Virus record (IMG/VR): IMGVR_UViG_3300032323_003820
Coordinates: 1-64,000 of that record
From: a virus
Strand: one strand, 5' to 3'
Length of the DNA stretch: 64,000 nt
Within the stretch, counting starts at the first letter, position 1. Each line of letters opens with the position of its first letter. Under the pieces are notes generated by a model. The model did not search any database and had not been told where the DNA came from. It worked only from the letters and a program-made list of their open reading frames with translations. Made by a program: the position numbers and the translations under genes. Positions 1 to 64,000 of the stretch are shown piece after piece.

Positions 1-219
1 ACTTCCTGAAGAACCACTTGTACCTGAACTTCCTGAAGAACCATCGGTTCCTGATGAACCAGAGCTTCCTGATGTTCCTGATGAACCAGAACTACCACTT
101 GTACCTGAACTTCCTGAAGAACCTGATGTACCAGAACTACCGCTTGTGCCTGAACTTCCATCTATTCCACTTGTTCCTGAAGAACCAGATGTACCAGAGC
201 TCCCATCACCACCAGCAGC
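1..219 (-). repeat. Collagen-like GSSGTSG repeat block 2 of the fibre gene
   Basis: In-frame Gly-X-Y coding repeat (GSSGTSG units with occasional GTDG or GIDG) that continues past the left edge. Synonymous codons vary between units, so the repeat is kept at protein level and is not a recent DNA expansion. Confidence 0.8.
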
Positions 220-1965
220 ACCTTCCAAATTGATAGTCCAAGCCGAATAGGCTCCAATACCAATTATGTTTGCAACATCAACGACCATATTACCATTAGA
301 AGAGTTGTAACTAACAACCATTCCAATCATATGATTAGATAAATCATACGCAATTATTACATCTTGAGCAATACTGTACCCCAAATTAGTTCCAACCACA
401 AATGTACCTGTACTTCCTGTTTGGATAGTCAAAAGTGTTGATGAAGTTGTTCTATACAAATCACCTGAAAAACCAGATGTCCCACTAGAACCGTTTGTAC
501 CAGAACTACCACTAGTTCCTGAAGAGCCGTCCGAACCTGATGTTCCCGAACTACCCGAACTACCGCTTGTTCCTGAAGAACCACTAGAACCTGATGTACC
601 AGAACTACCGCTTGTTCCTGAAGAGCCACTAGAACCTGAACTTCCACTTGTACCAGAACTACCAGATGAACCAGATGTTCCGCTTGACCCTGAACTTCCA
701 CTTGTGCCGGAACTACCCGATGAGCCACTTGTTCCTGATGAACCAGAGCTTCCAGATGAACCATCAGAACCTGATGTTCCTGAACTACCTGAAGAACCGC
801 TTGTTCCTGAACTTCCACTCGTTCCTGCTCCATCAATTAAACCAATTGTTCCACCTGTTATTCCAATCGTAATATTATCCGGCATTACTCCTCCAATTTG
901 TGATGAAGTTGCGGTTCCAAGATATGCTGTTTCTTGAATACTATTGTCACCAAATTTTATCGTCGACCCACTTTGTGGTATAGTTATTCCTGATGGATTT
1001 ATTATGAAGGATAATGAACCTTGGTATTCATTTGGTTTTGTTGCATAAAATCTGAATTCAGTTGGGGTGCTTGTGGCACTGAAGGTACCTAAAGAGTACA
1101 TATCCATAAACGTGTGAGGTAAGTCCCCTATATTACCAAAACCTGATTCAGTTGTCCAACCTACACCTGCAAATCTTGCAATTGTTCCTACTTTGGTATT
1201 TGTTGGAAATTGTGCGGTACCTCCGGCATTTCGACCACCAAATTGACTAAATCGTGTGTCCCCATAACTATCGTTAACAATTCTACTTACTTGGTCATCG
1301 TGACCAGTTACGTGAATCATTCCACCAGGATTCACAGGTGGTGCCGAATACCCCCCATCATTTCCTATAATTTCTAAAACCGCGGCTCTATTTGGATTTT
1401 GATACGAAGATGTGATATAAACTTGTCCATTAGGGTCAACTCTAAAAACACCCAAATCTACTGTCTGTCCACTTATTCCTTCGACAATCAAACCACCTGA
1501 TTGAACCCTCAAAAAATTAAATAAATTACTCAAAGTTACAGTATTACCTGAAGGGGCGTCAGGTAATATTTTCAAACTGGCATTCCCTAAAATAACATCA
1601 CTCCAAGGATGTTCAGCTGAACCCAAAGAATTACCGCTAAAAAAAGGTAAGAAATTTCCATTAAGAAACATATCTCCATTTCCTGGAACTATGAGTAAAT
1701 TTTCATTTGTTATACCTGAAATTGTGTTACCCGATAAAACTATTGCATTTGTATAAATAGATTTTAAGGAATTCGATAAATCCCCTATTTGGTAAGTATT
1801 GTCCGTATCAGGAATCAAATCCTGATACATCACGCCAAACGGTTCACTTTTCCATAAATCCTGAACGTTTATATTATAGGTAACACCACTAGCAACAACA
1901 GCAATTATTGAATTATTGGTTGCTGCGGTTAAGTTAGGTAATCCTGATATTGGTAAATTTGGCAT
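1..1965 (-). CDS. Collagen-like tail-fibre/adhesin protein (3' end outside window)
   Basis: The first 655 codons are present and the frame is still open at the left edge. The start is the ATG on the complement of 1963-1965, 12 nt after a TATTTATA motif. Residues 1 to about 375 are non-repetitive and include a segment (SAEHPWSDVILGN) of the kind found in phage fibre proteins. From about residue 378 come Gly-Ser-Ser/Gly-Thr-Ser triplets (collagen-like G-X-Y, but Ser/Thr-rich and almost without Pro). A non-repetitive insert of about 85 residues (complement of 220-475) separates two such blocks. Family knowledge: Gly-X-Y repeats form trimeric shafts in phage fibres. Inferred role: receptor-binding fibre or capsid decoration. 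The missing C-terminus, where a tip or chaperone domain would lie, prevents a firmer call. Confidence 0.8.
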   Translation of the reverse strand, partial: MPNLPISGLPNLTAATNNSIIAVVASGVTYNINVQDLWKSEPFGVMYQDLIPDTDNTYQIGDLSNSLKSIYTNAIVLSGNTISGITNENLLIVPGNGDMFLNGNFLPFFSGNSLGSAEHPWSDVILGNASLKILPDAPSGNTVTLSNLFNFLRVQSGGLIVEGISGQTVDLGVFRVDPNGQVYITSSYQNPNRAAVLEIIGNDGGYSAPPVNPGGMIHVTGHDDQVSRIVNDSYGDTRFSQFGGRNAGGTAQFPTNTKVGTIARFAGVGWTTESGFGNIGDLPHTFMDMYSLGTFSATSTPTEFRFYATKPNEYQGSLSFIINPSGITIPQSGSTIKFGDNSIQETAYLGTATSSQIGGVMPDNITIGITGGTIGLIDGAGTSGSSGTSGSSGSSGTSGSDGSSGSSGSSGTSGSSGSSGTSGSSGSSGTSGSSGSSGTSGSSGSSGSSGTSGSSGTSGSSGSSGTSGSSGSSGTSGSDGSSGTSGSSGTNGSSGTSGFSGDLYRTTSSTLLTIQTGSTGTFVVGTNLGYSIAQDVIIAYDLSNHMIGMVVSYNSSNGNMVVDVANIIGIGAYSAWTINLEGAAGGDGSSGTSGSSGTSGIDGSSGTSGSSGTSGSSGSSGTSGSSGSSGTSGSSGSSGTDGSSGSSGTSGSSGS
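476..831 (-). repeat. Collagen-like GSSGTSG repeat block 1 of the fibre gene
   Basis: About 118 residues of Gly-Ser-Ser/Gly-Thr-Ser triplets, ending in GFSGD where the globular insert starts. The opposite strand shows long open frames here only because the repeat has no stop codons in other frames. Confidence 0.8.
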
Positions 1966-1977
1966 TTTATTTTATTT

Positions 1978-1985
1978 TATAAATA
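1978..1985 (-). promoter_or_regulatory. Candidate late promoter TATTTATA
   Basis: Reads TATTTATA on the minus strand, 12 nt before the ATG of the collagen-like fibre gene. Confidence 0.5.
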
Positions 1986-1990
1986 TGTTT

Positions 1991-4900
1991 TTATAGTCCG
2001 TATTTCGATTTATCGGCATTGAAGTTTTGTAGAACCTCCGAATCCGTCAAAGATTTATTGTACACTCTCACAACACCCATTCTTCCATTAAACCATTGCG
2101 CAAACTGCCCTCCGTTAAATGAACCCAAATACAAAGGAGATGTTGTATTTTTAATACTTGTAAATGAATGAGAGTTACTTCCAATTAAACTACCGTTTAT
2201 GTAAAGAGCCAATGAATTACTTGAAACGTTTGTCCAAACACCAACAACTTGATACCATGTATTGATACTTAAAGTAGATGTTGGGGTTGTGACTGATGTC
2301 GAGCCATTACCTATTTCCATAAATGTATTACCATTTGATATAGTCCTTAATCCATATCCCCAGTCCGCAGAGTTACCACCATCAGTTTTCGCAATTAAAA
2401 TTCTACTTGCCCCCGCAATTACCGAATGGTTCACCCAAAATTCAATAGACCAATCACCACTACCAGGTTCTAATAAGGCATTGTCGGCAACACTAACTTG
2501 TGATGTCGAACCATTATATGAAAAATATGGTGATGTAAATGTTATGTTGGACATTGTACCGTTCAAACCATTACCTGATAAATCATTTATTATAGTACCA
2601 CTACCAGAATAACTTGAAGAGTTACTTGGGTCATAATATAAGACAAGATTACTTGTTACAGGTGCATTAGATGTCGAGGTTGGTGTTGGAGTAGTGGTTG
2701 TTGTGTTTGTTGGGGTATTAGTTGGTGTAGGTGTATTTGTTGGAGTCTCAGTCATAGTTGGTGTTGTAGTTTCAGTGATGGTTGGAGTATTCGTTGGGGT
2801 ATTAGTTGATGTAGGAGTATTTGTTTGAGTTTCAGTAGGAGTTATAGTATTAGTAGGTGTATTAGTTGGTGTATTTGTAGGTGTTTCGGTATAAGTTGGT
2901 GTTGGAGTTTCAGTTGGAGTAGGAGACGATGATGCAACTTGTATCAATATACCAAAACCATCTTCTTGTAAAATCGTAAAATTATCTTCCTGTAATAAAA
3001 AGTTAGTATCTTGTGCTGTTGGAGTTAGTGTAGGTGTTTCCGTTGGTGTTTCTGTAATTGTTGGAGTTAGAGTTTCTGTCGGTGTAATTGTTGGCGTTGG
3101 AGTTGGAGTCTCAGTTGGAGTAATCGTTTGAGTCGGTGTTGGTGATTGGGAAACAGCTAAACAAGGTATAATCGAAGAAATATTTCCTGTATTTTCATTC
3201 AATACATAAATGTTTGTACCATCAGAATAATATCCATTTGGTGCATCAAATGCATCATCACAAGAATAATCTGTAAAAAGCTGCTCTCCAACGTTGAGTG
3301 TTCCATTAACTAATTGATAATAATTTGTTGTAGGAGACGAACAAGATAGATATGGGTCTGACAAATTGTATCCCAACGGAACGATTATGTGATTTTCTGA
3401 AGATGGACTAAAACAAGATTCGAGGTAATTTATACGTCCATCACCTGACAATATTATTGCCGAATTATAATCTCCACAGAAAACATCACTCCAACCATCC
3501 ACACCTGTCATTTGAATTGTATTACCTGAGCAATCAGTAAATTGGAATCTAGGATTCTGAGGACCAACATAGGTAAATCTTATTTTTGAGCAAGATTCAA
3601 AAACTGTAGTATGAGATGGTGTAACAGTTGGTGTTATTGTTGGTGTAAGAGTAACTGTAGGTGTTATGGTTGAAGTTGGGGTGAGTGTAGTCGTTGGTGT
3701 TATAGAAGTTGTTGGTGTATTAGTTGGAGTACGTGAAATAGTTGGAGTAAGTGAAATCGTTGGAGTAGGTGTAGGTGTTGCCGCCGCTGGTGATGGAGGT
3801 TCTTCACATTTTAAACAGAATGGGTCTAATAAACCGTATCTTGTTTTTAAAAGCCTAAAATTATGTCTTACCTGACCAGCGTTCAACGGTTCTGAATACA
3901 TTCTAAACGCACTAATATCACCAATAAAACTACCACCAAAAAACTTTTCTAAACGAATGTGAGTTGTCAATCCCGAGTATTCGGTTTCATCTAAAATTTC
4001 TGTTGTCAAACATTCTGGGTCTTGTTGATAGGTCATCCCTGATAAAGTTACAGGACAACCTGAAAGAGTTAAATTATCGTGTAATCCCTGTGTACCTCCA
4101 CCCAAAGAAATATTATACGCAACACCCACTTGTGTTTCACGCGCAGTGTTTAAAGGTCTTGGTATAATTTCTTCAAAGTTTTCTACAACCAAAAATAATT
4201 TACCATTGACGTAAAATCTAAAAGAACCCAATCTATCATTTTTTTCATCAACCCATCTTTCAGTAATATTAACGACTTCGACTGTCGCTGGGTCATAAGG
4301 TATTTCTTGTGTTATTGGTGGTTCAATAAGACTAACACTATTATGCGCTGATGAAGCGGTGAATACTGTTTTGACTATTTCACCCAATCCACCTTTATAA
4401 AGTAAGTCACAATCATCCCAATAGGTATACCTTTGGAAGACTGCGTCAATTTGAACCCATCTTTCTTCTTGACTATAAGTTGTTCCTGAACAATCATCAA
4501 AAATACCTCTTGTTGAACACCATTCAGTCACACTTGTTCCTGTAGTATATGTTATTCCTGTAGAACAAACTCCGGTAGTCTCACAACCACCTGTTATTCT
4601 ATATGTTTTAACACACAGCCTTGGACTTCCTGTATCACCACTAAGTCTCAAAGATAACGCATTCGAAACACCATCATATAACGGGTTCAACTCAGGAATG
4701 GATGCATATGTGGTACAACTACAAGGACAATTTCCACACGCACAATTCTGAGAAGTAACTCCAGATTGTTGATAAACATATCCACATGTTGATGCAGTAT
4801 ACCCTGTTTGAGAACAACCGCAAGTTAGCAGACAATTCAATCCTTCTGTTACTCTTGTATAACCCGAATCAGTTATCGGTGAACCATTTGCATAGTGATA

Positions 4901-5653
4901 AAATTTGTTTTCTGCTCTAGTCCCGTAATAGAAGAAAATACCCTTATTGTCAGGATATCTTTCATTCAAACCTACGCTCGTATCACCTGTCCATCTGTAT
5001 CTTAACATGAACTCTGAGGACCAACCCAAATTGAATCTCTCAGGTAAAACTTCATAGTCATAACCAAATGATTTGTAGAAACCTTGGTAAAATCCTCCGT
5101 CGAATTTTATATAATTTCCGACAGCATTTGCATCATTATCAATGGATAAATTATATGTGTATGAATCGTCGTTATATATTCTATCGGAAGTAGTTGTGAA
5201 CCCTGTAATTGGGTGCATCTTAAATCTTCTATCGTATTTGTATCTTGAGAATTTGTCCGCAGTTGAAGTGTACAATCCTGTATTTAATTCTATCGTTTCG
5301 CCTGAAAATCTTTTTACCAAACCATTATCCATTCCTGTCAGACCAACATCACACAATTCAGTTTTAGCAGAACAAACCAACAAATCAATTCCTAAAGGAT
5401 TCCAATAATTTTCTGAAACAATTACGTCACTATCAAAGTTACCACAATTGATACAATTGATAGTATCTGAACTATTGATATCAAAATTTAACGGCATCCT
5501 ATTGCCGTCATCTTCACCTATCAAAAATGGTGAAAAAATAACTTCTTCATCGTAATCACGTTCATCCGATGCCAATGAGATATCGGTAATTTCATTTAGA
5601 GGTTTAAGATATAACCTCTTGAACACATATTGATTTATATTCTGATATGACAT
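1991..5653 (-). CDS. Large virion adhesin: Cys-rich region, Thr-Pro repeats, C-terminal LamG-like domain
   Basis: 1220 residues; the ATG lies 9 nt after TATTTATT. The N-terminal half (about 1-620) contains a Cys-dense patch near residues 270-310 and, near residue 490, a segment (RFYVNGKLFLVVENF) typical of concanavalin/LamG folds, so a first, interrupted lectin-like module is possible. Three Thr-Pro-rich linkers (about 624-681, 838-880 and 908-996) separate unique domains. Residues about 1000-1220 form a LamG/concanavalin-like domain (FSYNGSTSQVSV; EFWVN; ALYINGSLIGS; GRMGVVRVYN). Such lectin-like domains bind glycans, and with the neighbouring fibre gene this suggests a tail-associated adhesin. 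Exact location in the virion is unknown. Confidence 0.7.
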   Translation of the reverse strand: MSYQNINQYVFKRLYLKPLNEITDISLASDERDYDEEVIFSPFLIGEDDGNRMPLNFDINSSDTINCINCGNFDSDVIVSENYWNPLGIDLLVCSAKTELCDVGLTGMDNGLVKRFSGETIELNTGLYTSTADKFSRYKYDRRFKMHPITGFTTTSDRIYNDDSYTYNLSIDNDANAVGNYIKFDGGFYQGFYKSFGYDYEVLPERFNLGWSSEFMLRYRWTGDTSVGLNERYPDNKGIFFYYGTRAENKFYHYANGSPITDSGYTRVTEGLNCLLTCGCSQTGYTASTCGYVYQQSGVTSQNCACGNCPCSCTTYASIPELNPLYDGVSNALSLRLSGDTGSPRLCVKTYRITGGCETTGVCSTGITYTTGTSVTEWCSTRGIFDDCSGTTYSQEERWVQIDAVFQRYTYWDDCDLLYKGGLGEIVKTVFTASSAHNSVSLIEPPITQEIPYDPATVEVVNITERWVDEKNDRLGSFRFYVNGKLFLVVENFEEIIPRPLNTARETQVGVAYNISLGGGTQGLHDNLTLSGCPVTLSGMTYQQDPECLTTEILDETEYSGLTTHIRLEKFFGGSFIGDISAFRMYSEPLNAGQVRHNFRLLKTRYGLLDPFCLKCEEPPSPAAATPTPTPTISLTPTISRTPTNTPTTSITPTTTLTPTSTITPTVTLTPTITPTVTPSHTTVFESCSKIRFTYVGPQNPRFQFTDCSGNTIQMTGVDGWSDVFCGDYNSAIILSGDGRINYLESCFSPSSENHIIVPLGYNLSDPYLSCSSPTTNYYQLVNGTLNVGEQLFTDYSCDDAFDAPNGYYSDGTNIYVLNENTGNISSIIPCLAVSQSPTPTQTITPTETPTPTPTITPTETLTPTITETPTETPTLTPTAQDTNFLLQEDNFTILQEDGFGILIQVASSSPTPTETPTPTYTETPTNTPTNTPTNTITPTETQTNTPTSTNTPTNTPTITETTTPTMTETPTNTPTPTNTPTNTTTTTPTPTSTSNAPVTSNLVLYYDPSNSSSYSGSGTIINDLSGNGLNGTMSNITFTSPYFSYNGSTSQVSVADNALLEPGSGDWSIEFWVNHSVIAGASRILIAKTDGGNSADWGYGLRTISNGNTFMEIGNGSTSVTTPTSTLSINTWYQVVGVWTNVSSNSLALYINGSLIGSNSHSFTSIKNTTSPLYLGSFNGGQFAQWFNGRMGVVRVYNKSLTDSEVLQNFNADKSKYGL
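2664..3780 (-). repeat. Thr-Pro-rich linker repeats (three blocks)
   Basis: Blocks at about 2664-2930, 3015-3140 and 3610-3780 encode TPT, TPTNTPT, TITPT and TETPT units. They are imperfect and Thr-dominated, resembling mucin-like linkers. The same repeat type recurs in the gene at 50497-51345. Confidence 0.75.
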
Positions 5654-5662
5654 AATCTATAG

Positions 5663-5670
5663 AATAAATA
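5663..5670 (-). promoter_or_regulatory. Candidate late promoter TATTTATT
   Basis: Minus-strand TATTTATT, 9 nt before the ATG of the lectin-like adhesin; half of a divergent pair with the plus-strand motif at 5684. Confidence 0.5.
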
Positions 5671-5683
5671 CACTTTGTGTGTG

Positions 5684-5691
5684 TATTTATA
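5684..5691 (+). promoter_or_regulatory. Candidate late promoter TATTTATA
   Basis: Plus-strand TATTTATA, 9 nt before the ATG at 5701. It lies upstream of the preferred ATG and supports it over the in-frame TTG at 5677. Confidence 0.5.
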
Positions 5692-5700
5692 GTAAAAAAG

Positions 5701-6510
5701 ATGATTAGTATAGATAAAGAATATTTTTCAAACCCTTACTATTTTTTGCTGAGGGAGAAAGGAGAACACTATTCACTTTATTTCTCTTCAGAAAAAACAT
5801 TGACTGAAGCAAGGAAAAAGGATAAAGTGATTAAAATACCAAAAGATAAGTTGAAGAAGGTCGAAAAATATTTGGAAAAATTACTGAAACAGGATGAAAA
5901 AAAATCTACCGAAGAAATGAATGGTGAGATTGAGGAGTTAGTAAATGCTGATGGTAACTTGATGAATTCTAAAATTCCAATTTTAGACCCAAGACTACAT
6001 CCGAGAAAAACTATGGACCAATCAATTGCAATGGCAAGACAAACAAATGACCCTGTAATTAGAGGTTATAGAAATTATTATGGTTACGGTATGGGTGAAG
6101 CGGATATGTCTAAAGCATTTGGGTATGAGGAAACAAAAGATTTAGATGGTGAGGAGACTTATGAATATTATAAAGATGAATTAGAAATGGAACCAGAAGA
6201 AGCAAAAGAAAGAACAAAACAACAAGGAAAAGACCCTTCAGGTAAAAAAGACGAAAAATCACCATACTACGATGAGAAAGGATTTGTTACGAAGGCGACA
6301 ATATCTGAAATTCAAAAACAAAAAATGATTAAAGTTTTAGAAGACATGCTCACAAGAAAAAAAGATACAGGTAAAAGTGATTTGTCAACAAAAGAAAATG
6401 AAGAAGAACTTCCTCTTTTGGTTAGAAGAAATTTAAAATCACTTTTGAAAAATATTGATAAACACGGGATTTCAAAGGAGCAAATTATAAAACAAATAAA
6501 GGGTGAATAA
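5701..6510 (+). CDS. Hypothetical charged protein, probably virion-associated
   Basis: 269 residues from the ATG at 5701; an upstream in-frame TTG at 5677 is less likely because the late motif lies between the two. The protein is Lys/Glu-rich and soluble, with a conserved-looking core around residues 85-130 (DPRLHPRKTMDQS, then YRNYYGYGMGEADMS) and a helical, charged C-terminus (LLVRRNLKSLLKNIDKHG). No family was recognised. It starts a plus-strand run of five tightly packed genes (to 8223) that begins with a late-type promoter, so a structural or assembly role is inferred. Confidence 0.6.
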   Translation: MISIDKEYFSNPYYFLLREKGEHYSLYFSSEKTLTEARKKDKVIKIPKDKLKKVEKYLEKLLKQDEKKSTEEMNGEIEELVNADGNLMNSKIPILDPRLHPRKTMDQSIAMARQTNDPVIRGYRNYYGYGMGEADMSKAFGYEETKDLDGEETYEYYKDELEMEPEEAKERTKQQGKDPSGKKDEKSPYYDEKGFVTKATISEIQKQKMIKVLEDMLTRKKDTGKSDLSTKENEEELPLLVRRNLKSLLKNIDKHGISKEQIIKQIKGE

Positions 6511-6979
6511 GGATTTATATAATAGTGCTAGTGGTATTGTGGAGTTCCCAAAAGAAATGAGGGAGCACATGACAATTTGTTTCAAGAAAGCAAATTGTCA
6601 AGATGAAAATTTGGAAGGATTTAAAAGAAACAAAGAACTACAATCTCAGAAAACTATAGATTATAAACAATTGAAAAGAATTAAAAATTTCTTCGATAAT
6701 TTCCAAGGGAAACAAGAAGATTTACCTTTTATTCTCAATGGTGAATTCAAAATGAAAACATGGGTTGATAATCAACTTAGAAGAATGAGAGAGGGTATTC
6801 ATCAGACTAAACAAAATAAAATGGATACTGGTATGGAAAATCAATTTATGGACCCACACCAAAAAGATAAACTTGTTGATGTAAGAAAATCAAAAGAACA
6901 TAAAAATACTTTAGCAAAATACGATGTTGAAGTTACAGAATCCCTTAGAAGGATAAATCAACTAATATCAAAAATTTAA
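6503..6979 (+). CDS. Hypothetical protein, helical
   Basis: 158 residues from a GTG that overlaps the end of the preceding gene by 8 bp. An internal ATG at 6557 (MREHMTIC) is an alternative start. It is basic and mostly helical, with two Cys near the N-terminus, and has no recognised domain. The overlap indicates translational coupling with the 5701 gene. Confidence 0.55.
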   Translation: MNKDLYNSASGIVEFPKEMREHMTICFKKANCQDENLEGFKRNKELQSQKTIDYKQLKRIKNFFDNFQGKQEDLPFILNGEFKMKTWVDNQLRRMREGIHQTKQNKMDTGMENQFMDPHQKDKLVDVRKSKEHKNTLAKYDVEVTESLRRINQLISKI

Positions 6980-6983
6980 AAAT

Positions 6984-7283
6984 ATGGCAAACGAACTTAC
7001 TTTAGATTTATCACAAGATGTTCCTAATGCTCTCACTGCAATTGCAGACCAAGAAAGAGCAAAACTAATACCTAAAAACGATTATAATGCCGTTGGTAAT
7101 GAATACTCTTCAGTAAATAGAGACGCTGTTGCCGATGGTGATAACAAAGGTAGAGGTACAGGAGTTTATTTGGATGTATATAATCAAAGTGCCGGCGACA
7201 AGACTGACATCGCTGAAAGACAAAACGAAATCAAAATCAACAAATTCAACGCACAAAAACCTTATCCTAACTTTCAGTTATGA
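6984..7283 (+). CDS. Hypothetical small acidic protein
   Basis: 99 residues; the leader is A-rich with no Shine-Dalgarno sequence. Asn/Asp-rich and soluble, with no known family. Its stop overlaps the ATG of the WYL-like gene by 4 bp, so the two are probably co-translated. Confidence 0.55.
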   Translation: MANELTLDLSQDVPNALTAIADQERAKLIPKNDYNAVGNEYSSVNRDAVADGDNKGRGTGVYLDVYNQSAGDKTDIAERQNEIKINKFNAQKPYPNFQL

Positions 7284-7660
7284 GATTAGAAACAACACTT
7301 AAAAGTTTAATTGTTGAAATCGCCTCAATCGAGAGTGTAGTTGATTGCATCAAAAACAAAAAGAAATGTATTATCTACTACGACGGTGATGAACCTGGTG
7401 GTCGTGGTCTGAGGGAAATAGAACCTGTTTGTTTAGGAACAAGTAAAGCAGGTAACAAAGTATTGAGAGCTTGGGACGAAGAAGGTGCATCACATACAGG
7501 TTATAAAGGAGAACAACCTTTGCCGGGATGGAGATTATTTAGATTGGACAAAGTACTTTCGTTAAAACCTACTGGTGAAAATTTTTCTGAAATGAAACCA
7601 AATTTTAACCCAAATGGTGACAAAAGTATGACAAATGTTATTATTATAGCAAAATTTTAA
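7280..7660 (+). CDS. Stand-alone WYL-like domain protein
   Basis: 126 residues. The core runs from IIYYDGDEPGGRG through a VCLGTSKAGNKVLRAW strand region to GWRLFRLDKV, which matches the strand order and the (W/L)R-F-RLD-(K/R) ending of WYL domains. WYL domains are small ligand-sensing beta modules usually attached to a DNA-binding HTH. Here there is no HTH and almost nothing else, so a regulator would need a partner. A role in sensing nucleotides or nucleic acid ends is known for some WYL proteins but is only a guess here. Confidence 0.6.
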   Translation: MRLETTLKSLIVEIASIESVVDCIKNKKKCIIYYDGDEPGGRGLREIEPVCLGTSKAGNKVLRAWDEEGASHTGYKGEQPLPGWRLFRLDKVLSLKPTGENFSEMKPNFNPNGDKSMTNVIIIAKF

Positions 7661-7662
7661 TT

Positions 7663-8223
7663 ATGGAACAATTAATGCAAAAACTTATGATGTCCAAAGC
7701 AATAATGGACAAATCAGACCAAATAAAAAGAAGTGGGACACTTCCGATGTCTACGAGTTTATCAGTTCAAAACTTTGACGCACCTGAATCAAAATACAAC
7801 ATACCTCAAGAGTTTCTTGGTGAAAATACCATTTCAAAACCATCCAAAAACCCTTCAGTACCTACAGTTGATGCAATTAAAAATTCCAAACTGCCAGACG
7901 CAATAAAAAAGTTGATGATTGAGCATCCGATAGTTCCACCACAAATGCAAACAGGACCAACTCTATCAAATGAGTTAGTAGAAAAGGCTTCAAGATTAAT
8001 GAAAGATTCTAAACAAAATAATACGTTACCTTCATCCAATCAGCAACAACAAGTTCCTAACATACCAAATATTGAAAAAATGGTTGAGAATGCTGTAAGA
8101 AAAGTTTTGAAAGAAGAAGGGCTTTTAACAGAATCAGAGGAAAAAACTGGTGAGGTTTTCAGTTTTAAAGTGGGTAAACACATTTTCGAAGGGAAAGTCA
8201 CCAAAATCAAAAAACTACAGTAA
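7663..8223 (+). CDS. Hypothetical protein with KVLKEEG motif
   Basis: 186 residues. The middle is Pro/Asn/Gln-rich and probably disordered. Near residue 145 is a helix (MVENAVRKVLKEEGLL) of a kind that recurs in other virion-type proteins of this window, followed by a short beta tail (FSFKVGKHIFEGKVTKI). No family was recognised. Last gene before the sugar island. Confidence 0.55.
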   Translation: MEQLMQKLMMSKAIMDKSDQIKRSGTLPMSTSLSVQNFDAPESKYNIPQEFLGENTISKPSKNPSVPTVDAIKNSKLPDAIKKLMIEHPIVPPQMQTGPTLSNELVEKASRLMKDSKQNNTLPSSNQQQQVPNIPNIEKMVENAVRKVLKEEGLLTESEEKTGEVFSFKVGKHIFEGKVTKIKKLQ

Positions 8224-8276
8224 GACTTTTTTTATTGAGAAAACAAAACTATATTTTGACATAGAAATAAAAAAAT

Positions 8277-9488
8277 ATGTCAAAAATTAAAGTTTTATGT
8301 TTACCGTCCGACCGAACAGGTGTCGGAAAATTTAGGTCAGTTGACCCCCATATTGCATTACAAAATCAATATCCTGATGACTTCCATGTAGATATCGTAT
8401 ATGACCCACCGATGGCAGATGATAACTTTTGGAAAGGTTATGATATTATTTCCTACCACAGAAGTATCGGTACTGACTTCGATTTGGCGAACATAATGAT
8501 TAAAAAACTAAACAGTATGGGTATACCTACTGTTTGTGATATCGATGATTATTGGATGCCGGGTAAAGAACACCCAATTCACGACATAATCAGGGTAAAT
8601 AAAATTAACGAAAAGATTGTTAACAACATTCGTGATTCTAAATACGTAACCACAACAACTACTTTATTTGCCGACGAAGTAAAGAAAACCAACAAAAATG
8701 TCACAATATTCCCTAATGGAATTAATCCGAACGAAGCTCAATTTAAAGAACCTACACCTGAATCTGATAGAATTAGAATTGGATGGTTAGGAGGTTCTTC
8801 ACATCTCCATGACTTACAACTACTGGAACAATCGTTCAGTAAATTGATTCCGATGAAAGATAAAGTTCAGTATGTTCTTTGTGGTTTTGATACCAGAGGA
8901 ACTGTTACTGAAATCAATAAGGAAACAGGAGAACAAAAAAGAAGAGACATCAAACCTGAAGAAACTGTGTGGGCAACGTATGAAAAAATATTCACTCAGA
9001 ATTTTCAAATTATATCAGAAGACTACAAAAAACATCTTTTAAATTATAATCAAGATGAATATTCTAACATGACAAATGAGTCATATAGAAGAGTGTGGAC
9101 ACAACCTGTAACATCATACGCTAAAAACTATTCTAAATTTGACGTTTCTTTAGCTCCGTTAAAAAATCATATGTTTAACAGAATGAAATCACAACTAAAA
9201 GTGATTGAATCAGGATTCTATAAGAAAGCATTAATTGCATCAAATTTAGGTCCTTACACAATAGATTTGAAACATTGTTTAAAAAATGGTAACTTTGTCG
9301 ACGGTAATGCTTTATTAGTAGATGAAAATCGTAACCATTCTGATTGGGCTAAGTATATTGAAAAACTTGTAAAAAACCCTAACCTAATCAAAGATATGGG
9401 TGAAAGACTGTATGAAACAGTGAAAGATGTTTATGACCTTAAAGTTATTACCAAAAACAGAGCGGAATTCTATAAATCGATTATATGA
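8277..9488 (+). CDS. GT4-like (GT-B) glycosyltransferase
   Basis: 403 residues. The N-terminal Rossmann half holds RTGVGKFR (about 13-20) and DIDDYW (88-93); the C-terminal half has IFPNGINP, IRIGWLGGSSHLHDL and a late ESGFYKKALIASN segment that corresponds to the donor-binding E-x7-E region of GT4 enzymes. It should transfer a sugar from an NDP-sugar in the cytoplasm; donor and acceptor cannot be read. It opens the glycan island with an A-rich leader and overlaps the next gene by 4 bp. Confidence 0.8.
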   Translation: MSKIKVLCLPSDRTGVGKFRSVDPHIALQNQYPDDFHVDIVYDPPMADDNFWKGYDIISYHRSIGTDFDLANIMIKKLNSMGIPTVCDIDDYWMPGKEHPIHDIIRVNKINEKIVNNIRDSKYVTTTTTLFADEVKKTNKNVTIFPNGINPNEAQFKEPTPESDRIRIGWLGGSSHLHDLQLLEQSFSKLIPMKDKVQYVLCGFDTRGTVTEINKETGEQKRRDIKPEETVWATYEKIFTQNFQIISEDYKKHLLNYNQDEYSNMTNESYRRVWTQPVTSYAKNYSKFDVSLAPLKNHMFNRMKSQLKVIESGFYKKALIASNLGPYTIDLKHCLKNGNFVDGNALLVDENRNHSDWAKYIEKLVKNPNLIKDMGERLYETVKDVYDLKVITKNRAEFYKSII

Positions 9489-10186
9489 TAAATTTACCTG
9501 TAGAGAAACTTTTGTTCATTGATATTGAAACAGTTGGATGTGCCTCGACCTTATCTGATTTGAAAAAAAATGATGATAAGTTGTATTCACTATTTGAACA
9601 TTATGAGTCTTGGTTTAAAAAAAGGTTTCCTGAGGATTCTAATCTAACTTTGGACGAACTCTTCATTTCGAGGAGTGCATTAGTCCCTGAATTCAATAGA
9701 ATTGTTTGTGTATGTTTGGGACTTGTAGATATGAAAGGAAACTTTAAGACAACTGTCATCTCGAATACCGATGAAAAAAAATTACTTGAGGATGTTAAAA
9801 AAACATTGGTAAAGTGTGGCGAAATGGGATATTGGTTATGTGGTCATAATGTTAAGAATTTTGATATTCCTGTGTTAGGGAAAAGGATGGTTATCAATGG
9901 ATTGATGCCACCTAAAATTTTACCTTCTTTCGATACAAAGCCGTGGGAAGTTAAAGCCATAGATACAAGAGATGTTTGGCAGTTTGGACAATACGCCTCT
10001 ATATCCACATTAGACTTAATGTGTGGTGTGATGGGTGTTAAGTCATCTAAATCAGAAGATATGGATGGTTCTAAAGTTCACGACAACTTTTGGAATAAAA
10101 AAGATTATAATAAAATAAACGAATATTGCGAGAAAGACGTTCAAGTTTTATATAACGTAGTATCAAAATTTATAAATTTAAAGTAA
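9485..10186 (+). CDS. DnaQ/PolB-like 3'-5' exonuclease
   Basis: 233 residues with the three exonuclease motifs of the DEDD superfamily: Exo I DIET (D13, E15), Exo II CGHNVKNFDIP (about 120-130) and Exo III YCEKDV (214-219). The Y-x3-D spacing makes it DEDDy type. It resembles the stand-alone 'PolB exonuclease 2' family. It would trim single-stranded 3' ends in replication or repair, or degrade host nucleic acid. It overlaps both neighbours by 1-4 bp and so shares an operon with glycosyltransferases and the dUTPase, an odd mixture that suggests gene-by-gene insertion. Confidence 0.8.
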   Translation: MINLPVEKLLFIDIETVGCASTLSDLKKNDDKLYSLFEHYESWFKKRFPEDSNLTLDELFISRSALVPEFNRIVCVCLGLVDMKGNFKTTVISNTDEKKLLEDVKKTLVKCGEMGYWLCGHNVKNFDIPVLGKRMVINGLMPPKILPSFDTKPWEVKAIDTRDVWQFGQYASISTLDLMCGVMGVKSSKSEDMDGSKVHDNFWNKKDYNKINEYCEKDVQVLYNVVSKFINLK

Positions 10187-10788
10187 TGGACCAAGAACTA
10201 TTCAATTTAGTACAAAAAGAATTTGATAGACTTAAAAAAAATTATGGCATTGGTGATGCGGAACTCAAAGAAGACGACATTGAAAACATATTAGGGATTT
10301 CTGTCGATGAACTTGAAAAAGAATATGCATCCAACAGTCACAAACACACACTTGAAATAGAATCAATTCATCCTGATAGTGTTATCCCAAAGTATGCTTT
10401 TGAGTCCGATTCAGGATTTGACCTTTGTTCTGTCGAAGAAATTACTATACCCCCTATGGGAAGAGCTCTAGTTCCTACAGGATTAAAATTTGGAATTCCT
10501 GAATTAACTGAAATTCAAATAAGACCCAAAAGTGGTTTAGCAATTAATCAAGGTCTCACTGTTTTGAACACACCTGGAACCGTTGATTCAGGATATAATG
10601 GTGAAATCAAAGTTATTGTTTTCAATACTTCCTCAAACGCTTGTACCATAAAAAAAGGGATGAAAGTTGCCCAAGCAGTCTTATGTCCTGTTTTTTCAGG
10701 TAAGTTTGTAACATTAGAAAAAGTTAATAAAATTGGAGAAAAAGATAGAGGAGAAAATGGATTCGGGAGTACCGGTTTAAATTTATAA
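10186..10788 (+). CDS. dut: dUTP diphosphatase with N-terminal helical extension
   Basis: 200 residues. All five trimeric dUTPase motifs are present: SGFDLCS (76-82), RPKSGLA (113-119), GTVDSGYNGEI (131-141), GMKVAQAV (158-165) and the C-terminal RGENGFGSTG (188-197). It hydrolyses dUTP to dUMP, keeping uracil out of phage DNA and feeding dTMP synthesis. The first 55 residues or so are an extra charged helical extension not found in the minimal enzyme. The start codon overlaps the exonuclease stop. Confidence 0.95.
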   Translation: MDQELFNLVQKEFDRLKKNYGIGDAELKEDDIENILGISVDELEKEYASNSHKHTLEIESIHPDSVIPKYAFESDSGFDLCSVEEITIPPMGRALVPTGLKFGIPELTEIQIRPKSGLAINQGLTVLNTPGTVDSGYNGEIKVIVFNTSSNACTIKKGMKVAQAVLCPVFSGKFVTLEKVNKIGEKDRGENGFGSTGLNL

Positions 10789-10792
10789 TTTT

Positions 10793-12430
10793 ATGTCGTT
10801 AACAATTGGATTTTCAACAAGGAAGGCAAACCCTGAATTTGTGGAGTATTTGAAAAAAAGTTCAGGATTTAAAAAAGTTCAAGTAATTGAAAAAATTAAC
10901 AATGGTGAAAAATCGCTCAGTCAAGTATATAACGAAATATTAACTGAGTCGGAAAATGACATAGTTGTTCTTTGTCATGATGATATCTATTTTGACACGC
11001 CATCTTGGTATTATAAAATTGTAAAACATTTTGAAAAAACTGATTTTGGTATTTTAGGTGTTGCAGGAACAACAGATTTATCAGAAACGGGACAATGGTG
11101 GGACCCAAAAAAAAGAAAAAATATGGTTGGAATAGTCAACCACGAAAACGGAGGAAAAAAATGGGAATCAAAGTACTCCGAGAATTCAAATAACTCGGTT
11201 ATCCCAACAATTATTGTCGATGGTTTATTCATAGCCATCAACAAGAAAAGATTAAACTCAGGATTTATAGAAGAATTCGAAGGATTCCATTTTTATGACT
11301 TATCATTTTGTTTAGAAAATTTTTTGAAAGGAACTAAAGTTGGTGTCATAACAAATATCAGAATTACACACAGGTCTATCGGGATGACCAATGAACAATG
11401 GGAACAAAACAAAATAAAGTTTGTTGAAAAATACAAAACTAACTTACCTGTAAAAGTACCATTCAATGTTGATAAAAAAATAAAAGTTTTAATCGGGTGT
11501 TTGTTCTTTCGAAATTTTACGGGTTCCGAACTTTATGTTTATGAGTTAGCAAAAAACCTAATTAAATTAAATTGCGACGTTACAATAATCTCGCAAATAG
11601 GGGGACCTCTGACAGATATGGCAAAAAGATTAGCAATAAAATGTGTATCTTTTGAACAGGCTCCAGGATTTAAACTAGGAGACGGTAAATGGGAATTCAA
11701 TGGTATTAATGGAATTGAAACATCAAAACCGAATGTGATGTATAAAGTATCAGATGTAAATTTCGATTTGATTCATATACAGCACAAACCAGTTGCAGAA
11801 AGATTATGTGAATTTTACCCTGACATTGATAAAATCTACACAATACATTCAGAAGTAATAGAACTCGAACACCCAATTAAACATCCGTCAATAAAAAAAT
11901 ATATTGCAATCAGACCCGAAATAAAAAACTACATAGTAAATGATTTCGAAATCCCTGAAGAAATGGTTGAAGTCATATATAATCCTGTTGATAACGAAAA
12001 ATTTAAACCTAAACAAGGTCAGACTAAACCTTCTTTACTTTTTGTTGGGACTATTGACTACTTGAGGAGAGAAACCATCATGGATTTATTAGAATATACC
12101 AAACAAAACAATAAGGAACTTTGGTTGATGGGAGAAGATAAGAGTAACTATCTTTCTATTCTGCAAGAACAACCGAATGTTAAATATTTTAAACCATCTT
12201 GGGGAGTTGAATCCTTGATTAATCAGTGTGAAGAAACTGCAGGTATTCAATTGGGAAGAACTACCATCGAAAGTTGGATGTGTGGTAAACCAAGTTGGAT
12301 ATATACCGTCAACTCAATCGGAAATATTGTTTCCAAAAATAAACATGAACCACCTAACGATTTAGAAAAATATTATTCGAAAAATGTTTCTTCTGAAATA
12401 AAAAAAGAATATCTTAAAATTCTATTATGA
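10793..12430 (+). CDS. Two-domain glycosyltransferase (GT-A plus GT4-like GT-B)
   Basis: 545 residues. Residues 1 to about 225 are a GT2-like GT-A domain with CHDDIYF (acidic motif at 62-64) and a late HFYDLSFCL segment typical of the catalytic base region. Residues about 230-545 are a second, GT-B domain (KVLIGCLFFRNFTGSELYV; LLFVGTIDYLRR; LGRTTIESWMCGKPSW). Such fusions can add two sugars in succession. The stop overlaps the following GT2 gene by 4 bp. Confidence 0.8.
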   Translation: MSLTIGFSTRKANPEFVEYLKKSSGFKKVQVIEKINNGEKSLSQVYNEILTESENDIVVLCHDDIYFDTPSWYYKIVKHFEKTDFGILGVAGTTDLSETGQWWDPKKRKNMVGIVNHENGGKKWESKYSENSNNSVIPTIIVDGLFIAINKKRLNSGFIEEFEGFHFYDLSFCLENFLKGTKVGVITNIRITHRSIGMTNEQWEQNKIKFVEKYKTNLPVKVPFNVDKKIKVLIGCLFFRNFTGSELYVYELAKNLIKLNCDVTIISQIGGPLTDMAKRLAIKCVSFEQAPGFKLGDGKWEFNGINGIETSKPNVMYKVSDVNFDLIHIQHKPVAERLCEFYPDIDKIYTIHSEVIELEHPIKHPSIKKYIAIRPEIKNYIVNDFEIPEEMVEVIYNPVDNEKFKPKQGQTKPSLLFVGTIDYLRRETIMDLLEYTKQNNKELWLMGEDKSNYLSILQEQPNVKYFKPSWGVESLINQCEETAGIQLGRTTIESWMCGKPSWIYTVNSIGNIVSKNKHEPPNDLEKYYSKNVSSEIKKEYLKILL

Positions 12431-13140
12431 CAATATTAACTACTTCCTATAATTGTGCGGAATACATTGAAAAATGTTTAAATAGTATTCGAACCCAAAC
12501 CTATACCGATTTTAAATGCTACATCACCGATGACTTATCTACTGACAACACAAGAGAAGTTGTGAAAAAAGTAATCGATGGAGACGATAGATTTATCCTT
12601 ATAGAAAATGAAAAAAAAATGTATCAAGCAGGGAATTATGATAATGTAATAAGAAATTTGAATTTGGATGGTAATGAAATTTGTGTAGAAGTTGATGGTG
12701 ACGATTGGTTACCAAACTCAGGTGTCTTTCAAAAAATAAATGATGTCTATAGTAAAGGTGATGTATGGTTGACTAGTGGTTCATTCAAATATCATGATGG
12801 AAGAAAGGGATTTGCAAATCCACCAACCACTGATATTGACGTTAGAAAACAGGTTTTCACTTTATCACACCTAAGAACATGGAAAGCATGGTTATGGAAT
12901 AAAATAGACCCAAGAGATTTGAGAGACGAAAACAATCAATACTGGAATGTATCTGGTGATTTGGCGTTCATGTTTCCCATGTTTGAAATGTCCGGTATAG
13001 AACATTTTAAATTTTTGAATGATGTAAATTACGTATATAACGAGTCTAATCCCATAAACGAACACAAAGTGTATATGAATAGAGTAGTTAATACCACAAA
13101 TAAAATAAGAAATAAAAAACCATATAGTAAAATTATATGA
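12427..13140 (+). CDS. GT2 family glycosyltransferase
   Basis: 237 residues. It opens with TTSYNCAEYI, then ITDDLSTDNT (donor base contact) and the metal-binding VDGDDWL (89-95), a textbook GT2 GT-A layout. The short C-terminus lacks membrane helices, so it is soluble and probably acts on a lipid-linked or nucleotide sugar at the cytoplasmic face. It overlaps both neighbours by 4 bp in a continuous translation-coupled run. Confidence 0.85.
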   Translation: MTILTTSYNCAEYIEKCLNSIRTQTYTDFKCYITDDLSTDNTREVVKKVIDGDDRFILIENEKKMYQAGNYDNVIRNLNLDGNEICVEVDGDDWLPNSGVFQKINDVYSKGDVWLTSGSFKYHDGRKGFANPPTTDIDVRKQVFTLSHLRTWKAWLWNKIDPRDLRDENNQYWNVSGDLAFMFPMFEMSGIEHFKFLNDVNYVYNESNPINEHKVYMNRVVNTTNKIRNKKPYSKII

Positions 13141-13940
13141 TATACTGTGTTCTAAAAGGTGGACTGGCAAATATGATGTTTCAGATAGCCGCAACATACT
13201 CGTTTTCAATCGACTATAATACTGATTGTTCTTTTCCTAATTTGGACCACATGTTTAATTATCTTAATTCTGAAAAAACCTTCAACCCTAATTTATCACA
13301 TGCTGAGGAATATAATTTAATTTTCAAAAAACTGAAAAAAGTTTCACCCTTTCAAAATCTCAGGATGATTAATTTCCCTTTCGAATATACAAACCTTAAA
13401 TTACCGTATAATGAGGATGTAATAATCAACGGGTTCTTTCAAAGTGAAAAATATTTCAAACACAATAGAGAAAAGATATTGGAATTATTTGAACCTGATA
13501 ATTTAATAAAAGAAATTATAGAACAGAAATATGAAACCCTTTTAACGAAGAAAACAACTGCAATCCATGTCAGGAGAGGAGATTATCTAAAATTCCCCCA
13601 CCTCCATCCGTTTCAGGGTTATGATTATTACTCAAACGCAATCAATGAGTTAAAATCAGATACCGAAACTTTCTTAATTTTTAGTGATGATATTGAGTGG
13701 TGTAAAAATAATTTCAAGGGTGACGAGTACTATTTTGTGGAAAATGAAAAAGATTATGTTGAATTATATTTGATGTCTATGTGTAAAAATAATATAATTA
13801 GTAATTCATCTTTTTCATGGTGGGGAGCGTGGATGAATAAAAATTATAACAAAAAAGTAATCGGGCCAAAAAATTGGTTCGGTTCATCAATGACACTCAA
13901 GGCGGATGATATCATACCTTTAGAGTGGATAAAACTTTAG
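13137..13940 (+). CDS. GT11-like alpha-1,2-fucosyltransferase
   Basis: 267 residues with the GT11 signature set: N-terminal GGLANMMFQ (8-16), HVRRGDY (144-150) and SNSSFSWWGAW (222-232). Members transfer L-fucose from GDP-fucose in alpha-1,2 linkage to a terminal galactose in O-antigens and capsules. A GDP-mannose 4,6-dehydratase is encoded downstream (21304), which fits a GDP-sugar donor. The substrate of this enzyme is unknown. Confidence 0.85.
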   Translation: MIYCVLKGGLANMMFQIAATYSFSIDYNTDCSFPNLDHMFNYLNSEKTFNPNLSHAEEYNLIFKKLKKVSPFQNLRMINFPFEYTNLKLPYNEDVIINGFFQSEKYFKHNREKILELFEPDNLIKEIIEQKYETLLTKKTTAIHVRRGDYLKFPHLHPFQGYDYYSNAINELKSDTETFLIFSDDIEWCKNNFKGDEYYFVENEKDYVELYLMSMCKNNIISNSSFSWWGAWMNKNYNKKVIGPKNWFGSSMTLKADDIIPLEWIKL

Positions 13941-13946
13941 TAGAAA

Positions 13947-14801
13947 ATGAAAACATTTTATAGTATTTCGCCCACACACGGTTGGGGATATGGATACGGT
14001 TTTTTTTCAAATTATAGAATTTGTTTAGAGCAACTGATTCATTACGAAAATACAAATGTTTCTGCAACACCATACATAGATTGGACTAGAACAACATGGG
14101 CCGAGGGATTTAATCCTTTCAAATCAACTGATTTCAATTTTACCTACAATCCATTTGATTTGTGGTTTGACCAAGAAATACCCTCTGAATTCGACACAAT
14201 TAAAAAATTTAGTTTGAGTCTAAGAGAGCCCTTAATTAATCACAGTAAAGATTATTTTCATGAAAAAGAAAGTCTTGGAATGCAAAAAACTGTTGATAAG
14301 AAGTATATGAAAGTAAAAAAGAACATTTTGGATAAAGTTGAGGAAATTTATAAAAATGAATTGGAAGGTCACGTTGTTTTGGGAGTCATGGCAAGGGGAA
14401 CTGAGTATAAATTTTACCACCCAAAGTATGGTGTCTTTGGTATAGAAGATTATATTAAAGAAATAAAAAAAATATTAGATGAAAATACTGATATTACAAA
14501 AATTTTTATAACTAGTGAAGAGTCTCGCTATATAGATGAGTTTAAAAAACATTTTCCTTCATCATATTCCGTTCCTGATGTTTTTAGGAGGACAGACGAA
14601 ACAGACGAATACATGAAAAGAACACACTGTTGGATGAACGTAAGTGAAAAAAGGGAAAACCATTGTAAATTGTTAGGAGAAGAAACAATAATTCAAACAA
14701 AATTACTTTCTAAGTGTGACTATCTATTCGGAATACATACCGGTATTTTTTGTGGGGCCATACTTTGGAATGAAAACATAAAAAAAATATTCAAAATATG
14801 A
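13947..14801 (+). CDS. NodZ/GT23-like putative fucosyltransferase, copy A
   Basis: 284 residues, paralogous to the gene at 16143-17033. The N-terminus has GYGYGFFSNYRICLE, the middle VLGVMARGTEY (about 144-154, at the place of the HxRRxD donor loop of GT11/GT23 enzymes) and the C-terminal part RRTDETDEY, ETIIQTKLLSKCDYLFG and HTGIFCGA. This layout resembles the fucosyltransferase GT-B superfamily (GT23, GT65, GT68), but the arginine pair is reduced to A-R-G, so activity is inferred, not shown. It is followed by a four-codon remnant (MKK-stop at 14799). Confidence 0.55.
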   Translation: MKTFYSISPTHGWGYGYGFFSNYRICLEQLIHYENTNVSATPYIDWTRTTWAEGFNPFKSTDFNFTYNPFDLWFDQEIPSEFDTIKKFSLSLREPLINHSKDYFHEKESLGMQKTVDKKYMKVKKNILDKVEEIYKNELEGHVVLGVMARGTEYKFYHPKYGVFGIEDYIKEIKKILDENTDITKIFITSEESRYIDEFKKHFPSSYSVPDVFRRTDETDEYMKRTHCWMNVSEKRENHCKLLGEETIIQTKLLSKCDYLFGIHTGIFCGAILWNENIKKIFKI

Positions 14802-14829
14802 AAAAGTAATTTGATAAAAAATTAAACTT

Positions 14830-15240
14830 ATGGAAAAAATATACTCAAAAAAAGAACCTGGCAAATTATTACATATAATTTACAGGAAAGAGGATATAAC
14901 TGATGATAGAATAGATATTGTTCCTGAAGAGAACTTTATCCAATGCTCCAGTTTGAATCTTAAAGAAGGAAAAACTTTCAAACCTCATAGACACGTATGG
15001 AAAGAGAGAACTAGAAATGTTATTGCTCAGGAGTCATGGGTTGTAATACAAGGAAAGGTTAAATGTATTTTTTATGATTTGGATGATGAAATTTTATCTG
15101 AACCAATTTTAAATGTCGGAGACGCAAGCTTTACATTAGAGGGTGGGCACAACTACCTTATTTTGGAAGATAATACTTTAGTTTATGAATATAAGACAGG
15201 CCCTTATGAAGGTCAAAAATCAGACAAAGAGTTTTTATAA
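14830..15240 (+). CDS. WbuC-like cupin protein
   Basis: 136 residues forming one cupin barrel. It carries KPHRHVWKERT (metal-binding His pair at the start of cupin motif 1), WVVIQGKVKCIFYD and the WbuC-type ending YEYKTGPYEG. WbuC proteins lie in O-antigen clusters and have no firmly known reaction; a sugar isomerase or epimerase-like role is suspected. Its place between glycan genes agrees. Confidence 0.65.
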   Translation: MEKIYSKKEPGKLLHIIYRKEDITDDRIDIVPEENFIQCSSLNLKEGKTFKPHRHVWKERTRNVIAQESWVVIQGKVKCIFYDLDDEILSEPILNVGDASFTLEGGHNYLILEDNTLVYEYKTGPYEGQKSDKEFL

Positions 15241-15252
15241 AAAAAGTAAAAT

Positions 15253-16098
15253 ATGATGGATAACAAAAAACCGTTTGCTAAAAATTTAATTAACTATAGA
15301 AAAAGAATTCATAGTCAAACAATTGAGGATGGCATAATAGAGGGCATATTTGATAATATAGGAACGACAAATAAATATTTTATTGAATTCGGTGCGTGGG
15401 ATGGAGTCAAACTCTCAAATACCGCTAATTTAAGAATTAATGAGGGTTGGGATGGTCTTCTACTAGAAGGAAACAAACAAAAAGCAGATAAATTAGACTA
15501 TATTAAACATGCTTTTTTGACAGCTGAAAACATAAACCAACATTTTGAAAATAATGATGTACCAAAAACTTATGATTTATTATCTATAGATTTAGATGGT
15601 AACGATTACTGGATTTGGAAAGCTATTGATGAAAACAAATTCAAAGCTAGAGTTGTAATTGTTGAATTTAACTGTAATATACCAGACCAAACAGAATCAA
15701 TTGCAATAAAATACTCACCTGAATTAGATACAACTGTACCGTCCATAAATTATTATGGAGCTTCAATATCTGCCTTTAAAAAACTTGGTGAACTTAAAGG
15801 ATACTCTTTGATTTTTAGAGTTAACAATCATAATTTATTTTTCGTAGATACAAATCTATTACATGAAGAAGATATTGATATACCTCTCGAAATGTTTTTA
15901 AATAAAGAAATAAGTTACAAACAAGACCGCCAAGCTAAAAATGCAAATGAATTGAAAAATGTTTTCAATTATGATAAAAAATTATTACATGATGTTTTTA
16001 ATGGTGAAGACATGATTCCACATTGGAATGAATATGCAGATACTAGCATAACCATATGGTGGCCACAAAGATTCGATAAAGAATGGATAAAAGTATAA
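15253..16098 (+). CDS. FkbM-like SAM-dependent methyltransferase
   Basis: 281 residues. Motif I YFIEFGAWDGVKLSNT and acidic strand GLLLEGN are followed by the FkbM-type DLLSIDLDGNDYW, where the second acidic pair sits. The C-terminal 100 residues are an extra domain of unknown role. FkbM-type enzymes O-methylate sugars or polyketides, so capping or modification of a surface glycan is the likely job here. Confidence 0.65.
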   Translation: MMDNKKPFAKNLINYRKRIHSQTIEDGIIEGIFDNIGTTNKYFIEFGAWDGVKLSNTANLRINEGWDGLLLEGNKQKADKLDYIKHAFLTAENINQHFENNDVPKTYDLLSIDLDGNDYWIWKAIDENKFKARVVIVEFNCNIPDQTESIAIKYSPELDTTVPSINYYGASISAFKKLGELKGYSLIFRVNNHNLFFVDTNLLHEEDIDIPLEMFLNKEISYKQDRQAKNANELKNVFNYDKKLLHDVFNGEDMIPHWNEYADTSITIWWPQRFDKEWIKV

Positions 16099-16142
16099 TC
16101 AAATAATAACTTTTAAAAGAAAATAAAAAAAATATTTTAAAT

Positions 16143-17033
16143 ATGAAAAAATATTACACCATATCTCCTATTTGCAAACCAGATGGAATCGGAAGTGGTT
16201 TTTTTTCAAACTATAGAATATGTTTAGACAAACTAATTGATTTTCATCGAGCGAACCGAACTGAAAATGTTTATATAAATTGGGCGAATACTACTTTTGT
16301 TGATGGGTTCAATCCTACTATTCATTACGGTGAAATTATTGGTGGTGAAATGACTATCGATGATTCAAACAACCCATTCAATCATTGGTTTGAGCAAGAA
16401 AACCCATACGAACTTAATGTACCTGTTGATAATATCACAATATCTAATATGGAAAGGTCTCACAACATAAATGATTGTGTAGATTATTTTAATGACCCTT
16501 CATTGGAATTACAACAATTTGTTGATAGGAAATACATAAAAGTAAAAGACGAAATACAACAAAAAGTCGATTCAATATATCAAGAACATTTTAATGGTCA
16601 TACCGTTCTTGGTGTTATGTTAAGGGGTTCTGAATTTAATTATTGGCATGCAAATATATATGGACACCAAACTATTGATTCATACATTTCAGCAATAAAA
16701 AAAATACTTTTGGGAAATCCACAAATTACTAAACTATTCATAGTTAGTGATGAAACAGAATATGTAAATAAAACATCTGATGCATTCCCTTCATCATATT
16801 ATATTCCAAATATTTTCAGAAGAACAGATGAAACCGATGAGTATATAATAAGAGTTCACTGTTGGATGAACGTAAGTGAAAAAAGAGAAAACCATTGTAA
16901 ATCGTTAGGAGAAGAAACAATAATACAAACCAAATTATTATCGAAATGTGACTACCTATTTGGGAGACACTGTGGTATTATTGCGGGTGCTGTCCTTTGG
17001 AATGAAAACATAAAGAAACTATTCAGATTATGA
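16143..17033 (+). CDS. NodZ/GT23-like putative fucosyltransferase, copy B
   Basis: 296 residues. It shares with copy A the N-terminal GFFSNYRICL block, VLGVMLRGSEF (donor-loop position), RRTDETDEY, the block CWMNVSEKRENHCK and the last 40 residues. The middle third is much more divergent. An eight-residue loop (YGEIIGGE) is extra relative to copy A. Same uncertain function as copy A. Its stop overlaps a small stub open frame that restarts with MKKYYSMS. Confidence 0.55.
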   Translation: MKKYYTISPICKPDGIGSGFFSNYRICLDKLIDFHRANRTENVYINWANTTFVDGFNPTIHYGEIIGGEMTIDDSNNPFNHWFEQENPYELNVPVDNITISNMERSHNINDCVDYFNDPSLELQQFVDRKYIKVKDEIQQKVDSIYQEHFNGHTVLGVMLRGSEFNYWHANIYGHQTIDSYISAIKKILLGNPQITKLFIVSDETEYVNKTSDAFPSSYYIPNIFRRTDETDEYIIRVHCWMNVSEKRENHCKSLGEETIIQTKLLSKCDYLFGRHCGIIAGAVLWNENIKKLFRL

Positions 17034-17125
17034 AAAAGTATTACAGTATGTCTCTTACTTTCTATTGGAGGCACAATTGTTCAAAAAAAATAAAAACAGA
17101 CAAAAAAATTATTCAAAATGACTAA
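17030..17125 (+). pseudogene. Stub resembling the N-terminus of the NodZ-like paralogs
   Basis: A 31-codon frame whose first residues (MKKYYSMS) match the starts of the copies at 16143 (MKKYYTIS) and 13947 (MKTFYSIS), then diverges. It starts inside the stop of copy B and ends inside the next gene. Read as the decayed head of a third tandem copy; the similarity covers only about 8 residues, so chance remains possible. Confidence 0.35.
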
Positions 17126-17738
17126 TTTGATTCTAAACTCGGAAATGGTCTCGAAATGGTTTGCAGACAACGGTGATTACACACACAACATCAACTACGA
17201 TTTGAATGAAAATTCAACGATTATGGATTTGGGTGGATACACAGGAGTTTGGGCTCAACAAATGATTGACAAGTATAATCCGAACGTATACATATTAGAA
17301 CCAGTTCCCGTATTTCATGAAGGAATGGTCAGTAAATTTTCGAACAACAATAAGGTACGTTTAATGAATGTTGGTATTAGTACTGAAGATAAAGATGGAT
17401 TTATTTTTATGAGTGGTGATGGTACATCCTCTAATTTGAAAAATGGTCAGTCAATCAGTGTTAAGTTTAACTCTATTGAAACTGTTTTGGAAAAGTGGGG
17501 ATTAAACAAAATTGATTTAATACAAATTAATATTGAGGGTGATGAGTATCCAGTTTTAGAACATATGTTAAAGACAGGTTCAATAACTAGATTTAAAAAT
17601 GTCCAAATACAATTCCATTTAGGTATTGAAAATGATGTCGAAAGAAGAAATAAAATTCGCGAAGGGTTAATTAAAATTGGTTTTAAAAATAATTTTGATT
17701 ACCCATTTGTATGGGAATCTTGGACGAAAGAGATTTGA
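17118..17738 (+). CDS. FkbM family methyltransferase
   Basis: 206 residues. SAM-binding motif I is TIMDLGGYTGVWAQQ (about 34-48), followed by VYILEPVP (acidic strand 2), a mid-region SSNLKNG and the FkbM hallmark DLIQINIEGDEYPVLE. Typical FkbM domain length and order. It probably O-methylates a sugar in the glycan made by this island. Confidence 0.8.
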   Translation: MTNLILNSEMVSKWFADNGDYTHNINYDLNENSTIMDLGGYTGVWAQQMIDKYNPNVYILEPVPVFHEGMVSKFSNNNKVRLMNVGISTEDKDGFIFMSGDGTSSNLKNGQSISVKFNSIETVLEKWGLNKIDLIQINIEGDEYPVLEHMLKTGSITRFKNVQIQFHLGIENDVERRNKIREGLIKIGFKNNFDYPFVWESWTKEI

Positions 17739-17785
17739 TTATGACACAACGAAATATAATCTAAAATTATTGAAAATATAAAAAA

Positions 17786-18373
17786 ATGAAAAGAACACAA
17801 ATTATACAACATTTAATTAATAAATGTTCGGCAAAAAAATATCTCGAAATTGGTATGGGTGATGGGTTGAATTTTTATAATATATCATGCAATTACAAAG
17901 TTTCTGTAGACCCATCTGCAACAGTACCTGTAACATATAAACTAACCTCAGATGATTTTTTTTCACAGAACAATGAAATCTTTGATGTTATTTTTATCGA
18001 TGGATTACATATGGATGCTCAAGTCTACAGAGATATTATAAATTCTTTATCATGTTTATCTGAAGGTGGGTACATCGTTTGCCATGATTTGAGTCCGATG
18101 GAAGAAATAATACAAAGATATCCACAATCAAGTTTGAGTACAGATTGGACAGGTGATTGTTGGAAGGCTTGGGTAAAATTGAAAACAGAAAGAAGTGATT
18201 TGGACATGGTCGTAGTTGACACCGATTATGGTTGCGGAATAATTTCAAGAGGACACCAAGAATTGACAACCATAAATCAAGATTATACATGGGAATTACT
18301 AGACAAGAATAGAAAAAATCTATTAAATTTGATTTCAGTAGAAGAATTTTTATTAAAATATGAGTATAGGTAA
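17786..18373 (+). CDS. Class I SAM methyltransferase (Methyltransf_24-like)
   Basis: 195 residues. Motif I YLEIGMGDGLNF, post-I KVSVDPS, IDGLHMDAQVYRDI (the H-x-Y variant found in this family) and GGYIVCHDLSP at motif III. It overlaps the next gene by 14 bp. Substrate unknown; context suggests a sugar or glycan. Confidence 0.7.
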   Translation: MKRTQIIQHLINKCSAKKYLEIGMGDGLNFYNISCNYKVSVDPSATVPVTYKLTSDDFFSQNNEIFDVIFIDGLHMDAQVYRDIINSLSCLSEGGYIVCHDLSPMEEIIQRYPQSSLSTDWTGDCWKAWVKLKTERSDLDMVVVDTDYGCGIISRGHQELTTINQDYTWELLDKNRKNLLNLISVEEFLLKYEYR

Positions 18374-18884
18374 TGATGTTTTTATTGACAATGATATTGT
18401 TATAAAACAAAAAGATTATAATATTGGTGACCATGTTGCAATCGACAAAGGTTTTTATTGTACAGTAAATTTGAATATTGGAAGTTATACACATATATCG
18501 CCATATGTTACAATAATAGGTGGTAAGTCATCTTATTTTACTTGTAGAGGATTTAACAATATAATGGCCGGAGCTAGAATAATTTGCGGCTCAGATAGAT
18601 TTGATGACAGTGGTTTATTTGGGGCAATGATACCCAAAGAACTTAAAGGTAAGCAAATAATTGAACCTGTGATTATGGAAGAGTTCTCGAATATAGGGAC
18701 AAATGCAATTGTTCTTCCTGGTTCAATTTTGAGAAAAGGTGTATTATTAACTGCAGGAAGTCTATTAATGGGTGACACAGAAGAGTGGGGTGTATACAAA
18801 GGGAATCCAGCGGTTCTAGTTAAAAAAATCAATTCGGAGAAAATAATTCAAAATGCAAAAAAATTAGGATATGTCGAGAGTTAA
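18360..18884 (+). CDS. Hexapeptide-repeat (left-handed beta-helix) acyltransferase
   Basis: 174 residues with imperfect hexapeptide repeats (IGNDVF, IGDHVA, IGSYTH, IGTNAIVLPGSILRKGVLL) and the closing VYKGNPAVLVKKI typical of sugar O- or N-acetyltransferases (WbbJ/PglD type). Probably trimeric, using acetyl-CoA. With the aminotransferase at 20565 it could N-acylate an amino sugar; O-acetylation of the glycan is the alternative. It overlaps both neighbours by 14 bp. Confidence 0.8.
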   Translation: MSIGNDVFIDNDIVIKQKDYNIGDHVAIDKGFYCTVNLNIGSYTHISPYVTIIGGKSSYFTCRGFNNIMAGARIICGSDRFDDSGLFGAMIPKELKGKQIIEPVIMEEFSNIGTNAIVLPGSILRKGVLLTAGSLLMGDTEEWGVYKGNPAVLVKKINSEKIIQNAKKLGYVES

Positions 18885-19677
18885 AATTAATATGATTGGC
18901 AACACGTTACAGCATACTGTATCATCAAATGATATAGAACCTAAATTTGTTCAATGGGTTAAAGATGGTTCGGCACCAATTTCAATACATATAGATGACG
19001 GATTACACATGCATACAAATCCAAATACCAAGAATTATGGGTGGTTATGTGAATCCAAAACAATTATACCTTTATATTATAGATGGTGTAAAAAAAATAT
19101 TCATTTTTTAAAAAAGAAATTTATAAAAGTATTCACACATGATGTTGAATTAGCATCATTAGATGATATTTTCCAACTCACTCAATGCAGTGCAAAATCA
19201 TTTTTAGAACACGGAGAAATTTATAAAAAAACTAAGTTGGTTTCTATTATTGCATCAAATAAAATAAGGTGTAATGAGCACATTTATAGACAACAAGTTA
19301 TAGAAAAATATTCTAGTAAATGTGACCACTTTGGCCGAGGTTTCAATGAAATTTTAGACAAAAAACAAGGGTTGTCTGACTATTGTTTTTCAATCGTAGT
19401 TGAAAATGCAACTTATCCCAATATGTTTACTGAAAAAATAACTGATTGTTTTGTGACAGGTACTATACCAATATATTACGGAATGAATAATATTGGTGAT
19501 TTTTTTGATAAAAATGGCATTATTGTATTGACTGATGATTTTAAAATTGAAGAGTTGAGTTTTGATTTATACTACTCTAAAATGGATTCTATAAAAAATA
19601 ACTTTGAAATTTCTATGAATTTATTGTCATCTGAAGATTATATCTATAAAAATTTTATTGAAAATGCAACAGAATAA
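18871..19677 (+). CDS. GT10-like fucosyltransferase, copy A
   Basis: 268 residues. The C-terminal half bears the alpha-1,3/1,4-fucosyltransferase signature: YCFSIVVENATYPNMFTEK (171-189) and GTIPIYYG (197-204). The N-terminal half (GLHMH, YGWLCES, IKVFTHD) is the acceptor domain. GT10 enzymes use GDP-fucose or related GDP-6-deoxyhexoses. The downstream paralog is almost identical over the last third. The stop lies inside a small remnant frame (19664-19741). Confidence 0.75.
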   Translation: MSRVKINMIGNTLQHTVSSNDIEPKFVQWVKDGSAPISIHIDDGLHMHTNPNTKNYGWLCESKTIIPLYYRWCKKNIHFLKKKFIKVFTHDVELASLDDIFQLTQCSAKSFLEHGEIYKKTKLVSIIASNKIRCNEHIYRQQVIEKYSSKCDHFGRGFNEILDKKQGLSDYCFSIVVENATYPNMFTEKITDCFVTGTIPIYYGMNNIGDFFDKNGIIVLTDDFKIEELSFDLYYSKMDSIKNNFEISMNLLSSEDYIYKNFIENATE

Positions 19678-19741
19678 TTCACATCATAATCCTTGTTCCA
19701 TAGGAACATTACCAAAAAAATTAGGTTACAATGAAAAATAA
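19664..19741 (+). pseudogene. Remnant of a duplicated aminotransferase gene start
   Basis: A 25-residue frame beginning MQQNNSHHNPCSIG, which matches the N-terminus of the aminotransferase at 20565 (MEQNKKTHYNPWPIG) and then runs into a stop. It overlaps the end of GT10 copy A by 14 bp, exactly as the intact aminotransferase overlaps copy B. This is the expected scar of a tandem duplication of GT10 plus the aminotransferase start, followed by loss of the first aminotransferase body. Confidence 0.7.
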
Positions 19742-19771
19742 ATTTAGAATTTTAATAAATAAATTTTATCA

Positions 19772-20578
19772 GTGAAAAAAAAAATTGGACTTATCGGCGG
19801 TGGTTTTCAACATGCAATATCAACCAATGGATTAGAAAATAACCACGTCGAATGGATAAAAAACTCATACGATTGTGAAGTAACGATTCATGTTGACAAT
19901 GGTTTGTTTACTACTCCAAGTTCTAAAACAAAAAGTTACGGATGGTTGTGCGAATCTAGAACAGTTTTCCCTCAATATCATAATTTTGCCGCCAGAAATA
20001 TACATTATTTAAAAAAAAATTTTATTAAAGTTTTCACTCATGATGTAGAATTATCAAAACTATCAGACATATTTCAACTTACTCAATCTAGTGCAAAATC
20101 TTTCATCCCACATGGACAGATTTATCCAAAAAAGAAGTTAGTTTCCATGATAGCATCAAATAAAATAATGTGTAATGAACATAAATTCAGACAACAAATC
20201 ATAAAAAAATTTCAAGATAAATGTGACCATTTTGGTCGTGGATTTAAAGAACTGGAAGATAAAAAAGACGGATTGTCAGATTATTGTTTTTCAATAGCAA
20301 TGGAAAATTTAACTTATCCGAATATGTTCACTGAAAAAATAACTGATTGCTTTGTGACAGGTACTATACCAATATATTACGGAATGAATAATATTGGTGA
20401 TTTTTTTGATAAAGATGGTATTATTGAACTAACTGATGATTTTAAAATAGAGGATTTGAGTTTTGATTTATATTATTCTAAAATGAATTCCATAAAAAAT
20501 AACTTTGAAATTTCTATGAATTTATTATCATCCGAAGACTACATTTATAAAAATTTTATCGAAAATGGAACAGAATAA
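19772..20578 (+). CDS. GT10-like fucosyltransferase, copy B
   Basis: 268 residues from a GTG. Signature YCFSIAMENLTYPNMFTEK and GTIPIYYG. Compared with copy A, the N-terminal 165 residues differ widely while the C-terminal 80 are almost identical even at DNA level (20320-20570 versus 19419-19669). That pattern suggests gene conversion, or selection for different acceptors with the same donor. It overlaps the aminotransferase by 14 bp. Confidence 0.75.
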   Translation: MKKKIGLIGGGFQHAISTNGLENNHVEWIKNSYDCEVTIHVDNGLFTTPSSKTKSYGWLCESRTVFPQYHNFAARNIHYLKKNFIKVFTHDVELSKLSDIFQLTQSSAKSFIPHGQIYPKKKLVSMIASNKIMCNEHKFRQQIIKKFQDKCDHFGRGFKELEDKKDGLSDYCFSIAMENLTYPNMFTEKITDCFVTGTIPIYYGMNNIGDFFDKDGIIELTDDFKIEDLSFDLYYSKMNSIKNNFEISMNLLSSEDYIYKNFIENGTE

Positions 20579-21302
20579 AAAAACTCATTATAATCCTTGG
20601 CCAATAGGTAAGGTACCCAAAAATTTACAAAGACCTGAGTTAGATAAAATAAAAGAACTTGGATATAATTGGCAAGACCCGAGAGACGTTGTAACAATTT
20701 TTGAGGAAAAAGTTGCAAATTTTTCTGGTAGTAAATTTGCCGTTAGTGTAGATTGTTGTTCACATGGTATTTTTTTATCACTCAAATATTTGCAACATAT
20801 AGGTGAACTTGAAGTCGGAAAGACTTTAACAATACCTAAAATGACTTATGTTTCCGCAGCAATGCAAATAGTTCATGCAGGTAATGAAGTCAACTTTGAA
20901 GATGTTGAATGGTCTGGTGTGTATCCTATAAAAGGTTGTCGTGTTTGGGATGGTGCGGTAAGGTGGAATAAAGATATGTATGTCGGAAACGATGCATTAC
21001 AAGTCGTGTCATTTCAAATTAAAAAAAGGGTACCTATTGGAAAAGGGGGTGTTATTTTAACGGATAGTGAAGATGCATTCAATTGGTTAAAATTGGCGTC
21101 TTATGATGGTAGGGATTTGAATACACCATACACCGACGAAAACCATATAAGTATAATTGGATATCATATGTATATGACACCTGAAGACGCTGCCAGAGGA
21201 ATTATTTTGATTGATAGTGTACCAGAACACAATGAGGATACGGGAAGCAATAATACTTACGTGGATGTGAGTAAAATATTCGAAAAACTTTACAAAAATT
21301 AA
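20565..21302 (+). CDS. Short DegT/DnrJ/EryC1-type PLP sugar aminotransferase
   Basis: 245 residues against about 370-400 for the family. It keeps an N-terminal substrate loop, the Asp that binds the PLP pyridine (VWDGAV, D129) and the Schiff-base Lys region SFQIKKRVPIGKGG (K153/K154). It also has IIGYHMYMTPEDAARG, the counterpart of the GYNYRMT-IQAALG segment, and then stops, so the small C-terminal domain is nearly absent. The family transaminates 4-keto-6-deoxysugars. With the Gmd enzyme next door it could make GDP-perosamine, if the shortened protein is active. Confidence 0.7.
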   Translation: MEQNKKTHYNPWPIGKVPKNLQRPELDKIKELGYNWQDPRDVVTIFEEKVANFSGSKFAVSVDCCSHGIFLSLKYLQHIGELEVGKTLTIPKMTYVSAAMQIVHAGNEVNFEDVEWSGVYPIKGCRVWDGAVRWNKDMYVGNDALQVVSFQIKKRVPIGKGGVILTDSEDAFNWLKLASYDGRDLNTPYTDENHISIIGYHMYMTPEDAARGIILIDSVPEHNEDTGSNNTYVDVSKIFEKLYKN

Positions 21303-21303
21303 T

Positions 21304-22284
21304 ATGGGAAATAAAAAAGCATTTATCACAGGAATAAATGGTCAAGATGGAAGCTACTTGGCGGAGCATTTGCTTGACTTAGGATATGATGTCTACGGCA
21401 TCATTAGAAGAAACTCTACTGTTGAGTCACAACAGAATAGATTTACAGACGACATCAGAAATAAAATCACAATTCATTATGGTGACCTTTTAGACCAGTC
21501 AGGATTAGAAAGATTGTTAGATGAAATACAACCGGACGAAATTTACAATTTAGCGGCCCAAAGTCATGTAAGAATTAGTTTTGATATACCACAATTCACC
21601 GTACAGACAAATGCTTTAGGTACTCTGAATTTATTAGAAGCATACAGGAGGTCTTGTCCTAATTCCAAATTTTATCAAGCAAGTTCATCTGAGATGTTCG
21701 GTAATAGTGTTGATTCGGATGGATTCCAAAGAGAAACAACTCCGATGCATCCCGTCAGCCCTTATGGGTGTTCGAAATTATTTGCGTATAGTATTGTAAG
21801 AAATTATAGAAACGCATATAAACTACACGCGTGTAACGGGATTTTGTTTAATCACGAATCACCACGAAGAGGTTCTAACTTTGTTACAAACAAAGTAGTC
21901 AAAAAAGCAGTTGAAATAAAACTTGGACTATCTGAAAAATTAATTCTTGGAAATATGGATAGTTATCGTGATTGGGGTCATTCTAAGGACTATGTTAGAG
22001 CAATGCACATGATATTAAACCACGAAACTCCTGAAGATTTTGTAGTGTCAACTATGACAACACATTCAGTAAGAGAAATGGTTGAGTACGTCTTTGGTAA
22101 ACTTGATTTAGATTACAAAGAATATGTTTTTCAAGACGAAAAGTTCATGAGAGCGGAAGAATTAAAATATTTGAAGGGAGACTCGACAAAAATTAGAGCG
22201 TTGTTAGGATGGGAACCAGAATACACTTTCGAAACTCTTTTAGATGATATGATAAATGGATGGACAAATCGTTTATCCAAATAA
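21304..22284 (+). CDS. gmd: GDP-mannose 4,6-dehydratase
   Basis: 326 residues. Extended-SDR fold with NAD(P)-binding TGINGQDGSYL (9-19), catalytic SSSE (127-130), Y154-x3-K158, the conserved FNHESPRRGSNFVT loop and RDWGHSKDYV. It converts GDP-D-mannose to GDP-4-keto-6-deoxymannose, the branch point to GDP-fucose, GDP-rhamnose and GDP-perosamine. No GDP-fucose synthase gene is in the window. It starts 1 nt after the aminotransferase stop and fits as its upstream enzyme. Confidence 0.95.
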   Translation: MGNKKAFITGINGQDGSYLAEHLLDLGYDVYGIIRRNSTVESQQNRFTDDIRNKITIHYGDLLDQSGLERLLDEIQPDEIYNLAAQSHVRISFDIPQFTVQTNALGTLNLLEAYRRSCPNSKFYQASSSEMFGNSVDSDGFQRETTPMHPVSPYGCSKLFAYSIVRNYRNAYKLHACNGILFNHESPRRGSNFVTNKVVKKAVEIKLGLSEKLILGNMDSYRDWGHSKDYVRAMHMILNHETPEDFVVSTMTTHSVREMVEYVFGKLDLDYKEYVFQDEKFMRAEELKYLKGDSTKIRALLGWEPEYTFETLLDDMINGWTNRLSK

Positions 22285-22313
22285 AGAACAATTAATTAAA
22301 AAAAAATAAAAAA

Positions 22314-22949
22314 GTGAAAACACAAGATTGTTTTAATTGGGATTTTTACACCGAATCTTATTATGAGAACGAAATGTCAATGTTGTCTGAAAAATATAAT
22401 TTAGATTTAATTATTGATAATTTTGATATAGAAAATAATGAAATAGTTTTTAAAAATAATTTGCACAACAATTGGATGGAATTGTATCATCAAATACATA
22501 AATTGAAAGTAAGTTCAGTTTATGAGTGTGGTTGTGGTTGTGCACATCATTTAATAAACATATATAAAATCGATAATAACATAGATATTGGTGGGTGTGA
22601 TTATTCACAAAATCAAATAGATTTAGGTAAAAAATATTTTAATTTGGATAGTTACCCTTTCAAAGAAAAATTAAAAGTAATTGATTTGACTAATGATTTA
22701 TACGAAATTGATAAAACGTATGAATTTGTTTTTACTCAGGCGGTTGTAATGCATCTTTCTTATGAGAGAGCAAAAAAATTTTTATCAAATATAAAAAAAA
22801 TAACAAACAAATATATCTTTTTGATAGAAAATCTAAATTATCACGATTTTAATCAATTAATTAGTGAAGTCTTACCAGAATTTGAAAAAGTTGATTTAGA
22901 TAAAAAATATGTAGATTATGCGATATTATTAAAACGTAAAGGTTCATAA
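22314..22949 (+). CDS. Class I SAM methyltransferase
   Basis: 211 residues from a GTG; the leader is A-rich. Motif I is VYECGCGCAHHL, with IGGCDYSQNQIDLG as motif II and FVFTQAVVMHL at motif III/IV, a Methyltransf_11/25-like layout. Cys replaces some of the usual small residues of the glycine loop. Substrate unknown; last methyltransferase of the main glycan run. Confidence 0.65.
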   Translation: MKTQDCFNWDFYTESYYENEMSMLSEKYNLDLIIDNFDIENNEIVFKNNLHNNWMELYHQIHKLKVSSVYECGCGCAHHLINIYKIDNNIDIGGCDYSQNQIDLGKKYFNLDSYPFKEKLKVIDLTNDLYEIDKTYEFVFTQAVVMHLSYERAKKFLSNIKKITNKYIFLIENLNYHDFNQLISEVLPEFEKVDLDKKYVDYAILLKRKGS

Positions 22950-22995
22950 TTTGAAGAGAAAAGATAAAAACAAAATAAATTTCTAAATTAAAAAA

Positions 22996-23730
22996 ATGAG
23001 TAAACCCACAAGAAAACCGTTAATCCCAACTCCAACAGAAGAGGTCAAAAAATACAAAACAAAAAAAGAACAAATTAATACAATTATAAATAAAAAAACT
23101 AAAAACAAATTTTTAAGTGAAAGTCAAAGAGAATATTATGATAAGTTAATAAATAATGAAATAACAATTTGTTCTGGTCCTGCGGGTGTTGGTAAAAGTT
23201 ATGTTGCAATGAAATCAGCGGTAGACCTTTTGATTGACCCGGGAACACCATACGAAAAAATTATAATTGTTAGACCAGCAGTTGAAGCTGAAGAAAAATT
23301 AGGTTCTCTTCCAGGTAATGTTGAAGAAAAATTAGACCCTTACATTTTCCCATCTTATTATCTATTGAATAAAATAGTTGGAAAAGAAATCAGAGAAAAA
23401 TTAAAAGAAATTGAAGCGATTGAAGTATTTGCTTTAGCTTATATGAGAGGTATGAATATTGACAATTCTATTTTAATATTTGAGGAAGCTCAAAACTCTA
23501 CTCCAGGTCAGATGAAACTTTTACTGACAAGAATTGGTTTCAATTCTAAGTTTTTTATATCCGGTGATTTAGAACAATTCGACAGACATAAAGATAAAAC
23601 TCAGACAGGTCTTTGGGATGCGATTAGTAAATTTAAAGATATGGATAGAGTCGGAATTCATGAATTTGAATCTAAAGACGTTGTCAGGAACCCCCTTATC
23701 TCCGAAATTTTGAAAAAATATGATGAATGA
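22996..23730 (+). CDS. phoH: PhoH-like ATPase
   Basis: 244 residues. Walker A GPAGVGKS (61-68), the PhoH-specific RPAVEAEEKLGSLPG, and Walker B ILIFEEAQN followed by QMKLLLTRIGFNSKFFISGDLEQ. PhoH-like genes are common in phages; bacterial PhoH is phosphate-starvation induced, and related proteins act on RNA. The N-terminal 40 residues are a basic, probably flexible tail. It overlaps the next gene by 4 bp. Confidence 0.95.
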   Translation: MSKPTRKPLIPTPTEEVKKYKTKKEQINTIINKKTKNKFLSESQREYYDKLINNEITICSGPAGVGKSYVAMKSAVDLLIDPGTPYEKIIIVRPAVEAEEKLGSLPGNVEEKLDPYIFPSYYLLNKIVGKEIREKLKEIEAIEVFALAYMRGMNIDNSILIFEEAQNSTPGQMKLLLTRIGFNSKFFISGDLEQFDRHKDKTQTGLWDAISKFKDMDRVGIHEFESKDVVRNPLISEILKKYDE

Positions 23731-24323
23731 AAATAGGTATTGATGTTAATAATGTTCTTAGGGATACCCTCACGAAAATAGAACAAGTTTATGAAAGATG
23801 GCTCATTGAAAACCATGATGATGATGAGGAAGATGAATTCAAATATGAAATTAAATCTCCTGTAACTTCATTAGACTTAATGAATCATTTATCTTTTAAA
23901 GATAAAGACCATCTTTATGATTTCTTGTATAAGGATTTTACCATGGAAATATTTGGTCACGCTGGTTCTGTCGAAATGACAACAATGAATGACCTTAATG
24001 ATTTCTACCATAATTTGAGGGAGTATCATGATATCATAATTGTTTCAGATGAGATTGGTAAATCAAAACCCGCAACTTTATTTTTTATTTCTAAATTTGG
24101 TTGTTTGATTGAAACAATTAAATTTTATTCTGAACAAACAAAAAAACAGATGTGGAAATCTGTAGATATTTTACTTACTGCGAATCCTGGACTACTTTTG
24201 AATAAACCATCGAAAAAAATGGTTATAAAATACGAAACCTCTTTTAATAAACACATTCACGCAGAACATACAATAACAAATTTAAAAGAACTCGAAAATA
24301 AAATAAAAGAAATTTATGGTTAA
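23727..24323 (+). CDS. HAD-like protein with altered nucleophile motif
   Basis: 198 residues. The N-terminal IGIDVNNVLRDT looks like HAD motif I, with D6 as nucleophile but Asn at the usual second Asp (D-x-N). IIIVSDEIGKSKPATLFFI would hold motif II (Ser) and the following helix. KSVDILLTANP could be motif IV. Such changes suggest a weak or non-phosphatase HAD fold. Coupled to PhoH and to the next small gene by overlaps. Confidence 0.45.
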   Translation: MKIGIDVNNVLRDTLTKIEQVYERWLIENHDDDEEDEFKYEIKSPVTSLDLMNHLSFKDKDHLYDFLYKDFTMEIFGHAGSVEMTTMNDLNDFYHNLREYHDIIIVSDEIGKSKPATLFFISKFGCLIETIKFYSEQTKKQMWKSVDILLTANPGLLLNKPSKKMVIKYETSFNKHIHAEHTITNLKELENKIKEIYG

Positions 24324-24597
24324 CGTTTTGGGTGAAAACTATTTTATTGATTTGGACGCTGTCGAAGACTACTTAGATATGAGTTTGGAACCATCTATTG
24401 AAAATTCAGGTGTAACTGAAACTAAAGTAAATTTGATTAAATTTGAAATGGTCAAGATGCTATTAGAAGTTATATTGTCTGAAGATGTTGAGATGGATGA
24501 TAAATTGGGTATCAAATCATCAAATAGTTCAACTTCAATCCCATTCAAAATTGCATTCAATACTCTGTTAAATAAAAAATTAATTAACTATTATTAA
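24316..24597 (+). CDS. Hypothetical small acidic protein
   Basis: 93 residues, helical and acidic, no recognised domain. It overlaps the HAD-like gene by 8 bp and lies 3 nt before a glycosyltransferase gene, so it is probably a real cistron of the same operon. Confidence 0.5.
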   Translation: MVNVLGENYFIDLDAVEDYLDMSLEPSIENSGVTETKVNLIKFEMVKMLLEVILSEDVEMDDKLGIKSSNSSTSIPFKIAFNTLLNKKLINYY

Positions 24598-24600
24598 AAA

Positions 24601-25656
24601 ATGGAAAATAACTTAAAAGAAAAGGTTCAACAATCCATAGAGAACTTAAAAAATAAGACCTCAAGGATTTACTTCATGGTCCAAGACACCAAAGGAAATG
24701 CTAAAGCTTCTGTTAGATATATCTATCAAGTTGCTATGTCATTGAAAGAAGCAGGTTACAATGCAATAATTCTACACGAAAAAAACGACTACACTGGTGT
24801 GGGTGGATGGATGGGCCCTGAATATATGGAAAACATTCCACATAAGTCTATTGAAAAACAAAACTTAGAAATTGCGCCTGAAGACTTTATTGTCATACCT
24901 GAATTATTTGGTTATGTTATGGAACAAATCAAAAATATCCCATGTGGAAAAATAGTTATGACACAGTCTTACAAATACATGTTAGAAACGTTACAACCTG
25001 GTCAAACATGGCAACAATTTGGTTTTTTCAAATGTTTGACAACTACCCAAAAACAAAAAGAATATATCGAGGGAATCATGAAAAATGTGAGTGTTGATAT
25101 ATTAACTCCATACATTTCGGATGTTTTTGAAAAAAGAGAGTTACCTCCGATGCCAATTATTGGTATTCATTCAAGGGAACAATCCGATACAATTAATTTG
25201 ATAAAAACTTTTTATCTAAAGTTTCCACAATTTAGATGGTTCACATTTAGAGATTTGAGAGGTCTCAGTGAAAAAGAATTTGCAAACTCCTTAAAAGAAT
25301 GTTTTTTATCTGTTTGGATTGATAGAGAAAGTGGTTTTGGGACCTACCCAATAGAATCTATGGCCTGTGGTGTTCCTGTTATGGGACTTATCCCTGATAT
25401 GTTACCAGAATGGATGGTAGAAGAAAACGGAATTTGGGTTGATGACATAACTATGTTACCTGATTTTATTGCCGATTTCACACAAAATTGGTTAGAAGAT
25501 AATATCAAACCAGAACTATATTCTGGTATTGATGCAACTTCAGCAAAATATAAAAATAAAGATGAATTTAACAGTAAGAATTTAGAACTTTTCGATTCTT
25601 ACATAAAAACAAGAGTTGAGTCTTTAGAATCACAAATTTCAAAATTAGAAGATTAA
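24601..25656 (+). CDS. GT-B glycosyltransferase-like protein
   Basis: 351 residues. N-terminal Rossmann-like half (RIYFMVQDTKGNAKASVRYIYQVA) and a donor-side half with VWIDRESGFGTYPIESMACGVPVMG, which corresponds to the GT4 E-x7-E region (E-S-G-F-G..P-I-E). The last 30 residues are a charged helix (VESLESQISKLED). Sugar unknown. It is separated from the main glycan run by PhoH and two small genes. Confidence 0.7.
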   Translation: MENNLKEKVQQSIENLKNKTSRIYFMVQDTKGNAKASVRYIYQVAMSLKEAGYNAIILHEKNDYTGVGGWMGPEYMENIPHKSIEKQNLEIAPEDFIVIPELFGYVMEQIKNIPCGKIVMTQSYKYMLETLQPGQTWQQFGFFKCLTTTQKQKEYIEGIMKNVSVDILTPYISDVFEKRELPPMPIIGIHSREQSDTINLIKTFYLKFPQFRWFTFRDLRGLSEKEFANSLKECFLSVWIDRESGFGTYPIESMACGVPVMGLIPDMLPEWMVEENGIWVDDITMLPDFIADFTQNWLEDNIKPELYSGIDATSAKYKNKDEFNSKNLELFDSYIKTRVESLESQISKLED

Positions 25657-25657
25657 T

Positions 25658-26464
25658 ATGAAAAATAAATTACCAGTTTCAGTAATTCTGCCAATAAAAT
25701 CTGCAATTGTAAAAGACTTTGAAGATTACTTTGACAAAGCAATAAAGTCTATAATATCAAATGACGTAATTCCTTCCGAGTTAGTAATTGTTCATACACA
25801 AGAAGAAAAATTAGTCAACTTTTTGAACAGTTATAATTTCGAAGAACTAAACGTAAAAAAATTAAAGTTTGAAGACTCACCAAATTATTGTTCACAAGTT
25901 AATTTTGGTATAAAAAGTAGCGAATACGAATGGGTTTCAATATTCGAATTCGATGATGAATATTCATCCATATGGTTCCGAAATGTAAAAAAATACATGG
26001 ACGCATATCCAACCGCTCAGGTTTTACTACCTGTCGTTGTTGATACCGATTCAAAAGGAATGTTTGCAGGATTCACAAATGAAGCAGTTTTCGCAGCAAA
26101 CTTCACTCAAGAATTAGGATATCTAACAAATGAAACTTTACAAAATTATCAGAATTTTCAAACCGCAGGTTCAGTTATAAAAAAACAAGTTTTCGAAGAT
26201 TTCGGTTATTTCAAGTCATCAATCAAGTTAACATTTGTATATGAATTTCTTTTGAGACTAACATATAATTCAGTGAACATAATGACTATTCCAAAACTTG
26301 GTTATAAACATTTGAACATGAGAGAAGGTTCAATATTTTGGTCTTACAAAAACTCATCAGAAAAAATGCTTGAGGATGAAGTTAAATTTTGGTTAGCAAC
26401 TGCAAAAAAAGAATACTTTTTTGTTGAGGATAGAACCATAAAATATGAACCACAAGAATCCTAA
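25658..26464 (+). CDS. GT2-like (GT-A) glycosyltransferase
   Basis: 268 residues. PVSVILPIKSA opens the GT-A fold, IFEFDDEYSS supplies the DxD-like metal motif, and AGSVIKKQVFEDFGYF matches the acceptor-loop segment of GT2 enzymes. The stop overlaps the sigma factor start by 1 bp, tying the island to late gene control. Confidence 0.7.
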   Translation: MKNKLPVSVILPIKSAIVKDFEDYFDKAIKSIISNDVIPSELVIVHTQEEKLVNFLNSYNFEELNVKKLKFEDSPNYCSQVNFGIKSSEYEWVSIFEFDDEYSSIWFRNVKKYMDAYPTAQVLLPVVVDTDSKGMFAGFTNEAVFAANFTQELGYLTNETLQNYQNFQTAGSVIKKQVFEDFGYFKSSIKLTFVYEFLLRLTYNSVNIMTIPKLGYKHLNMREGSIFWSYKNSSEKMLEDEVKFWLATAKKEYFFVEDRTIKYEPQES

Positions 26465-27213
26465 TGAACTTAACTCTGTCCGCAATAACAGAGGATGTTG
26501 TAACAAAAAAAAGAGGTAGAAAAGCTCAAAAAGAAAACTACTTTGATATCAGAGAAGAAGAAGCGGTAAAACGATTCTTAATAGCAAAAACGTCCGAAGA
26601 AAAAAACAAAATCTACAATGAGTTCTTAAGAGCTCCTTTGGATAAGATGATATCTTCAATAATTAGAAGATATAAGTTATATAGAAAAGATATGGATTTT
26701 CAAGAAATTCATGTTGATACACATTCTTTTCTAATGACAAAAGTGGATAAATTTAAGCCTTCCAAAAACAAAAAGGCATATTCATATTTTGGTACGATAT
26801 GCAAAAACTATTTGATGGGTCAAATTATAAAAGACCAAAAAGAAACAAATAGAAAAATATCGTATGAGGATGTATCCTCCGCTTTAGAAGAAAGACCTGA
26901 TATGATTTATACAATAGATGACGACACTTTGGGTGTTGAAGTTGTTATTTCTGTATACATAAAAGAATTAAAAGATTTTATAGATAATGAATCTTTAAGT
27001 GATAATGAAAAAAAGTTGGGTTATGCATTGGTAGACCTATTCGATAATTACGAAACAATATTTTCTTCGACAGATAATAACAAATTTAATAAAAACATTA
27101 TCTTATTGTCTCTCAGAGAAATGACGAATTTGTCCACCAAAGAAATAAGGACATCTATAAAAAAATTCAAGAAACTATATCTTGGGATTCAAAGTAAATT
27201 AAAAAATTACTAA
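26464..27213 (+). CDS. T4 gp55-like late-transcription sigma factor
   Basis: 249 residues. An N-terminal basic KKRGRK patch is followed by a helical sigma region 2-like segment (MDFQEIHVDTHSFLMTKVDKF, then AYSYFGTICKNYLMGQIIKD) of the kind found in gp55 of T4-like phages, where it binds the -10-like late promoter. The C-terminal part (LREMTNLSTKEIRTSIKKF) looks like a small HTH. gp55 works with a sliding clamp and coactivator in T4; neither is in this window. A TATTTATA motif stands directly downstream at 27219. Confidence 0.75.
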   Translation: MNLTLSAITEDVVTKKRGRKAQKENYFDIREEEAVKRFLIAKTSEEKNKIYNEFLRAPLDKMISSIIRRYKLYRKDMDFQEIHVDTHSFLMTKVDKFKPSKNKKAYSYFGTICKNYLMGQIIKDQKETNRKISYEDVSSALEERPDMIYTIDDDTLGVEVVISVYIKELKDFIDNESLSDNEKKLGYALVDLFDNYETIFSSTDNNKFNKNIILLSLREMTNLSTKEIRTSIKKFKKLYLGIQSKLKNY

Positions 27214-27218
27214 AAAAG

Positions 27219-27226
27219 TATTTATA
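27219..27226 (+). promoter_or_regulatory. Candidate late promoter TATTTATA
   Basis: TATTTATA ending 3 nt before the ATG at 27230; a transcript from it would be leaderless or nearly so. Confidence 0.5.
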
Positions 27227-27229
27227 GAT

Positions 27230-27592
27230 ATGCCAAGACCTCAAAAAAAAGAAATTAATTTTACTAAAGAGAGTATTTTATCTCTCATGCAAGAAATATA
27301 TAATGAGTTAGTTGAACAGAGAAATACCGCAATCAGAATTCAAAATAAAATGTTAACGATGATGAAAGACCCTGAAGATATGACAATGATTGGTCCTGTA
27401 ATTGAAAAACAACAAAAAATTATTAATGATTGTGTTGAAAAAAAAATAAACCTCTCCAAAATACAATCAAGTATTTGGGAGAAATCTAACTCTTCACAAG
27501 AATCATTCTCGCTAGCAGATTTGGATGATGATTTGATTCAAAATTTGATTGAAAAGGATGTGTCTAAAGATGAAGAGTCATATAGAATCTAA
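27230..27592 (+). CDS. Hypothetical helical protein
   Basis: 120 residues, entirely helical, with coiled-coil-like spacing around residues 20-75 and an acidic tail (LADLDDDLIQNLIEKD). No family was recognised. First gene of the late plus-strand unit that leads into the baseplate genes, so a virion or assembly function is likely. Confidence 0.55.
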   Translation: MPRPQKKEINFTKESILSLMQEIYNELVEQRNTAIRIQNKMLTMMKDPEDMTMIGPVIEKQQKIINDCVEKKINLSKIQSSIWEKSNSSQESFSLADLDDDLIQNLIEKDVSKDEESYRI

Positions 27593-27597
27593 AATTT

Positions 27598-29781
27598 ATG
27601 GCTCTTTCATTACCAGAACAACAATCTCAGATTGAAAACAGACTGACGGCACTGAAAACTTATAATGAAGTTTCAGATGCCCAAAAAAAAATTCTTTCTA
27701 AAGCTGGCAATTCTTTTTCAAATGTTGGAAATAAGTTTTCCTCTCAATTAAATAAAATTTCGGAGCAACAAAAACGATTCCAAAGAGATGCCCCTACATC
27801 GATGGATAGGGTACTAAATCTTTTGAATATCACTAACGGGGCGGGACCTGAAAGTTTTAAATTTTTAAGGAGGGCATTAATTCAAACATTAGTTGAAATT
27901 GGTCCTCAAATTAACAAGATACTTGCTGAAGAAACAATAAAGGCTTTAGGATGTTCACAAGAACAAACTTATACTGGAATTAATGTTGGTGAGGTACAAG
28001 TACCGAGTCTTGCATTACTTCCTTCAAATCAAGGTATCTATGTTCCTTTAAAAAATATTGATTTATCGGGTAGTTTGAAAATTCCAACCCCCGAAGAAAG
28101 TGGTGTAAAGGAAAATCTATCAGACCTAAACCCTACCGATGTATTATTCAATTTTCAATCAACCTTAAAAGGTTGGTTGGGTAAAATATATTACGAAAAA
28201 GAAATACCCTCTAAATCTGACGAATTTGTACCATATGGAGGTGCGGTAAAATATCCTATGTTGAAAGCGTTGAGACAAAGGACCCAATCCCAAGGTCAAA
28301 CCTACGAAAATAACTATGGGGCATACTATAATGGTAAATCAGGTGATTATTTATTCGACTTAGTTTATACAAACCAAGGTGGTTTAGGGGAAAGTGGTGA
28401 TTTTCTGAGAGTCTTTCTTTTAGATAGAGAAGGTGCACCTAAAAATCCTTCAGGATTCTCGATGAACAATGTGACAGAATTCGTTCAGGATTACTATTCA
28501 ACGATTGAAACTTTTGCATTACCTCAAGTATTAGCAACTACAGTAAATTATCTAACAAATTTTGCAGATATAAAGGCGAGGGTTGGTTTTGCACAAATGG
28601 AGGCACAAAATAAGTTTGCATTACTTTTGAATAGAATTTTAGGACTTTGCTTTGACGACAGAGAAGAAATCGATGTTAGTGGTAATGCAAAAGTTGGGGA
28701 ACTTGATGGGGTGGATGATGCTTTTTTTGAATTTACTGAAGTAGATTTGAGAAACATTGAATTCAATATTGCTGACGCTCAACAGGGTGTTGTAACCTTT
28801 ATAGATTGCGACAATGTCAAGTTACCCGTAGATGCAGACTCAATTGCAACACAAATTGTAGAATTTTCAGACAATTTACCTACACAAACAAAGGCTGAGC
28901 AAGTTGATGCAATAGAAAAAATAATTGATTCAATTACTAAGGACCCGAAGTGGAAACTTTTATACCCGAATACCGCGGGTATCGATGTATCTATAAGTAA
29001 AAATTTTATCAAACAACTTCCTGTGGCCTTAGCTTCTTCCATACTAAATCCAAAGGTATTATTACCTCTTATGACTATGTTCAAGGTATTGGAAAAAAAC
29101 GTAAGTGATGATGCAAACGATATTATCAGACAACAGAATGAACTAATATCATCAGCGAATACAATATTAAAATCAGGTACAACAATTGGTCAACAAGTTT
29201 CCAAAGAGATAAATGATGGTGTGGATTTTGTAAAAAAGAATAAGACGTTCGTAATTACTTTAGTATCAAGAATTTCTGCAATATTCATAGAAACTCTTTT
29301 CGAAATTTTGAAAAGGGAAATCTTTGTTTTACTCGAAGTTATAATAAGAGACATTAATAAGTCCGCAACTCTCAAAAAATATGCAATCATTCTTAGGTTA
29401 GTCCAATTAGCATACGTTATTGGTAGATTTGTTAGGGATTATAGAAAGTGTAAGTCTCTATTGGATGAAATTGCAATGTTGTTACAAATGATAAGTAATT
29501 CAGTTGGGGCAATAAGACTGCCGGCATTTCTTAATTTATTTGCGGCTCTTTTACCAGGATTTTCACCCGAAAGAGCAACATTGAACGTTATTGAGGAGCT
29601 TCAAAAACTTGGAATACCTACCGGTCCAGGGCCAGACGGTTCTGATAACTTAATGAATCAGTTTGTTAAATCAGTTATATCTGGTATGGATTCCGAAGAA
29701 AGTCAAAACGGTAAAGTACAGACATCTGTAGCATTAGCTCCACCAATCGGATTAATAAGCACATACGGAAAAAAAATGTAA
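27598..29781 (+). CDS. Large putative baseplate/tail protein
   Basis: 727 residues. The N-terminal 110 are helical and Gln/Ser-rich; about 120-330 are mixed alpha/beta; the C-terminal 300 are helical with strongly hydrophobic stretches (FVITLVSRISAIFIETLF; YAIILRLVQLAYVIGRF) that could be membrane-inserting or buried helices. No domain was recognised. Position just before the hub gene suggests a baseplate or tape-measure-like role; its length fits either. Confidence 0.5.
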   Translation: MALSLPEQQSQIENRLTALKTYNEVSDAQKKILSKAGNSFSNVGNKFSSQLNKISEQQKRFQRDAPTSMDRVLNLLNITNGAGPESFKFLRRALIQTLVEIGPQINKILAEETIKALGCSQEQTYTGINVGEVQVPSLALLPSNQGIYVPLKNIDLSGSLKIPTPEESGVKENLSDLNPTDVLFNFQSTLKGWLGKIYYEKEIPSKSDEFVPYGGAVKYPMLKALRQRTQSQGQTYENNYGAYYNGKSGDYLFDLVYTNQGGLGESGDFLRVFLLDREGAPKNPSGFSMNNVTEFVQDYYSTIETFALPQVLATTVNYLTNFADIKARVGFAQMEAQNKFALLLNRILGLCFDDREEIDVSGNAKVGELDGVDDAFFEFTEVDLRNIEFNIADAQQGVVTFIDCDNVKLPVDADSIATQIVEFSDNLPTQTKAEQVDAIEKIIDSITKDPKWKLLYPNTAGIDVSISKNFIKQLPVALASSILNPKVLLPLMTMFKVLEKNVSDDANDIIRQQNELISSANTILKSGTTIGQQVSKEINDGVDFVKKNKTFVITLVSRISAIFIETLFEILKREIFVLLEVIIRDINKSATLKKYAIILRLVQLAYVIGRFVRDYRKCKSLLDEIAMLLQMISNSVGAIRLPAFLNLFAALLPGFSPERATLNVIEELQKLGIPTGPGPDGSDNLMNQFVKSVISGMDSEESQNGKVQTSVALAPPIGLISTYGKKM

Positions 29782-29782
29782 A

Positions 29783-29986
29783 ATGACAAAAGAAGAATTA
29801 GAGCAAATAATTGATTCGCAAAAGGATTTGAAAAATATACCAAATTCGACTTTGATTTCACAGATGGATTTATTGACTCAAGATTTTGACAATACTAAAG
29901 AAAAAATAATAAGTATGACTTATTATTTAGATAAAGTGGAAGAGTTATATAATAATATATTATCAGAATATCAAAATAGAGTATAA
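29783..29986 (+). CDS. Hypothetical small coiled-coil protein
   Basis: 67 residues of heptad-like helix (LEQIIDSQKDLKNI; ITYYLDKVEELYNNIL-like C-terminus). It lies 1 nt after the preceding stop and overlaps the hub gene start by 1 bp. Possibly an adaptor or chaperone for the baseplate. Confidence 0.55.
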   Translation: MTKEELEQIIDSQKDLKNIPNSTLISQMDLLTQDFDNTKEKIISMTYYLDKVEELYNNILSEYQNRV

Positions 29987-31500
29987 TGTCTAAACAACTA
30001 TTTTTTCAATGCGAAGTCTTAAATAATCAAGACCCTCTCATGCTCGGAAGAGTAAGGGCTAGATTAATTTCGGATAACTATCAGGACATGATTAAGTCTT
30101 TTGATAGACCACCATGGAATGAACAGAAAGACCCATGGACCGAAAGAGACCCATTCGTATTTAATCCATTATTACCCTATTTCATTTATCAAGTCCCTCA
30201 GGTTGGAGAATTAATAAATGTCTTGTATTACAATTCAGATTTTCAATATAGGAATCAATATTATGTACAAGCAACGTATTCAACACCTACAACATCAAAC
30301 TTTGAGTACTACGTAGGAGGACTAAAATTTAACGGGTGGGGTGTACAGTTTACCAACCCTAAACCAATAAAAAACGCAGATGGAAGTTATGAGAATAATA
30401 CTTCGAAAGGTGTATTCCCAGAACCTGGAGATAATTCAATTTTAGGAAGAGGAAATTCTGACGTTGTTGTAAAACCAAACGGAGTATTAATTCGTTCAAA
30501 TAAGTATAAAGGGGAACTTATCCCTAATGTATTACCTGTTGCAAACAATAAAGGTGGTTTTTTACATTTAGAGAAATTCGATTTTACCAAAACAAAAGAT
30601 AAAAAGAAGACCTACACTGAACTTATTGAAGACATCGTAGTTTGTAAGTATTTGATTGAATATTCTATAATAAATCCCGAGAATGAACAAAATAGCTACA
30701 CTGGTTTTGTCTTTCTCTATAAATTAAAACCTGACCAAAAAGTTAACTCTCAGGAATTGAAAGTTGATTCAAATGTTGACAATTTAAAATCTTTGATAAT
30801 TTCAGAACCTTTCAGAGCATTGACACTCGACCAAACTGCCGAATTTATAAACGGGTTTATAAATGAAATTAATTCAAAGAATAAGTTCAAGGGTAGAGAA
30901 TTATTTACTGATGAATCAGTTAATAAGTTCCCTATTTTCTATAGACCCACACCTGACTTTTACAAGTTAGTTTCATCCAATCCATCTCCAACAACTGCAA
31001 ACATAAGTTATCTATTTGCGAACAAACTTTATAATAGAATAAAATTAAATGTTGAAACTCCAAATAGTGGGTATGGTTTGATATATGCACAAAATAAAGT
31101 AGGATTACCATACAAACTGAATAGAACTAATATTCAGAGCTACAAATACCCTAACAATCCTCAAACATTCGGAAGTCTTGCCGCAGATAAAGTTTTTTTA
31201 CTTTCACAGGTTTCTTCAATTCCAGGTAAAGGAGTAATCAACTTTGATGGCACGGTTTATGGTATTTCTGCAGATAAATACATCAAAGAAATTATACCGA
31301 AAACCTCAAGTTCAGTCAGGGGTGAAGAACTCATGGAATTATTGAACTTAATAGTTAGTTTTTTACTTACACATACCCACAACTATCCTATGTTGCCTCC
31401 GAACCCAAAATCTTATGCTGGTGTTACAGCTGAAGATGTACTGACAGAGATACAAAATGCAACAAATAAAATTCTTAATGCCAATATAAGATTGAATTGA
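29986..31500 (+). CDS. Baseplate hub protein, gp5-like OB fold
   Basis: 504 residues. The N-terminus has the OB-fold pattern of T4 gp5 and VgrG proteins: DPLMLGRVRARLI, then PPWNEQKDPWTERDPF, then YQVPQVGELINVLYY. The C-terminal part carries long beta-rich segments and ends THTHNYPMLPPN plus a helix. No lysozyme domain is visible between OB fold and C-terminus, unlike T4 gp5; cell-wall cutting may instead be done by the protein at 51395-53020. Confidence 0.65.
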   Translation: MSKQLFFQCEVLNNQDPLMLGRVRARLISDNYQDMIKSFDRPPWNEQKDPWTERDPFVFNPLLPYFIYQVPQVGELINVLYYNSDFQYRNQYYVQATYSTPTTSNFEYYVGGLKFNGWGVQFTNPKPIKNADGSYENNTSKGVFPEPGDNSILGRGNSDVVVKPNGVLIRSNKYKGELIPNVLPVANNKGGFLHLEKFDFTKTKDKKKTYTELIEDIVVCKYLIEYSIINPENEQNSYTGFVFLYKLKPDQKVNSQELKVDSNVDNLKSLIISEPFRALTLDQTAEFINGFINEINSKNKFKGRELFTDESVNKFPIFYRPTPDFYKLVSSNPSPTTANISYLFANKLYNRIKLNVETPNSGYGLIYAQNKVGLPYKLNRTNIQSYKYPNNPQTFGSLAADKVFLLSQVSSIPGKGVINFDGTVYGISADKYIKEIIPKTSSSVRGEELMELLNLIVSFLLTHTHNYPMLPPNPKSYAGVTAEDVLTEIQNATNKILNANIRLN

Positions 31501-31508
31501 TATTTATG
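31501..31508 (+). promoter_or_regulatory. Candidate late promoter TATTTATG
   Basis: TATTTATG, 11 nt before the ATG at 31520 and directly after the hub stop codon. Confidence 0.4.
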
Positions 31509-31519
31509 TAAAAAGATAA

Positions 31520-33022
31520 ATGTCAATACTTAGGTCATACGTTAATAGAAATAACACAATAATTTCAAATTCATATGCAAATACGGCACGAAATCCCGTT
31601 ATGCAGTTGAATTTTGGTTCTTCGGATTTAATTGCTCCAAGTTACGGTTATACCAGATTTATATTTGATTTGGATTTAGATTATTTGAGACAACAAATAC
31701 AAACCGGATATATTTCAACAGGTTGTACTACAGGTATGACCCATATTTTCCAAATGACAAATACATCATCTTTTGATGAGGATTTGATTAACGAAGATAT
31801 GAGTGATGGTAAAAGAAGAGCATCTTCATTCGATTTGATTTTGTTCAGAATACCTAAAACCTCGGGAACAACTGGTAACACTCAACCTTGGGACGAGGGT
31901 GTAGGCTACGATTATACAGAATCAAATAAAAACCAAAATGGTTTGATGGGTGGATTATATCCAATTACATATGTAGACCCGAGGTCATATTCAGACAGAC
32001 CTTCAAATTGGTATTTAACCACAAATGTATCAGAGTGGTCACAAGAGGGAATATACAACAACAGAAATTCGGGTGTTGTAAATTATTCCGCACTTACCAT
32101 TGTAGATAGACAACACTTTGAATTTGGTAATGAAGATATCAATTTCGATATGAGTGATGAAATCAACAATATCTTATTCGGGAACTTGACGGGTGTCACA
32201 GGATGGGGAATTGCATATCTACCTGATGTTGAAAATATAAGTGGATTATCTATTTCTTATAGTGTTGGATTCTTTACGAGACACACTCAGACTTTCTATC
32301 AACCATTCTTACAAACAACGTATGATGACTTGATTAAAGACGACAGAAATACGTTTGTCAAAAATCAAACTAATAATTTATACTTATACATTTATCAAAA
32401 TGGTGTACCTGTAAATTTAGATAATTTACCAACAGTCAGAATTGAAGATAGATTGGGTGACCCTGTTTCAGGTATGACATCATTATCTACATGTTTAAGA
32501 ACGAAAGGGGTTTATGAAGTTACAGTTCCAAATGGTTTTACGGGATATTCATCACCTTGTGAATTTTATGATATATGGTCAGGATTAACTTTGAATGGAC
32601 AATCTTTATCAAACGTTCAAAATCAATTCGTACTTCAAGATTATTCTGCTAGAGTACAAATAGGTACAAACACTAAAGAACCTGAAAAATTTGGATTCGA
32701 CTTTTACGGAATATTACAAAATGAAAAAATATTGAACACTGATATCAGAAAAGTTGGTGTAACTATTAAAAAGTCTTACAGTACACAACAACTATTACAG
32801 AACTTAGAATCTTTTTATCGTATCTACGTTAGAGAAGGTAATACTGAAGTTCAAGTTCAAGATTGGACCCCAATTAATAGGACACCTAATGAATATTATT
32901 TCATGTTTGATACAAGAGATAAGATTCCTAACCAATACTATGTTGATATCAAAGTTAACATAAGTGGTGATGTAGATACTTATAAGAAACAATTAACATT
33001 TCAAATTGTTAACAAAAAATGA
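31520..33022 (+). CDS. Putative virion structural protein, beta-rich
   Basis: 500 residues, Asn/Tyr/Thr-rich with many short beta-type segments, the look of tail or fibre-attachment proteins. Several blocks repeat a V-x-I-x-x-(Y/F) strand pattern towards the C-terminus (YRIYVREGNTEVQVQDW; YYVDIKVNISGDV), suggesting Ig-like domains. No family was recognised. It overlaps the next gene by 4 bp. Confidence 0.5.
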   Translation: MSILRSYVNRNNTIISNSYANTARNPVMQLNFGSSDLIAPSYGYTRFIFDLDLDYLRQQIQTGYISTGCTTGMTHIFQMTNTSSFDEDLINEDMSDGKRRASSFDLILFRIPKTSGTTGNTQPWDEGVGYDYTESNKNQNGLMGGLYPITYVDPRSYSDRPSNWYLTTNVSEWSQEGIYNNRNSGVVNYSALTIVDRQHFEFGNEDINFDMSDEINNILFGNLTGVTGWGIAYLPDVENISGLSISYSVGFFTRHTQTFYQPFLQTTYDDLIKDDRNTFVKNQTNNLYLYIYQNGVPVNLDNLPTVRIEDRLGDPVSGMTSLSTCLRTKGVYEVTVPNGFTGYSSPCEFYDIWSGLTLNGQSLSNVQNQFVLQDYSARVQIGTNTKEPEKFGFDFYGILQNEKILNTDIRKVGVTIKKSYSTQQLLQNLESFYRIYVREGNTEVQVQDWTPINRTPNEYYFMFDTRDKIPNQYYVDIKVNISGDVDTYKKQLTFQIVNKK

Positions 33023-33771
33023 AAAATAAATTAAATGAACAAGTAAAAGCTCAAGCTAGTCCAAACAAAAATGTTATTATAAACGGACAGGAGTATAAGT
33101 TAGAAGTAAAGAAAGGCTTTGGATGGATGGGTGTAAATGTCGATAAACTTGTCCCAACCAAAGACGGATGGCAGGTTACTGCAAGTAAATTAGGAATGAG
33201 TCAGACAGACGTAGTTCCTCAAGATACGATAAATATAGTTGCAAAAAACATAGGACAACCCATGATAGATTTAGGAGGGAAAACACCAAAAAGATTGGTG
33301 AAAGTCAACGAAAATAAGGTTGTAAAATTTACAGAAAAAGACCTAACTAATATTGTGAGTAAAGTTCTTAAAGAACAAAAAGAGAATTATATGTTCTTCT
33401 CTAATTTGATGCAAATTAGAAGACAATGTGATATGATGTTAAAAATGGACCATGAACAAATCGACCAAATCATACAAGATGGTCATGATTGGGCGGATGA
33501 CCATGTAAGTGAGGCTAAAACGAACTTAGACCAAGTTTTTGATTTCTTTATGAACGAGACAAGGAAAAGAGAAAGTTATGCAGAATTTGAAGAACTAAGT
33601 GAAGGAAAGAAAAAAACAGGAAGTAAGCTATGTTCTAGAGGTAAGGCCGCTGCTAAATCTAAATTCAAAGTATATCCTTCAGCTTATGCAAATGGATATG
33701 CGGTACAAGTCTGTAAAGGAAAAATCAAAGGGTTGGACGGAAAAAAACAATGTTCAGGAACCTATTGTTAA
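33019..33771 (+). CDS. Virion-type protein with C-terminal SRGKAAAKSKF Cys module
   Basis: 250 residues. The N-terminal 90 are a small beta domain (VIINGQEYKLEVKKGFGWMGV), then a KVLKE helix (NIVSKVLKEQKENYM, about 112-126), a helical middle, and a C-terminal module LCSRGKAAAKSKFKVYPSAYANGYAVQVC ending CSGTYC (29-residue core, shown in two parts: LCSRGKAAAKSKF and VYPSAYANGYAVQVC). That module is found at the ends of many environmental phage proteins; its role is unknown. Four Cys could bind metal or form cross-links. Confidence 0.6.
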   Translation: MKNKLNEQVKAQASPNKNVIINGQEYKLEVKKGFGWMGVNVDKLVPTKDGWQVTASKLGMSQTDVVPQDTINIVAKNIGQPMIDLGGKTPKRLVKVNENKVVKFTEKDLTNIVSKVLKEQKENYMFFSNLMQIRRQCDMMLKMDHEQIDQIIQDGHDWADDHVSEAKTNLDQVFDFFMNETRKRESYAEFEELSEGKKKTGSKLCSRGKAAAKSKFKVYPSAYANGYAVQVCKGKIKGLDGKKQCSGTYC

Positions 33772-33798
33772 TCTAATAGAAATTATTATATTTTTGAA

Positions 33799-34206
33799 AT
33801 GAAGGTCAATAAACCATTAGGATTACTTTTTAGGGTTTATCTTCATCTCAGAGATAAATTCAATCCTAAACCAATAATTTCAGAAGAAGAAAGATATGCA
33901 ATTTCTATTGCAAAAAATCTTATTGTTACACCCACAACTAAACTTTTGTTTGCACCAATCTCGAACAAAAGATTTATACATAACGACGAAAAAAACATCT
34001 ATATTGTAGGTGAAGCTAGAAATCTAACAATTATTAACCACACGTATAGCTATAACATTTATATAGAAAGTGATGAACTATACGAGTCTTTCGTAAATGA
34101 ATTTAACGAAGAAATGGAAACAAGGAGGTTAATTTTGGAAAACGAAATAAAAAATAATATAAAGTACTCACTCAAAAATATATTAGATACCGTCTCGTCT
34201 TCTTAA
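33799..34206 (+). CDS. Hypothetical protein
   Basis: 135 residues, mixed alpha/beta with a hydrophobic central strand region (IYIVGEARNLTIINHTYS) and a charged helical C-terminus. No family was recognised. It ends convergently, overlapping the minus-strand gene at 34183-34884 by 24 bp. Confidence 0.5.
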   Translation: MKVNKPLGLLFRVYLHLRDKFNPKPIISEEERYAISIAKNLIVTPTTKLLFAPISNKRFIHNDEKNIYIVGEARNLTIINHTYSYNIYIESDELYESFVNEFNEEMETRRLILENEIKNNIKYSLKNILDTVSSS

Positions 34207-34884
34207 ATTTTCTTTTAATACTTTTTTTATCAATTCCCTCACTGATTCATTTTTCTTTTTTGGTTTGTAAGAAACCATTTTCGGTTTGTTACCCGTCCCT
34301 GATTTGGGATTTGTTTTCTCAGCCTTTCTTTTTTGGGCACATGCTGATTTTTTTTGTGAATCTGTCATCTTCGATGCAACACTTCTAGCCCTACATTTCG
34401 GGTATCCCTTACTTTCCGCCTCTGACCTTCCACATGGTGGATGACCGCCACCTTCTTTTTTTCTACAAATATTAACCCACGGTCCTTGAGGTTGTGAACT
34501 ACCCTTTTTCTTTTTCTTAGTACCAAACCATACCGCTAAATCTTCTTTCAAAAAACTAACCTCTTTAGGTGGTAGACCTGAAGATGTAGGATTTAGTGCG
34601 CTTCCTTCTTCGTCATTTTGACCTGTATAAAATTTTTTCAGATACATAGTTGTGTTTGATAACTTTTTAGTTCTTCTTTCGATAGACGCCCTTTTTTCTG
34701 GTGATTCTTTAAAATCTCCATCAGCTTCTTCGTATGCCAACTCAGCATTAGTATAATTATACACAGGTTCTGTAAAAGGTCCCAGTTGGTCTTCCTCCCA
34801 TTTTTGAGGGGCTAGTACTATTGGTACTTTAAATTTACCTGAGCTTCCTGAGCTTGTGGCTTCACTGATTCTATTTTTTTTCAT
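34183..34884 (-). CDS. Protein with DUF5872-like Cys module and KVLKE tail
   Basis: 233 residues. The middle carries DLAVWFGTKKKKKGS, WVNICRKKEGGGHPPCGR, YPKCRARSVAS and CAQKRKAEK, in the order known from the DUF5872 module of environmental phages. The C-terminus is very basic and ends with RELIKKVLKENLRRR. The ATG is 4 nt after TATTTATA. A DNA-binding or packaged internal protein is plausible from the charge; function unknown. Confidence 0.65.
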   Translation of the reverse strand: MKKNRISEATSSGSSGKFKVPIVLAPQKWEEDQLGPFTEPVYNYTNAELAYEEADGDFKESPEKRASIERRTKKLSNTTMYLKKFYTGQNDEEGSALNPTSSGLPPKEVSFLKEDLAVWFGTKKKKKGSSQPQGPWVNICRKKEGGGHPPCGRSEAESKGYPKCRARSVASKMTDSQKKSACAQKRKAEKTNPKSGTGNKPKMVSYKPKKKNESVRELIKKVLKENLRRRDGI

Positions 34885-34888
34885 ATAT

Positions 34889-34896
34889 TATAAATA
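34889..34896 (-). promoter_or_regulatory. Candidate late promoter TATTTATA (reads TATAAATA on plus strand)
   Basis: 4 nt before the ATG of the DUF5872-like gene on the minus strand. On the plus strand the same 8 bases read TATAAATA, the T4 late sequence, 15 nt before the ATG at 34912, so it may serve both directions. Confidence 0.45.
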
Positions 34897-34911
34897 TCTT
34901 AATTAGAAAGT

Positions 34912-35175
34912 ATGGAGAAAGAACAACCACAAGGTTTTTTATTTGATAGTATTGCATTTTATTCTGAAGAGTCTGTCGAAAATATGATTAATAATTTAGA
35001 CAAAAAAACGGTATATTATGTCCTAACTCAAGCATTGGCATATGCTCACACAAAAAATGTTTTTTCACTCACTGAATCAGAAATAATTTCCAAGTCTTTG
35101 AGGATACTTAATAAAGAAATATATTCTTATGATGACACAACAGGACAAAACGCAAGTAATATCGAGAATAATTGA
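34912..35175 (+). CDS. Hypothetical small helical protein
   Basis: 87 residues, helical, acidic C-terminus (DDTTGQNASNIENN). No family was recognised. Overlaps the following small gene by 47 bp in another frame. Confidence 0.5.
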   Translation: MEKEQPQGFLFDSIAFYSEESVENMINNLDKKTVYYVLTQALAYAHTKNVFSLTESEIISKSLRILNKEIYSYDDTTGQNASNIENN

Positions 35176-35344
35176 GTTAGAATTAGAAATCACTCGTGCT
35201 GTGATAAGTGGACACAAACCAAGTGGTAATGATAAATTCGAAGATAAAAGACAGGAGTTAACTCTACTACGTTGTTTGTATTTTGGATATCGAACAAAAT
35301 TTTGTAATATAAAAAAGGGGTTTCATGGAACCCCTTTTTCTTAG
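35129..35344 (+). CDS. Hypothetical small protein ending in a terminator
   Basis: 71 residues (two adjacent ATGs, MMTQQDK). A helical ISRIIELELEITRAVISGHK segment and a LTLLRCLYFGYRTKFC segment are coherent, but the last 10 codons lie inside the Rho-independent terminator at 35311-35339. This is either a real gene that reuses the hairpin as coding sequence or a chance frame. Confidence 0.4.
   Translation: MMTQQDKTQVISRIIELELEITRAVISGHKPSGNDKFEDKRQELTLLRCLYFGYRTKFCNIKKGFHGTPFS
35311..35339 (+). terminator. Rho-independent terminator
   Basis: GGGGTT stem with AACCCC, flanked by an A-run on the left and TTTTT on the right; it can work in both directions. It closes the short plus-strand unit from 34912. 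Confidence 0.75.
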
Positions 35345-35408
35345 AATTATTTTCAGAAAAAAATAGGTTAATTATTTTTTAATTTTTATTTTTGCTGAAA
35401 TAACTTGT

Positions 35409-35786
35409 ATGATTAAATCAATAATCCTTTTATTTTGGATTTTAAACCCCCTTTTTACCCGTTCTCAGTCAATTGAGTATATTGGACCAATCAACTCGGA
35501 ATTAACTAAAATAATGACACCTAATGAGCTCCTGTTGTATTCTGAATGTATTGTTGCAATTGGTAAAGAAAGAGAACATCTGAAATGGGTTGATTTGAAA
35601 ACTCAAACATTATTTGTAAACAATCCAAAAAATTTTACACACCTTTCAGTTTCAATAAATTCTATTGATAGGATTACTGAATTAAAATACAACAGAGGCA
35701 AACAAAGGTTGGGTGAAGAAAAAGTTCTTTTTTCTCTAAACAGAAGTACAAATAGAAGTTCAGTTGAAGTTTTTCTATTCTATTGA
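35409..35786 (+). CDS. Small exported protein with signal peptide
   Basis: 125 residues. The N-terminus (MIKSIILLFWILNPLFTRSQS) is a signal peptide: Lys, hydrophobic core, cleavage after about residue 20. The mature part is about 105 residues, beta-rich (TLFVNNPKNFTHLSVSINS), without Cys pairs. It would act in the host periplasm or be secreted. No family was recognised. It overlaps the convergent OmpA-like gene by 7 bp. Confidence 0.6.
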   Translation: MIKSIILLFWILNPLFTRSQSIEYIGPINSELTKIMTPNELLLYSECIVAIGKEREHLKWVDLKTQTLFVNNPKNFTHLSVSINSIDRITELKYNRGKQRLGEEKVLFSLNRSTNRSSVEVFLFY

Positions 35787-37078
35787 GGAGTTGTATTCAA
35801 CAAATTTTCGAGTTTTTTCAAATCTTTTCTTGTTACATTATAATCTTTCACAAAATCTTTCCATGTTGTCCCTTGAAGATTTTTATAACGTCTAAACTCT
35901 ACCATTTTATCAGGAGGAAAATTAAAAACACCATTTTCAACGAACTTGTATAGTTGAATCAAAGTTTTGGGGTCGACACCTTCTTCAGTATATTTCAAAT
36001 CAAATGCTGGAATATTTTTGACTATTGGTGCTTGCACTTTTTTTTCAGGGTCATAAATTGAAATTACTTGTCCACATTTGTTCAGTTTCAGGAGTTCAAC
36101 AGGTTGCTCTGTATTTTTCAAACTTTTTCCTGCTGTTATAAAAGTGGGTTCTAATAACACGTCACCGTTTGTATTTATAATTGTAATGTGGGCAGGGTCA
36201 CTATGACACTTGGTCAATGCACACCCAAAAGTTAATGAAATTTCATCAGGATTCTTGGATAGTATATTTTTTTTCTGTTCTTCTGAAACAAACAATTTGA
36301 CCTCTACTGAAGGACCGCTCGTTTCCTTACCTGTACCATTATTCAAATTTATACTCGAGTCTCCTTTTTCAGTGGTTAGTTGAATTCCATTTGCCCACAT
36401 ATAAAAAACAGCCTCGTTACATTTATGACATCTACTTTCATCCACATCAGGTTTACACCATTCCTTTTTGTAATCAACAATAATGTAAAAACCTAAATCA
36501 CAGAATTCTTCTTCCTTTTCTGCCGATGTCAAAATATTGAATGACACATATTGCCAACGTGTATATCTATCTTGAGAAGCTAAAGCCTTAATTTGGTCTG
36601 TTGTTGAATTTTCAGGTGGGTTCCAATCAGGACCTTGAGCTCCTAAATCTTTCAAAACAATTTTAACATTCTGAGGTAATTTTCCTTTGAGGTATTTTTC
36701 CATTTGTTCACCTCTTTTTTTGGAAAGTTCACCTGTTTTCAAACTTACTCCTCTGTTAGGAACTTTAGATTCAGATGATTCAATTTCGACTTCAATTTTC
36801 TGATTCTTTGGAAATTCTTTGAGATATTCATTCATTTGACTAATAACCTCATTCACAGCTTCTTTATTGAAATTAACATAGTCTCCACTTACAAAAGTAT
36901 TATTCGGTAAAGTAAATCTTTTTGGTTCTGACTTTACAGTTTTTAATGTTTGTTCATTTAGAAGATAATGTCTTTTAGTCGCAGACTTATGACTTTCAAG
37001 AATTCTATTATATTCTTGAGCATCTATATTGAATAATGAGTTGAACATCGTGATAAAATATATTACAATAAGTATCAT
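35780..37078 (-). CDS. Exported protein with OmpA-like domain
   Basis: 432 residues from the ATG at 37078; a longer reading from 37117 would start upstream of the late motif and inside the capsid-gene terminator, so it is rejected. MILIVIYFITMFNSLFNIDAQ is a signal peptide. Residues about 60-190 have the OmpA-C pattern: VNFNKEAVNEVISQMNEYL, VEIESSES, LSKKRGEQMEKYLKG and RWQYVSFNI. The rest contains Cys pairs (CHKC, CALTKC) and a C-terminal helical tail. OmpA-C domains bind peptidoglycan; a periplasmic or envelope role late in infection is inferred. Confidence 0.6.
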   Translation of the reverse strand: MILIVIYFITMFNSLFNIDAQEYNRILESHKSATKRHYLLNEQTLKTVKSEPKRFTLPNNTFVSGDYVNFNKEAVNEVISQMNEYLKEFPKNQKIEVEIESSESKVPNRGVSLKTGELSKKRGEQMEKYLKGKLPQNVKIVLKDLGAQGPDWNPPENSTTDQIKALASQDRYTRWQYVSFNILTSAEKEEEFCDLGFYIIVDYKKEWCKPDVDESRCHKCNEAVFYMWANGIQLTTEKGDSSINLNNGTGKETSGPSVEVKLFVSEEQKKNILSKNPDEISLTFGCALTKCHSDPAHITIINTNGDVLLEPTFITAGKSLKNTEQPVELLKLNKCGQVISIYDPEKKVQAPIVKNIPAFDLKYTEEGVDPKTLIQLYKFVENGVFNFPPDKMVEFRRYKNLQGTTWKDFVKDYNVTRKDLKKLENLLNTTPQ

Positions 37079-37088
37079 TATTTTATAA

Positions 37089-37096
37089 TATAAATA
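37089..37096 (-). promoter_or_regulatory. Candidate late promoter TATTTATA
   Basis: Minus-strand TATTTATA, 10 nt before the ATG at 37078. It abuts the T-tract of the major capsid terminator. Confidence 0.55.
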
Positions 37097-37128
37097 AAAA
37101 AAGGGGACAATAAACATTGTCCCCTTTG
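37096..37128 (-). terminator. Rho-independent terminator of the capsid gene
   Basis: Nine-base-pair stem GGGGACAAT/ATTGTCCCC (37103-37111 and 37116-37124) with a four-base loop, followed on the minus strand by seven T. It stands 20 nt after the major capsid stop. Confidence 0.9.
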
Positions 37129-37147
37129 TATTTTGGTTCAGACCATA

Positions 37148-38947
37148 TTATCTCAACTCTTTCAAATCGAATGTTCTAACACCATCAACTGTAACTCTAC
37201 CATAGAAACGGTTGTTAACCATTTTCTTAGCGTATCTAGTCATGATACCCTTGATAGGTGTGAAGTTGAATGGATTATACATTGTTGGAGTAAGTTGTAA
37301 AGGTACATATGGTGCGTAGATGTAACCAGTGTCTAATAGAGACGTTCCTTTGTGACCAAGAAGAACTTGGTTAGCTGGGAAGTAAGGGTCTCTATACACC
37401 TGATAACGACCTGCAAGTGTACCGATTCTTTCGATACCCATATTGTATTGGTCTTGCTCAGGAGCCGCGTTAGAAACGTGGAAATACTCTAAATCATCAA
37501 AAATCGCAGAAATTTCAGAAGACACTACAATCCAGTTAGCACCACCTCTAAGAGTTGATTTGTGAATTTGTGCTGAAATTTGGTTGATTGCTGTGATAAG
37601 AGTTTGGTTCCAGTCTTTCTGAGTATAAGGAACAGCGTTAGTTCCCAATCTCTTCCAACCGTTGTAATCCCATCTTAAGTTCCATGCTGCACCTTTTCTA
37701 AGGTCTCTCAAGATTTCTCTATCGATTTCAGCTGCAACTTGCTCAGACAATAAAGCTGTCAATTCAGCTTCAGCGTCGATGTTGTGGAAAGCCGCAACGT
37801 CTTGTGCCATTTCTGGAGACCACTGTGCTCTTAATTTTCTTTCAGTTACAGAAACTGTCACTGATTGAAGGTCGAAAGATACCTCACCAATTCTATCTTC
37901 GAATTCAAGGTTCTTATAAATTCTATATACAGGAACAAACGCATCGTTGTTAGTTACATCCGATTCAAAAGTAGAACCTGAATAACCATCAAGTGAGTTT
38001 TGTCCAACAGTACAAGGAACTTGTAAGTCAACTTCCAAATAGATGTTACCGTCAACATCACAAAGGTTATCATATTGACCACCACCTGTTCTAGAGTTCG
38101 GGAAAATTGCTTCAGCGTTGTTGTTACCATACTGAACGATTCCTTTACCGTATCTTTGAGTTACAACTCTGAAAAGATAAGGATTAGAAGTGTTTGCTGA
38201 AGTATAAACGTTTCCAGTTGCACCATAGATAGTCAAATCAGATAAGAATGATTCGTTATCGATTGGGTTACCATCTGGACCGATTAACTTACCAGCAGCT
38301 ACTGTTGCGAAACCAGACATGATGATAAGAACTTTTCTGTACGCGTCTACTGTGTAAGCTGAAGGTACTAAATTCAATGTTGTAGAATTCCAAGCTGCAG
38401 TTACTGCAGTACCTGTTATTGCAGAAAACTGACCTTTTGAATAATCAAACAAACCTGGTGGGTCTAATGCTGGTTCATTACCTTCGTAAAATCTATCATA
38501 AAGGTCTCTACCTTCATTATAGTTATAACCTTCATTTGGTGTTTGACCTGCCTCCGCGTTTGGAGAACCGTAAGGTGCGTAGTGTCTGTTAGGTACACCT
38601 GTGTCTACGTAATTTTGAATTTGAGGTACAAAATAGAACAATTTACCGATAGGTAAGTTCATTGCTTGTACAGATACGATGTCGTTAGCCAATAACTTAG
38701 AGAATACTCTTCTGATAATTGGAAATACAACTGTTTCGAAAGAACCTGTGTCAGAAGTTGTTGAAGCTTCGTTTATCAAGTGTGAAGCTTGGTTTTCATA
38801 CAACTGAGCTACGTTCTCTTTCATGTGACCCTTAAGTCCTTCTAGGAAACCTAAGTTGTCCCATTTGTTAATTGTGTCTTCTTTGATAACTTTAAGGTGC
38901 TTAAGACCAATATTACCAACAAGACCTGATTCTAATAAAGCTCCCAT
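37148..38947 (-). CDS. Major capsid protein, gp23-like
   Basis: 599 residues (T4 gp23 has 521). Residues about 70-105 (VVFPIIRRVFSKLLANDIVSVQAM, abbreviated: PIIRRVFSKL then NDIVSVQAM) match the conserved gp23 segment. Another marker is ATLS-like EAELTALLSEQVAAEIDREILRD in parts (SEQVAAEIDREIL). The N-terminal 60 residues or so precede this conserved core, as the region removed by prohead protease does in T4. Followed by a strong terminator; preceded by the scaffold gene in the T4 order 21-22-23. Confidence 0.9.
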   Translation of the reverse strand: MGALLESGLVGNIGLKHLKVIKEDTINKWDNLGFLEGLKGHMKENVAQLYENQASHLINEASTTSDTGSFETVVFPIIRRVFSKLLANDIVSVQAMNLPIGKLFYFVPQIQNYVDTGVPNRHYAPYGSPNAEAGQTPNEGYNYNEGRDLYDRFYEGNEPALDPPGLFDYSKGQFSAITGTAVTAAWNSTTLNLVPSAYTVDAYRKVLIIMSGFATVAAGKLIGPDGNPIDNESFLSDLTIYGATGNVYTSANTSNPYLFRVVTQRYGKGIVQYGNNNAEAIFPNSRTGGGQYDNLCDVDGNIYLEVDLQVPCTVGQNSLDGYSGSTFESDVTNNDAFVPVYRIYKNLEFEDRIGEVSFDLQSVTVSVTERKLRAQWSPEMAQDVAAFHNIDAEAELTALLSEQVAAEIDREILRDLRKGAAWNLRWDYNGWKRLGTNAVPYTQKDWNQTLITAINQISAQIHKSTLRGGANWIVVSSEISAIFDDLEYFHVSNAAPEQDQYNMGIERIGTLAGRYQVYRDPYFPANQVLLGHKGTSLLDTGYIYAPYVPLQLTPTMYNPFNFTPIKGIMTRYAKKMVNNRFYGRVTVDGVRTFDLKELR

Positions 38948-38977
38948 TTTTGTGAATTTTATTTTTCTTGTTTATTT

Positions 38978-40555
38978 TTATTTTATTTTACTCATTAAGT
39001 CCTTAATTCTTAAGAATTGAGGTGCTTCGTAAGTCTTATTTTCAATAAGTGTTGTTGAAGAGCCTGTTTGTACATTTTGTACTAACTTATTCTCAACTGT
39101 CTCATTGATTGATTTTGTTTCAGTTTGAGTCAATTCATCTTTAACTGCTCTGTAAAGAGATTTAGATTCTTTCAAAGATTGAACATTATCAAACCTTCTC
39201 AAAATATTTATCTTTTCCTTTTTAGTTGTTGAATGTTCAGTAAAGATTCTAGTTGCATATGCTAAGTTAGAGTTGAATATTGCTACTTCGTTCAATTTTT
39301 CTCTGAAGACATTTAGAGCTTTTCTATATTCTTCATTCTTTTCTCTCAAAGCAACAACTTCAGTTTCTAAAGATTCGTTCTTTAAATTTCTATTGTTAGT
39401 AATTCCTTTTCTCAAACCTTTAGGTCCAAATGCATATCCTCTAGCAGCTTCTTTAGTTTCAACCTTTTTTACTACTTTGGATTTTGCTTCCATGTTTTCA
39501 CCCTTCTTGTATTCGAATTTAGCCTTTCCAGTACCCATAGTTTTAGGACCTTCTTTTTTGTCTTCTTTAAATCCACCAGAAACTTTGTTCTTGTAAGTGA
39601 ATTTAGGACCTGAGCCAATTCCAACACCTTTAGGTTTTATGGATTTTTTTCCTTCTTTTGTTTCTTTTTTCTTAGCCTTTTTATGACTATATGATTCCAT
39701 CATTTCCTCTTCGTCATCAAATTCCATCATTTCCTCTTCGTCATCAGATTCCATCATTTCCTCTTCGTCATCAAATTCCATCATTTCCTCTTCGTCATCA
39801 GATTCCATCATTTCCTCTTCGTCATCAGATTCCATCATTTCCTCTTCGTCATCAGATTCCATCATTTCATCTTCGTCATCAGATTCCATCATTTCGTCTT
39901 CGTCATCAGATTCCATCATTTCGTCTTCATCCTCTTCGTTGAATTCAATTTCATAGACAACTTCTTCTTCAGAATCATCAACATTCATTTCAACATCAGA
40001 TTCTAAATCTGACATGTTTGGTTCGTCGGAAAAAATTGCGTCAATTACATCTTGAACTTTTTCGTCAGATACTTCTTCGTTATATTCCATAGTTTCGTAG
40101 TTTTCTTCATAGGATTCTCCTAATTTTATAAGATACTCTGCATCTTGTTTGTTGTCTTTGAGATGAACCATTTCATCATCTTTTTTTACGATGATTCCAT
40201 CGTCTTCACCCATAGCTTTAAATACTCTAAGTATTTCTTCGTCGGATGCAGATGTCAAATCAATTGGTTCTTCCATTTCAGAATCTCCACTTGCGTCGAA
40301 ATCAACTTCAACATCTTCCTCACCCTCTTCATCATCGGATGACATGTCTAAGTCAACATCAACTTCCTCTTCGGAATCAACATTGTCAGTGTCTAACTCT
40401 TCTTCGTCTTGTTCAGATAAAGACTCTTTTACTAATTGGCTGATTTCTTCCTTCATAGTAGAAGCAAGTATTCCTTTTGCATTTTCGGCAATAACATCTT
40501 CAACATTTTTCATTTGAATGAGTGCCTCTTCAACAAGATTTTTGTTTTCTTGCAT
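38978..40555 (-). CDS. Prohead core scaffold, gp22-like, with acidic repeats
   Basis: 525 residues from the ATG at 40555 (MQENKNLVEE); an upstream TTG at 40576 overlaps the late motif and is unlikely. The middle is extremely acidic, including about 8.5 copies of a nine-residue unit EMMESDDEE. Basic Lys-rich segments (residues about 300-400) follow, then a coiled-coil C-terminus (LREKNEEYRKALNVFREKLNE). Location between the protease and the capsid gene and the helical, charged makeup match gp22 scaffold, which is cut up and leaves the head. Much longer than T4 gp22 (269). Confidence 0.75.
   Translation of the reverse strand: MQENKNLVEEALIQMKNVEDVIAENAKGILASTMKEEISQLVKESLSEQDEEELDTDNVDSEEEVDVDLDMSSDDEEGEEDVEVDFDASGDSEMEEPIDLTSASDEEILRVFKAMGEDDGIIVKKDDEMVHLKDNKQDAEYLIKLGESYEENYETMEYNEEVSDEKVQDVIDAIFSDEPNMSDLESDVEMNVDDSEEEVVYEIEFNEEDEDEMMESDDEDEMMESDDEDEMMESDDEEEMMESDDEEEMMESDDEEEMMEFDDEEEMMESDDEEEMMEFDDEEEMMESYSHKKAKKKETKEGKKSIKPKGVGIGSGPKFTYKNKVSGGFKEDKKEGPKTMGTGKAKFEYKKGENMEAKSKVVKKVETKEAARGYAFGPKGLRKGITNNRNLKNESLETEVVALREKNEEYRKALNVFREKLNEVAIFNSNLAYATRIFTEHSTTKKEKINILRRFDNVQSLKESKSLYRAVKDELTQTETKSINETVENKLVQNVQTGSSTTLIENKTYEAPQFLRIKDLMSKIK
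39692..39921 (-). repeat. 27-bp tandem coding repeat (EMMESDDEE)
   Basis: About 8.5 in-frame copies of 27 bp; units differ at single positions (S/F at residue 5, E/D near the end). High nucleotide identity between units indicates recent expansion by slippage or unequal recombination. Confidence 0.9.
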
Positions 40556-40574
40556 AATTTTGATAATTTTATTC

Positions 40575-40582
40575 AATAAATA
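40575..40582 (-). promoter_or_regulatory. Candidate late promoter TATTTATT
   Basis: Minus strand, 19 nt before the scaffold ATG at 40555; would drive scaffold and capsid genes. Confidence 0.5.
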
Positions 40583-40642
40583 GTATCAAATACAAAAAAA
40601 GTTTTTATTATCTATCAGAAATTCAAACTTTTATGTTTACGC

Positions 40643-40672
40643 AAAAAAAAAGTGGTCGAATTTGACCACTTT
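40643..40672 (-). terminator. Rho-independent terminator
   Basis: AGTGGTC/GACCACT stem with a six-base loop, followed on the minus strand by eight or more T. It lies just after the 70-residue gene at 40682-40894 and separates it from the scaffold-capsid unit. Confidence 0.85.
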
Positions 40673-40681
40673 AAAATTTTA

Positions 40682-40894
40682 TTAATCTTCTACAACTTCA
40701 TCTATTTTACTTTCGGAAACTGAAGTTATTCTCCAATCGTATGAAAAATTTTTATAGAGTTTTGTAACCTTAGCTTCAATATCAGTGACAGTATAACCTT
40801 TCACTAATTTTTCTTCTCTGATTTTTTTAATTTTACCACTATTCTCATCAGGTAAATCATAAGTGACTTTTGCCACAAAATATTTTTCGTTCAT
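40682..40894 (-). CDS. Small DUF4494-like protein
   Basis: 70 residues: YFVAKVTYDL, a charged EEKLVKGYTVTDIEAKV segment and ITSVSESKIDEV. The pattern (beta hairpin, YLV-A-S-T-EAE helix, strand) resembles DUF4494 proteins of Bacteroidetes and their phages. Function unknown. A TATTTATC motif stands 13 nt upstream, inside the end of the protease gene, so it may be transcribed on its own. Confidence 0.6.
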   Translation of the reverse strand: MNEKYFVAKVTYDLPDENSGKIKKIREEKLVKGYTVTDIEAKVTKLYKNFSYDWRITSVSESKIDEVVED

Positions 40895-40900
40895 GTTTAA

Positions 40901-41623
40901 TTATTTTGATAAATAATCGGATAATTTTTTCATTAAATCAATAGACTGGTTTACACTTGGAGCTGAAGTAATTTTATTCTTTTTTTCCTCCTCCAAATTT
41001 TCTTCATATTTTTCTCTCTCTGTAACGTCGTCAAAAAGATACGCTCCTGGTGTTGATGGCGAGGAAACTAAATCGAAACAAATTAATTCAAAATCTTCTT
41101 GTACTTCATTTCTTTCACCCACTTTCTTTAGTGACCCAACCCCTCTCGAAGATATCCCCAAAGTAACTCCTTGTCTCAAAAGGTTTGCTGCAATGTCCCC
41201 TTTGGTTGTTACTACACCTCTTTCATGAAACCCTGGTGAAGTAAGTAATTTTAATTTACCCATTAAGATATTTCTATCCCACCATATGTCTGTAATTAAA
41301 TGAGATACTCTGTCTAAGTCTATCAAAGAAGATTCAGGATGATTAAGTTCAGAAGTTGAGAGTCCTTTCTTAATTATTTGTTTATACTTCTCAGCTTCTC
41401 TTTTAAGTATTGGTTCAGGATAGGTTCTACCATTTCTATTCGGGGTATTATATTTCTGTAATACTGCATAAAATTCAAAAGGGTTTCTATAATCTACATT
41501 CTTAGACTCATTCATGAACTTGAGGTTTATATCATCCAACGGAGATATATAACCCGCGTCCATTTCAACCAAAATTCCGAACCCTTGTTCGTGTGCTTCT
41601 AATATTCTAAGTTTTTTTTCCAT
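40901..41623 (-). CDS. Prohead core protease, gp21-like
   Basis: 240 residues. The catalytic pattern of the herpes/T4 protease fold is visible: His95 in SELNHPES and Ser158/159 in LGISSRGVGS, with NRNGRTYPEPIL and the late CFDLVSSPSTPGAY. gp21 matures the head by cutting scaffold and capsid N-termini and itself. About T4 size (212). It lies directly upstream of scaffold and capsid genes. Confidence 0.85.
   Translation of the reverse strand: MEKKLRILEAHEQGFGILVEMDAGYISPLDDINLKFMNESKNVDYRNPFEFYAVLQKYNTPNRNGRTYPEPILKREAEKYKQIIKKGLSTSELNHPESSLIDLDRVSHLITDIWWDRNILMGKLKLLTSPGFHERGVVTTKGDIAANLLRQGVTLGISSRGVGSLKKVGERNEVQEDFELICFDLVSSPSTPGAYLFDDVTEREKYEENLEEEKKNKITSAPSVNQSIDLMKKLSDYLSK
40908..40915 (-). 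promoter_or_regulatory. Candidate late promoter TATTTATC
   Basis: Lies in the last codons of the prohead protease gene, 13 nt before the ATG of the 70-residue gene. Confidence 0.4.
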
Positions 41624-41634
41624 TAACTTTTTTA

Positions 41635-41642
41635 AATAAATA
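41635..41642 (-). promoter_or_regulatory. Candidate late promoter TATTTATT
   Basis: Minus strand, 11 nt before the ATG of the prohead protease. Confidence 0.5.
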
Positions 41643-41659
41643 TTTGTTTTAAGTAATAC

Positions 41660-42088
41660 TTACTTTTTCGTCAAAGAAAAATCGAAATACTGATTGTCTA
41701 AGATATTAGTTTTTTGAATGCTACGGACAATTCTTTTTACAGAATCCTTAATTTCATTCGACTTGAAATCAAGTTCTTTGTCGAGATAAAGATTAATCTC
41801 TAAGTTAAAAAATGACTTTTTACCTGAAAAGATACCACTTGTCCTTAAGTCTAAATCTACAATCGAATTTTTACTAAATAAATTTGTATTGATTGAATCA
41901 AATACTGTGTGTTTTAGTTCTCTACTTAAATTACCAACAACTCTATTCCAATTTTCTAAGTCTTGTTTGGGTGATACCCATGATTGTATGTTAATGTAAA
42001 GTGATTTCAAGTTTTTGGAGTCTACCGTACCATATGAAGATTTGAACGAGTTTGATAAATTCATCTTCACATTTTTTCCTTTTTTCAT
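41660..42088 (-). CDS. Hypothetical head-region protein (gp68 position)
   Basis: 142 residues; an internal ATG (MNLSNSFKS, residue 9) is a possible start. Mixed alpha/beta (NRVVGNLSREL; FFNLEINLYLDKEL). No sequence family was recognised. It sits between portal and protease, where T4 has the small prohead core genes 67 and 68 (gp68 is 141 residues), so a core function is inferred from place and size only. Confidence 0.5.
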   Translation of the reverse strand: MKKGKNVKMNLSNSFKSSYGTVDSKNLKSLYINIQSWVSPKQDLENWNRVVGNLSRELKHTVFDSINTNLFSKNSIVDLDLRTSGIFSGKKSFFNLEINLYLDKELDFKSNEIKDSVKRIVRSIQKTNILDNQYFDFSLTKK

Positions 42089-42168
42089 CTATGAACCATA
42101 TTTCCAAAGTTTATTTTTAAAAAGATAACACATAACTTTATCTATGTCAAAATTTTAAGAATAAACTA

Positions 42169-42176
42169 TATATTTG
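42169..42176 (+). promoter_or_regulatory. Weak host-type -7 element TATATTTG before bS21
   Basis: Matches TAnnTTTG, 6 nt before the rpsU ATG, so the transcript would be nearly leaderless. No clear TTG/TTTG was found 17-23 nt upstream, so this is only suggestive. Confidence 0.3.
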
Positions 42177-42182
42177 TAATAT

Positions 42183-42368
42183 ATGTTGATAATAGAAATT
42201 AAAAATAATGGAGGGATAGAAAAAGCCCTGAAAACTTTGAAGTCTAAAGTAATTAAGACGAAGCAACAAAAATTACTTACGGAGAGAAAGGAGTATACTA
42301 AAAAGTCAGTCAAAGAAAGAAGTGAAAGACTTAAAGCAATATATGTTCAGAAAAAAAGAAACAATTAA
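42183..42368 (+). CDS. rpsU: Ribosomal protein bS21
   Basis: 61 residues. MLIIEIKNNGGIEKALKTL, KSKVIKTKQQKLLTERKEY and the tail SVKERSERLKAIYVQKKR follow bacterial bS21 from end to end; the arginine/lysine-rich helices that contact 16S rRNA are kept. bS21 sits on the small-subunit platform near the anti-Shine-Dalgarno. Some large phages carry bS21 genes, thought to replace the host protein and bias initiation. Here it is alone on the plus strand within the minus-strand head operon and overlaps the end of the 42365 gene by 4 bp. No Shine-Dalgarno is seen before it. Confidence 0.92.
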   Translation: MLIIEIKNNGGIEKALKTLKSKVIKTKQQKLLTERKEYTKKSVKERSERLKAIYVQKKRNN

Positions 42369-43069
42369 ATTGATTCTTCAAGTTTTTTCAATCTCAAAAA
42401 ATTAATTTGATTGAACTTGTCATTCTGAATTTTGTCTATTGTTTCTTGAATCTTTTGTTTAGTCTCCAAGTCAGTCTCGTTTTCCAAAACGGGAGAAAGT
42501 TTTTGTAAAGTTTTTTCTTTTAATGAATTGAACCTACTTTCTAAAGATTCACTATCTTCTTTAATTAATTCAAAAAATTCCTTTTTTGTATTTTCATCTA
42601 AAGATTCAATGTAATTTTGAACTGTTTGATTAGCAACTCTAACCATCGTACTCAAAGGAATGTTGATTGGTTTCTGATTTTTAATCTCGGATTCACTGAG
42701 TGTTTTGTAAAGTTTTTTCTTTAAATTAACTCTTTCAGTCAAATCAATTTTCTTATTCAAATAAACCAAGTCATCAATATCCTGATATCTATTTTGAATT
42801 TTGGTTTCAGTCATCAACTTAGGTAATTTAATATGTTGTAGGAGTGATTGTATCATTTGTATTCCTTCGTTCACAAATTCTTTAGCATCTTGTTCATTCA
42901 AACCTTTTGGATTCGACAACTCGTCATATAAAGAATATACTTTGGACAAATCTTTATTATTAAGAATATTCTGTTTGAATTCCATCAAACTTTTCTTGAA
43001 AGATTTTTCATCTTTATAAGATTCTATTAAACTATTTTCTATTACCGATTTGATGAGCCCAAAAGTCAT
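42365..43069 (-). CDS. Hypothetical helical head-region protein
   Basis: 234 residues, almost all helix, highly charged (KNQKPINIPLSTMVRVANQ; TKQKIQETIDKIQ). No family was recognised. Directly downstream of the portal gene with its own TATTTATA, so probably a core or neck component. It resembles no T4 protein that can be named from the sequence alone. Confidence 0.55.
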   Translation of the reverse strand: MTFGLIKSVIENSLIESYKDEKSFKKSLMEFKQNILNNKDLSKVYSLYDELSNPKGLNEQDAKEFVNEGIQMIQSLLQHIKLPKLMTETKIQNRYQDIDDLVYLNKKIDLTERVNLKKKLYKTLSESEIKNQKPINIPLSTMVRVANQTVQNYIESLDENTKKEFFELIKEDSESLESRFNSLKEKTLQKLSPVLENETDLETKQKIQETIDKIQNDKFNQINFLRLKKLEESI

Positions 43070-43085
43070 ATATTTGTGATTTGAA

Positions 43086-43093
43086 TATAAATA
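43086..43093 (-). promoter_or_regulatory. Candidate late promoter TATTTATA
   Basis: Minus strand, 16 nt before the ATG at 43069 and directly after the portal stop. Confidence 0.5.
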
Positions 43094-44923
43094 TTACGAA
43101 TTTAATAACTTATCTAATTCTTTTTCGATTTCACCTAAAGAATCTTGTCCTTGGTTAAGTTCAAGGTAAGTATCACCTTTAAAAATGTTATTTTCTACTA
43201 AAATATTCATTCTTTCATCTTGTCCCTCAGGTGTCACTCCAGCAGGTGCAGTAATCTCGCCTTCAGGTTGTGGTTCAGGTGCTGGTGGTATAGTTGGTTC
43301 TTCCGTACCCGCAAATGCACCACCTAATTCAGGGGCTGCACCTGCAGTTGCCGCTGTTGGAGTAGAACCACTCGATTGAGAATACAACTTATCGATAGTA
43401 TCAAATAATCCAGTTTTACTTATAACTGTTGGTGTTTGTTTGAGTTCTTCACCGATTGCCCTTTCCAACCTTTGTTGCATCAAATCTACTTTGATTTCTT
43501 CATCAGACCAACCAAATATATGTTTCTTCGCCCATGTACTTGAGGTTGGTTGAATTCCATTTCCTGGGTCTAATACCAAATCTTTATACAGAAGGACTTT
43601 TTCTTTCCAAACATCTATCTTTAATAAATCTGCCTGAGTAGAAGGATTAGTCAATCCAAGTGTGAAGTTAGAAATCTCATCTTCAAATCCCAAAAGAAAC
43701 AAATGAACAATTGCAATCTTGTTCAATTCCTGAATCATACTTTTTTGAATTCTATTTATAGTTCTTGCAAAACGAATGTCTTGAAGTGATAGGTTTTTAC
43801 CATCACCAACTACTTGCTCAAATCCCAAGAAAGCTTTCGGAACACGAAGTGCGGTCAGAAGTTTTTTCTGAATATATTCAATATCGGCAATTTCTGATAG
43901 GTTTTGTGCCCCTGCCAAAGTTTCAATTGGACTTGGAGCTGCAGGGTCTCTCACAGGAACAAAATAATCTTGGTCCACTGCCATTTGATTGAACCTTAAA
44001 TCTACGTTACCCGTTTTAGAATCAACAACTTGTTGCCTTTTAAATTTATCTGCAACACGATTTACATATGCTTCAACATCATTGTCATCCATGTTTCCAA
44101 CAAAAATCTTGAAAATTCTTCTTTCAGGTGCTCTTGATGTTCTATAAATCATCATAGCATCCTCAGATAAAAGTAATTGTTTCCAAATTCTTCTAGCCTT
44201 TTCTAACATTGATGTTCCGTATGGAAGTTTTCTATCATCACCAAGTAATCTGAAGTGACCAACTTCCCACGTTTGAAATGTCATGTTTTTAGATTTCCAT
44301 TCAAAAGTTAAAGCTTTTTTTGCTTCAGCTTTCCCTAAATTGACCGCATTTTTATCGGTAACCCCGATTTCATGTCTTTCAATTTCTATGTTTGGTAATT
44401 GTTGACATCCTACAATACCCTTTTCGGGGTCTAATTTAAGATAAATAAAATTATCACCGAACTTACAAGTATTTCTTGTCCACATCGGTAAATTTGTGTT
44501 GATATCGAGTGTATTATTGAACAAATCTGCCAAAACCGCTTTTATTCTTTTCGATTCAGAATAAATTTGTAACATAAACCCATCTTCATTTACCGTAGTA
44601 GATTCCTCGGCATATATGTCCAAAGCTGCAGATATTTCTGGCGTATACTCCATGGACTCATAATCATACGTAGCCGAAAGTCTTGAAGGTTCGTAAAATA
44701 TTGCTTGAGTATATAGATTGTTTTCAACTTTAGCCCATTGATTTGCGATATAATAAGTTTGTTGAGCTTGTAGTTTTTCTCTTTCGTATTCTCCTCTATC
44801 TTGTGTTCTTAATAATTCTTTTTTGTCGAATTTAAAAGTTGGGTAATCCTGACCCAAAAGAGAATTTGGACCAAATGCTTTACCTAATCTTTGCCAAATC
44901 GTCAGATTGTTATTTTCCGCCAT
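43094..44923 (-). CDS. Portal protein, gp20-like
   Basis: 609 residues (T4 gp20 has 524). Conserved portal blocks: ATYDYESMEYTPEISAALDIYAEE, here in parts (YTPEISAALDIYA), MWTRNTCKFGDNFIYL, LLLSEDAMMIYRTSRAPERRIF and VDSKTGNVDLRF with NLSLQDIRFARTINRIQ. It forms the ring at the head vertex through which terminase packages DNA. The C-terminal 100 residues are Pro/Ala/Glu-rich and extra. Next to terminase, as in T4-like phages. Confidence 0.92.
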   Translation of the reverse strand: MAENNNLTIWQRLGKAFGPNSLLGQDYPTFKFDKKELLRTQDRGEYEREKLQAQQTYYIANQWAKVENNLYTQAIFYEPSRLSATYDYESMEYTPEISAALDIYAEESTTVNEDGFMLQIYSESKRIKAVLADLFNNTLDINTNLPMWTRNTCKFGDNFIYLKLDPEKGIVGCQQLPNIEIERHEIGVTDKNAVNLGKAEAKKALTFEWKSKNMTFQTWEVGHFRLLGDDRKLPYGTSMLEKARRIWKQLLLSEDAMMIYRTSRAPERRIFKIFVGNMDDNDVEAYVNRVADKFKRQQVVDSKTGNVDLRFNQMAVDQDYFVPVRDPAAPSPIETLAGAQNLSEIADIEYIQKKLLTALRVPKAFLGFEQVVGDGKNLSLQDIRFARTINRIQKSMIQELNKIAIVHLFLLGFEDEISNFTLGLTNPSTQADLLKIDVWKEKVLLYKDLVLDPGNGIQPTSSTWAKKHIFGWSDEEIKVDLMQQRLERAIGEELKQTPTVISKTGLFDTIDKLYSQSSGSTPTAATAGAAPELGGAFAGTEEPTIPPAPEPQPEGEITAPAGVTPEGQDERMNILVENNIFKGDTYLELNQGQDSLGEIEKELDKLLNS

Positions 44924-44952
44924 TTTACAATTTTAGTTTTACCTATTGATAA

Positions 44953-44960
44953 TATAAATA
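44953..44960 (-). promoter_or_regulatory. Candidate late promoter TATTTATA
   Basis: Minus strand, 29 nt before the portal ATG, between terminase and portal genes. Confidence 0.45.
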
Positions 44961-44963
44961 GTT

Positions 44964-46721
44964 CTAATTAGTAAACAACCATCTATATTTCTCATAGTCA
45001 TCTCTGGACGGTCCTTGGTTTGGAAAATGTTGTCTTTTTTGGTCTGTTTGAGGCATCATTGGATTGAAAAATTGTGATGAGTTTTTGTTCTCATTTATCG
45101 AAGTTGCCCAAGAATCAATCATTGCCTTTGTATGATTCAAATTTTTTGTAAGTTTTTGAAAAGATTTTTCTGCAACATATGTTGCCATAGATATGCCCAT
45201 GATACAATCGTCATGATGTCCCTTTTGATGGTCAGGTCTTCCATTAATATAAACAAAGGTATTCATTTCGTTATATAATCTGTGAGACCTAACTTTAAAT
45301 CCATGTCGAACATTTTCTTCAAACGACGCAATAATTTGGACTCTTTTACTATTGAAATTTATTCCAGGTATTTTTTCGTTAATTTTAGGGTCCCATTTCC
45401 ATTTGTTCGCAGTATCTACCGTATCAACATACAGTCCTTTGTAGTTTAATTCTTGTAATTTTCTTGCCGTTGCCACTCCCATACCACCTGTAAGGTCAAC
45501 AACACAAAATGCGTCATACATGGTTCCCCACTTATACGCTATTTCAGCAACAACATCTGGTGGTACTTTAGCAACGTATTCTAAAACTTGTTCATTCTCA
45601 TCGAAATCGATAATTTCTATGCAAGAAAAATCTTCTGAGTCCCCTCTCGATACATCTACTCCCATAATGTACTTGTGTCCGACAACAGGTTCTTTCCAAA
45701 TCCATAGAGCTCCACCCATCAGTTTAGCTCCGGGTTCTTGGAGTGTATTTTGTGCAATATTTTGAAGTATTTCAGATTCAAAGACGTTATCACCTGAACC
45801 CAAAAAGTTACACTCTAATTCCTGAGCAACTTTTCTTCTATCATACTTCAATTTTTTTACCATCCCCTCAAACCAAGAAGAACATGGTTTATATCCTTGT
45901 TTAATGTAATCTGTGACAACAGAATGGTCACGTTCATAAGGGTTTGCAACTGAAAGACTTATGACCGCATCTGTTGAATATTCTTCTTTGTTTAATAAAA
46001 AATGAACCAAATCATTTGTTTTGACCATGTACAAATCTTTTGTATACCTTGGGTCTCGATACCAAAACATCTCAGATATTTTGAAATCGTTCATACTTCT
46101 CAAGGCTTGGTCGTATATCTCATAATAAATCGGGTCATACCCATTCGGTGTAGAAACAACAATAACTTTACCACCTGTAGAAAGTGATGCCATACATGCC
46201 GACCAAAAATCACCGTCAGCATCTATGAACGCAGCTTCATCGAAAATAAGAATTGTTGGAGTATAACCTCTCAAAGCATCCTTTGATGTTGCCACCGCTT
46301 TTACTTCACAATCATTCGTTAGTTTGAAATGTCTTTGAGAATTTTTTTCTTGTGAAAAACCAACACCAACCCAAGCCGGCCATTGTTCTGTGAATGACCT
46401 AATCTTGTTTGCCATTTCCATCGAAGTATCCAACTTGTTCGCAATTATCAGAACCTTTTCAGGTTTTTGTTTTTTTGCGAAGACTAGTTTTTTTGACGCC
46501 CAAGCGGCAGTAACTGTAGAAACACCTGCCTGTCTATATTTGAGGGCAATGTTTTCGTTAAAATTTTCGTAGTCTTCTATTAATGAAACTTGGTCAGGAA
46601 ACAAATCTAAAGGGACATACTTAGAAACCGTGTTATCATAGGTTTGTAAGTATGTCCTTAATGCGTATGGTGTATTTCTGATACATTTAGTAACCTCAAT
46701 AATTAATTGTTCTTTGGTCAC
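44964..46721 (-). CDS. Terminase large subunit, gp17-like
   Basis: 585 residues from a GTG. ATPase: Walker A-like RQAGVST (63-69), Walker B ILIFDEAAF (156-164) and the coupling segment VVSTPNGYD. Nuclease: first Asp in MGVDVSRGDSED (about 355), a middle CVVDLTGGMG and the late GHHDDCIMGISMA with its acidic pair. It cuts concatemers and pumps DNA into the prohead through the portal. Its place upstream of the portal gene is as in T4, but without sheath and tube genes between. Confidence 0.95.
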   Translation of the reverse strand: MTKEQLIIEVTKCIRNTPYALRTYLQTYDNTVSKYVPLDLFPDQVSLIEDYENFNENIALKYRQAGVSTVTAAWASKKLVFAKKQKPEKVLIIANKLDTSMEMANKIRSFTEQWPAWVGVGFSQEKNSQRHFKLTNDCEVKAVATSKDALRGYTPTILIFDEAAFIDADGDFWSACMASLSTGGKVIVVSTPNGYDPIYYEIYDQALRSMNDFKISEMFWYRDPRYTKDLYMVKTNDLVHFLLNKEEYSTDAVISLSVANPYERDHSVVTDYIKQGYKPCSSWFEGMVKKLKYDRRKVAQELECNFLGSGDNVFESEILQNIAQNTLQEPGAKLMGGALWIWKEPVVGHKYIMGVDVSRGDSEDFSCIEIIDFDENEQVLEYVAKVPPDVVAEIAYKWGTMYDAFCVVDLTGGMGVATARKLQELNYKGLYVDTVDTANKWKWDPKINEKIPGINFNSKRVQIIASFEENVRHGFKVRSHRLYNEMNTFVYINGRPDHQKGHHDDCIMGISMATYVAEKSFQKLTKNLNHTKAMIDSWATSINENKNSSQFFNPMMPQTDQKRQHFPNQGPSRDDYEKYRWLFTN

Positions 46722-46730
46722 AAATTTTTT

Positions 46731-48041
46731 TTAAGTTAGGGATATTCCCAATCCACCCAAGAAATCTTTGAGGTCGTCATCATCATCGTTAACGTCATCA
46801 GAGTCAGGTTCTTCACCCTTACTTTCTTTATAAGAATCGTACTCTTCTTTCATTTTCATAGCCTCTTTCATCAACTCTTCAAATCTTTTTGTGGCTTTTT
46901 TATTTTTTGATTCATCGGTAGAAATTACATCACCAATTACATTCAAAAATTCCTTGGCTTCTAACATGTATAATTGTACTTTGAACCAATTTATTAATCC
47001 TTTATTTGAATCATTAAACATCTCATCAGGTAAGACCATTCTAAGTTTTTCAACTATTTCTGGACCTATTCTGAGTTGCATTGGTTCGTTCGATAATAAA
47101 TCTGTCTGACCCATTACTTTTTGTGCCAACTCGGTATCTTGAGGTAAACCATGTCTTCCTGCAGACTCTTCAATACCTTTGATAACTTCATGACAAAGAA
47201 TAGGGAAAATTAAACCATCTGCAACAATTTTTGTATCAGGTTTTTCCTCACCTTCTTCACCACCACCTTCTTCATCGTCTGAATCATTGTCTTGAAGTTC
47301 AACTTTACCAGCAACACCATTTCCAGTTTGACTCATCATTTCAATCATTTGTTCCATAGTGAAATAAAGAAAATCATTGATTGCCATAATACCTAAATAA
47401 GCAGGATACAATCTTGTATCAATTCTATCTAATTCTGCTCTTATTTCAGGTTTTTGAAATATGTAATGACCTTTTTTAGCAGCACCTTGGATGATGGCGT
47501 TTATGATATTTCTTTTGTGTTTTTCTAATTCAAATATTTCCTCATCTGTCAAATCCTCAACCTCAAATGATGGAATTTCTAATTTATTTTCTTCATCATC
47601 ATCTTCATCTTCCTTTTCTTCTTCAGGTTGGTATCTGAAGTTAGAAACATCTATTGGTTGTCTGTTCAACCTTGCAACTATCTCATACCAATCACTCGGT
47701 ACTTCAGTTTCTTCTAAACACGCCTCTATCGCCAAGTTTTCCAACTCTTCTCTATGTCTACCCTCGATTTGCATTATCGTTGGTACTTTAGACATCATCT
47801 CCCTATAAATCATTGCTTGGACCTGTTGCGAACTAATATTTTGATTTCCTGTAACCTCTTTCAACTTATCGGCAACTTTACCAAATCTTGAACTTACTAA
47901 TCTCTGCACATCATCAGAACCCTTTTTGAATGAAGGATTGTCAGAATAAATGTTTTCACCTGACCTTAATTTTCTTTCTAAATTAGGGTCCATCCTTTCA
48001 GGTCTATTTCCGTAATCTATTTGTTCTTTTATTTTAGCCAT
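46731..48041 (-). CDS. Hypothetical acidic virion/packaging protein
   Basis: 436 residues with two acidic low-complexity stretches (EEEKEDEDDDEENK and a C-terminal DSDDVNDDDDDLKDF) around a helical core (YPAYLGIMAINDFLYFTMEQMIEMM). No family was recognised. It lies 10 nt upstream of terminase and overlaps the preceding gene by 8 bp. A small-terminase or head-completion role is possible but unsupported by motifs. Confidence 0.55.
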   Translation of the reverse strand: MAKIKEQIDYGNRPERMDPNLERKLRSGENIYSDNPSFKKGSDDVQRLVSSRFGKVADKLKEVTGNQNISSQQVQAMIYREMMSKVPTIMQIEGRHREELENLAIEACLEETEVPSDWYEIVARLNRQPIDVSNFRYQPEEEKEDEDDDEENKLEIPSFEVEDLTDEEIFELEKHKRNIINAIIQGAAKKGHYIFQKPEIRAELDRIDTRLYPAYLGIMAINDFLYFTMEQMIEMMSQTGNGVAGKVELQDNDSDDEEGGGEEGEEKPDTKIVADGLIFPILCHEVIKGIEESAGRHGLPQDTELAQKVMGQTDLLSNEPMQLRIGPEIVEKLRMVLPDEMFNDSNKGLINWFKVQLYMLEAKEFLNVIGDVISTDESKNKKATKRFEELMKEAMKMKEEYDSYKESKGEEPDSDDVNDDDDDLKDFLGGLGISLT

Positions 48042-48861
48042 TTTTCAAAATTTTTACTATAGCATCTATCACTGCAGATTTAGCTTCCTCAGGATTTTTA
48101 GCCTTCGGAGCAGGATTAACTTTTGGATTAGGATTTCTACCTGGATGACCAGGTTTTATTTTTGGTGGATTTTTGGTACCGGGCTTGGGTTCTTTGACAC
48201 CTGGTTTTGGTGCGACTTTTGGTTCCGCCTCAACCAAATAGTTCATTAAATCCTTCTTTGTAATTTTAGGTGGTAAGTGTGATTCTACAAGTTTCATAAT
48301 TTTTTCCTCCAAAAACAAAGATACGGGATTTTTTCCTTCTCCTAATTGTTTTTTTACTTGTTTAACACATCTTTCCCATTTTCTCGATTTTTTTGGTCCT
48401 ACTTGAGAATGACAAATAGCCCATGCATTATTTTCCTTTTTCGATTCTGTCATACCAACAGAACTCAAATTTTTGTTTTTTGGGTTAGTATCATCATCCA
48501 TACCATCATCAGCTTCGTCGCTTTGGTCTTCGGGTGGCAATTGACCATTAACTTTTTGAGTTAAGTCTTGTTGCACCAAATAATCGTCGTCATCTTCATT
48601 TACCTCTTCGGTTGGAGTTGCCTTAATCCCTGTTGCTGTTTTTTGTATTGATAACTTTTTTCCTGCTTCCGTGGGTGGTAATGTTACACCTTTCTCGGCA
48701 TCTGCCGTCGGAATATTATAAGAAGTTGTTGTTGTTTGTGTAATTGCTTCTCCTAATAATTTTGAATGTAAAATAGAAATTTGCCCTTCATTAAGTTTTG
48801 ATACTGTTTTGGAGGACAACCCTTTTTCAATTAGTTCTAAGGCTTTTTTATTAACTTTCAT
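48034..48861 (-). CDS. Protein with AWAICHSQVG Cys module
   Basis: 275 residues from the ATG at 48861, which overlaps the upstream stop region; a reading from 48885 would overlap that gene by 35 bp. The N-terminal LNEGQISILHSKLLGEAI is a helical segment. Then comes a disordered acidic stretch, the module NAWAICHSQVGPKKSRKWERC-VKQVKKQL (about 150-180, split here) and a Pro/Lys-rich tail. The W-x-I-C...W-x-x-C-V module recurs in proteins of environmental phages. Function unknown; virion location inferred from context. Confidence 0.55.
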   Translation of the reverse strand: MKVNKKALELIEKGLSSKTVSKLNEGQISILHSKLLGEAITQTTTTSYNIPTADAEKGVTLPPTEAGKKLSIQKTATGIKATPTEEVNEDDDDYLVQQDLTQKVNGQLPPEDQSDEADDGMDDDTNPKNKNLSSVGMTESKKENNAWAICHSQVGPKKSRKWERCVKQVKKQLGEGKNPVSLFLEEKIMKLVESHLPPKITKKDLMNYLVEAEPKVAPKPGVKEPKPGTKNPPKIKPGHPGRNPNPKVNPAPKAKNPEEAKSAVIDAIVKILKNG

Positions 48862-49246
48862 ATACAACCTTTTTTTCAAATTCAAGAATTAAATCATTCT
48901 CGTATAATTTATCTTTGATATCTTTTTCGGTTTCTCCGAAACGAAACACTAGTCTTTTTTTGTGAGTTTCATCTTCCTTTTCCCAAGCCATTGCAACAAC
49001 ATCGTCCATTGCATCGACCATTGAAAAATAATCGGAGTTCTGAATCAACTCCAATTTTAACTCGGTGTTTTTCAGAACTCCTACTCTTTTAATATATTTC
49101 AACTCTGGTGGATGTGGGTATGAATTTGATGGTTTACTTTCCCAAGATTCTCCCCAAACATCCGTAGTATCAGAAAAAATAAATTCGTATAAATTATCTC
49201 CTTTATAATCAGGACCAAGTCCATTTATAAAAATTAAATAACTCAT
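48851..49246 (-). CDS. Hypothetical protein, mixed alpha/beta
   Basis: 131 residues (YLIFINGLGPDYKGDNLYEFIF; VVAMAWEKEDE). Overlaps both neighbours by a few bases, so it is part of a coupled late unit. No family was recognised. Confidence 0.55.
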   Translation of the reverse strand: MSYLIFINGLGPDYKGDNLYEFIFSDTTDVWGESWESKPSNSYPHPPELKYIKRVGVLKNTELKLELIQNSDYFSMVDAMDDVVAMAWEKEDETHKKRLVFRFGETEKDIKDKLYENDLILEFEKKVVYES

Positions 49247-50472
49247 ATAACAAATCCCTCAGGAGAAATTTTCACTTGTCCTGATTTATTTTCAAATACT
49301 AAGTTTTTCTTGTTAGTTTTACCTAAGAAAATATATGATTTATTTTCTTGTAAAAATTTTTTAGAAGAAAGTTCTTGTTCTATTGTTTCGCTTAAGTTCT
49401 CAATTGATTTAACTTTCTTGGCAAACTCAGATTTTCTTTTAATTTCTTCATTTACCATCTTTTCTTTTTTATCTTTCTTTTCAGAATCAGACATTTCAAA
49501 ATACTTTGAAATAACCTTATCAATTTTTGATTCACTAAAGATACTATCTAAGATTGTATCATGAATAGATGATTCACCCATTTCTTGGTCAACTGCAACA
49601 TCCATATCTGCCTGTACATCTTCTACTTCAGAATCTCCAGTAATGTCTTCTGAACCCATATCTTCCATGTCCACATCCATTTCATCACTTTCCTCATCAC
49701 TTTCAAACTTAGAAAGAACGTCTTCTTTATCTTCATCATTGAGTTGGTTCAAATCAACAGCAGAAATTACCATGTTTAAAACATATTTGATATTTTCAGA
49801 AGTCAAACCTTTTTCTTGTTCATACTCTCTGATTTTCTGAGTTAACTTTCCTGTCAGTTTTTGAATTGATTTGAAAGTAACAATATCCGCGTTTTCACCC
49901 CCTTGACCCATGTCATCCACCGGCATTTCTTCTGCACCCATGTCATCCACCGGCATTTCTTCTGCAGGTAAATCAGCATCATCAGATGGTGGTAAAGCTT
50001 CAGGCGAATCTGGCAACTGTGGTTCAGGAACCGCAGGTGGCTCTGCTGGTGGGGCTGCAGGCTCATCCATCATTGGTTCGTCCATTGCGGGTTGTGGTGT
50101 TTTTAAGACAAACTTTTTTTGTTCACCGAACAAACTAATTTCTTCGTCCTGTCCGTTAATTCTATTAGATTCTTTGATAATTAAATTTAATCTTTTCAAA
50201 GCCTGAGAATATGAATTATAATATTTCCTATTTCTCATAGGTTCGATATAATCAACCTCTGATTCTGAAATATTTTTTTTGATTACATATCCCATTTTTT
50301 CTCTAACAATTTGATACCCACTTCCATCAGATACATTTATTGAATATTCTGTAGTACTGAGAGTATTTGTTTCTGATTTAGGAACTTCATTATATCTGGC
50401 AATCTCCATGATTCTGTTCAACTTCTCTTGACCAGTTAATTTTTCACTTCCTAACGGTTTTAATTTTCCCAT
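49243..50472 (-). CDS. Hypothetical acidic virion protein
   Basis: 409 residues. The N-terminal 120 (SEKLTGQEKLNRIMEIA; YYNSYSQALKRLNLII) are followed by a Pro/Glu/Asp-rich linker with two copies of AEEMPVDDMG, a helical domain (QKLTGKLTQKIREYEQEKG), an acidic spacer and a C-terminal beta hairpin (KSYIFLGKTNKKNLVFENKSG). No family was recognised. Starts the run 50472-44964. Confidence 0.55.
   Translation of the reverse strand: MGKLKPLGSEKLTGQEKLNRIMEIARYNEVPKSETNTLSTTEYSINVSDGSGYQIVREKMGYVIKKNISESEVDYIEPMRNRKYYNSYSQALKRLNLIIKESNRINGQDEEISLFGEQKKFVLKTPQPAMDEPMMDEPAAPPAEPPAVPEPQLPDSPEALPPSDDADLPAEEMPVDDMGAEEMPVDDMGQGGENADIVTFKSIQKLTGKLTQKIREYEQEKGLTSENIKYVLNMVISAVDLNQLNDEDKEDVLSKFESDEESDEMDVDMEDMGSEDITGDSEVEDVQADMDVAVDQEMGESSIHDTILDSIFSESKIDKVISKYFEMSDSEKKDKKEKMVNEEIKRKSEFAKKVKSIENLSETIEQELSSKKFLQENKSYIFLGKTNKKNLVFENKSGQVKISPEGFVI
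49906..49965 (-). repeat. 30-bp direct repeat (AEEMPVDDMG twice)
   Basis: Two adjacent near-perfect coding copies of 30 bp within the acidic linker of the 49243-50472 gene. Confidence 0.7.
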
Positions 50473-50496
50473 TTTATAGTGTTATTTTTTTTATTT

Positions 50497-51345
50497 TTAG
50501 TTATTTAATCCGTTAAATCCACCTAATTTTACCGCACTTAAATCAATAACCCAACCTCTCGTTCCTTCAACGTAAGCTTCAGGATGAGGAACATCCCCCA
50601 AACTTGCATCCCATGTACCACCACTGAAACTACCTTCCATCTGATTTGTATATTCATACTGTACGTTAACGTAGGTTGTACCAATACTTGTCAAACTTGG
50701 TGTTATTGTAGGTGTTGGTGTTGGGGTTGAGGTCTTGGTTGGTGTTGGGGTTGAGGTCTTGGTTGGTGTTGGGGTATTTGATGATGTAACTGTTGGAGTT
50801 ACTGTTCTTGTTGGAGTCACACTTGGTGTTATACTTGGTGTTGGAGTATTAGTTGAGGTAACTGTTGGAGTTACGGTTCTTGTTGGTGTTGGAGTTGCGG
50901 TTTTTGTTGGTGTTGGAGTATTTGTTGATGTTACTGTAGGAGTTACCGTTCTTGTTGGCGTAATACTTGGTGTTGGAGTTGCAGTTTTTGTTGGTGTGGG
51001 TGTGCGAGTTGTAGTTACAGATGGTGTCGGAGTTCTTGTTGTAGTTGGTGTAATTGACGGGGTTACTGTAGGAGTTACTGTTGGAGTTGGTGTTGGTGTT
51101 GGGGTGGGATTTGCATTCAAACATGTTTGACAATCTCCATAATTGGTACCTAAAGGACCTGAAACTTCGTCCACTCCTGTTGCAGGTTCTGCTGTATCCA
51201 CAATTTCATAACAACCTCTAGCAGTTGCTCCTGTAAAAATAAGATAATAATTACCACCAACCACAGGTAACGTGGTTGAACTGAATTCAACATTTAATGC
51301 TGACCCTCCAGAACATGGGGCTACGAGATATGTGACTAAAGCCAT
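50497..51345 (-). CDS. Structural protein with Thr-Pro-rich central domain
   Basis: 282 residues. The N-terminal 80 form a small Cys-containing beta domain (YYLIFTGATARGCYEIVD; CQTCLN). The middle 140 residues are Thr-Pro repeats (TPTPTKT, TVTPTVTS, SITPT). The C-terminal 60 (YVNVQYEYTNQMEGSFSGGTW) are beta-rich. Same linker type as the adhesin at 1991-5653. Probably an exposed virion protein. The ATG lies 13 nt after TATTTATA. Confidence 0.6.
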   Translation of the reverse strand: MALVTYLVAPCSGGSALNVEFSSTTLPVVGGNYYLIFTGATARGCYEIVDTAEPATGVDEVSGPLGTNYGDCQTCLNANPTPTPTPTPTVTPTVTPSITPTTTRTPTPSVTTTRTPTPTKTATPTPSITPTRTVTPTVTSTNTPTPTKTATPTPTRTVTPTVTSTNTPTPSITPSVTPTRTVTPTVTSSNTPTPTKTSTPTPTKTSTPTPTPTITPSLTSIGTTYVNVQYEYTNQMEGSFSGGTWDASLGDVPHPEAYVEGTRGWVIDLSAVKLGGFNGLNN

Positions 51346-51358
51346 TTAATTTTTTCTT

Positions 51359-51366
51359 TATAAATA
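51359..51366 (-). promoter_or_regulatory. Candidate late promoter TATTTATA
   Basis: Minus strand, 13 nt before the ATG at 51345. Confidence 0.5.
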
Positions 51367-51394
51367 TACGAAACCACGAAATAAGTAGAAAATA

Positions 51395-53020
51395 TTATGC
51401 AAGATTGGACGAACCTAACTTAGATTTCGATAAGACCATGTCACTTATGTTGGATACAGATGAAACAATACTTCTCAATTTGGGTTCATATTCACCCGAA
51501 GCATATCTATTTCCATTAACATTTACGAAGTTTCTGAGTAAGTCACCCGCTCTTTTTCCACCAGTCAAATATCTTCTAACCATCAAATCATAATAAGCAC
51601 AAACACCTTCCTGAACTGTCGAAAAATATTTGTTTTTTCCTGAGTCGGTGTTTCCAACATTGAATGGATTTTTAGTTCTTCTTGGTCTAACAGTTTGATT
51701 TTTCGACAATCCTCCCTCTAACGCTAATTGAGCCAATGCTAATTCAGGCGGTACGTATCCTTGTGAAAAGTATCTTTTAGAACATTCGGCCATCATTTGT
51801 CCGTCAACACCAGCATTAGGATTTCGTTTATCAATAAAGTTTTGACAAATCTCAGCATAAAGTTTGAAAGCCTCAGGGTCGTTCATGTCCAAATAAGTGA
51901 AATTACCATCCTTACCGAATTCACCAGTAAATTTATTTAATTTAGAATCTGAAAATTTGTTCAAGACTAATAAAGCTAAAAGATGTTTCAAATCGTTAGT
52001 TTTCATTACTCCATCTTTCAGAAGTTTCGAAGACTCTTGAAATTTTTCAATTGCCGACTTTGTTTCGGAACCAAGTTTTCCATCGATACCCCATTTTGGT
52101 AATTTAAAATTTAAAAATTCTAGCCCATCTTGAATTATTCTAACGTCATCATCAAATGGGATTTTCATTCCTGGAGTGTATTCAAAGGTTTTCTTATTAT
52201 CTACCAACTCCTTTAATTTCTTTAAAAAAACTGAGTTTTCAATAATGTCAATAACCTCTTTATTTTCCTTTTTCATGTCTTGTTCATTCAAATGTTGTTC
52301 AACAGATAATTCTTTATCTTTAAGTTGATTAACCTTATCAAAAAGTTTTTCAATATGTTTTGACCTTCTCAAAAACTTGAAAACTAAATTTTCATATGAC
52401 AATTCGCCACCTTTTTCTAATCCACACTTTCTATATTCCTTGAGTTTTTCTTTGATAGTTTCCAATTTTTCAACACCATCAGTTTCAGAATCTTCAATTG
52501 CAGTTTCTATTTTTTCTACCCAGTTATCTATTTTATTTACCAAAACATTCTTGTCAATTTTTTTAAAATCTTTCTTTGGAACATTAATCCACTCATCATT
52601 CGCAACAGAATAAACTGCACTACTCACATGGGATTCTTCTTTATCTTGAGCATATAGTTCAACATCATATCCTAATATTTTAATATCGTGAGAATCGTTG
52701 AATATTCTCTTTTTCAAATCATATAATTCTTTATATGTTTCCGATTCTTTCTCGTATTGTTGTAAATCTATTAAGATGTGTAAATCAAAGTCCGAAAAAT
52801 TAGACCAGTTATAGTTTGCCAATGAACCAGTCAATATAATATCTTCAACCATTACATCCTCGCCCAAATAATCAATAAATTCTTCGGCAATTCTTTCCAA
52901 AGCCTTTCTGACTTTAGGTTTCATTTTTGCATCCTTTGGGTCATTGTAGTTATCCCATATCTTTGGATTCAAAGTCTCTTGGAGAGAGAAACTTTTCAAT
53001 ATTTCTGTAAATTTTCCCAT
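51395..53020 (-). CDS. Fusion: nucleotidyltransferase + peptidoglycan-binding + glucosaminidase-like hydrolase
   Basis: 541 residues, three parts. (1) About 40-130: polymerase-beta-type nucleotidyltransferase with GSLANYNW (65-72) and SDFDLHILID (metal Asp at 77 and 79; a third acidic in DVELYAQD). (2) About 285-340: peptidoglycan-binding domain (VRIIQDGLEFLNF; GIDGKLGSETKSAIEKFQ). (3) About 395-541: FlgJ/glucosaminidase-like lysozyme fold (PPELALAQLALEGGLS; NPFNVGNTDSG; YYDLMVRRYL). Parts 2-3 would cut the host wall at entry or lysis. The role of the transferase part is unknown. ATG 4 nt after TATTTATT. Confidence 0.7.
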   Translation of the reverse strand: MGKFTEILKSFSLQETLNPKIWDNYNDPKDAKMKPKVRKALERIAEEFIDYLGEDVMVEDIILTGSLANYNWSNFSDFDLHILIDLQQYEKESETYKELYDLKKRIFNDSHDIKILGYDVELYAQDKEESHVSSAVYSVANDEWINVPKKDFKKIDKNVLVNKIDNWVEKIETAIEDSETDGVEKLETIKEKLKEYRKCGLEKGGELSYENLVFKFLRRSKHIEKLFDKVNQLKDKELSVEQHLNEQDMKKENKEVIDIIENSVFLKKLKELVDNKKTFEYTPGMKIPFDDDVRIIQDGLEFLNFKLPKWGIDGKLGSETKSAIEKFQESSKLLKDGVMKTNDLKHLLALLVLNKFSDSKLNKFTGEFGKDGNFTYLDMNDPEAFKLYAEICQNFIDKRNPNAGVDGQMMAECSKRYFSQGYVPPELALAQLALEGGLSKNQTVRPRRTKNPFNVGNTDSGKNKYFSTVQEGVCAYYDLMVRRYLTGGKRAGDLLRNFVNVNGNRYASGEYEPKLRSIVSSVSNISDMVLSKSKLGSSNLA

Positions 53021-53024
53021 ACCA

Positions 53025-53032
53025 AATAAATA
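53025..53032 (-). promoter_or_regulatory. Candidate late promoter TATTTATT
   Basis: Minus strand, ending 4 nt before the ATG at 53020; a transcript would have almost no leader. Confidence 0.45.
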
Positions 53033-53041
53033 GGCGAATTA

Positions 53042-53284
53042 TTATAGTTTTTTATATTTGTGGTTCTTTGCAATTTCTGAAACGAAAAATTTACCCTGTG
53101 ATTCTGCCATTCTAAATTGTGTGTATAACTTATGTGGTACTTCATCATACTCATACTTAAGACCATTATTAAACTCCACAATCAGTTTTTTTGTTTCAGT
53201 ATCGTATTCTGTTTTTTTGATGTTGGATGATTTAATTTCATTTATAATTTTTGTCCCAACAATTTCTTCTTTAATAACTCCCAT
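53042..53284 (-). CDS. KTSC domain protein
   Basis: 80 residues that are nearly all KTSC domain: SSNIKKTEYDTETKKLIVEF, then GLKYEYDEVPHKLYTQF and AESQGKFFVSEI. The domain is named after lysyl-tRNA synthetase C-termini and is common as a free-standing protein in phages; its function is not known. Confidence 0.75.
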   Translation of the reverse strand: MGVIKEEIVGTKIINEIKSSNIKKTEYDTETKKLIVEFNNGLKYEYDEVPHKLYTQFRMAESQGKFFVSEIAKNHKYKKL

Positions 53285-53341
53285 AATATTTTTTTTAAAT
53301 CTATTAATTAATCATATTAAGTATATCTAATAATTATTATC

Positions 53342-53890
53342 ATGGAACTAGAAGAAATTGGTAGGGAGAAACAACCATTTGGTCAAGGTATCGAGCACCA
53401 AATATTCTCATCACCTAACAAACCTGATGTCATTTTTAAGGTTGGGGAGTGGGATGTTATTAATGAATGGTATGATGTATTCAAATCTGACCCTAATATT
53501 TTTCCAACAGTTTATAAACTCGGTAGATTACCAAATAAACAATATTATTACGTAGAGTTAGAAAAGTTGGATACTGAAAAGTTCGAAGATAATTGGGACG
53601 ATTTGGAACTTGATTTGGAAGAATTGGGTATATTAGATGTCGATAGAGGAGAAAGTTTCACTGATTTATACACTCATGAAGGTTCTTCTGCGTCAGTTTT
53701 CGCTGAGATTGGTAAGAAACTATCAAAACACAACCCTGAATTATACAAATTTTATATTGAGTTATTAACTGTAATAAAAAAAGCGGAAAAGGCTCAGAAT
53801 AAAATTCTCAAAAAGGATACTTTAGTAGATGCTCACAAATATAATTTCGGTTATTCCAAAGACGGAAAACTTAAATGTTTAGACATATAA
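53342..53890 (+). CDS. Putative kinase-like fold protein
   Basis: 182 residues. IFKVGEWDVINEWYDVF has the look of the ATP-site Lys strand and following helix, and the C-terminal DAHKYNFGYSKDGKLKCLDI resembles the catalytic H-x-x-N-x-G..K-x-I-D loop of aminoglycoside-kinase-like proteins. The usual glycine loop is weak (GQGIEHQIF). Acidic middle. Assignment is tentative. Followed by a terminator. Confidence 0.4.
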   Translation: MELEEIGREKQPFGQGIEHQIFSSPNKPDVIFKVGEWDVINEWYDVFKSDPNIFPTVYKLGRLPNKQYYYVELEKLDTEKFEDNWDDLELDLEELGILDVDRGESFTDLYTHEGSSASVFAEIGKKLSKHNPELYKFYIELLTVIKKAEKAQNKILKKDTLVDAHKYNFGYSKDGKLKCLDI

Positions 53891-53915
53891 AAACCCTCCA
53901 CATTGGAGGGTTTTA
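53889..53915 (+). terminator. Bidirectional Rho-independent terminator
   Basis: AACCCTCCA/TGGAGGGTT stem with a three-base loop, A-run on the left and TTTT on the right. It separates the convergent genes ending at 53890 and 53918. Confidence 0.85.
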
Positions 53916-53917
53916 AT

Positions 53918-54337
53918 TTAGATGATGTTAATCTTATTTTTTCTTTTTTCAGTGTCCTTGTTATATTTCGGAATATAAACCGTAAGGATACCGTCAGAGA
54001 TTGTTGCTTCAATTGTTGAAGAGTTGTATGTGTTATTCAGTTTAACTCTTTTACTTATTGTTTTTTGTTTTTCAACCCCGTTAACTTTATATTTTCTTAG
54101 ACCTTCCAACACTAATTCAGAACCCTCTACAGTAATTTCTAAATTTTCTTTGTTGAAACCTGGTACTTCAAAATGAAGATACGCTCCGTCTTTTACGTGA
54201 TTTATTTCATAATCCTCATCTTTTACATACTCTGTCTGCTCGTCAACTGGAACTAAACGATAGGTACTTGAGTAATAAGTTGATGGAGAATTGAAGAACT
54301 TGTCAAACAATTTGTTAAAATCATTTCCGTAAATCAT
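53918..54337 (-). CDS. Hsp20 small heat-shock protein
   Basis: 139 residues. The alpha-crystallin domain spans about 45-130: AYLHFEVPGFNKENLEITVEG, LVLEGLRKY, KRVKLNNTYN and the closing ATISDGILTVYIPKY. Such holdases bind unfolding proteins and pass them to ClpB/DnaK-type machines. No TATTTATA motif precedes it. It is divergent from the ClpC-like gene over a 209-bp spacer, so the two chaperone genes share a control region. Confidence 0.9.
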   Translation of the reverse strand: MIYGNDFNKLFDKFFNSPSTYYSSTYRLVPVDEQTEYVKDEDYEINHVKDGAYLHFEVPGFNKENLEITVEGSELVLEGLRKYKVNGVEKQKTISKRVKLNNTYNSSTIEATISDGILTVYIPKYNKDTEKRKNKINII

Positions 54338-54486
54338 AGTTTTTAATTTTTTTAAATTTATTTATTTTTCCTGATATATTCAAACAGCATACCAACTCAT
54401 TCTATATGACATAGTGTCTTATTTATTTTTTATTTAATGACAAGTTGTCTGTTTAATATTTTTCATCCTGTTTATTTGTCAATAAA

Positions 54487-54518
54487 TTTGTTTGTGTCCG
54501 ATAATTGATGGATATTTG
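54487..54518 (+). promoter_or_regulatory. Candidate host-type promoter of the clpC-like gene
   Basis: TTTG (54487-54490), 20 nt, GATATTTG (54511-54518; one mismatch to TAnnTTTG). It stands 28 nt before the ATG at 54547. Same spacing as the tmRNA promoter. Confidence 0.45.
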
Positions 54519-54546
54519 TAAAAATTAAACATAAAATCTAAAAATT

Positions 54547-56553
54547 ATGAATGAATTAATGGATGATGACGATAAGCAAACGAGTAAGAAAAAGAATACA
54601 GATAGTTCTACTCCCGTTTTAGATAATTTCAGTCGAGACTTAATCAAACTTGCTGAAATGGGTAAACTCGACCCTGTTATTGGTCGAGAAAAAGAAATTT
54701 TGAGAATTGCCCAAATTCTTTCGAGAAGAAAGAAAAATAATCCTGTAATAATTGGAGAACCTGGTTGTGGTAAAACCGCTATCGTAGAAGGATTGGCCAT
54801 TAAGATTTATAATGGTGAGTGTCCGAGAAATTTAGTCGATAAAAGGATAGTCGCTTTAGACCTAACTTCAGTTGTTGCTGGTACAAAGTATCGTGGACAA
54901 TTCGAAGAAAGGATGAAAGTCATCATGGAAGAACTACAGCAAAACCCTAACATTATTGTATTCATCGATGAAATACATACGTTGGTTGGTTCAGGAAATG
55001 CTGCAGGGTCGATGGATGGTTCAAATATATTCAAACCCGCATTAGCTCGTGGTGAACTCCAATGCATTGGAGCAACAACTTCTGATGAGTTCCGTAAATC
55101 ATTCGAAAAAGATGGAGCATTGGAAAGAAGATTTCAGAAAGTTGTGGTTGACTCTGCAACAGTTGCTGAAACTATAGAAATATTGAAAAACGTTCGTGAT
55201 AAGTATGAAACTTTCCATAAAGTGACCTACACCGATGAAATAATTGAAACTTGTGTGAAACTTGCAGACAAGTATATTACAGACAGAGAGTTTCCTGATA
55301 AAGCTTTCGACATCTTGGATGAAGTTGGAGCTAGGATGCAAACTGAACTCAAGGTTCCTGAAGTTATTGATGATTTGAAGAAAAAAGCTGCGGAACTCAG
55401 ACAAATGAAGATGGACGTGGTTAAAAAACAAAACTACGAACAAGCCGCGGAACTGAGGGATAAAGAAAAGAAACTTATCACAAAACTCGAAAGTGAAAAG
55501 AAGAAGTTCGAGGAACAACTTCAAAAAGAAAAACAACCAATCACTTTAGAAGATGTTTATGATGTTGTTTCCACAATAACCAAAATCCCTGTTTCTAAAA
55601 TGTCCGTGGACGATGTCAAAACTCTTGTCAACTTGGATAAAGAACTTGTGGGTAAAGTTATTGGTCAAGACGATGCTGTTCTCAAAATTGTTAAATCAAT
55701 CAAGAGAAACAGACTCGGAATCAAAGACCCGAATAGACCTATTGGAACATTTGTATTTTTGGGCTCTACTGGTGTCGGTAAGACCTATTTGGCAAAACAA
55801 CTCGCTAAAGAAATGTTTGGTAGTGAGGAATCTCTGATTAGGGTTGATATGAGTGAATACCAAGAGAAACACACTATTTCAAAATTGGTAGGTGCTCCTC
55901 CCGGATATGTTGGATATGATGAAGGTGGTCAACTCACTGAGAAGGTGAAAAATAAACCTTACGCAGTAATACTTTTCGATGAGGTAGAAAAAGCTCATAA
56001 AGACATTTTCTCAATCCTCCTTCAAATCATGGATGATGGTTATGTTACCGATAGTTTGGGACGTAAGATTAATTTTAAAAATACCCTCATCATCCTCACA
56101 TCAAATTTGGGTGTAAAGAAATTTCAAGAATTTGGTGCAGGTATCGGGTTTGGAACTAACTCATATTCAAATGAGGAAGCGAAGAAACAAATCTTGATGA
56201 AAGAAATGAAAAATTTCTTCTCACCGGAATTTCTCAACAGAATAGATGATACCATTATGTTTAATACTCTATCTGAGGAAGATATCAAGAAAATAACCCG
56301 CATAGAGTTAGACAAATTGGTCAATAGATTGTCGGAAATGAAATACAAAATCAAATACAACGAGTCCGTGGTTGAGTATATAGCAAAAATTGGTTACGAT
56401 AGTACCTATGGTGCTCGTCCAATGAAAAGAGCAATTCAGGATAAAGTTGAAGACTTTTTATCTGAAGAAGTTCTTCTTGGTAAACTTAAAGAGAACACAC
56501 AGTATGTTCTCAAAGTAGAAGAAGAAACGGTTAAGATTACAAAGGGTAAGTAG
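54547..56553 (+). CDS. clpC: ClpC-like AAA+ unfoldase lacking the N-domain
   Basis: 668 residues (ClpC/ClpB usually 810-860). AAA-1: Walker A GEPGCGKT (70-77) and IIVFIDEIHTLVG. The middle has a UVR motif (NYEQAAELRDKEKK, about 296-309), a ClpC mark, and no long ClpB M-domain. AAA-2: Walker A GSTGVGKT (406-413), VDMSEYQEKH, GAPPGYVGYDEGG and VILFDEVEKAHKDIF. A GIGFG loop near residue 535 sits where ClpA/ClpC carry the ClpP-docking tripeptide. The Clp_N adaptor domain is absent, only a 25-residue acidic/basic tail remaining. Inference: it may dock to host ClpP with altered substrate choice. Confidence 0.9.
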   Translation: MNELMDDDDKQTSKKKNTDSSTPVLDNFSRDLIKLAEMGKLDPVIGREKEILRIAQILSRRKKNNPVIIGEPGCGKTAIVEGLAIKIYNGECPRNLVDKRIVALDLTSVVAGTKYRGQFEERMKVIMEELQQNPNIIVFIDEIHTLVGSGNAAGSMDGSNIFKPALARGELQCIGATTSDEFRKSFEKDGALERRFQKVVVDSATVAETIEILKNVRDKYETFHKVTYTDEIIETCVKLADKYITDREFPDKAFDILDEVGARMQTELKVPEVIDDLKKKAAELRQMKMDVVKKQNYEQAAELRDKEKKLITKLESEKKKFEEQLQKEKQPITLEDVYDVVSTITKIPVSKMSVDDVKTLVNLDKELVGKVIGQDDAVLKIVKSIKRNRLGIKDPNRPIGTFVFLGSTGVGKTYLAKQLAKEMFGSEESLIRVDMSEYQEKHTISKLVGAPPGYVGYDEGGQLTEKVKNKPYAVILFDEVEKAHKDIFSILLQIMDDGYVTDSLGRKINFKNTLIILTSNLGVKKFQEFGAGIGFGTNSYSNEEAKKQILMKEMKNFFSPEFLNRIDDTIMFNTLSEEDIKKITRIELDKLVNRLSEMKYKIKYNESVVEYIAKIGYDSTYGARPMKRAIQDKVEDFLSEEVLLGKLKENTQYVLKVEEETVKITKGK

Positions 56554-56583
56554 AAAAAGGAGGATTAAATCCTCCTTTTTTTT
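56554..56583 (+). terminator. Rho-independent terminator of the clpC-like gene
   Basis: GGAGGAT/ATCCTCC stem with a three-base loop, followed by eight T. The T-tract runs into the late motif at 56585. Confidence 0.9.
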
Positions 56584-56584
56584 A

Positions 56585-56592
56585 TATTTATC
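56585..56592 (+). promoter_or_regulatory. Candidate late promoter TATTTATC
   Basis: TATTTATC, ending 5 nt before the ATG at 56598, directly after the clpC terminator. Confidence 0.45.
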
Positions 56593-56597
56593 ATAGA

Positions 56598-57248
56598 ATG
56601 AAAACAAACCTCAGAAAAATTATAAGGGAAGAACTTACGGTTTTGTCAAACTTTGATAAACTCATCAACTCTTTTAGAAGTGATTTCCCTCAAGACCTTC
56701 AAAATAAAGTTGACGGCATATCCTTATATGTAAAAAACTATGTCAGAGAGAATGGGTTCAATATAAAATTTCTTAATAGTTGCAGGACGGGATTCAAAGG
56801 AGTTAGAACTAATAATTTCATAATAATTTGTTCACCAATGCAAATTGAAAACATTGGTGATTTTCTTTATACCATTTTTCATGAAATAAGACACGAAGAA
56901 CAAATGGGTAAACTAAAAATTGATAACCCTTTAACAGGACAATTGGAAGATTTTGAAAAATTATTCGAAGATTATTGGAAATTAGAGTTGGATGCAGATG
57001 AATTTGCTAAGAAAAAAATATCAGAACTTGTTTTAAAATTTGGTATACCAATCGGCACAGCTAAACAAAATTTCAGACTATCTCCTTATGTCGAAAATTA
57101 CCCAAGTACTTCCAAAATGGTGAAAAACTATATGAAAACGATAGTTGACGATATTAAGAATATGAGAAAATCAGGGATGGAATACAATGATATTGCTGAC
57201 CATCCTGTTGTCAAAAATCACTTGGAAAAATTAGAAGATTTCTTTTAA
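56598..57248 (+). CDS. Putative zinc metallopeptidase (HExxH) with N-terminal RKIIREEL tag
   Basis: 216 residues. HEIRHEEQ (95-102) gives the HExxH zinc site, and ELDADEFA (from residue 130) offers a gluzincin-type third ligand on the next helix. The first 13 residues (MKTNLRKIIREEL) match the short helix found in several virion-type proteins here. It may be packaged in the virion and act on host proteins; substrate unknown. The C-terminus overlaps the convergent peptidase gene by 4 bp. Confidence 0.6.
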   Translation: MKTNLRKIIREELTVLSNFDKLINSFRSDFPQDLQNKVDGISLYVKNYVRENGFNIKFLNSCRTGFKGVRTNNFIIICSPMQIENIGDFLYTIFHEIRHEEQMGKLKIDNPLTGQLEDFEKLFEDYWKLELDADEFAKKKISELVLKFGIPIGTAKQNFRLSPYVENYPSTSKMVKNYMKTIVDDIKNMRKSGMEYNDIADHPVVKNHLEKLEDFF

Positions 57249-58087
57249 TCCCAAAGAGAGTAATTTTTCGAAGTATCTTTTTTCTCTTTGTAATGTAAAT
57301 TGTAACCCAACAATTCTATCATTTTCTTACCAATCTCAATTCCATTATATACGTCTTCTATTACAACATATTCATTTCTGGTGTGATAGTTGTAATATCC
57401 TATTGAAAAATTGATACAAGAAAAATCAAAAGACTTTCTCAAAGCATAAACATCTGTATATGGGTGAACCATGTATTCCATAAAGTTTCGATTCATAGAT
57501 TCTGTAAGAACCTTATCACAAACTTTGAAAAAATCAGAATCTCTGTCAAATAGAACTTGTCCAAAACATTTTTCTGTGACCATCCAATTTTCAGGAGCAT
57601 CGAACTGAATTGCATAGCCTACGTTAGCAAAAAATCCTGTGTTTGCTTTCAATGAACCATGACACCCTGTTTCTTCGGAAACGAAAAATGCCGCTTTCAA
57701 ATTCGGTAATTCTTTCAATAGAGTGAGACATGCAAAAACACCACACTTATCGTCTCCACCAATTCCTGTTGGTTTACCATTACCATCTAATGCAAATAGA
57801 GAACTTTTTAATTCATCCTGAGCATTTGGAAGTTCAGATTCTTGAATGAAAATTTCATTTATCTCGTGTACGGTATCAGTGTGGGAGACCACGCAAGGAT
57901 AGAAAAAATTTTCATCCTTCACGATGTTATCTGTCTTTGTTGCATAAACGTTTTTGTATGCGTCAACAAAAAATTCTATATTGTTTTCGGTCAACCAAGT
58001 CGTCAAGTATTCAACCATTCTATCTTCTTTATAAGTTTTGGTGGGAACACTCAAAACTTCTTTAAGAAGTTGTAAATTATAGCTCAT
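57245..58087 (-). CDS. M20/M42-like zinc aminopeptidase
   Basis: 280 residues from the ATG at 58087; a GTG at 58102 is possible. Metal and catalytic blocks in order: VSHTDTVHE (His/Asp), GIGGDDKCG (bridging Asp), SEETGCHGS (catalytic Glu pair), QFDAPENW, and a late His in YNYHTRNEYV. It lacks the inserted dimerisation domain of full M20 enzymes (about 400 residues), so it is a compact form. Would trim peptides or dipeptides in the host cytoplasm. Confidence 0.7.
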   Translation of the reverse strand: MSYNLQLLKEVLSVPTKTYKEDRMVEYLTTWLTENNIEFFVDAYKNVYATKTDNIVKDENFFYPCVVSHTDTVHEINEIFIQESELPNAQDELKSSLFALDGNGKPTGIGGDDKCGVFACLTLLKELPNLKAAFFVSEETGCHGSLKANTGFFANVGYAIQFDAPENWMVTEKCFGQVLFDRDSDFFKVCDKVLTESMNRNFMEYMVHPYTDVYALRKSFDFSCINFSIGYYNYHTRNEYVVIEDVYNGIEIGKKMIELLGYNLHYKEKKDTSKNYSLWD

Positions 58088-58121
58088 ATCTAATATTTTC
58101 ACAAAGATATGAAAAAAATTT

Positions 58122-59483
58122 TTATTTTTCGTCTAAAATGTTGAAAAGTTCTGGTTGATTTAAAAATAAATTGAAATGTTGTTCGTCGAACTCATGTATT
58201 TTGTTACGGTCGTATCTACCGTCTTTGTCCTTTGTAAGAATCTGAACTTGTATTTTACCTGTAGAAGTATCAATTCCAAGAACCTGAAAAAATAAATTGG
58301 GGTCTTTAGGTGTTTTATGGACTTTACGAAAATCGTACTTGTTTTTGATTTTCCAATATAACTCATAAATTCTTTTATAGTCTTCTCCTTCTTGCTCCAT
58401 TTTTTCGATAATTGTATCCAAAGTATCTCCCCATTTTCTATTCAATTGTTCCATATCTAACAACCTACTGTTTTCGTAATCATATTGGTTATCATACCAA
58501 CCACCCAAATTACCTTTTTTATTTTCAAAATAATCTTCAAGTAATTGTTTTAAAGTTGCTCGACTATCACCCACTTCAGAATACATTTTCAAAATTTCTG
58601 AAATTGGTAATTTCACTATTTCGCGTACTAAATCTACATCCAATCCAACACTTTTGAAATACTCAATAAGTTCCTCATTTACCTGTTCGTAAGCCGTATC
58701 ATTCATTTGCTCATTTACCGCATCTGTCCACACAGATATAATGTCATCCATGTATCTAGCAAACTCATCATATAATATTCTGAAAATTTGTCGAAAATAC
58801 CCTTCTGACTTTTCATATTTAATATTGGGCATCAAGAAAGAAGAAATGTATTCTAATTTTTTTTCATTTTCTTCATCAAAATGCCAGAATGGGCCATAAC
58901 CTTCTTTCATATCCTCGTAGTCTGAATCATAAGTTCTAAATTCCCACCTACGACTGGATACCCAATTGTAAAAAGAAACGTCATCCTCACCCAACCCGAT
59001 TTTTTCTAAAAATTCATCGAAGTCATTAAAGTCCAAAGAGATTTTTGGTTCTTCATCATCGTTGTTTACCACACGAAGTATTAAAGAGTCAGCATTTTCT
59101 AACGTCCTTGCAGTAATTTCACCTCTCATGAAACTTCTAAGTTGATTGAAAAAGTTCGACCCTAAAAGTTTTTTGGTCATTTGTTCGTCTACTCCAAAAT
59201 AGTCTTTCAAATTTTTCTGAACATCATCTAATGAAACTTCATTCTCGTTAGAATCTAAAATATCGTTATTGATTAGTCTTCTAAATGACTCTACTCTACC
59301 ATTGATTTTATCTATGAAAATGTATGTTACTGTACCTTTATCATTGAACCTTTCGGACATATAACGGTTTCCACAAAAATAATGGTTTTTATCATAATGA
59401 CAGAGTGCGTCCATGGTTAAAGGTCTAACAATTGTTAAATCATCCTCGTCCAATATCACTTTAATTTGGTCTTCCATACTCAT
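58122..59483 (-). CDS. Hypothetical large acidic protein
   Basis: 453 residues, Asp/Glu/Tyr-rich, helical, no signal peptide or membrane segment. Tyr/Trp-rich pieces (YNWVSSRRWEFRTYD; GYGPFWHFDEE) may be folded cores. C-terminal beta segment (KIQVQILTKDKDGRYDRNKI). No family was recognised. Preceded by TATTTATA 5 nt from the ATG, so probably late and possibly virion-associated. Confidence 0.55.
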   Translation of the reverse strand: MSMEDQIKVILDEDDLTIVRPLTMDALCHYDKNHYFCGNRYMSERFNDKGTVTYIFIDKINGRVESFRRLINNDILDSNENEVSLDDVQKNLKDYFGVDEQMTKKLLGSNFFNQLRSFMRGEITARTLENADSLILRVVNNDDEEPKISLDFNDFDEFLEKIGLGEDDVSFYNWVSSRRWEFRTYDSDYEDMKEGYGPFWHFDEENEKKLEYISSFLMPNIKYEKSEGYFRQIFRILYDEFARYMDDIISVWTDAVNEQMNDTAYEQVNEELIEYFKSVGLDVDLVREIVKLPISEILKMYSEVGDSRATLKQLLEDYFENKKGNLGGWYDNQYDYENSRLLDMEQLNRKWGDTLDTIIEKMEQEGEDYKRIYELYWKIKNKYDFRKVHKTPKDPNLFFQVLGIDTSTGKIQVQILTKDKDGRYDRNKIHEFDEQHFNLFLNQPELFNILDEK

Positions 59484-59488
59484 AATGA

Positions 59489-59496
59489 TATAAATA
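59489..59496 (-). promoter_or_regulatory. Candidate late promoter TATTTATA
   Basis: Minus strand, 5 nt before the ATG at 59483. It lies just upstream of the -33 box of the divergent tmRNA promoter. Confidence 0.5.
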
Positions 59497-59502
59497 TTTT
59501 TG

Positions 59503-59534
59503 TTTGGTGAATAATATATTTATTCTTACCTTTG
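59503..59534 (+). promoter_or_regulatory. Host-type (Bacteroidetes) promoter of the tmRNA gene
   Basis: TTTG (59503-59506), 20-nt spacer, TACCTTTG (59527-59534), an exact match to the Bacteroidetes -33/-7 consensus TTTG/TAnnTTTG. It stands 19 nt before the predicted mature 5' end. Confidence 0.65.
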
Positions 59535-59553
59535 TAAGGTTCTTTGAAAATAT

Positions 59554-59976
59554 GGGGAAGACATGGAATCGACTGCAATATGTAGGTACAAGTGGCATGT
59601 CGGAGCTGAATTAACTCCGTAAAAACTGATTTAAAAAACAAATGGCAATACTTTTGCTAAGATGTCTGCTCTCGGTTTGATGAGAGAAGCGTCTGTTGTT
59701 GCTGCGTAATCGTAGAGAACAACACTCGGGTCGGTAAGGACATACACCTAGGAACAGAAGTCCATGAGGTCTAACAAATACCGCGTGATTCAGTTCAGGA
59801 AATTTGTTTGGTGGTGTTTTCGGTTCAAGCCAACTTAATAGGAACCGACCACAGTTGTTAGTTCTAATGGAAAAATAAGAACTATCTATTTGTTGATTGA
59901 GAACTAATCAAATAAACATGTAGTCATTTGTGGTTGCTATTGCAAGACGAGGGTTCGAGTCCCTCCTTCTCCACCA
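59554..59976 (+). ncRNA. ssrA: Transfer-messenger RNA
   Basis: 423 nt. The ends form a tRNA-like acceptor stem, GGGGAAG with CTTCTCC (one G-U pair), followed by encoded ACCA. The conserved 5' TGGAATCGAC and a T-arm GAGGG-TTCGAGT-CCCTC are present. The message part starts about 88 nt in; a hairpin (GCTCTC...GAGAG) covers the middle of the tag frame, and the following 200 nt can hold pseudoknots. tmRNA rescues ribosomes on broken mRNAs and tags their products for proteolysis. Own promoter and terminator. Confidence 0.92.
59641..59709 (+). other. tmRNA tag reading frame
   Basis: 22 sense codons and TAA. It begins NGNTFAKM and ends REASVVAA. The resume codon is either AAT (59641) or GGC (59644). 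The hydrophobic VVAA end is the kind recognised by Clp proteases. Bacteroidetes tags are usually about 9-11 residues, so this one is about twice as long. Confidence 0.7.
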
Positions 59977-60005
59977 ACAGTTTTAAAAAATGAGTTTGGA
60001 AAACT

Positions 60006-60039
60006 TAAAACCCCGTTGACAAATAGTCTCGGGGTTTTT
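60006..60039 (+). terminator. Rho-independent terminator of the tmRNA gene
   Basis: AAAACCCCG/CGGGGTTTT stem with a 14-base loop and a T-run, 30 nt after the encoded CCA end. Confidence 0.85.
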
Positions 60040-60114
60040 TGTTAGCCCAAACTTAACACAAAAAATGAGGTCATTTAACTTTAATTTTCTAATTATTGGT
60101 TTCAACAAAAAATT

Positions 60115-62367
60115 ATGTTAAGAAATTTATTTTTATTATTGGTTTTACCAATATTCAGTTTTTCCCAAGACACATTGTTCAATCAAAAGTTAGATGAAGT
60201 TAAAATTAAAAGTACAACTAAGAAAGAAACCAACATTGCAGTAATCAATATTGTAAGAAACAGTTCAGTCGTTTCTGATGGACTTTCAGTAGAGTTTATC
60301 AAAAAAACTCCTGATAGAACTGTCGGAGATGCCCTCAAAAGAGTAAATGGAGTAACAATTCAAAACGACAAGTTTGTTTTGGTTAGAGGATTATCAGATA
60401 GGTATAATTCAGCAATACTTAATAAAACTCTTCTTCCTTCAACTGAACCTGACAGAAGAGCATTTTCATTTGATATTATCCCATCTAACTTAATAGATAA
60501 TATTATTGTTTCAAAATCAGCAATCGCATCATTACCTGGCGATTTTGGTGGTGGTATAATTCAGGTGAACACTAAAGATGTATCGAAAAATTTTTTTACG
60601 ATAGGAATGGGTTCGGGTTACGGGACCGTTTCCACATTCCAAAAATTCAGCTCGGTGGAATATATTCCGTTTCCCATGAACTTTCCGTCCACATACGATT
60701 TTAGAGTTTCTTCAAATGGTGATAGAAGAGCGTTTACTAAACTAATAGGGTCTCCTAACTCTAAAACAACAAATTCATTTCCTAACCTAAATGGTAATTT
60801 GTCTTTTGGTTATAAAAAAGATAAATGGAATTTGTTAATGTCGGCAAATGCAAGAAATTCATTTTCTCTAAATTTTATTGACAGACAAGATTATCAATCA
60901 TCTACTGAATTGGCTTACAAATATAAAGACACGTCATTTACAAAAGTATTTTTGGTTAATGGGTTAATGAACCTAACTTATTTAGGTCAAAACAAATATT
61001 CTTGGAAAACATTATTTAATCACCAAATTGAAAATTCTTATCTGACAAGAAATGGTGAGAATTATGATAACGTACAAGATGTTAGAAGTAATTCTTCTAA
61101 TAATATTGTTAAGACAATTGTAAATTCACAATTTGATGGTAAGATAAAAACTTTAGATTTTAATGTTGGTTGGAACTTGATGATTAGAGACCAGCCTGAC
61201 TATAGAGTCAACCCTATTGCAAAGTCATTAGGGACGAATACAGAGTATACAACCGCTTGGAGAGACACATACAGGTTTTGGTCTGTAATGGACGAGAATT
61301 CATTCAATGGTTCGTTAAATAAGGAGATAAACGATTTCAAGGTTGGTGTATCTTATTTGAAAAAATTAAGAAATTTTAAAGCAAGAATTTTCAGATATGA
61401 TGCTGAAGATATGTTAAATGAAATAACAAATAACACTGACAAATATGGTGCCGATTTTGATTTGGGTGCTGGATATGTTCAATACGATAAAACACTTGGA
61501 AAACTCAAGGTAAATGGTGGACTTAGAACTGAATATAATTTATTCAATGTCGAAACATCAGATTTCAGCGGACAACAGGTTCAGGTGAATAGAGAGTATT
61601 TGGACTTCTTACCTTCTATCAACCTTTCATATAATTTAGAGAAAACAAAATTCAGAACTTCATTTTCCAAAACACTTTCAAGACCTGAGTTTAGAGAAGT
61701 TGCTAATTTTGCATATTACGATTTCGTAAGAAATGCACAACTCTTAGGTAATACAAATTTAGAAAAGACTGACATCTATAATTTAGACCTTAAGTGGGAA
61801 TACTATCCAAAATCAGGTGAGAATGTATCAGTCGCTCTATTCGGTAAGAACTTTGTAAGACCAATAGAACAAATAGTGGCAGATGGTTCAGTACCATCCA
61901 ATCTTCTTTTAACTTTCACAAATCCTGACAGAGCAAATGTTTATGGTATTGAATTTGAACTTAGAAAACAAATTAACAAATGGTTAGATGTTTATACAAA
62001 TTCTACAATATCAAACTCACATGTTGAAGTTAATGGGGTGGGAAGACAATTACAAGGACAATCAAACTACGTGGTTAATGGTGGTTTGAATTTCCATAAA
62101 GGAAATAATACATTTAACATTTCATATAACAGAGTGGGTGATAGAATTTCTGCAGTAGGATTTCAGGGTTATGCAGATATATTCGAAAACTCAAGAGACG
62201 TAATAGACATTGTTTACCTATTAAAAATTAAAAACGGTGAACTTAAAATCGCGGTTGGTGACATATTAGCTCAACCAACGGTATACTATCAAAAAATAAA
62301 CAACAGAGAGTTAATTAAAACAAATAACGAACAAACTCTCTCGGTTTCGCTAAACTTAAATTTATGA
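60115..62367 (+). CDS. TonB-dependent outer-membrane receptor
   Basis: 750 residues. Signal peptide MLRNLFLLLVLPIFSFSQ. Plug domain about 55-175: DRTVGDALKRVNGVTIQ, FVLVRGLSDRYN, SKSAIASLPGDFGGGIIQVN. A 22-strand-type barrel follows, ending in a beta signal (QTLSVSLNLNL). No N-terminal carboxypeptidase-like domain, usual in Bacteroidetes receptors of this class. It would import a TonB-coupled substrate, or alter phage or colicin access. The stop overlaps the next start by 4 bp, so they form an operon. Substrate unknown. Confidence 0.9.
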   Translation: MLRNLFLLLVLPIFSFSQDTLFNQKLDEVKIKSTTKKETNIAVINIVRNSSVVSDGLSVEFIKKTPDRTVGDALKRVNGVTIQNDKFVLVRGLSDRYNSAILNKTLLPSTEPDRRAFSFDIIPSNLIDNIIVSKSAIASLPGDFGGGIIQVNTKDVSKNFFTIGMGSGYGTVSTFQKFSSVEYIPFPMNFPSTYDFRVSSNGDRRAFTKLIGSPNSKTTNSFPNLNGNLSFGYKKDKWNLLMSANARNSFSLNFIDRQDYQSSTELAYKYKDTSFTKVFLVNGLMNLTYLGQNKYSWKTLFNHQIENSYLTRNGENYDNVQDVRSNSSNNIVKTIVNSQFDGKIKTLDFNVGWNLMIRDQPDYRVNPIAKSLGTNTEYTTAWRDTYRFWSVMDENSFNGSLNKEINDFKVGVSYLKKLRNFKARIFRYDAEDMLNEITNNTDKYGADFDLGAGYVQYDKTLGKLKVNGGLRTEYNLFNVETSDFSGQQVQVNREYLDFLPSINLSYNLEKTKFRTSFSKTLSRPEFREVANFAYYDFVRNAQLLGNTNLEKTDIYNLDLKWEYYPKSGENVSVALFGKNFVRPIEQIVADGSVPSNLLLTFTNPDRANVYGIEFELRKQINKWLDVYTNSTISNSHVEVNGVGRQLQGQSNYVVNGGLNFHKGNNTFNISYNRVGDRISAVGFQGYADIFENSRDVIDIVYLLKIKNGELKIAVGDILAQPTVYYQKINNRELIKTNNEQTLSVSLNLNL

Positions 62368-63566
62368 AAAAACTTCTAACAGCTGTCCTGTTCTCAACAA
62401 TCTTATTAAGTTGTAAAAAAGAATTAGGAGGTGGAACACCACCAATTAACGTACCCTCTCAGACTACCTTGACGGGTAACATCAATCAAACAACAACTTT
62501 AACATCTGACAAAGTATGGACCTTAAAAGGGTACGTATATGTTACAGACGGAGCAAAGTTAATTATCCAACCAGGAACAACAATTATATCTGATGTTGCT
62601 GAAAAAGGTGCACTTTGTATAGAAAGAGGTGCTCAAATTATTGCAGAGGGAACTCCTGAAAAACCAATCATTTTTACTTCAGGTAAAAACGCTGGTGAAA
62701 AAGCACCTGGTGATTGGGGTGGAATTGTAATTTTGGGAAGAGCTAAAACTAACAGAAGTTCTGAACCAACAATCGAAGGTGGCATTGGTAGACCTTTCGG
62801 TGGAACTAATGATGCTGACAACAGTGGTATTCTGAAGTATGTAAGAATTGAGTACGCAGGTATTGCCGCACTTCCTAACTCAGAAATCAACGCATTAACA
62901 TTGGGTGGAGTTGGTAGTGGAACTGTAATAGAATATGTTCAAACAGTTTACGCTAACGATGATGCGTTTGAGTTCTTCGGTGGAACAGTATCTCCAAAAT
63001 ACCTTTATGCATTTGCAACTGCGGATGATGATTTTGATTTTGACTTTGGATACACAGGAACAATCACAAATGGTGTGGCAAAAAGAGACCCACAATTTGT
63101 AGATAATGGTGACACAGGTAATGGAGTAGAGTGTGATAATGATGGTGTAGGTTCATTGGCTCAACCATTCACTCATCCAAAACTTCTTAACATGATTTTG
63201 GTTGGTCCAAACGACGCAACATCACTTCCGAATCACAACTTGGGTTTAAGATTCAGAAGAGCAACACAATTCACAATGAAAAATAGTGTGATTTGGGGTT
63301 GGATGAAAGGTGGTTTAAGTTTAGAGAGTAATGAAACTGCACAATTCGTTAAGGATGGAGTTTCAGTATTCGAAAATAACTCAGTGGGGACTTTCAATCC
63401 AACACTTAACTTTATTAGTAAAGCAACAACAATACTTACAAACGACCAATTAAAAACATTATCATTATCAAAAGGCAATTCAGAAATTACTTCAGTAATA
63501 CCTGAACTTGCAACTCCACTTTGGATATCCAAATGGACAAGGTTTCCAACAAAAGGAAAATAAATG
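62364..63566 (+). CDS. Lipoprotein with right-handed beta-helix
   Basis: 399 residues. Lipobox LLSC with Cys19 (mature start CKKELGG). The sequence has beta-helix ladder features: AKLIIQPGTTIISD, AQIIAEGTPEKPIIFTSG, GDWGGIVILGRA, RIEYAGIA and EYVQTVYANDDAFEFFGG. The +2 to +5 residues (KKEL) do not match the known surface-export signals of this phylum, so it may face the periplasm. Partner of the TonB receptor by overlap; the pair resembles uptake couples of Bacteroidetes. Function not known. Confidence 0.8.
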
Positions 63567-63570
63567 AAAC

Positions 63571-63598
63571 AAACCCTCACTTCGGTGGGGGTTTTTTA
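63571..63598 (+). terminator. Rho-independent terminator with UUCG loop
   Basis: AAACCCTCAC-TTCG-GTGGGGGTTT stem closed by a C-G pair on a UUCG tetraloop, then a T-run. It ends the receptor-lipoprotein operon. Confidence 0.9.
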
Positions 63599-63636
63599 TT
63601 TAATAATTTCTTAAAGTGGGGGTCTATAAAATATTC

Positions 63637-63644
63637 TATTTATT
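63637..63644 (+). promoter_or_regulatory. Candidate late promoter TATTTATT
   Basis: TATTTATT, 3 nt before the ATG at 63648. Its presence to the right of the receptor operon argues that this end is still phage genome. Confidence 0.45.
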
Positions 63645-63647
63645 GTT

Positions 63648-64000
63648 ATGAAAATCAAAGAATTATTAACAATAGTAATCCCGTGCAAAAATGAGGAGGA
63701 ACTTATTTTATTAACTCTTGGATTATTGAATAAACAAAAGAATATTCGTGGGACCAGAATTATTATTTCAGATAGTTCGGACGACAATACAAGAAACTTA
63801 ATTTCAAATAAAAAATTTGACAACTTAAAGGTTGAAATTATTGAAGGGGGATTTCCGTCAAAAGCAAGAAATAATGGGGCTCTAATTTCTGAAACACCAT
63901 ATATTTTGTTTTTAGATGCGGATATGTTCCTAACAGACATTAACACTATAGAAAAATCTTTATCTTTTATAGTTGAAAACTCCTTATCTTTAGTTACTAC
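63648..64000 (+). CDS. GT2 family glycosyltransferase (3' end outside window)
   Basis: 117 codons are present. TIVIPCKNEEELI opens the GT-A fold, IIISDSSDDNT is the donor base contact, FPSKARNNGALIS the next helix and ILFLDADMFL the DxD metal motif. Enough to assign GT2; the sugar cannot be told. It is separate from the large glycan island and carries its own late motif. Confidence 0.8.
   Translation, partial: MKIKELLTIVIPCKNEEELILLTLGLLNKQKNIRGTRIIISDSSDDNTRNLISNKKFDNLKVEIIEGGFPSKARNNGALISETPYILFLDADMFLTDINTIEKSLSFIVENSLSLVT

What the first reader, a model, noticed from the sequence alone, without database searches (positions are those of the whole stretch)
59503..60039. Phage tmRNA with its own host-type promoter and an unusually long tag
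Seen: acceptor stem with encoded CCA, T-arm, a 22-codon tag frame ending VVAA, a perfect TTTG-N20-TACCTTTG promoter and a terminator. Known: Bacteroidetes tags are short (around GxxxxALAA); a few phages encode tmRNA with unlike tags. Inference: the phage runs its own ribosome-rescue system early in infection and marks stalled products with a tag that host adaptors may not read as usual.
Basis: partly seen in the sequence, partly recalled or inferred. Interest (0 to 1): 0.8.

Follow-up and report, generated by a model that had tools for sequence, protein, structure and literature searches.

The report
Phage tmRNA paired with phage ClpC–ClpP
A family of large, uncultured viruses that probably infect Bacteroidota carries its own ribosome-rescue RNA, which adds a long and unusual tag to unfinished proteins, and nearly always also carries its own Clp unfoldase and protease, so these viruses may tag and destroy proteins by a route separate from the host's.

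Summary
The tmRNA is real: window 59554-59976 (+), called by ARAGORN and by Rfam RF00023 (106.9 bits, gathering score 47). It has G3·U70, an encoded CCA, a 21-aa tag (GNTFAKMSALGLMREASVVAA), a host-type promoter and a terminator. The window is part of a 94.5-kb fragment of a T4-like phage. The tag belongs to a conserved phage class: length is 21 aa in 66 of 66 contigs of a tag scan and the core is fixed, but the C-terminus varies (VVAA, VVEA, VVKA, VVGA, VVTI, VAVA). In host tags the C-terminal LAA is the fixed part. No tmRNA with this tag was found in genomes of 84,980 prokaryote species. In relatives, ClpC always has this tmRNA 2-6 kb downstream when the contig extends far enough. Sister phages without ClpC carry a different long tag with a host-like end (ADYAVAA). 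Best reading: functional ribosome rescue using host SmpB and AlaRS, with the tag probably routed to the phage's own ClpCP. Rescue is well supported; the routing is inferred from comparison and untested.

The parts
59503..59534 (+). Bacteroidota-type promoter TTTG-N20-TACCTTTG
   Evidence: Exact match; TAnnTTTG at the same place in 50 of 58 relatives, 1.4 expected.
59535..59553 (+). Short 5' leader with GTTCTTTGA at 59539-59547, which resembles an rRNA boxA (resemblance from general knowledge)
   Evidence: TTC[TA]TTGA in the 20 nt before the 5' end in 31 of 58 relatives, a looser form in 47.
59554..59976 (+). tmRNA gene, one-piece, CCA encoded, G3-U70
   Evidence: ARAGORN; RF00023 106.9 bits; G3-U70 kept in 58 of 58 relatives with compensatory changes elsewhere in the acceptor stem.
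59644..59709 (+). Tag reading frame GNTFAKMSALGLMREASVVAA, stop TAA
   Evidence: ARAGORN; 21 aa in 66 of 66 contigs; dN/dS 0.42 in frame against 0.68 and 0.87 in the other frames.
60007..60040 (+). Intrinsic terminator: hairpin followed by U-run
   Evidence: -16.2 kcal/mol, z -4.9.
54547..56553 (+). Phage ClpC-like AAA+ unfoldase, 668 aa, N domain absent, IGF loop present
   Evidence: Best solved relatives are B. subtilis ClpC chains, E 2e-218, aligned from ClpC residue 151; Pfam AAA_2, AAA_lid_9, ClpB_D2-small; motifs kept in 84 of 84. Its partner ClpP lies outside the window at record positions 83323-84000.
53918..54337 (-). Hsp20-like small heat-shock protein; neighbour, relation to the system unknown
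   Evidence: phrog_432, E 5e-9.

Best explanation
The phage carries a working trans-translation RNA. Host RNA polymerase transcribes it from its own Bacteroidota-type promoter. Host AlaRS charges it through G3-U70, and host SmpB and EF-Tu carry it to ribosomes stalled on broken mRNAs during infection. Translation then resumes on a conserved 21-aa frame and the rescued protein receives a phage-specific tag. The tag is most likely delivered to the phage's own ClpC (N domain lost, so probably adaptor-independent) docked on the phage's own ClpP, rather than to host ClpXP. Shown here: tmRNA anatomy, promoter conservation, conservation of the tag, absence of the tag from sampled host genomes, intact ClpC and ClpP motifs, and tight linkage of this tag class with ClpC and usually ClpP. 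Inferred: expression, charging, use of host SmpB, and recognition of the tag by phage ClpCP.
For: tmRNA. Tag conserved in length and core but variable at the C-terminus. ClpC with docking loop, Walker motifs and pore loops in 84 of 84. ClpP with catalytic motifs. Linkage: 40 of 42 ClpC+ records have the tmRNA 2.0-5.9 kb downstream on the same strand and the other two are cut off; 24 of 24 informative records among those chosen by ClpC alone. ClpP in 21 of 27 ClpC+ records tested, five of the six misses near contig ends. Nine ClpC-minus sister records all carry the other tag class ending in A[VI]AA. Precedent for tags following the protease: Mollicutes and Lon (PMC9382460).
Against: No direct evidence that ClpC binds the tag. 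The two tag classes follow two phage clades (portal about 40% identical), so the association may be a single event. The window's own tag ends in VAA-like residues that host ClpXP might accept. ClpP lies 23 kb away, not in an operon. G053 has ClpC and the tag but no ClpP found. The more distant Mahaphages W01 and W02 have ClpC and ClpP but no full tmRNA above the cut-off.
Confidence: 0.5

Rival explanations
1. Ordinary phage tmRNA: it rescues ribosomes and its tagged products are degraded by host ClpXP or ClpAP through the C-terminal VAA-like end. The long front part is spacer, and phage ClpC and ClpP serve another purpose such as proteome takeover or virion assembly.
For: Many class A tags end in AA or VA. 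ClpXP tolerates variants such as LVA and AAV (PMC9382460). Jumbo-phage Clp proteins have been proposed to act in assembly or against host proteins (PMC7824862).
Against: Ends VVTI, VVEA, VVKA and VVGA recur in many contigs, which poorly fit a ClpX degron. The internal part is what is conserved. Linkage of the tag class to ClpC is close to complete.
Confidence: 0.27
2. Rescue without destruction: the tag lets ribosomes be recycled but is not a degradation signal for any protease, or even shields phage proteins, so that little protein is wasted.
For: Variable, sometimes charged or isoleucine C-terminus.
Against: A protective tag need not be 21 aa long with fixed internal residues; a ClpC-ClpP pair accompanies it.
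Confidence: 0.14
3. A host ssrA gene captured at an assembly join or a prophage border, not a phage gene.
For: A TonB plug/OMP barrel gene lies directly downstream.
Against: The tag is in 66 viral contigs and in no sampled host tmRNA. The TonB-like gene itself occurs in at least 80 viral contigs. tRNA genes and phage-like genes continue beyond it.
Confidence: 0.02

Closest known systems
Bacterial tmRNA (ssrA), Rfam RF00023, one-piece form
   Same: Full-length covariance match, G3-U70, T-arm, encoded CCA, tag frame with stop.
   Different: 21-aa tag whose fixed part is internal and whose C-terminus varies; typical tags are about 10 aa and commonly end in LAA (PMC11915505, PMC9382460).
Phage-encoded tmRNAs (Bacillus phage G, mycobacteriophages Bxz1 and Wildcat, OM43 phage Melnitz, huge phages)
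   Same: tmRNA on a phage genome (PMC4131195, PMC9004378, PMC7162821).
   Different: No nucleotide match to any of 50,697 GenBank phage records; linked to phage ClpC and ClpP, a linkage I did not find described.
Mollicutes ssrA tag and Lon
   Same: Long tag that departs from LAA and is read by a different protease (PMC9382460).
   Different: Cellular and Lon-based; here virus-borne and, by inference, ClpCP-based.
Bacterial ClpC-ClpP
   Same: Two AAA+ modules, [IV]GF docking loop, ClpP with catalytic triad.
   Different: The phage ClpC lacks the N-terminal domain that binds adaptors in bacteria.

Membership tests
tmRNA (RF00023) | Covariance model score above the curated cut-off over the full model | tested here: met
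   106.9 bits against 47, model positions 1-374.
tmRNA (RF00023) | Alanine identity G3-U70 in the acceptor stem, with encoded CCA | tested here: met
   Present here and G3-U70 in 58 of 58 relatives.
tmRNA (RF00023) | Tag reading frame with stop codon, conserved as peptide | tested here: met
tmRNA (RF00023) | Works with SmpB and is alanylated | not testable with these tools
   No SmpB found in this record; host SmpB would be needed. The record is a fragment.
Canonical ssrA degron | C-terminal LAA-like end kept across relatives | tested here: not met
   Position 20 is A, T, G, V, E or K; position 21 is A, I or V.
ClpC unfoldase | Two AAA+ modules with Walker A/B, pore loops and ClpP-docking loop | tested here: met
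ClpC unfoldase | N-terminal adaptor-binding domain | tested here: not met
   Alignment starts at ClpC residue 151; the protein has only about 12 residues before it.
ClpP protease | Ser-His-Asp catalytic motifs | tested here: met
   Pfam CLP_protease E 4e-57; MAASMG, MLHQ and RD motifs aligned to solved ClpPs and kept in relatives.
Bacteroidota phage | Host signals: TTTG/TAnnTTTG promoter, no Shine-Dalgarno | tested here: met
   Promoter position conserved; 0 of 49 ORF starts with an SD core. The host itself is not identified.

The most novel reading that the evidence does not exclude
A self-contained viral tagging-and-destruction pathway: a phage tmRNA writes a phage-specific degron that the phage's own ClpC-ClpP reads, so that proteins stalled in infected cells are recycled independently of host ClpXP. 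To my knowledge no virus has been described that carries both a trans-translation tag and the protease for it.
Probability: 0.4. Interest if true: 0.85.

Novelty: new variant of a known kind. Interest (0 to 1): 0.62.

Why it matters
Phage tmRNAs have been recorded for years without a clear role. Here tag class and phage protease genes vary together across related phages, which makes the question of who reads the tag directly testable in vitro with a few short constructs. If the tag is private to the phage protease, it is an orthogonal degron-protease pair of the kind Mollicutes evolved with Lon, but virus-borne, and it would show that some large phages run their own protein quality control.

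Tried and rejected
Host ssrA or chimera: rejected. Statistical support for the promoter from pattern counts in the window alone: not significant; replaced by positional conservation. Homologous tmRNA DNA in GenBank phages: none found. Phage SmpB: none in this record; found in four of 39 records searched. ARAGORN's short tags such as AEEATVVA were artefacts of a mis-set frame start; the full frame is 21 aa. Apparent tmRNA absence in four ClpC+ records was a sensitivity problem: a profile found it in all four, and in two of them a group I intron match abuts it.

Full report
OBSERVATION. ARAGORN and the Rfam covariance model place one tmRNA at 59554-59976 (+) (106.9 bits, full length). The acceptor stem GGGGAAG/CTTCTCC contains G3·U70 and CCA is encoded. 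The tag frame 59644-59709 reads GNTFAKMSALGLMREASVVAA. The promoter TTTG-N20-TACCTTTG is at 59503-59534. A hairpin with a U-run at 60007-60040 folds far better than shuffles (z -4.9). The bare promoter pattern is common in the window (10 matches, 6.6 expected), so the case for it comes from relatives: 50 of 58 distinct tmRNA loci have TAnnTTTG 15-40 nt before the 5' end, 1.4 expected from mononucleotide shuffles. In seven of the remaining eight the same promoter sits further upstream, displaced by an inserted structured RNA.

WHERE IT IS. The window is the first 64 kb of a 94,520-base IMG/VR record. It encodes a T4-like portal, major head protein and terminase. Ten tRNA genes lie beyond the window. 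Portal relatives at 76-99% identity are found in 80 viral contigs. The best isolate matches are about 36-38% (Microcystis phage Mel-JY01, Flavobacterium phages immuto). Zero of 49 ORF starts carry a Shine-Dalgarno core, which together with the promoter type points to a Bacteroidota host. The host is not identified.

THE TAG CLASS. A degenerate pattern for the front of the tag found 66 viral contigs, all encoding exactly 21 aa. The pattern does not constrain length or C-terminus, so both observations are free of that bias. Over 46 distinct tag DNAs, G1, K6, G11, L12, E15 and V19 never change in residue; position 20 takes A, T, G, V, E or K, and position 21 is A in 41, I in 4 and V in 1. dN/dS is 0.42 in frame and 0.68 and 0.87 in the other frames; the recovery pattern favours the front motif, so this is a modest test. 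Deeper relatives found through ClpC keep the general plan (GNVLNKMALVGLVRQDELVNVA, GETFAKLEAVGLLAAEEVTVA). In genomes of 84,980 prokaryote species the pattern had one hit, in an Anaerolinea MAG, in an unrelated frame and without a tmRNA call.

CLPC AND CLPP. Three kilobases upstream, 54547-56553 encodes a double AAA+ protein. Its best solved relatives are B. subtilis ClpC chains (E 2e-218), aligned from ClpC residue 151 on, so the adaptor-binding N domain is missing. The ClpP-docking loop [IV]GF, both Walker A/B pairs and both pore loops are present in 84 of 84 homologues aligned. The same record encodes a ClpP at 83323-84000 with the Ser, His and Asp motifs.

CO-OCCURRENCE. Of 42 IMG/VR records with this ClpC, 40 have the tmRNA homologue on the same strand, 2.0-5.9 kb downstream. 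The two without it end within 3 kb of ClpC. Because some records were chosen by the tag, the fair subset is the 26 chosen by ClpC: 24 of the 24 that extend far enough have it. ClpP was found in 21 of 27 ClpC+ records tested, 14-27 kb beyond the tmRNA. Five of the six misses end before or near that point; G053 is a true exception. Nine records of a sister group without ClpC (portal about 40% identical where both are held) carry tmRNAs with another long tag of the type ADVELSTMTFEDAMAFVGADYAVAA, whose end resembles host tags. No record examined mixes the classes. This is strong linkage, but possibly one evolutionary event.

MECHANISM. Shown: the RNA has the parts needed for alanylation and tag translation, sits behind a conserved promoter, and its peptide is conserved. 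Inferred: it uses host AlaRS, EF-Tu and SmpB, because no SmpB was found in this record. Inferred: the tag is read by phage ClpCP. The argument is that the last three residues, critical for ClpX (PMC9382460), are free to vary; that the fixed part is internal; that an unfoldase without adaptor domain and a ClpP travel with it; and that sister phages lacking ClpC keep a host-like tag end. The Mollicutes-Lon pair is a precedent for tags following the protease (PMC9382460).

KNOWN AND NEW. Phage tmRNAs are known (PMC4131195; PMC9004378 counts 402 phages, 2.3% of those then available), and huge phages are reported with tmRNA and SmpB (PMC7162821). Jumbo-phage ClpP and Clp ATPases are known separately (PMC7824862). 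Tag lengths of 8-35 aa are known (PMC8012679). I found no report in the held library linking a phage tag class to phage ClpC and ClpP; that library lacks most subscription journals and all preprints. I therefore file it as a new variant of a known kind.

Noticed in passing
L355:1405-1490 (record G030); also upstream of tmRNA in L090, L112, L130, L141, L184, L214, L244: A conserved, well-folding RNA of about 80 nt (AAATCAC...GTGATTT closing stem) is inserted between promoter and tmRNA. Its core occurs in 40 viral contigs; 20 of 28 distinct copies lie directly before a tmRNA, others before a tRNA or another conserved non-coding-looking stretch. Rfam has no match. Possibly a processing element or ribozyme.
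   Followed up: partly
L419:2872-3088 (record G061) and L420:3353-3569 (record G067): Group I intron matches directly abut the 3' part of the tmRNA, so two phage tmRNAs appear to be intron-interrupted in the T arm, a site type known from bacterial tmRNAs (PMC11915505).
   Followed up: partly
L376:305-416 (LR756508.1) and L377:251-387 (LR756511.1): Two huge phages have a second, very short tmRNA-like RNA (112 and 137 nt) with tRNA-like ends and G3-U70 but no room for a usual mRNA-like domain, reminiscent of the DS6A phage RNA reported to inhibit host tmRNA (PMC11915505).
   Followed up: no
60115-62367 (+): A TonB plug/outer-membrane-barrel gene lies just downstream of the tmRNA and has relatives in at least 80 viral contigs; an outer-membrane receptor-like protein is unusual cargo for a virulent phage.
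   Followed up: partly
L372-L374, L344, L347, L348, L350, L366, L369, L370: Sister phages without ClpC carry a second long tag class of the type ADVELSTMTFEDAMAFVGADYAVAA, conserved among themselves and with a host-like end. Its long front part is unexplained.
   Followed up: partly
L381 (record G053) and record G046: Two relatives carry their own SmpB; in G053 smpB lies about 500 bases from the tmRNA on the opposite strand, and that record lacks a detectable ClpP.
   Followed up: no
L417:3876-4281 (LR745206.1): A GOLLD RNA (287 bits) lies a few kilobases upstream of the ClpC gene in a 634-kb phage.
   Followed up: no
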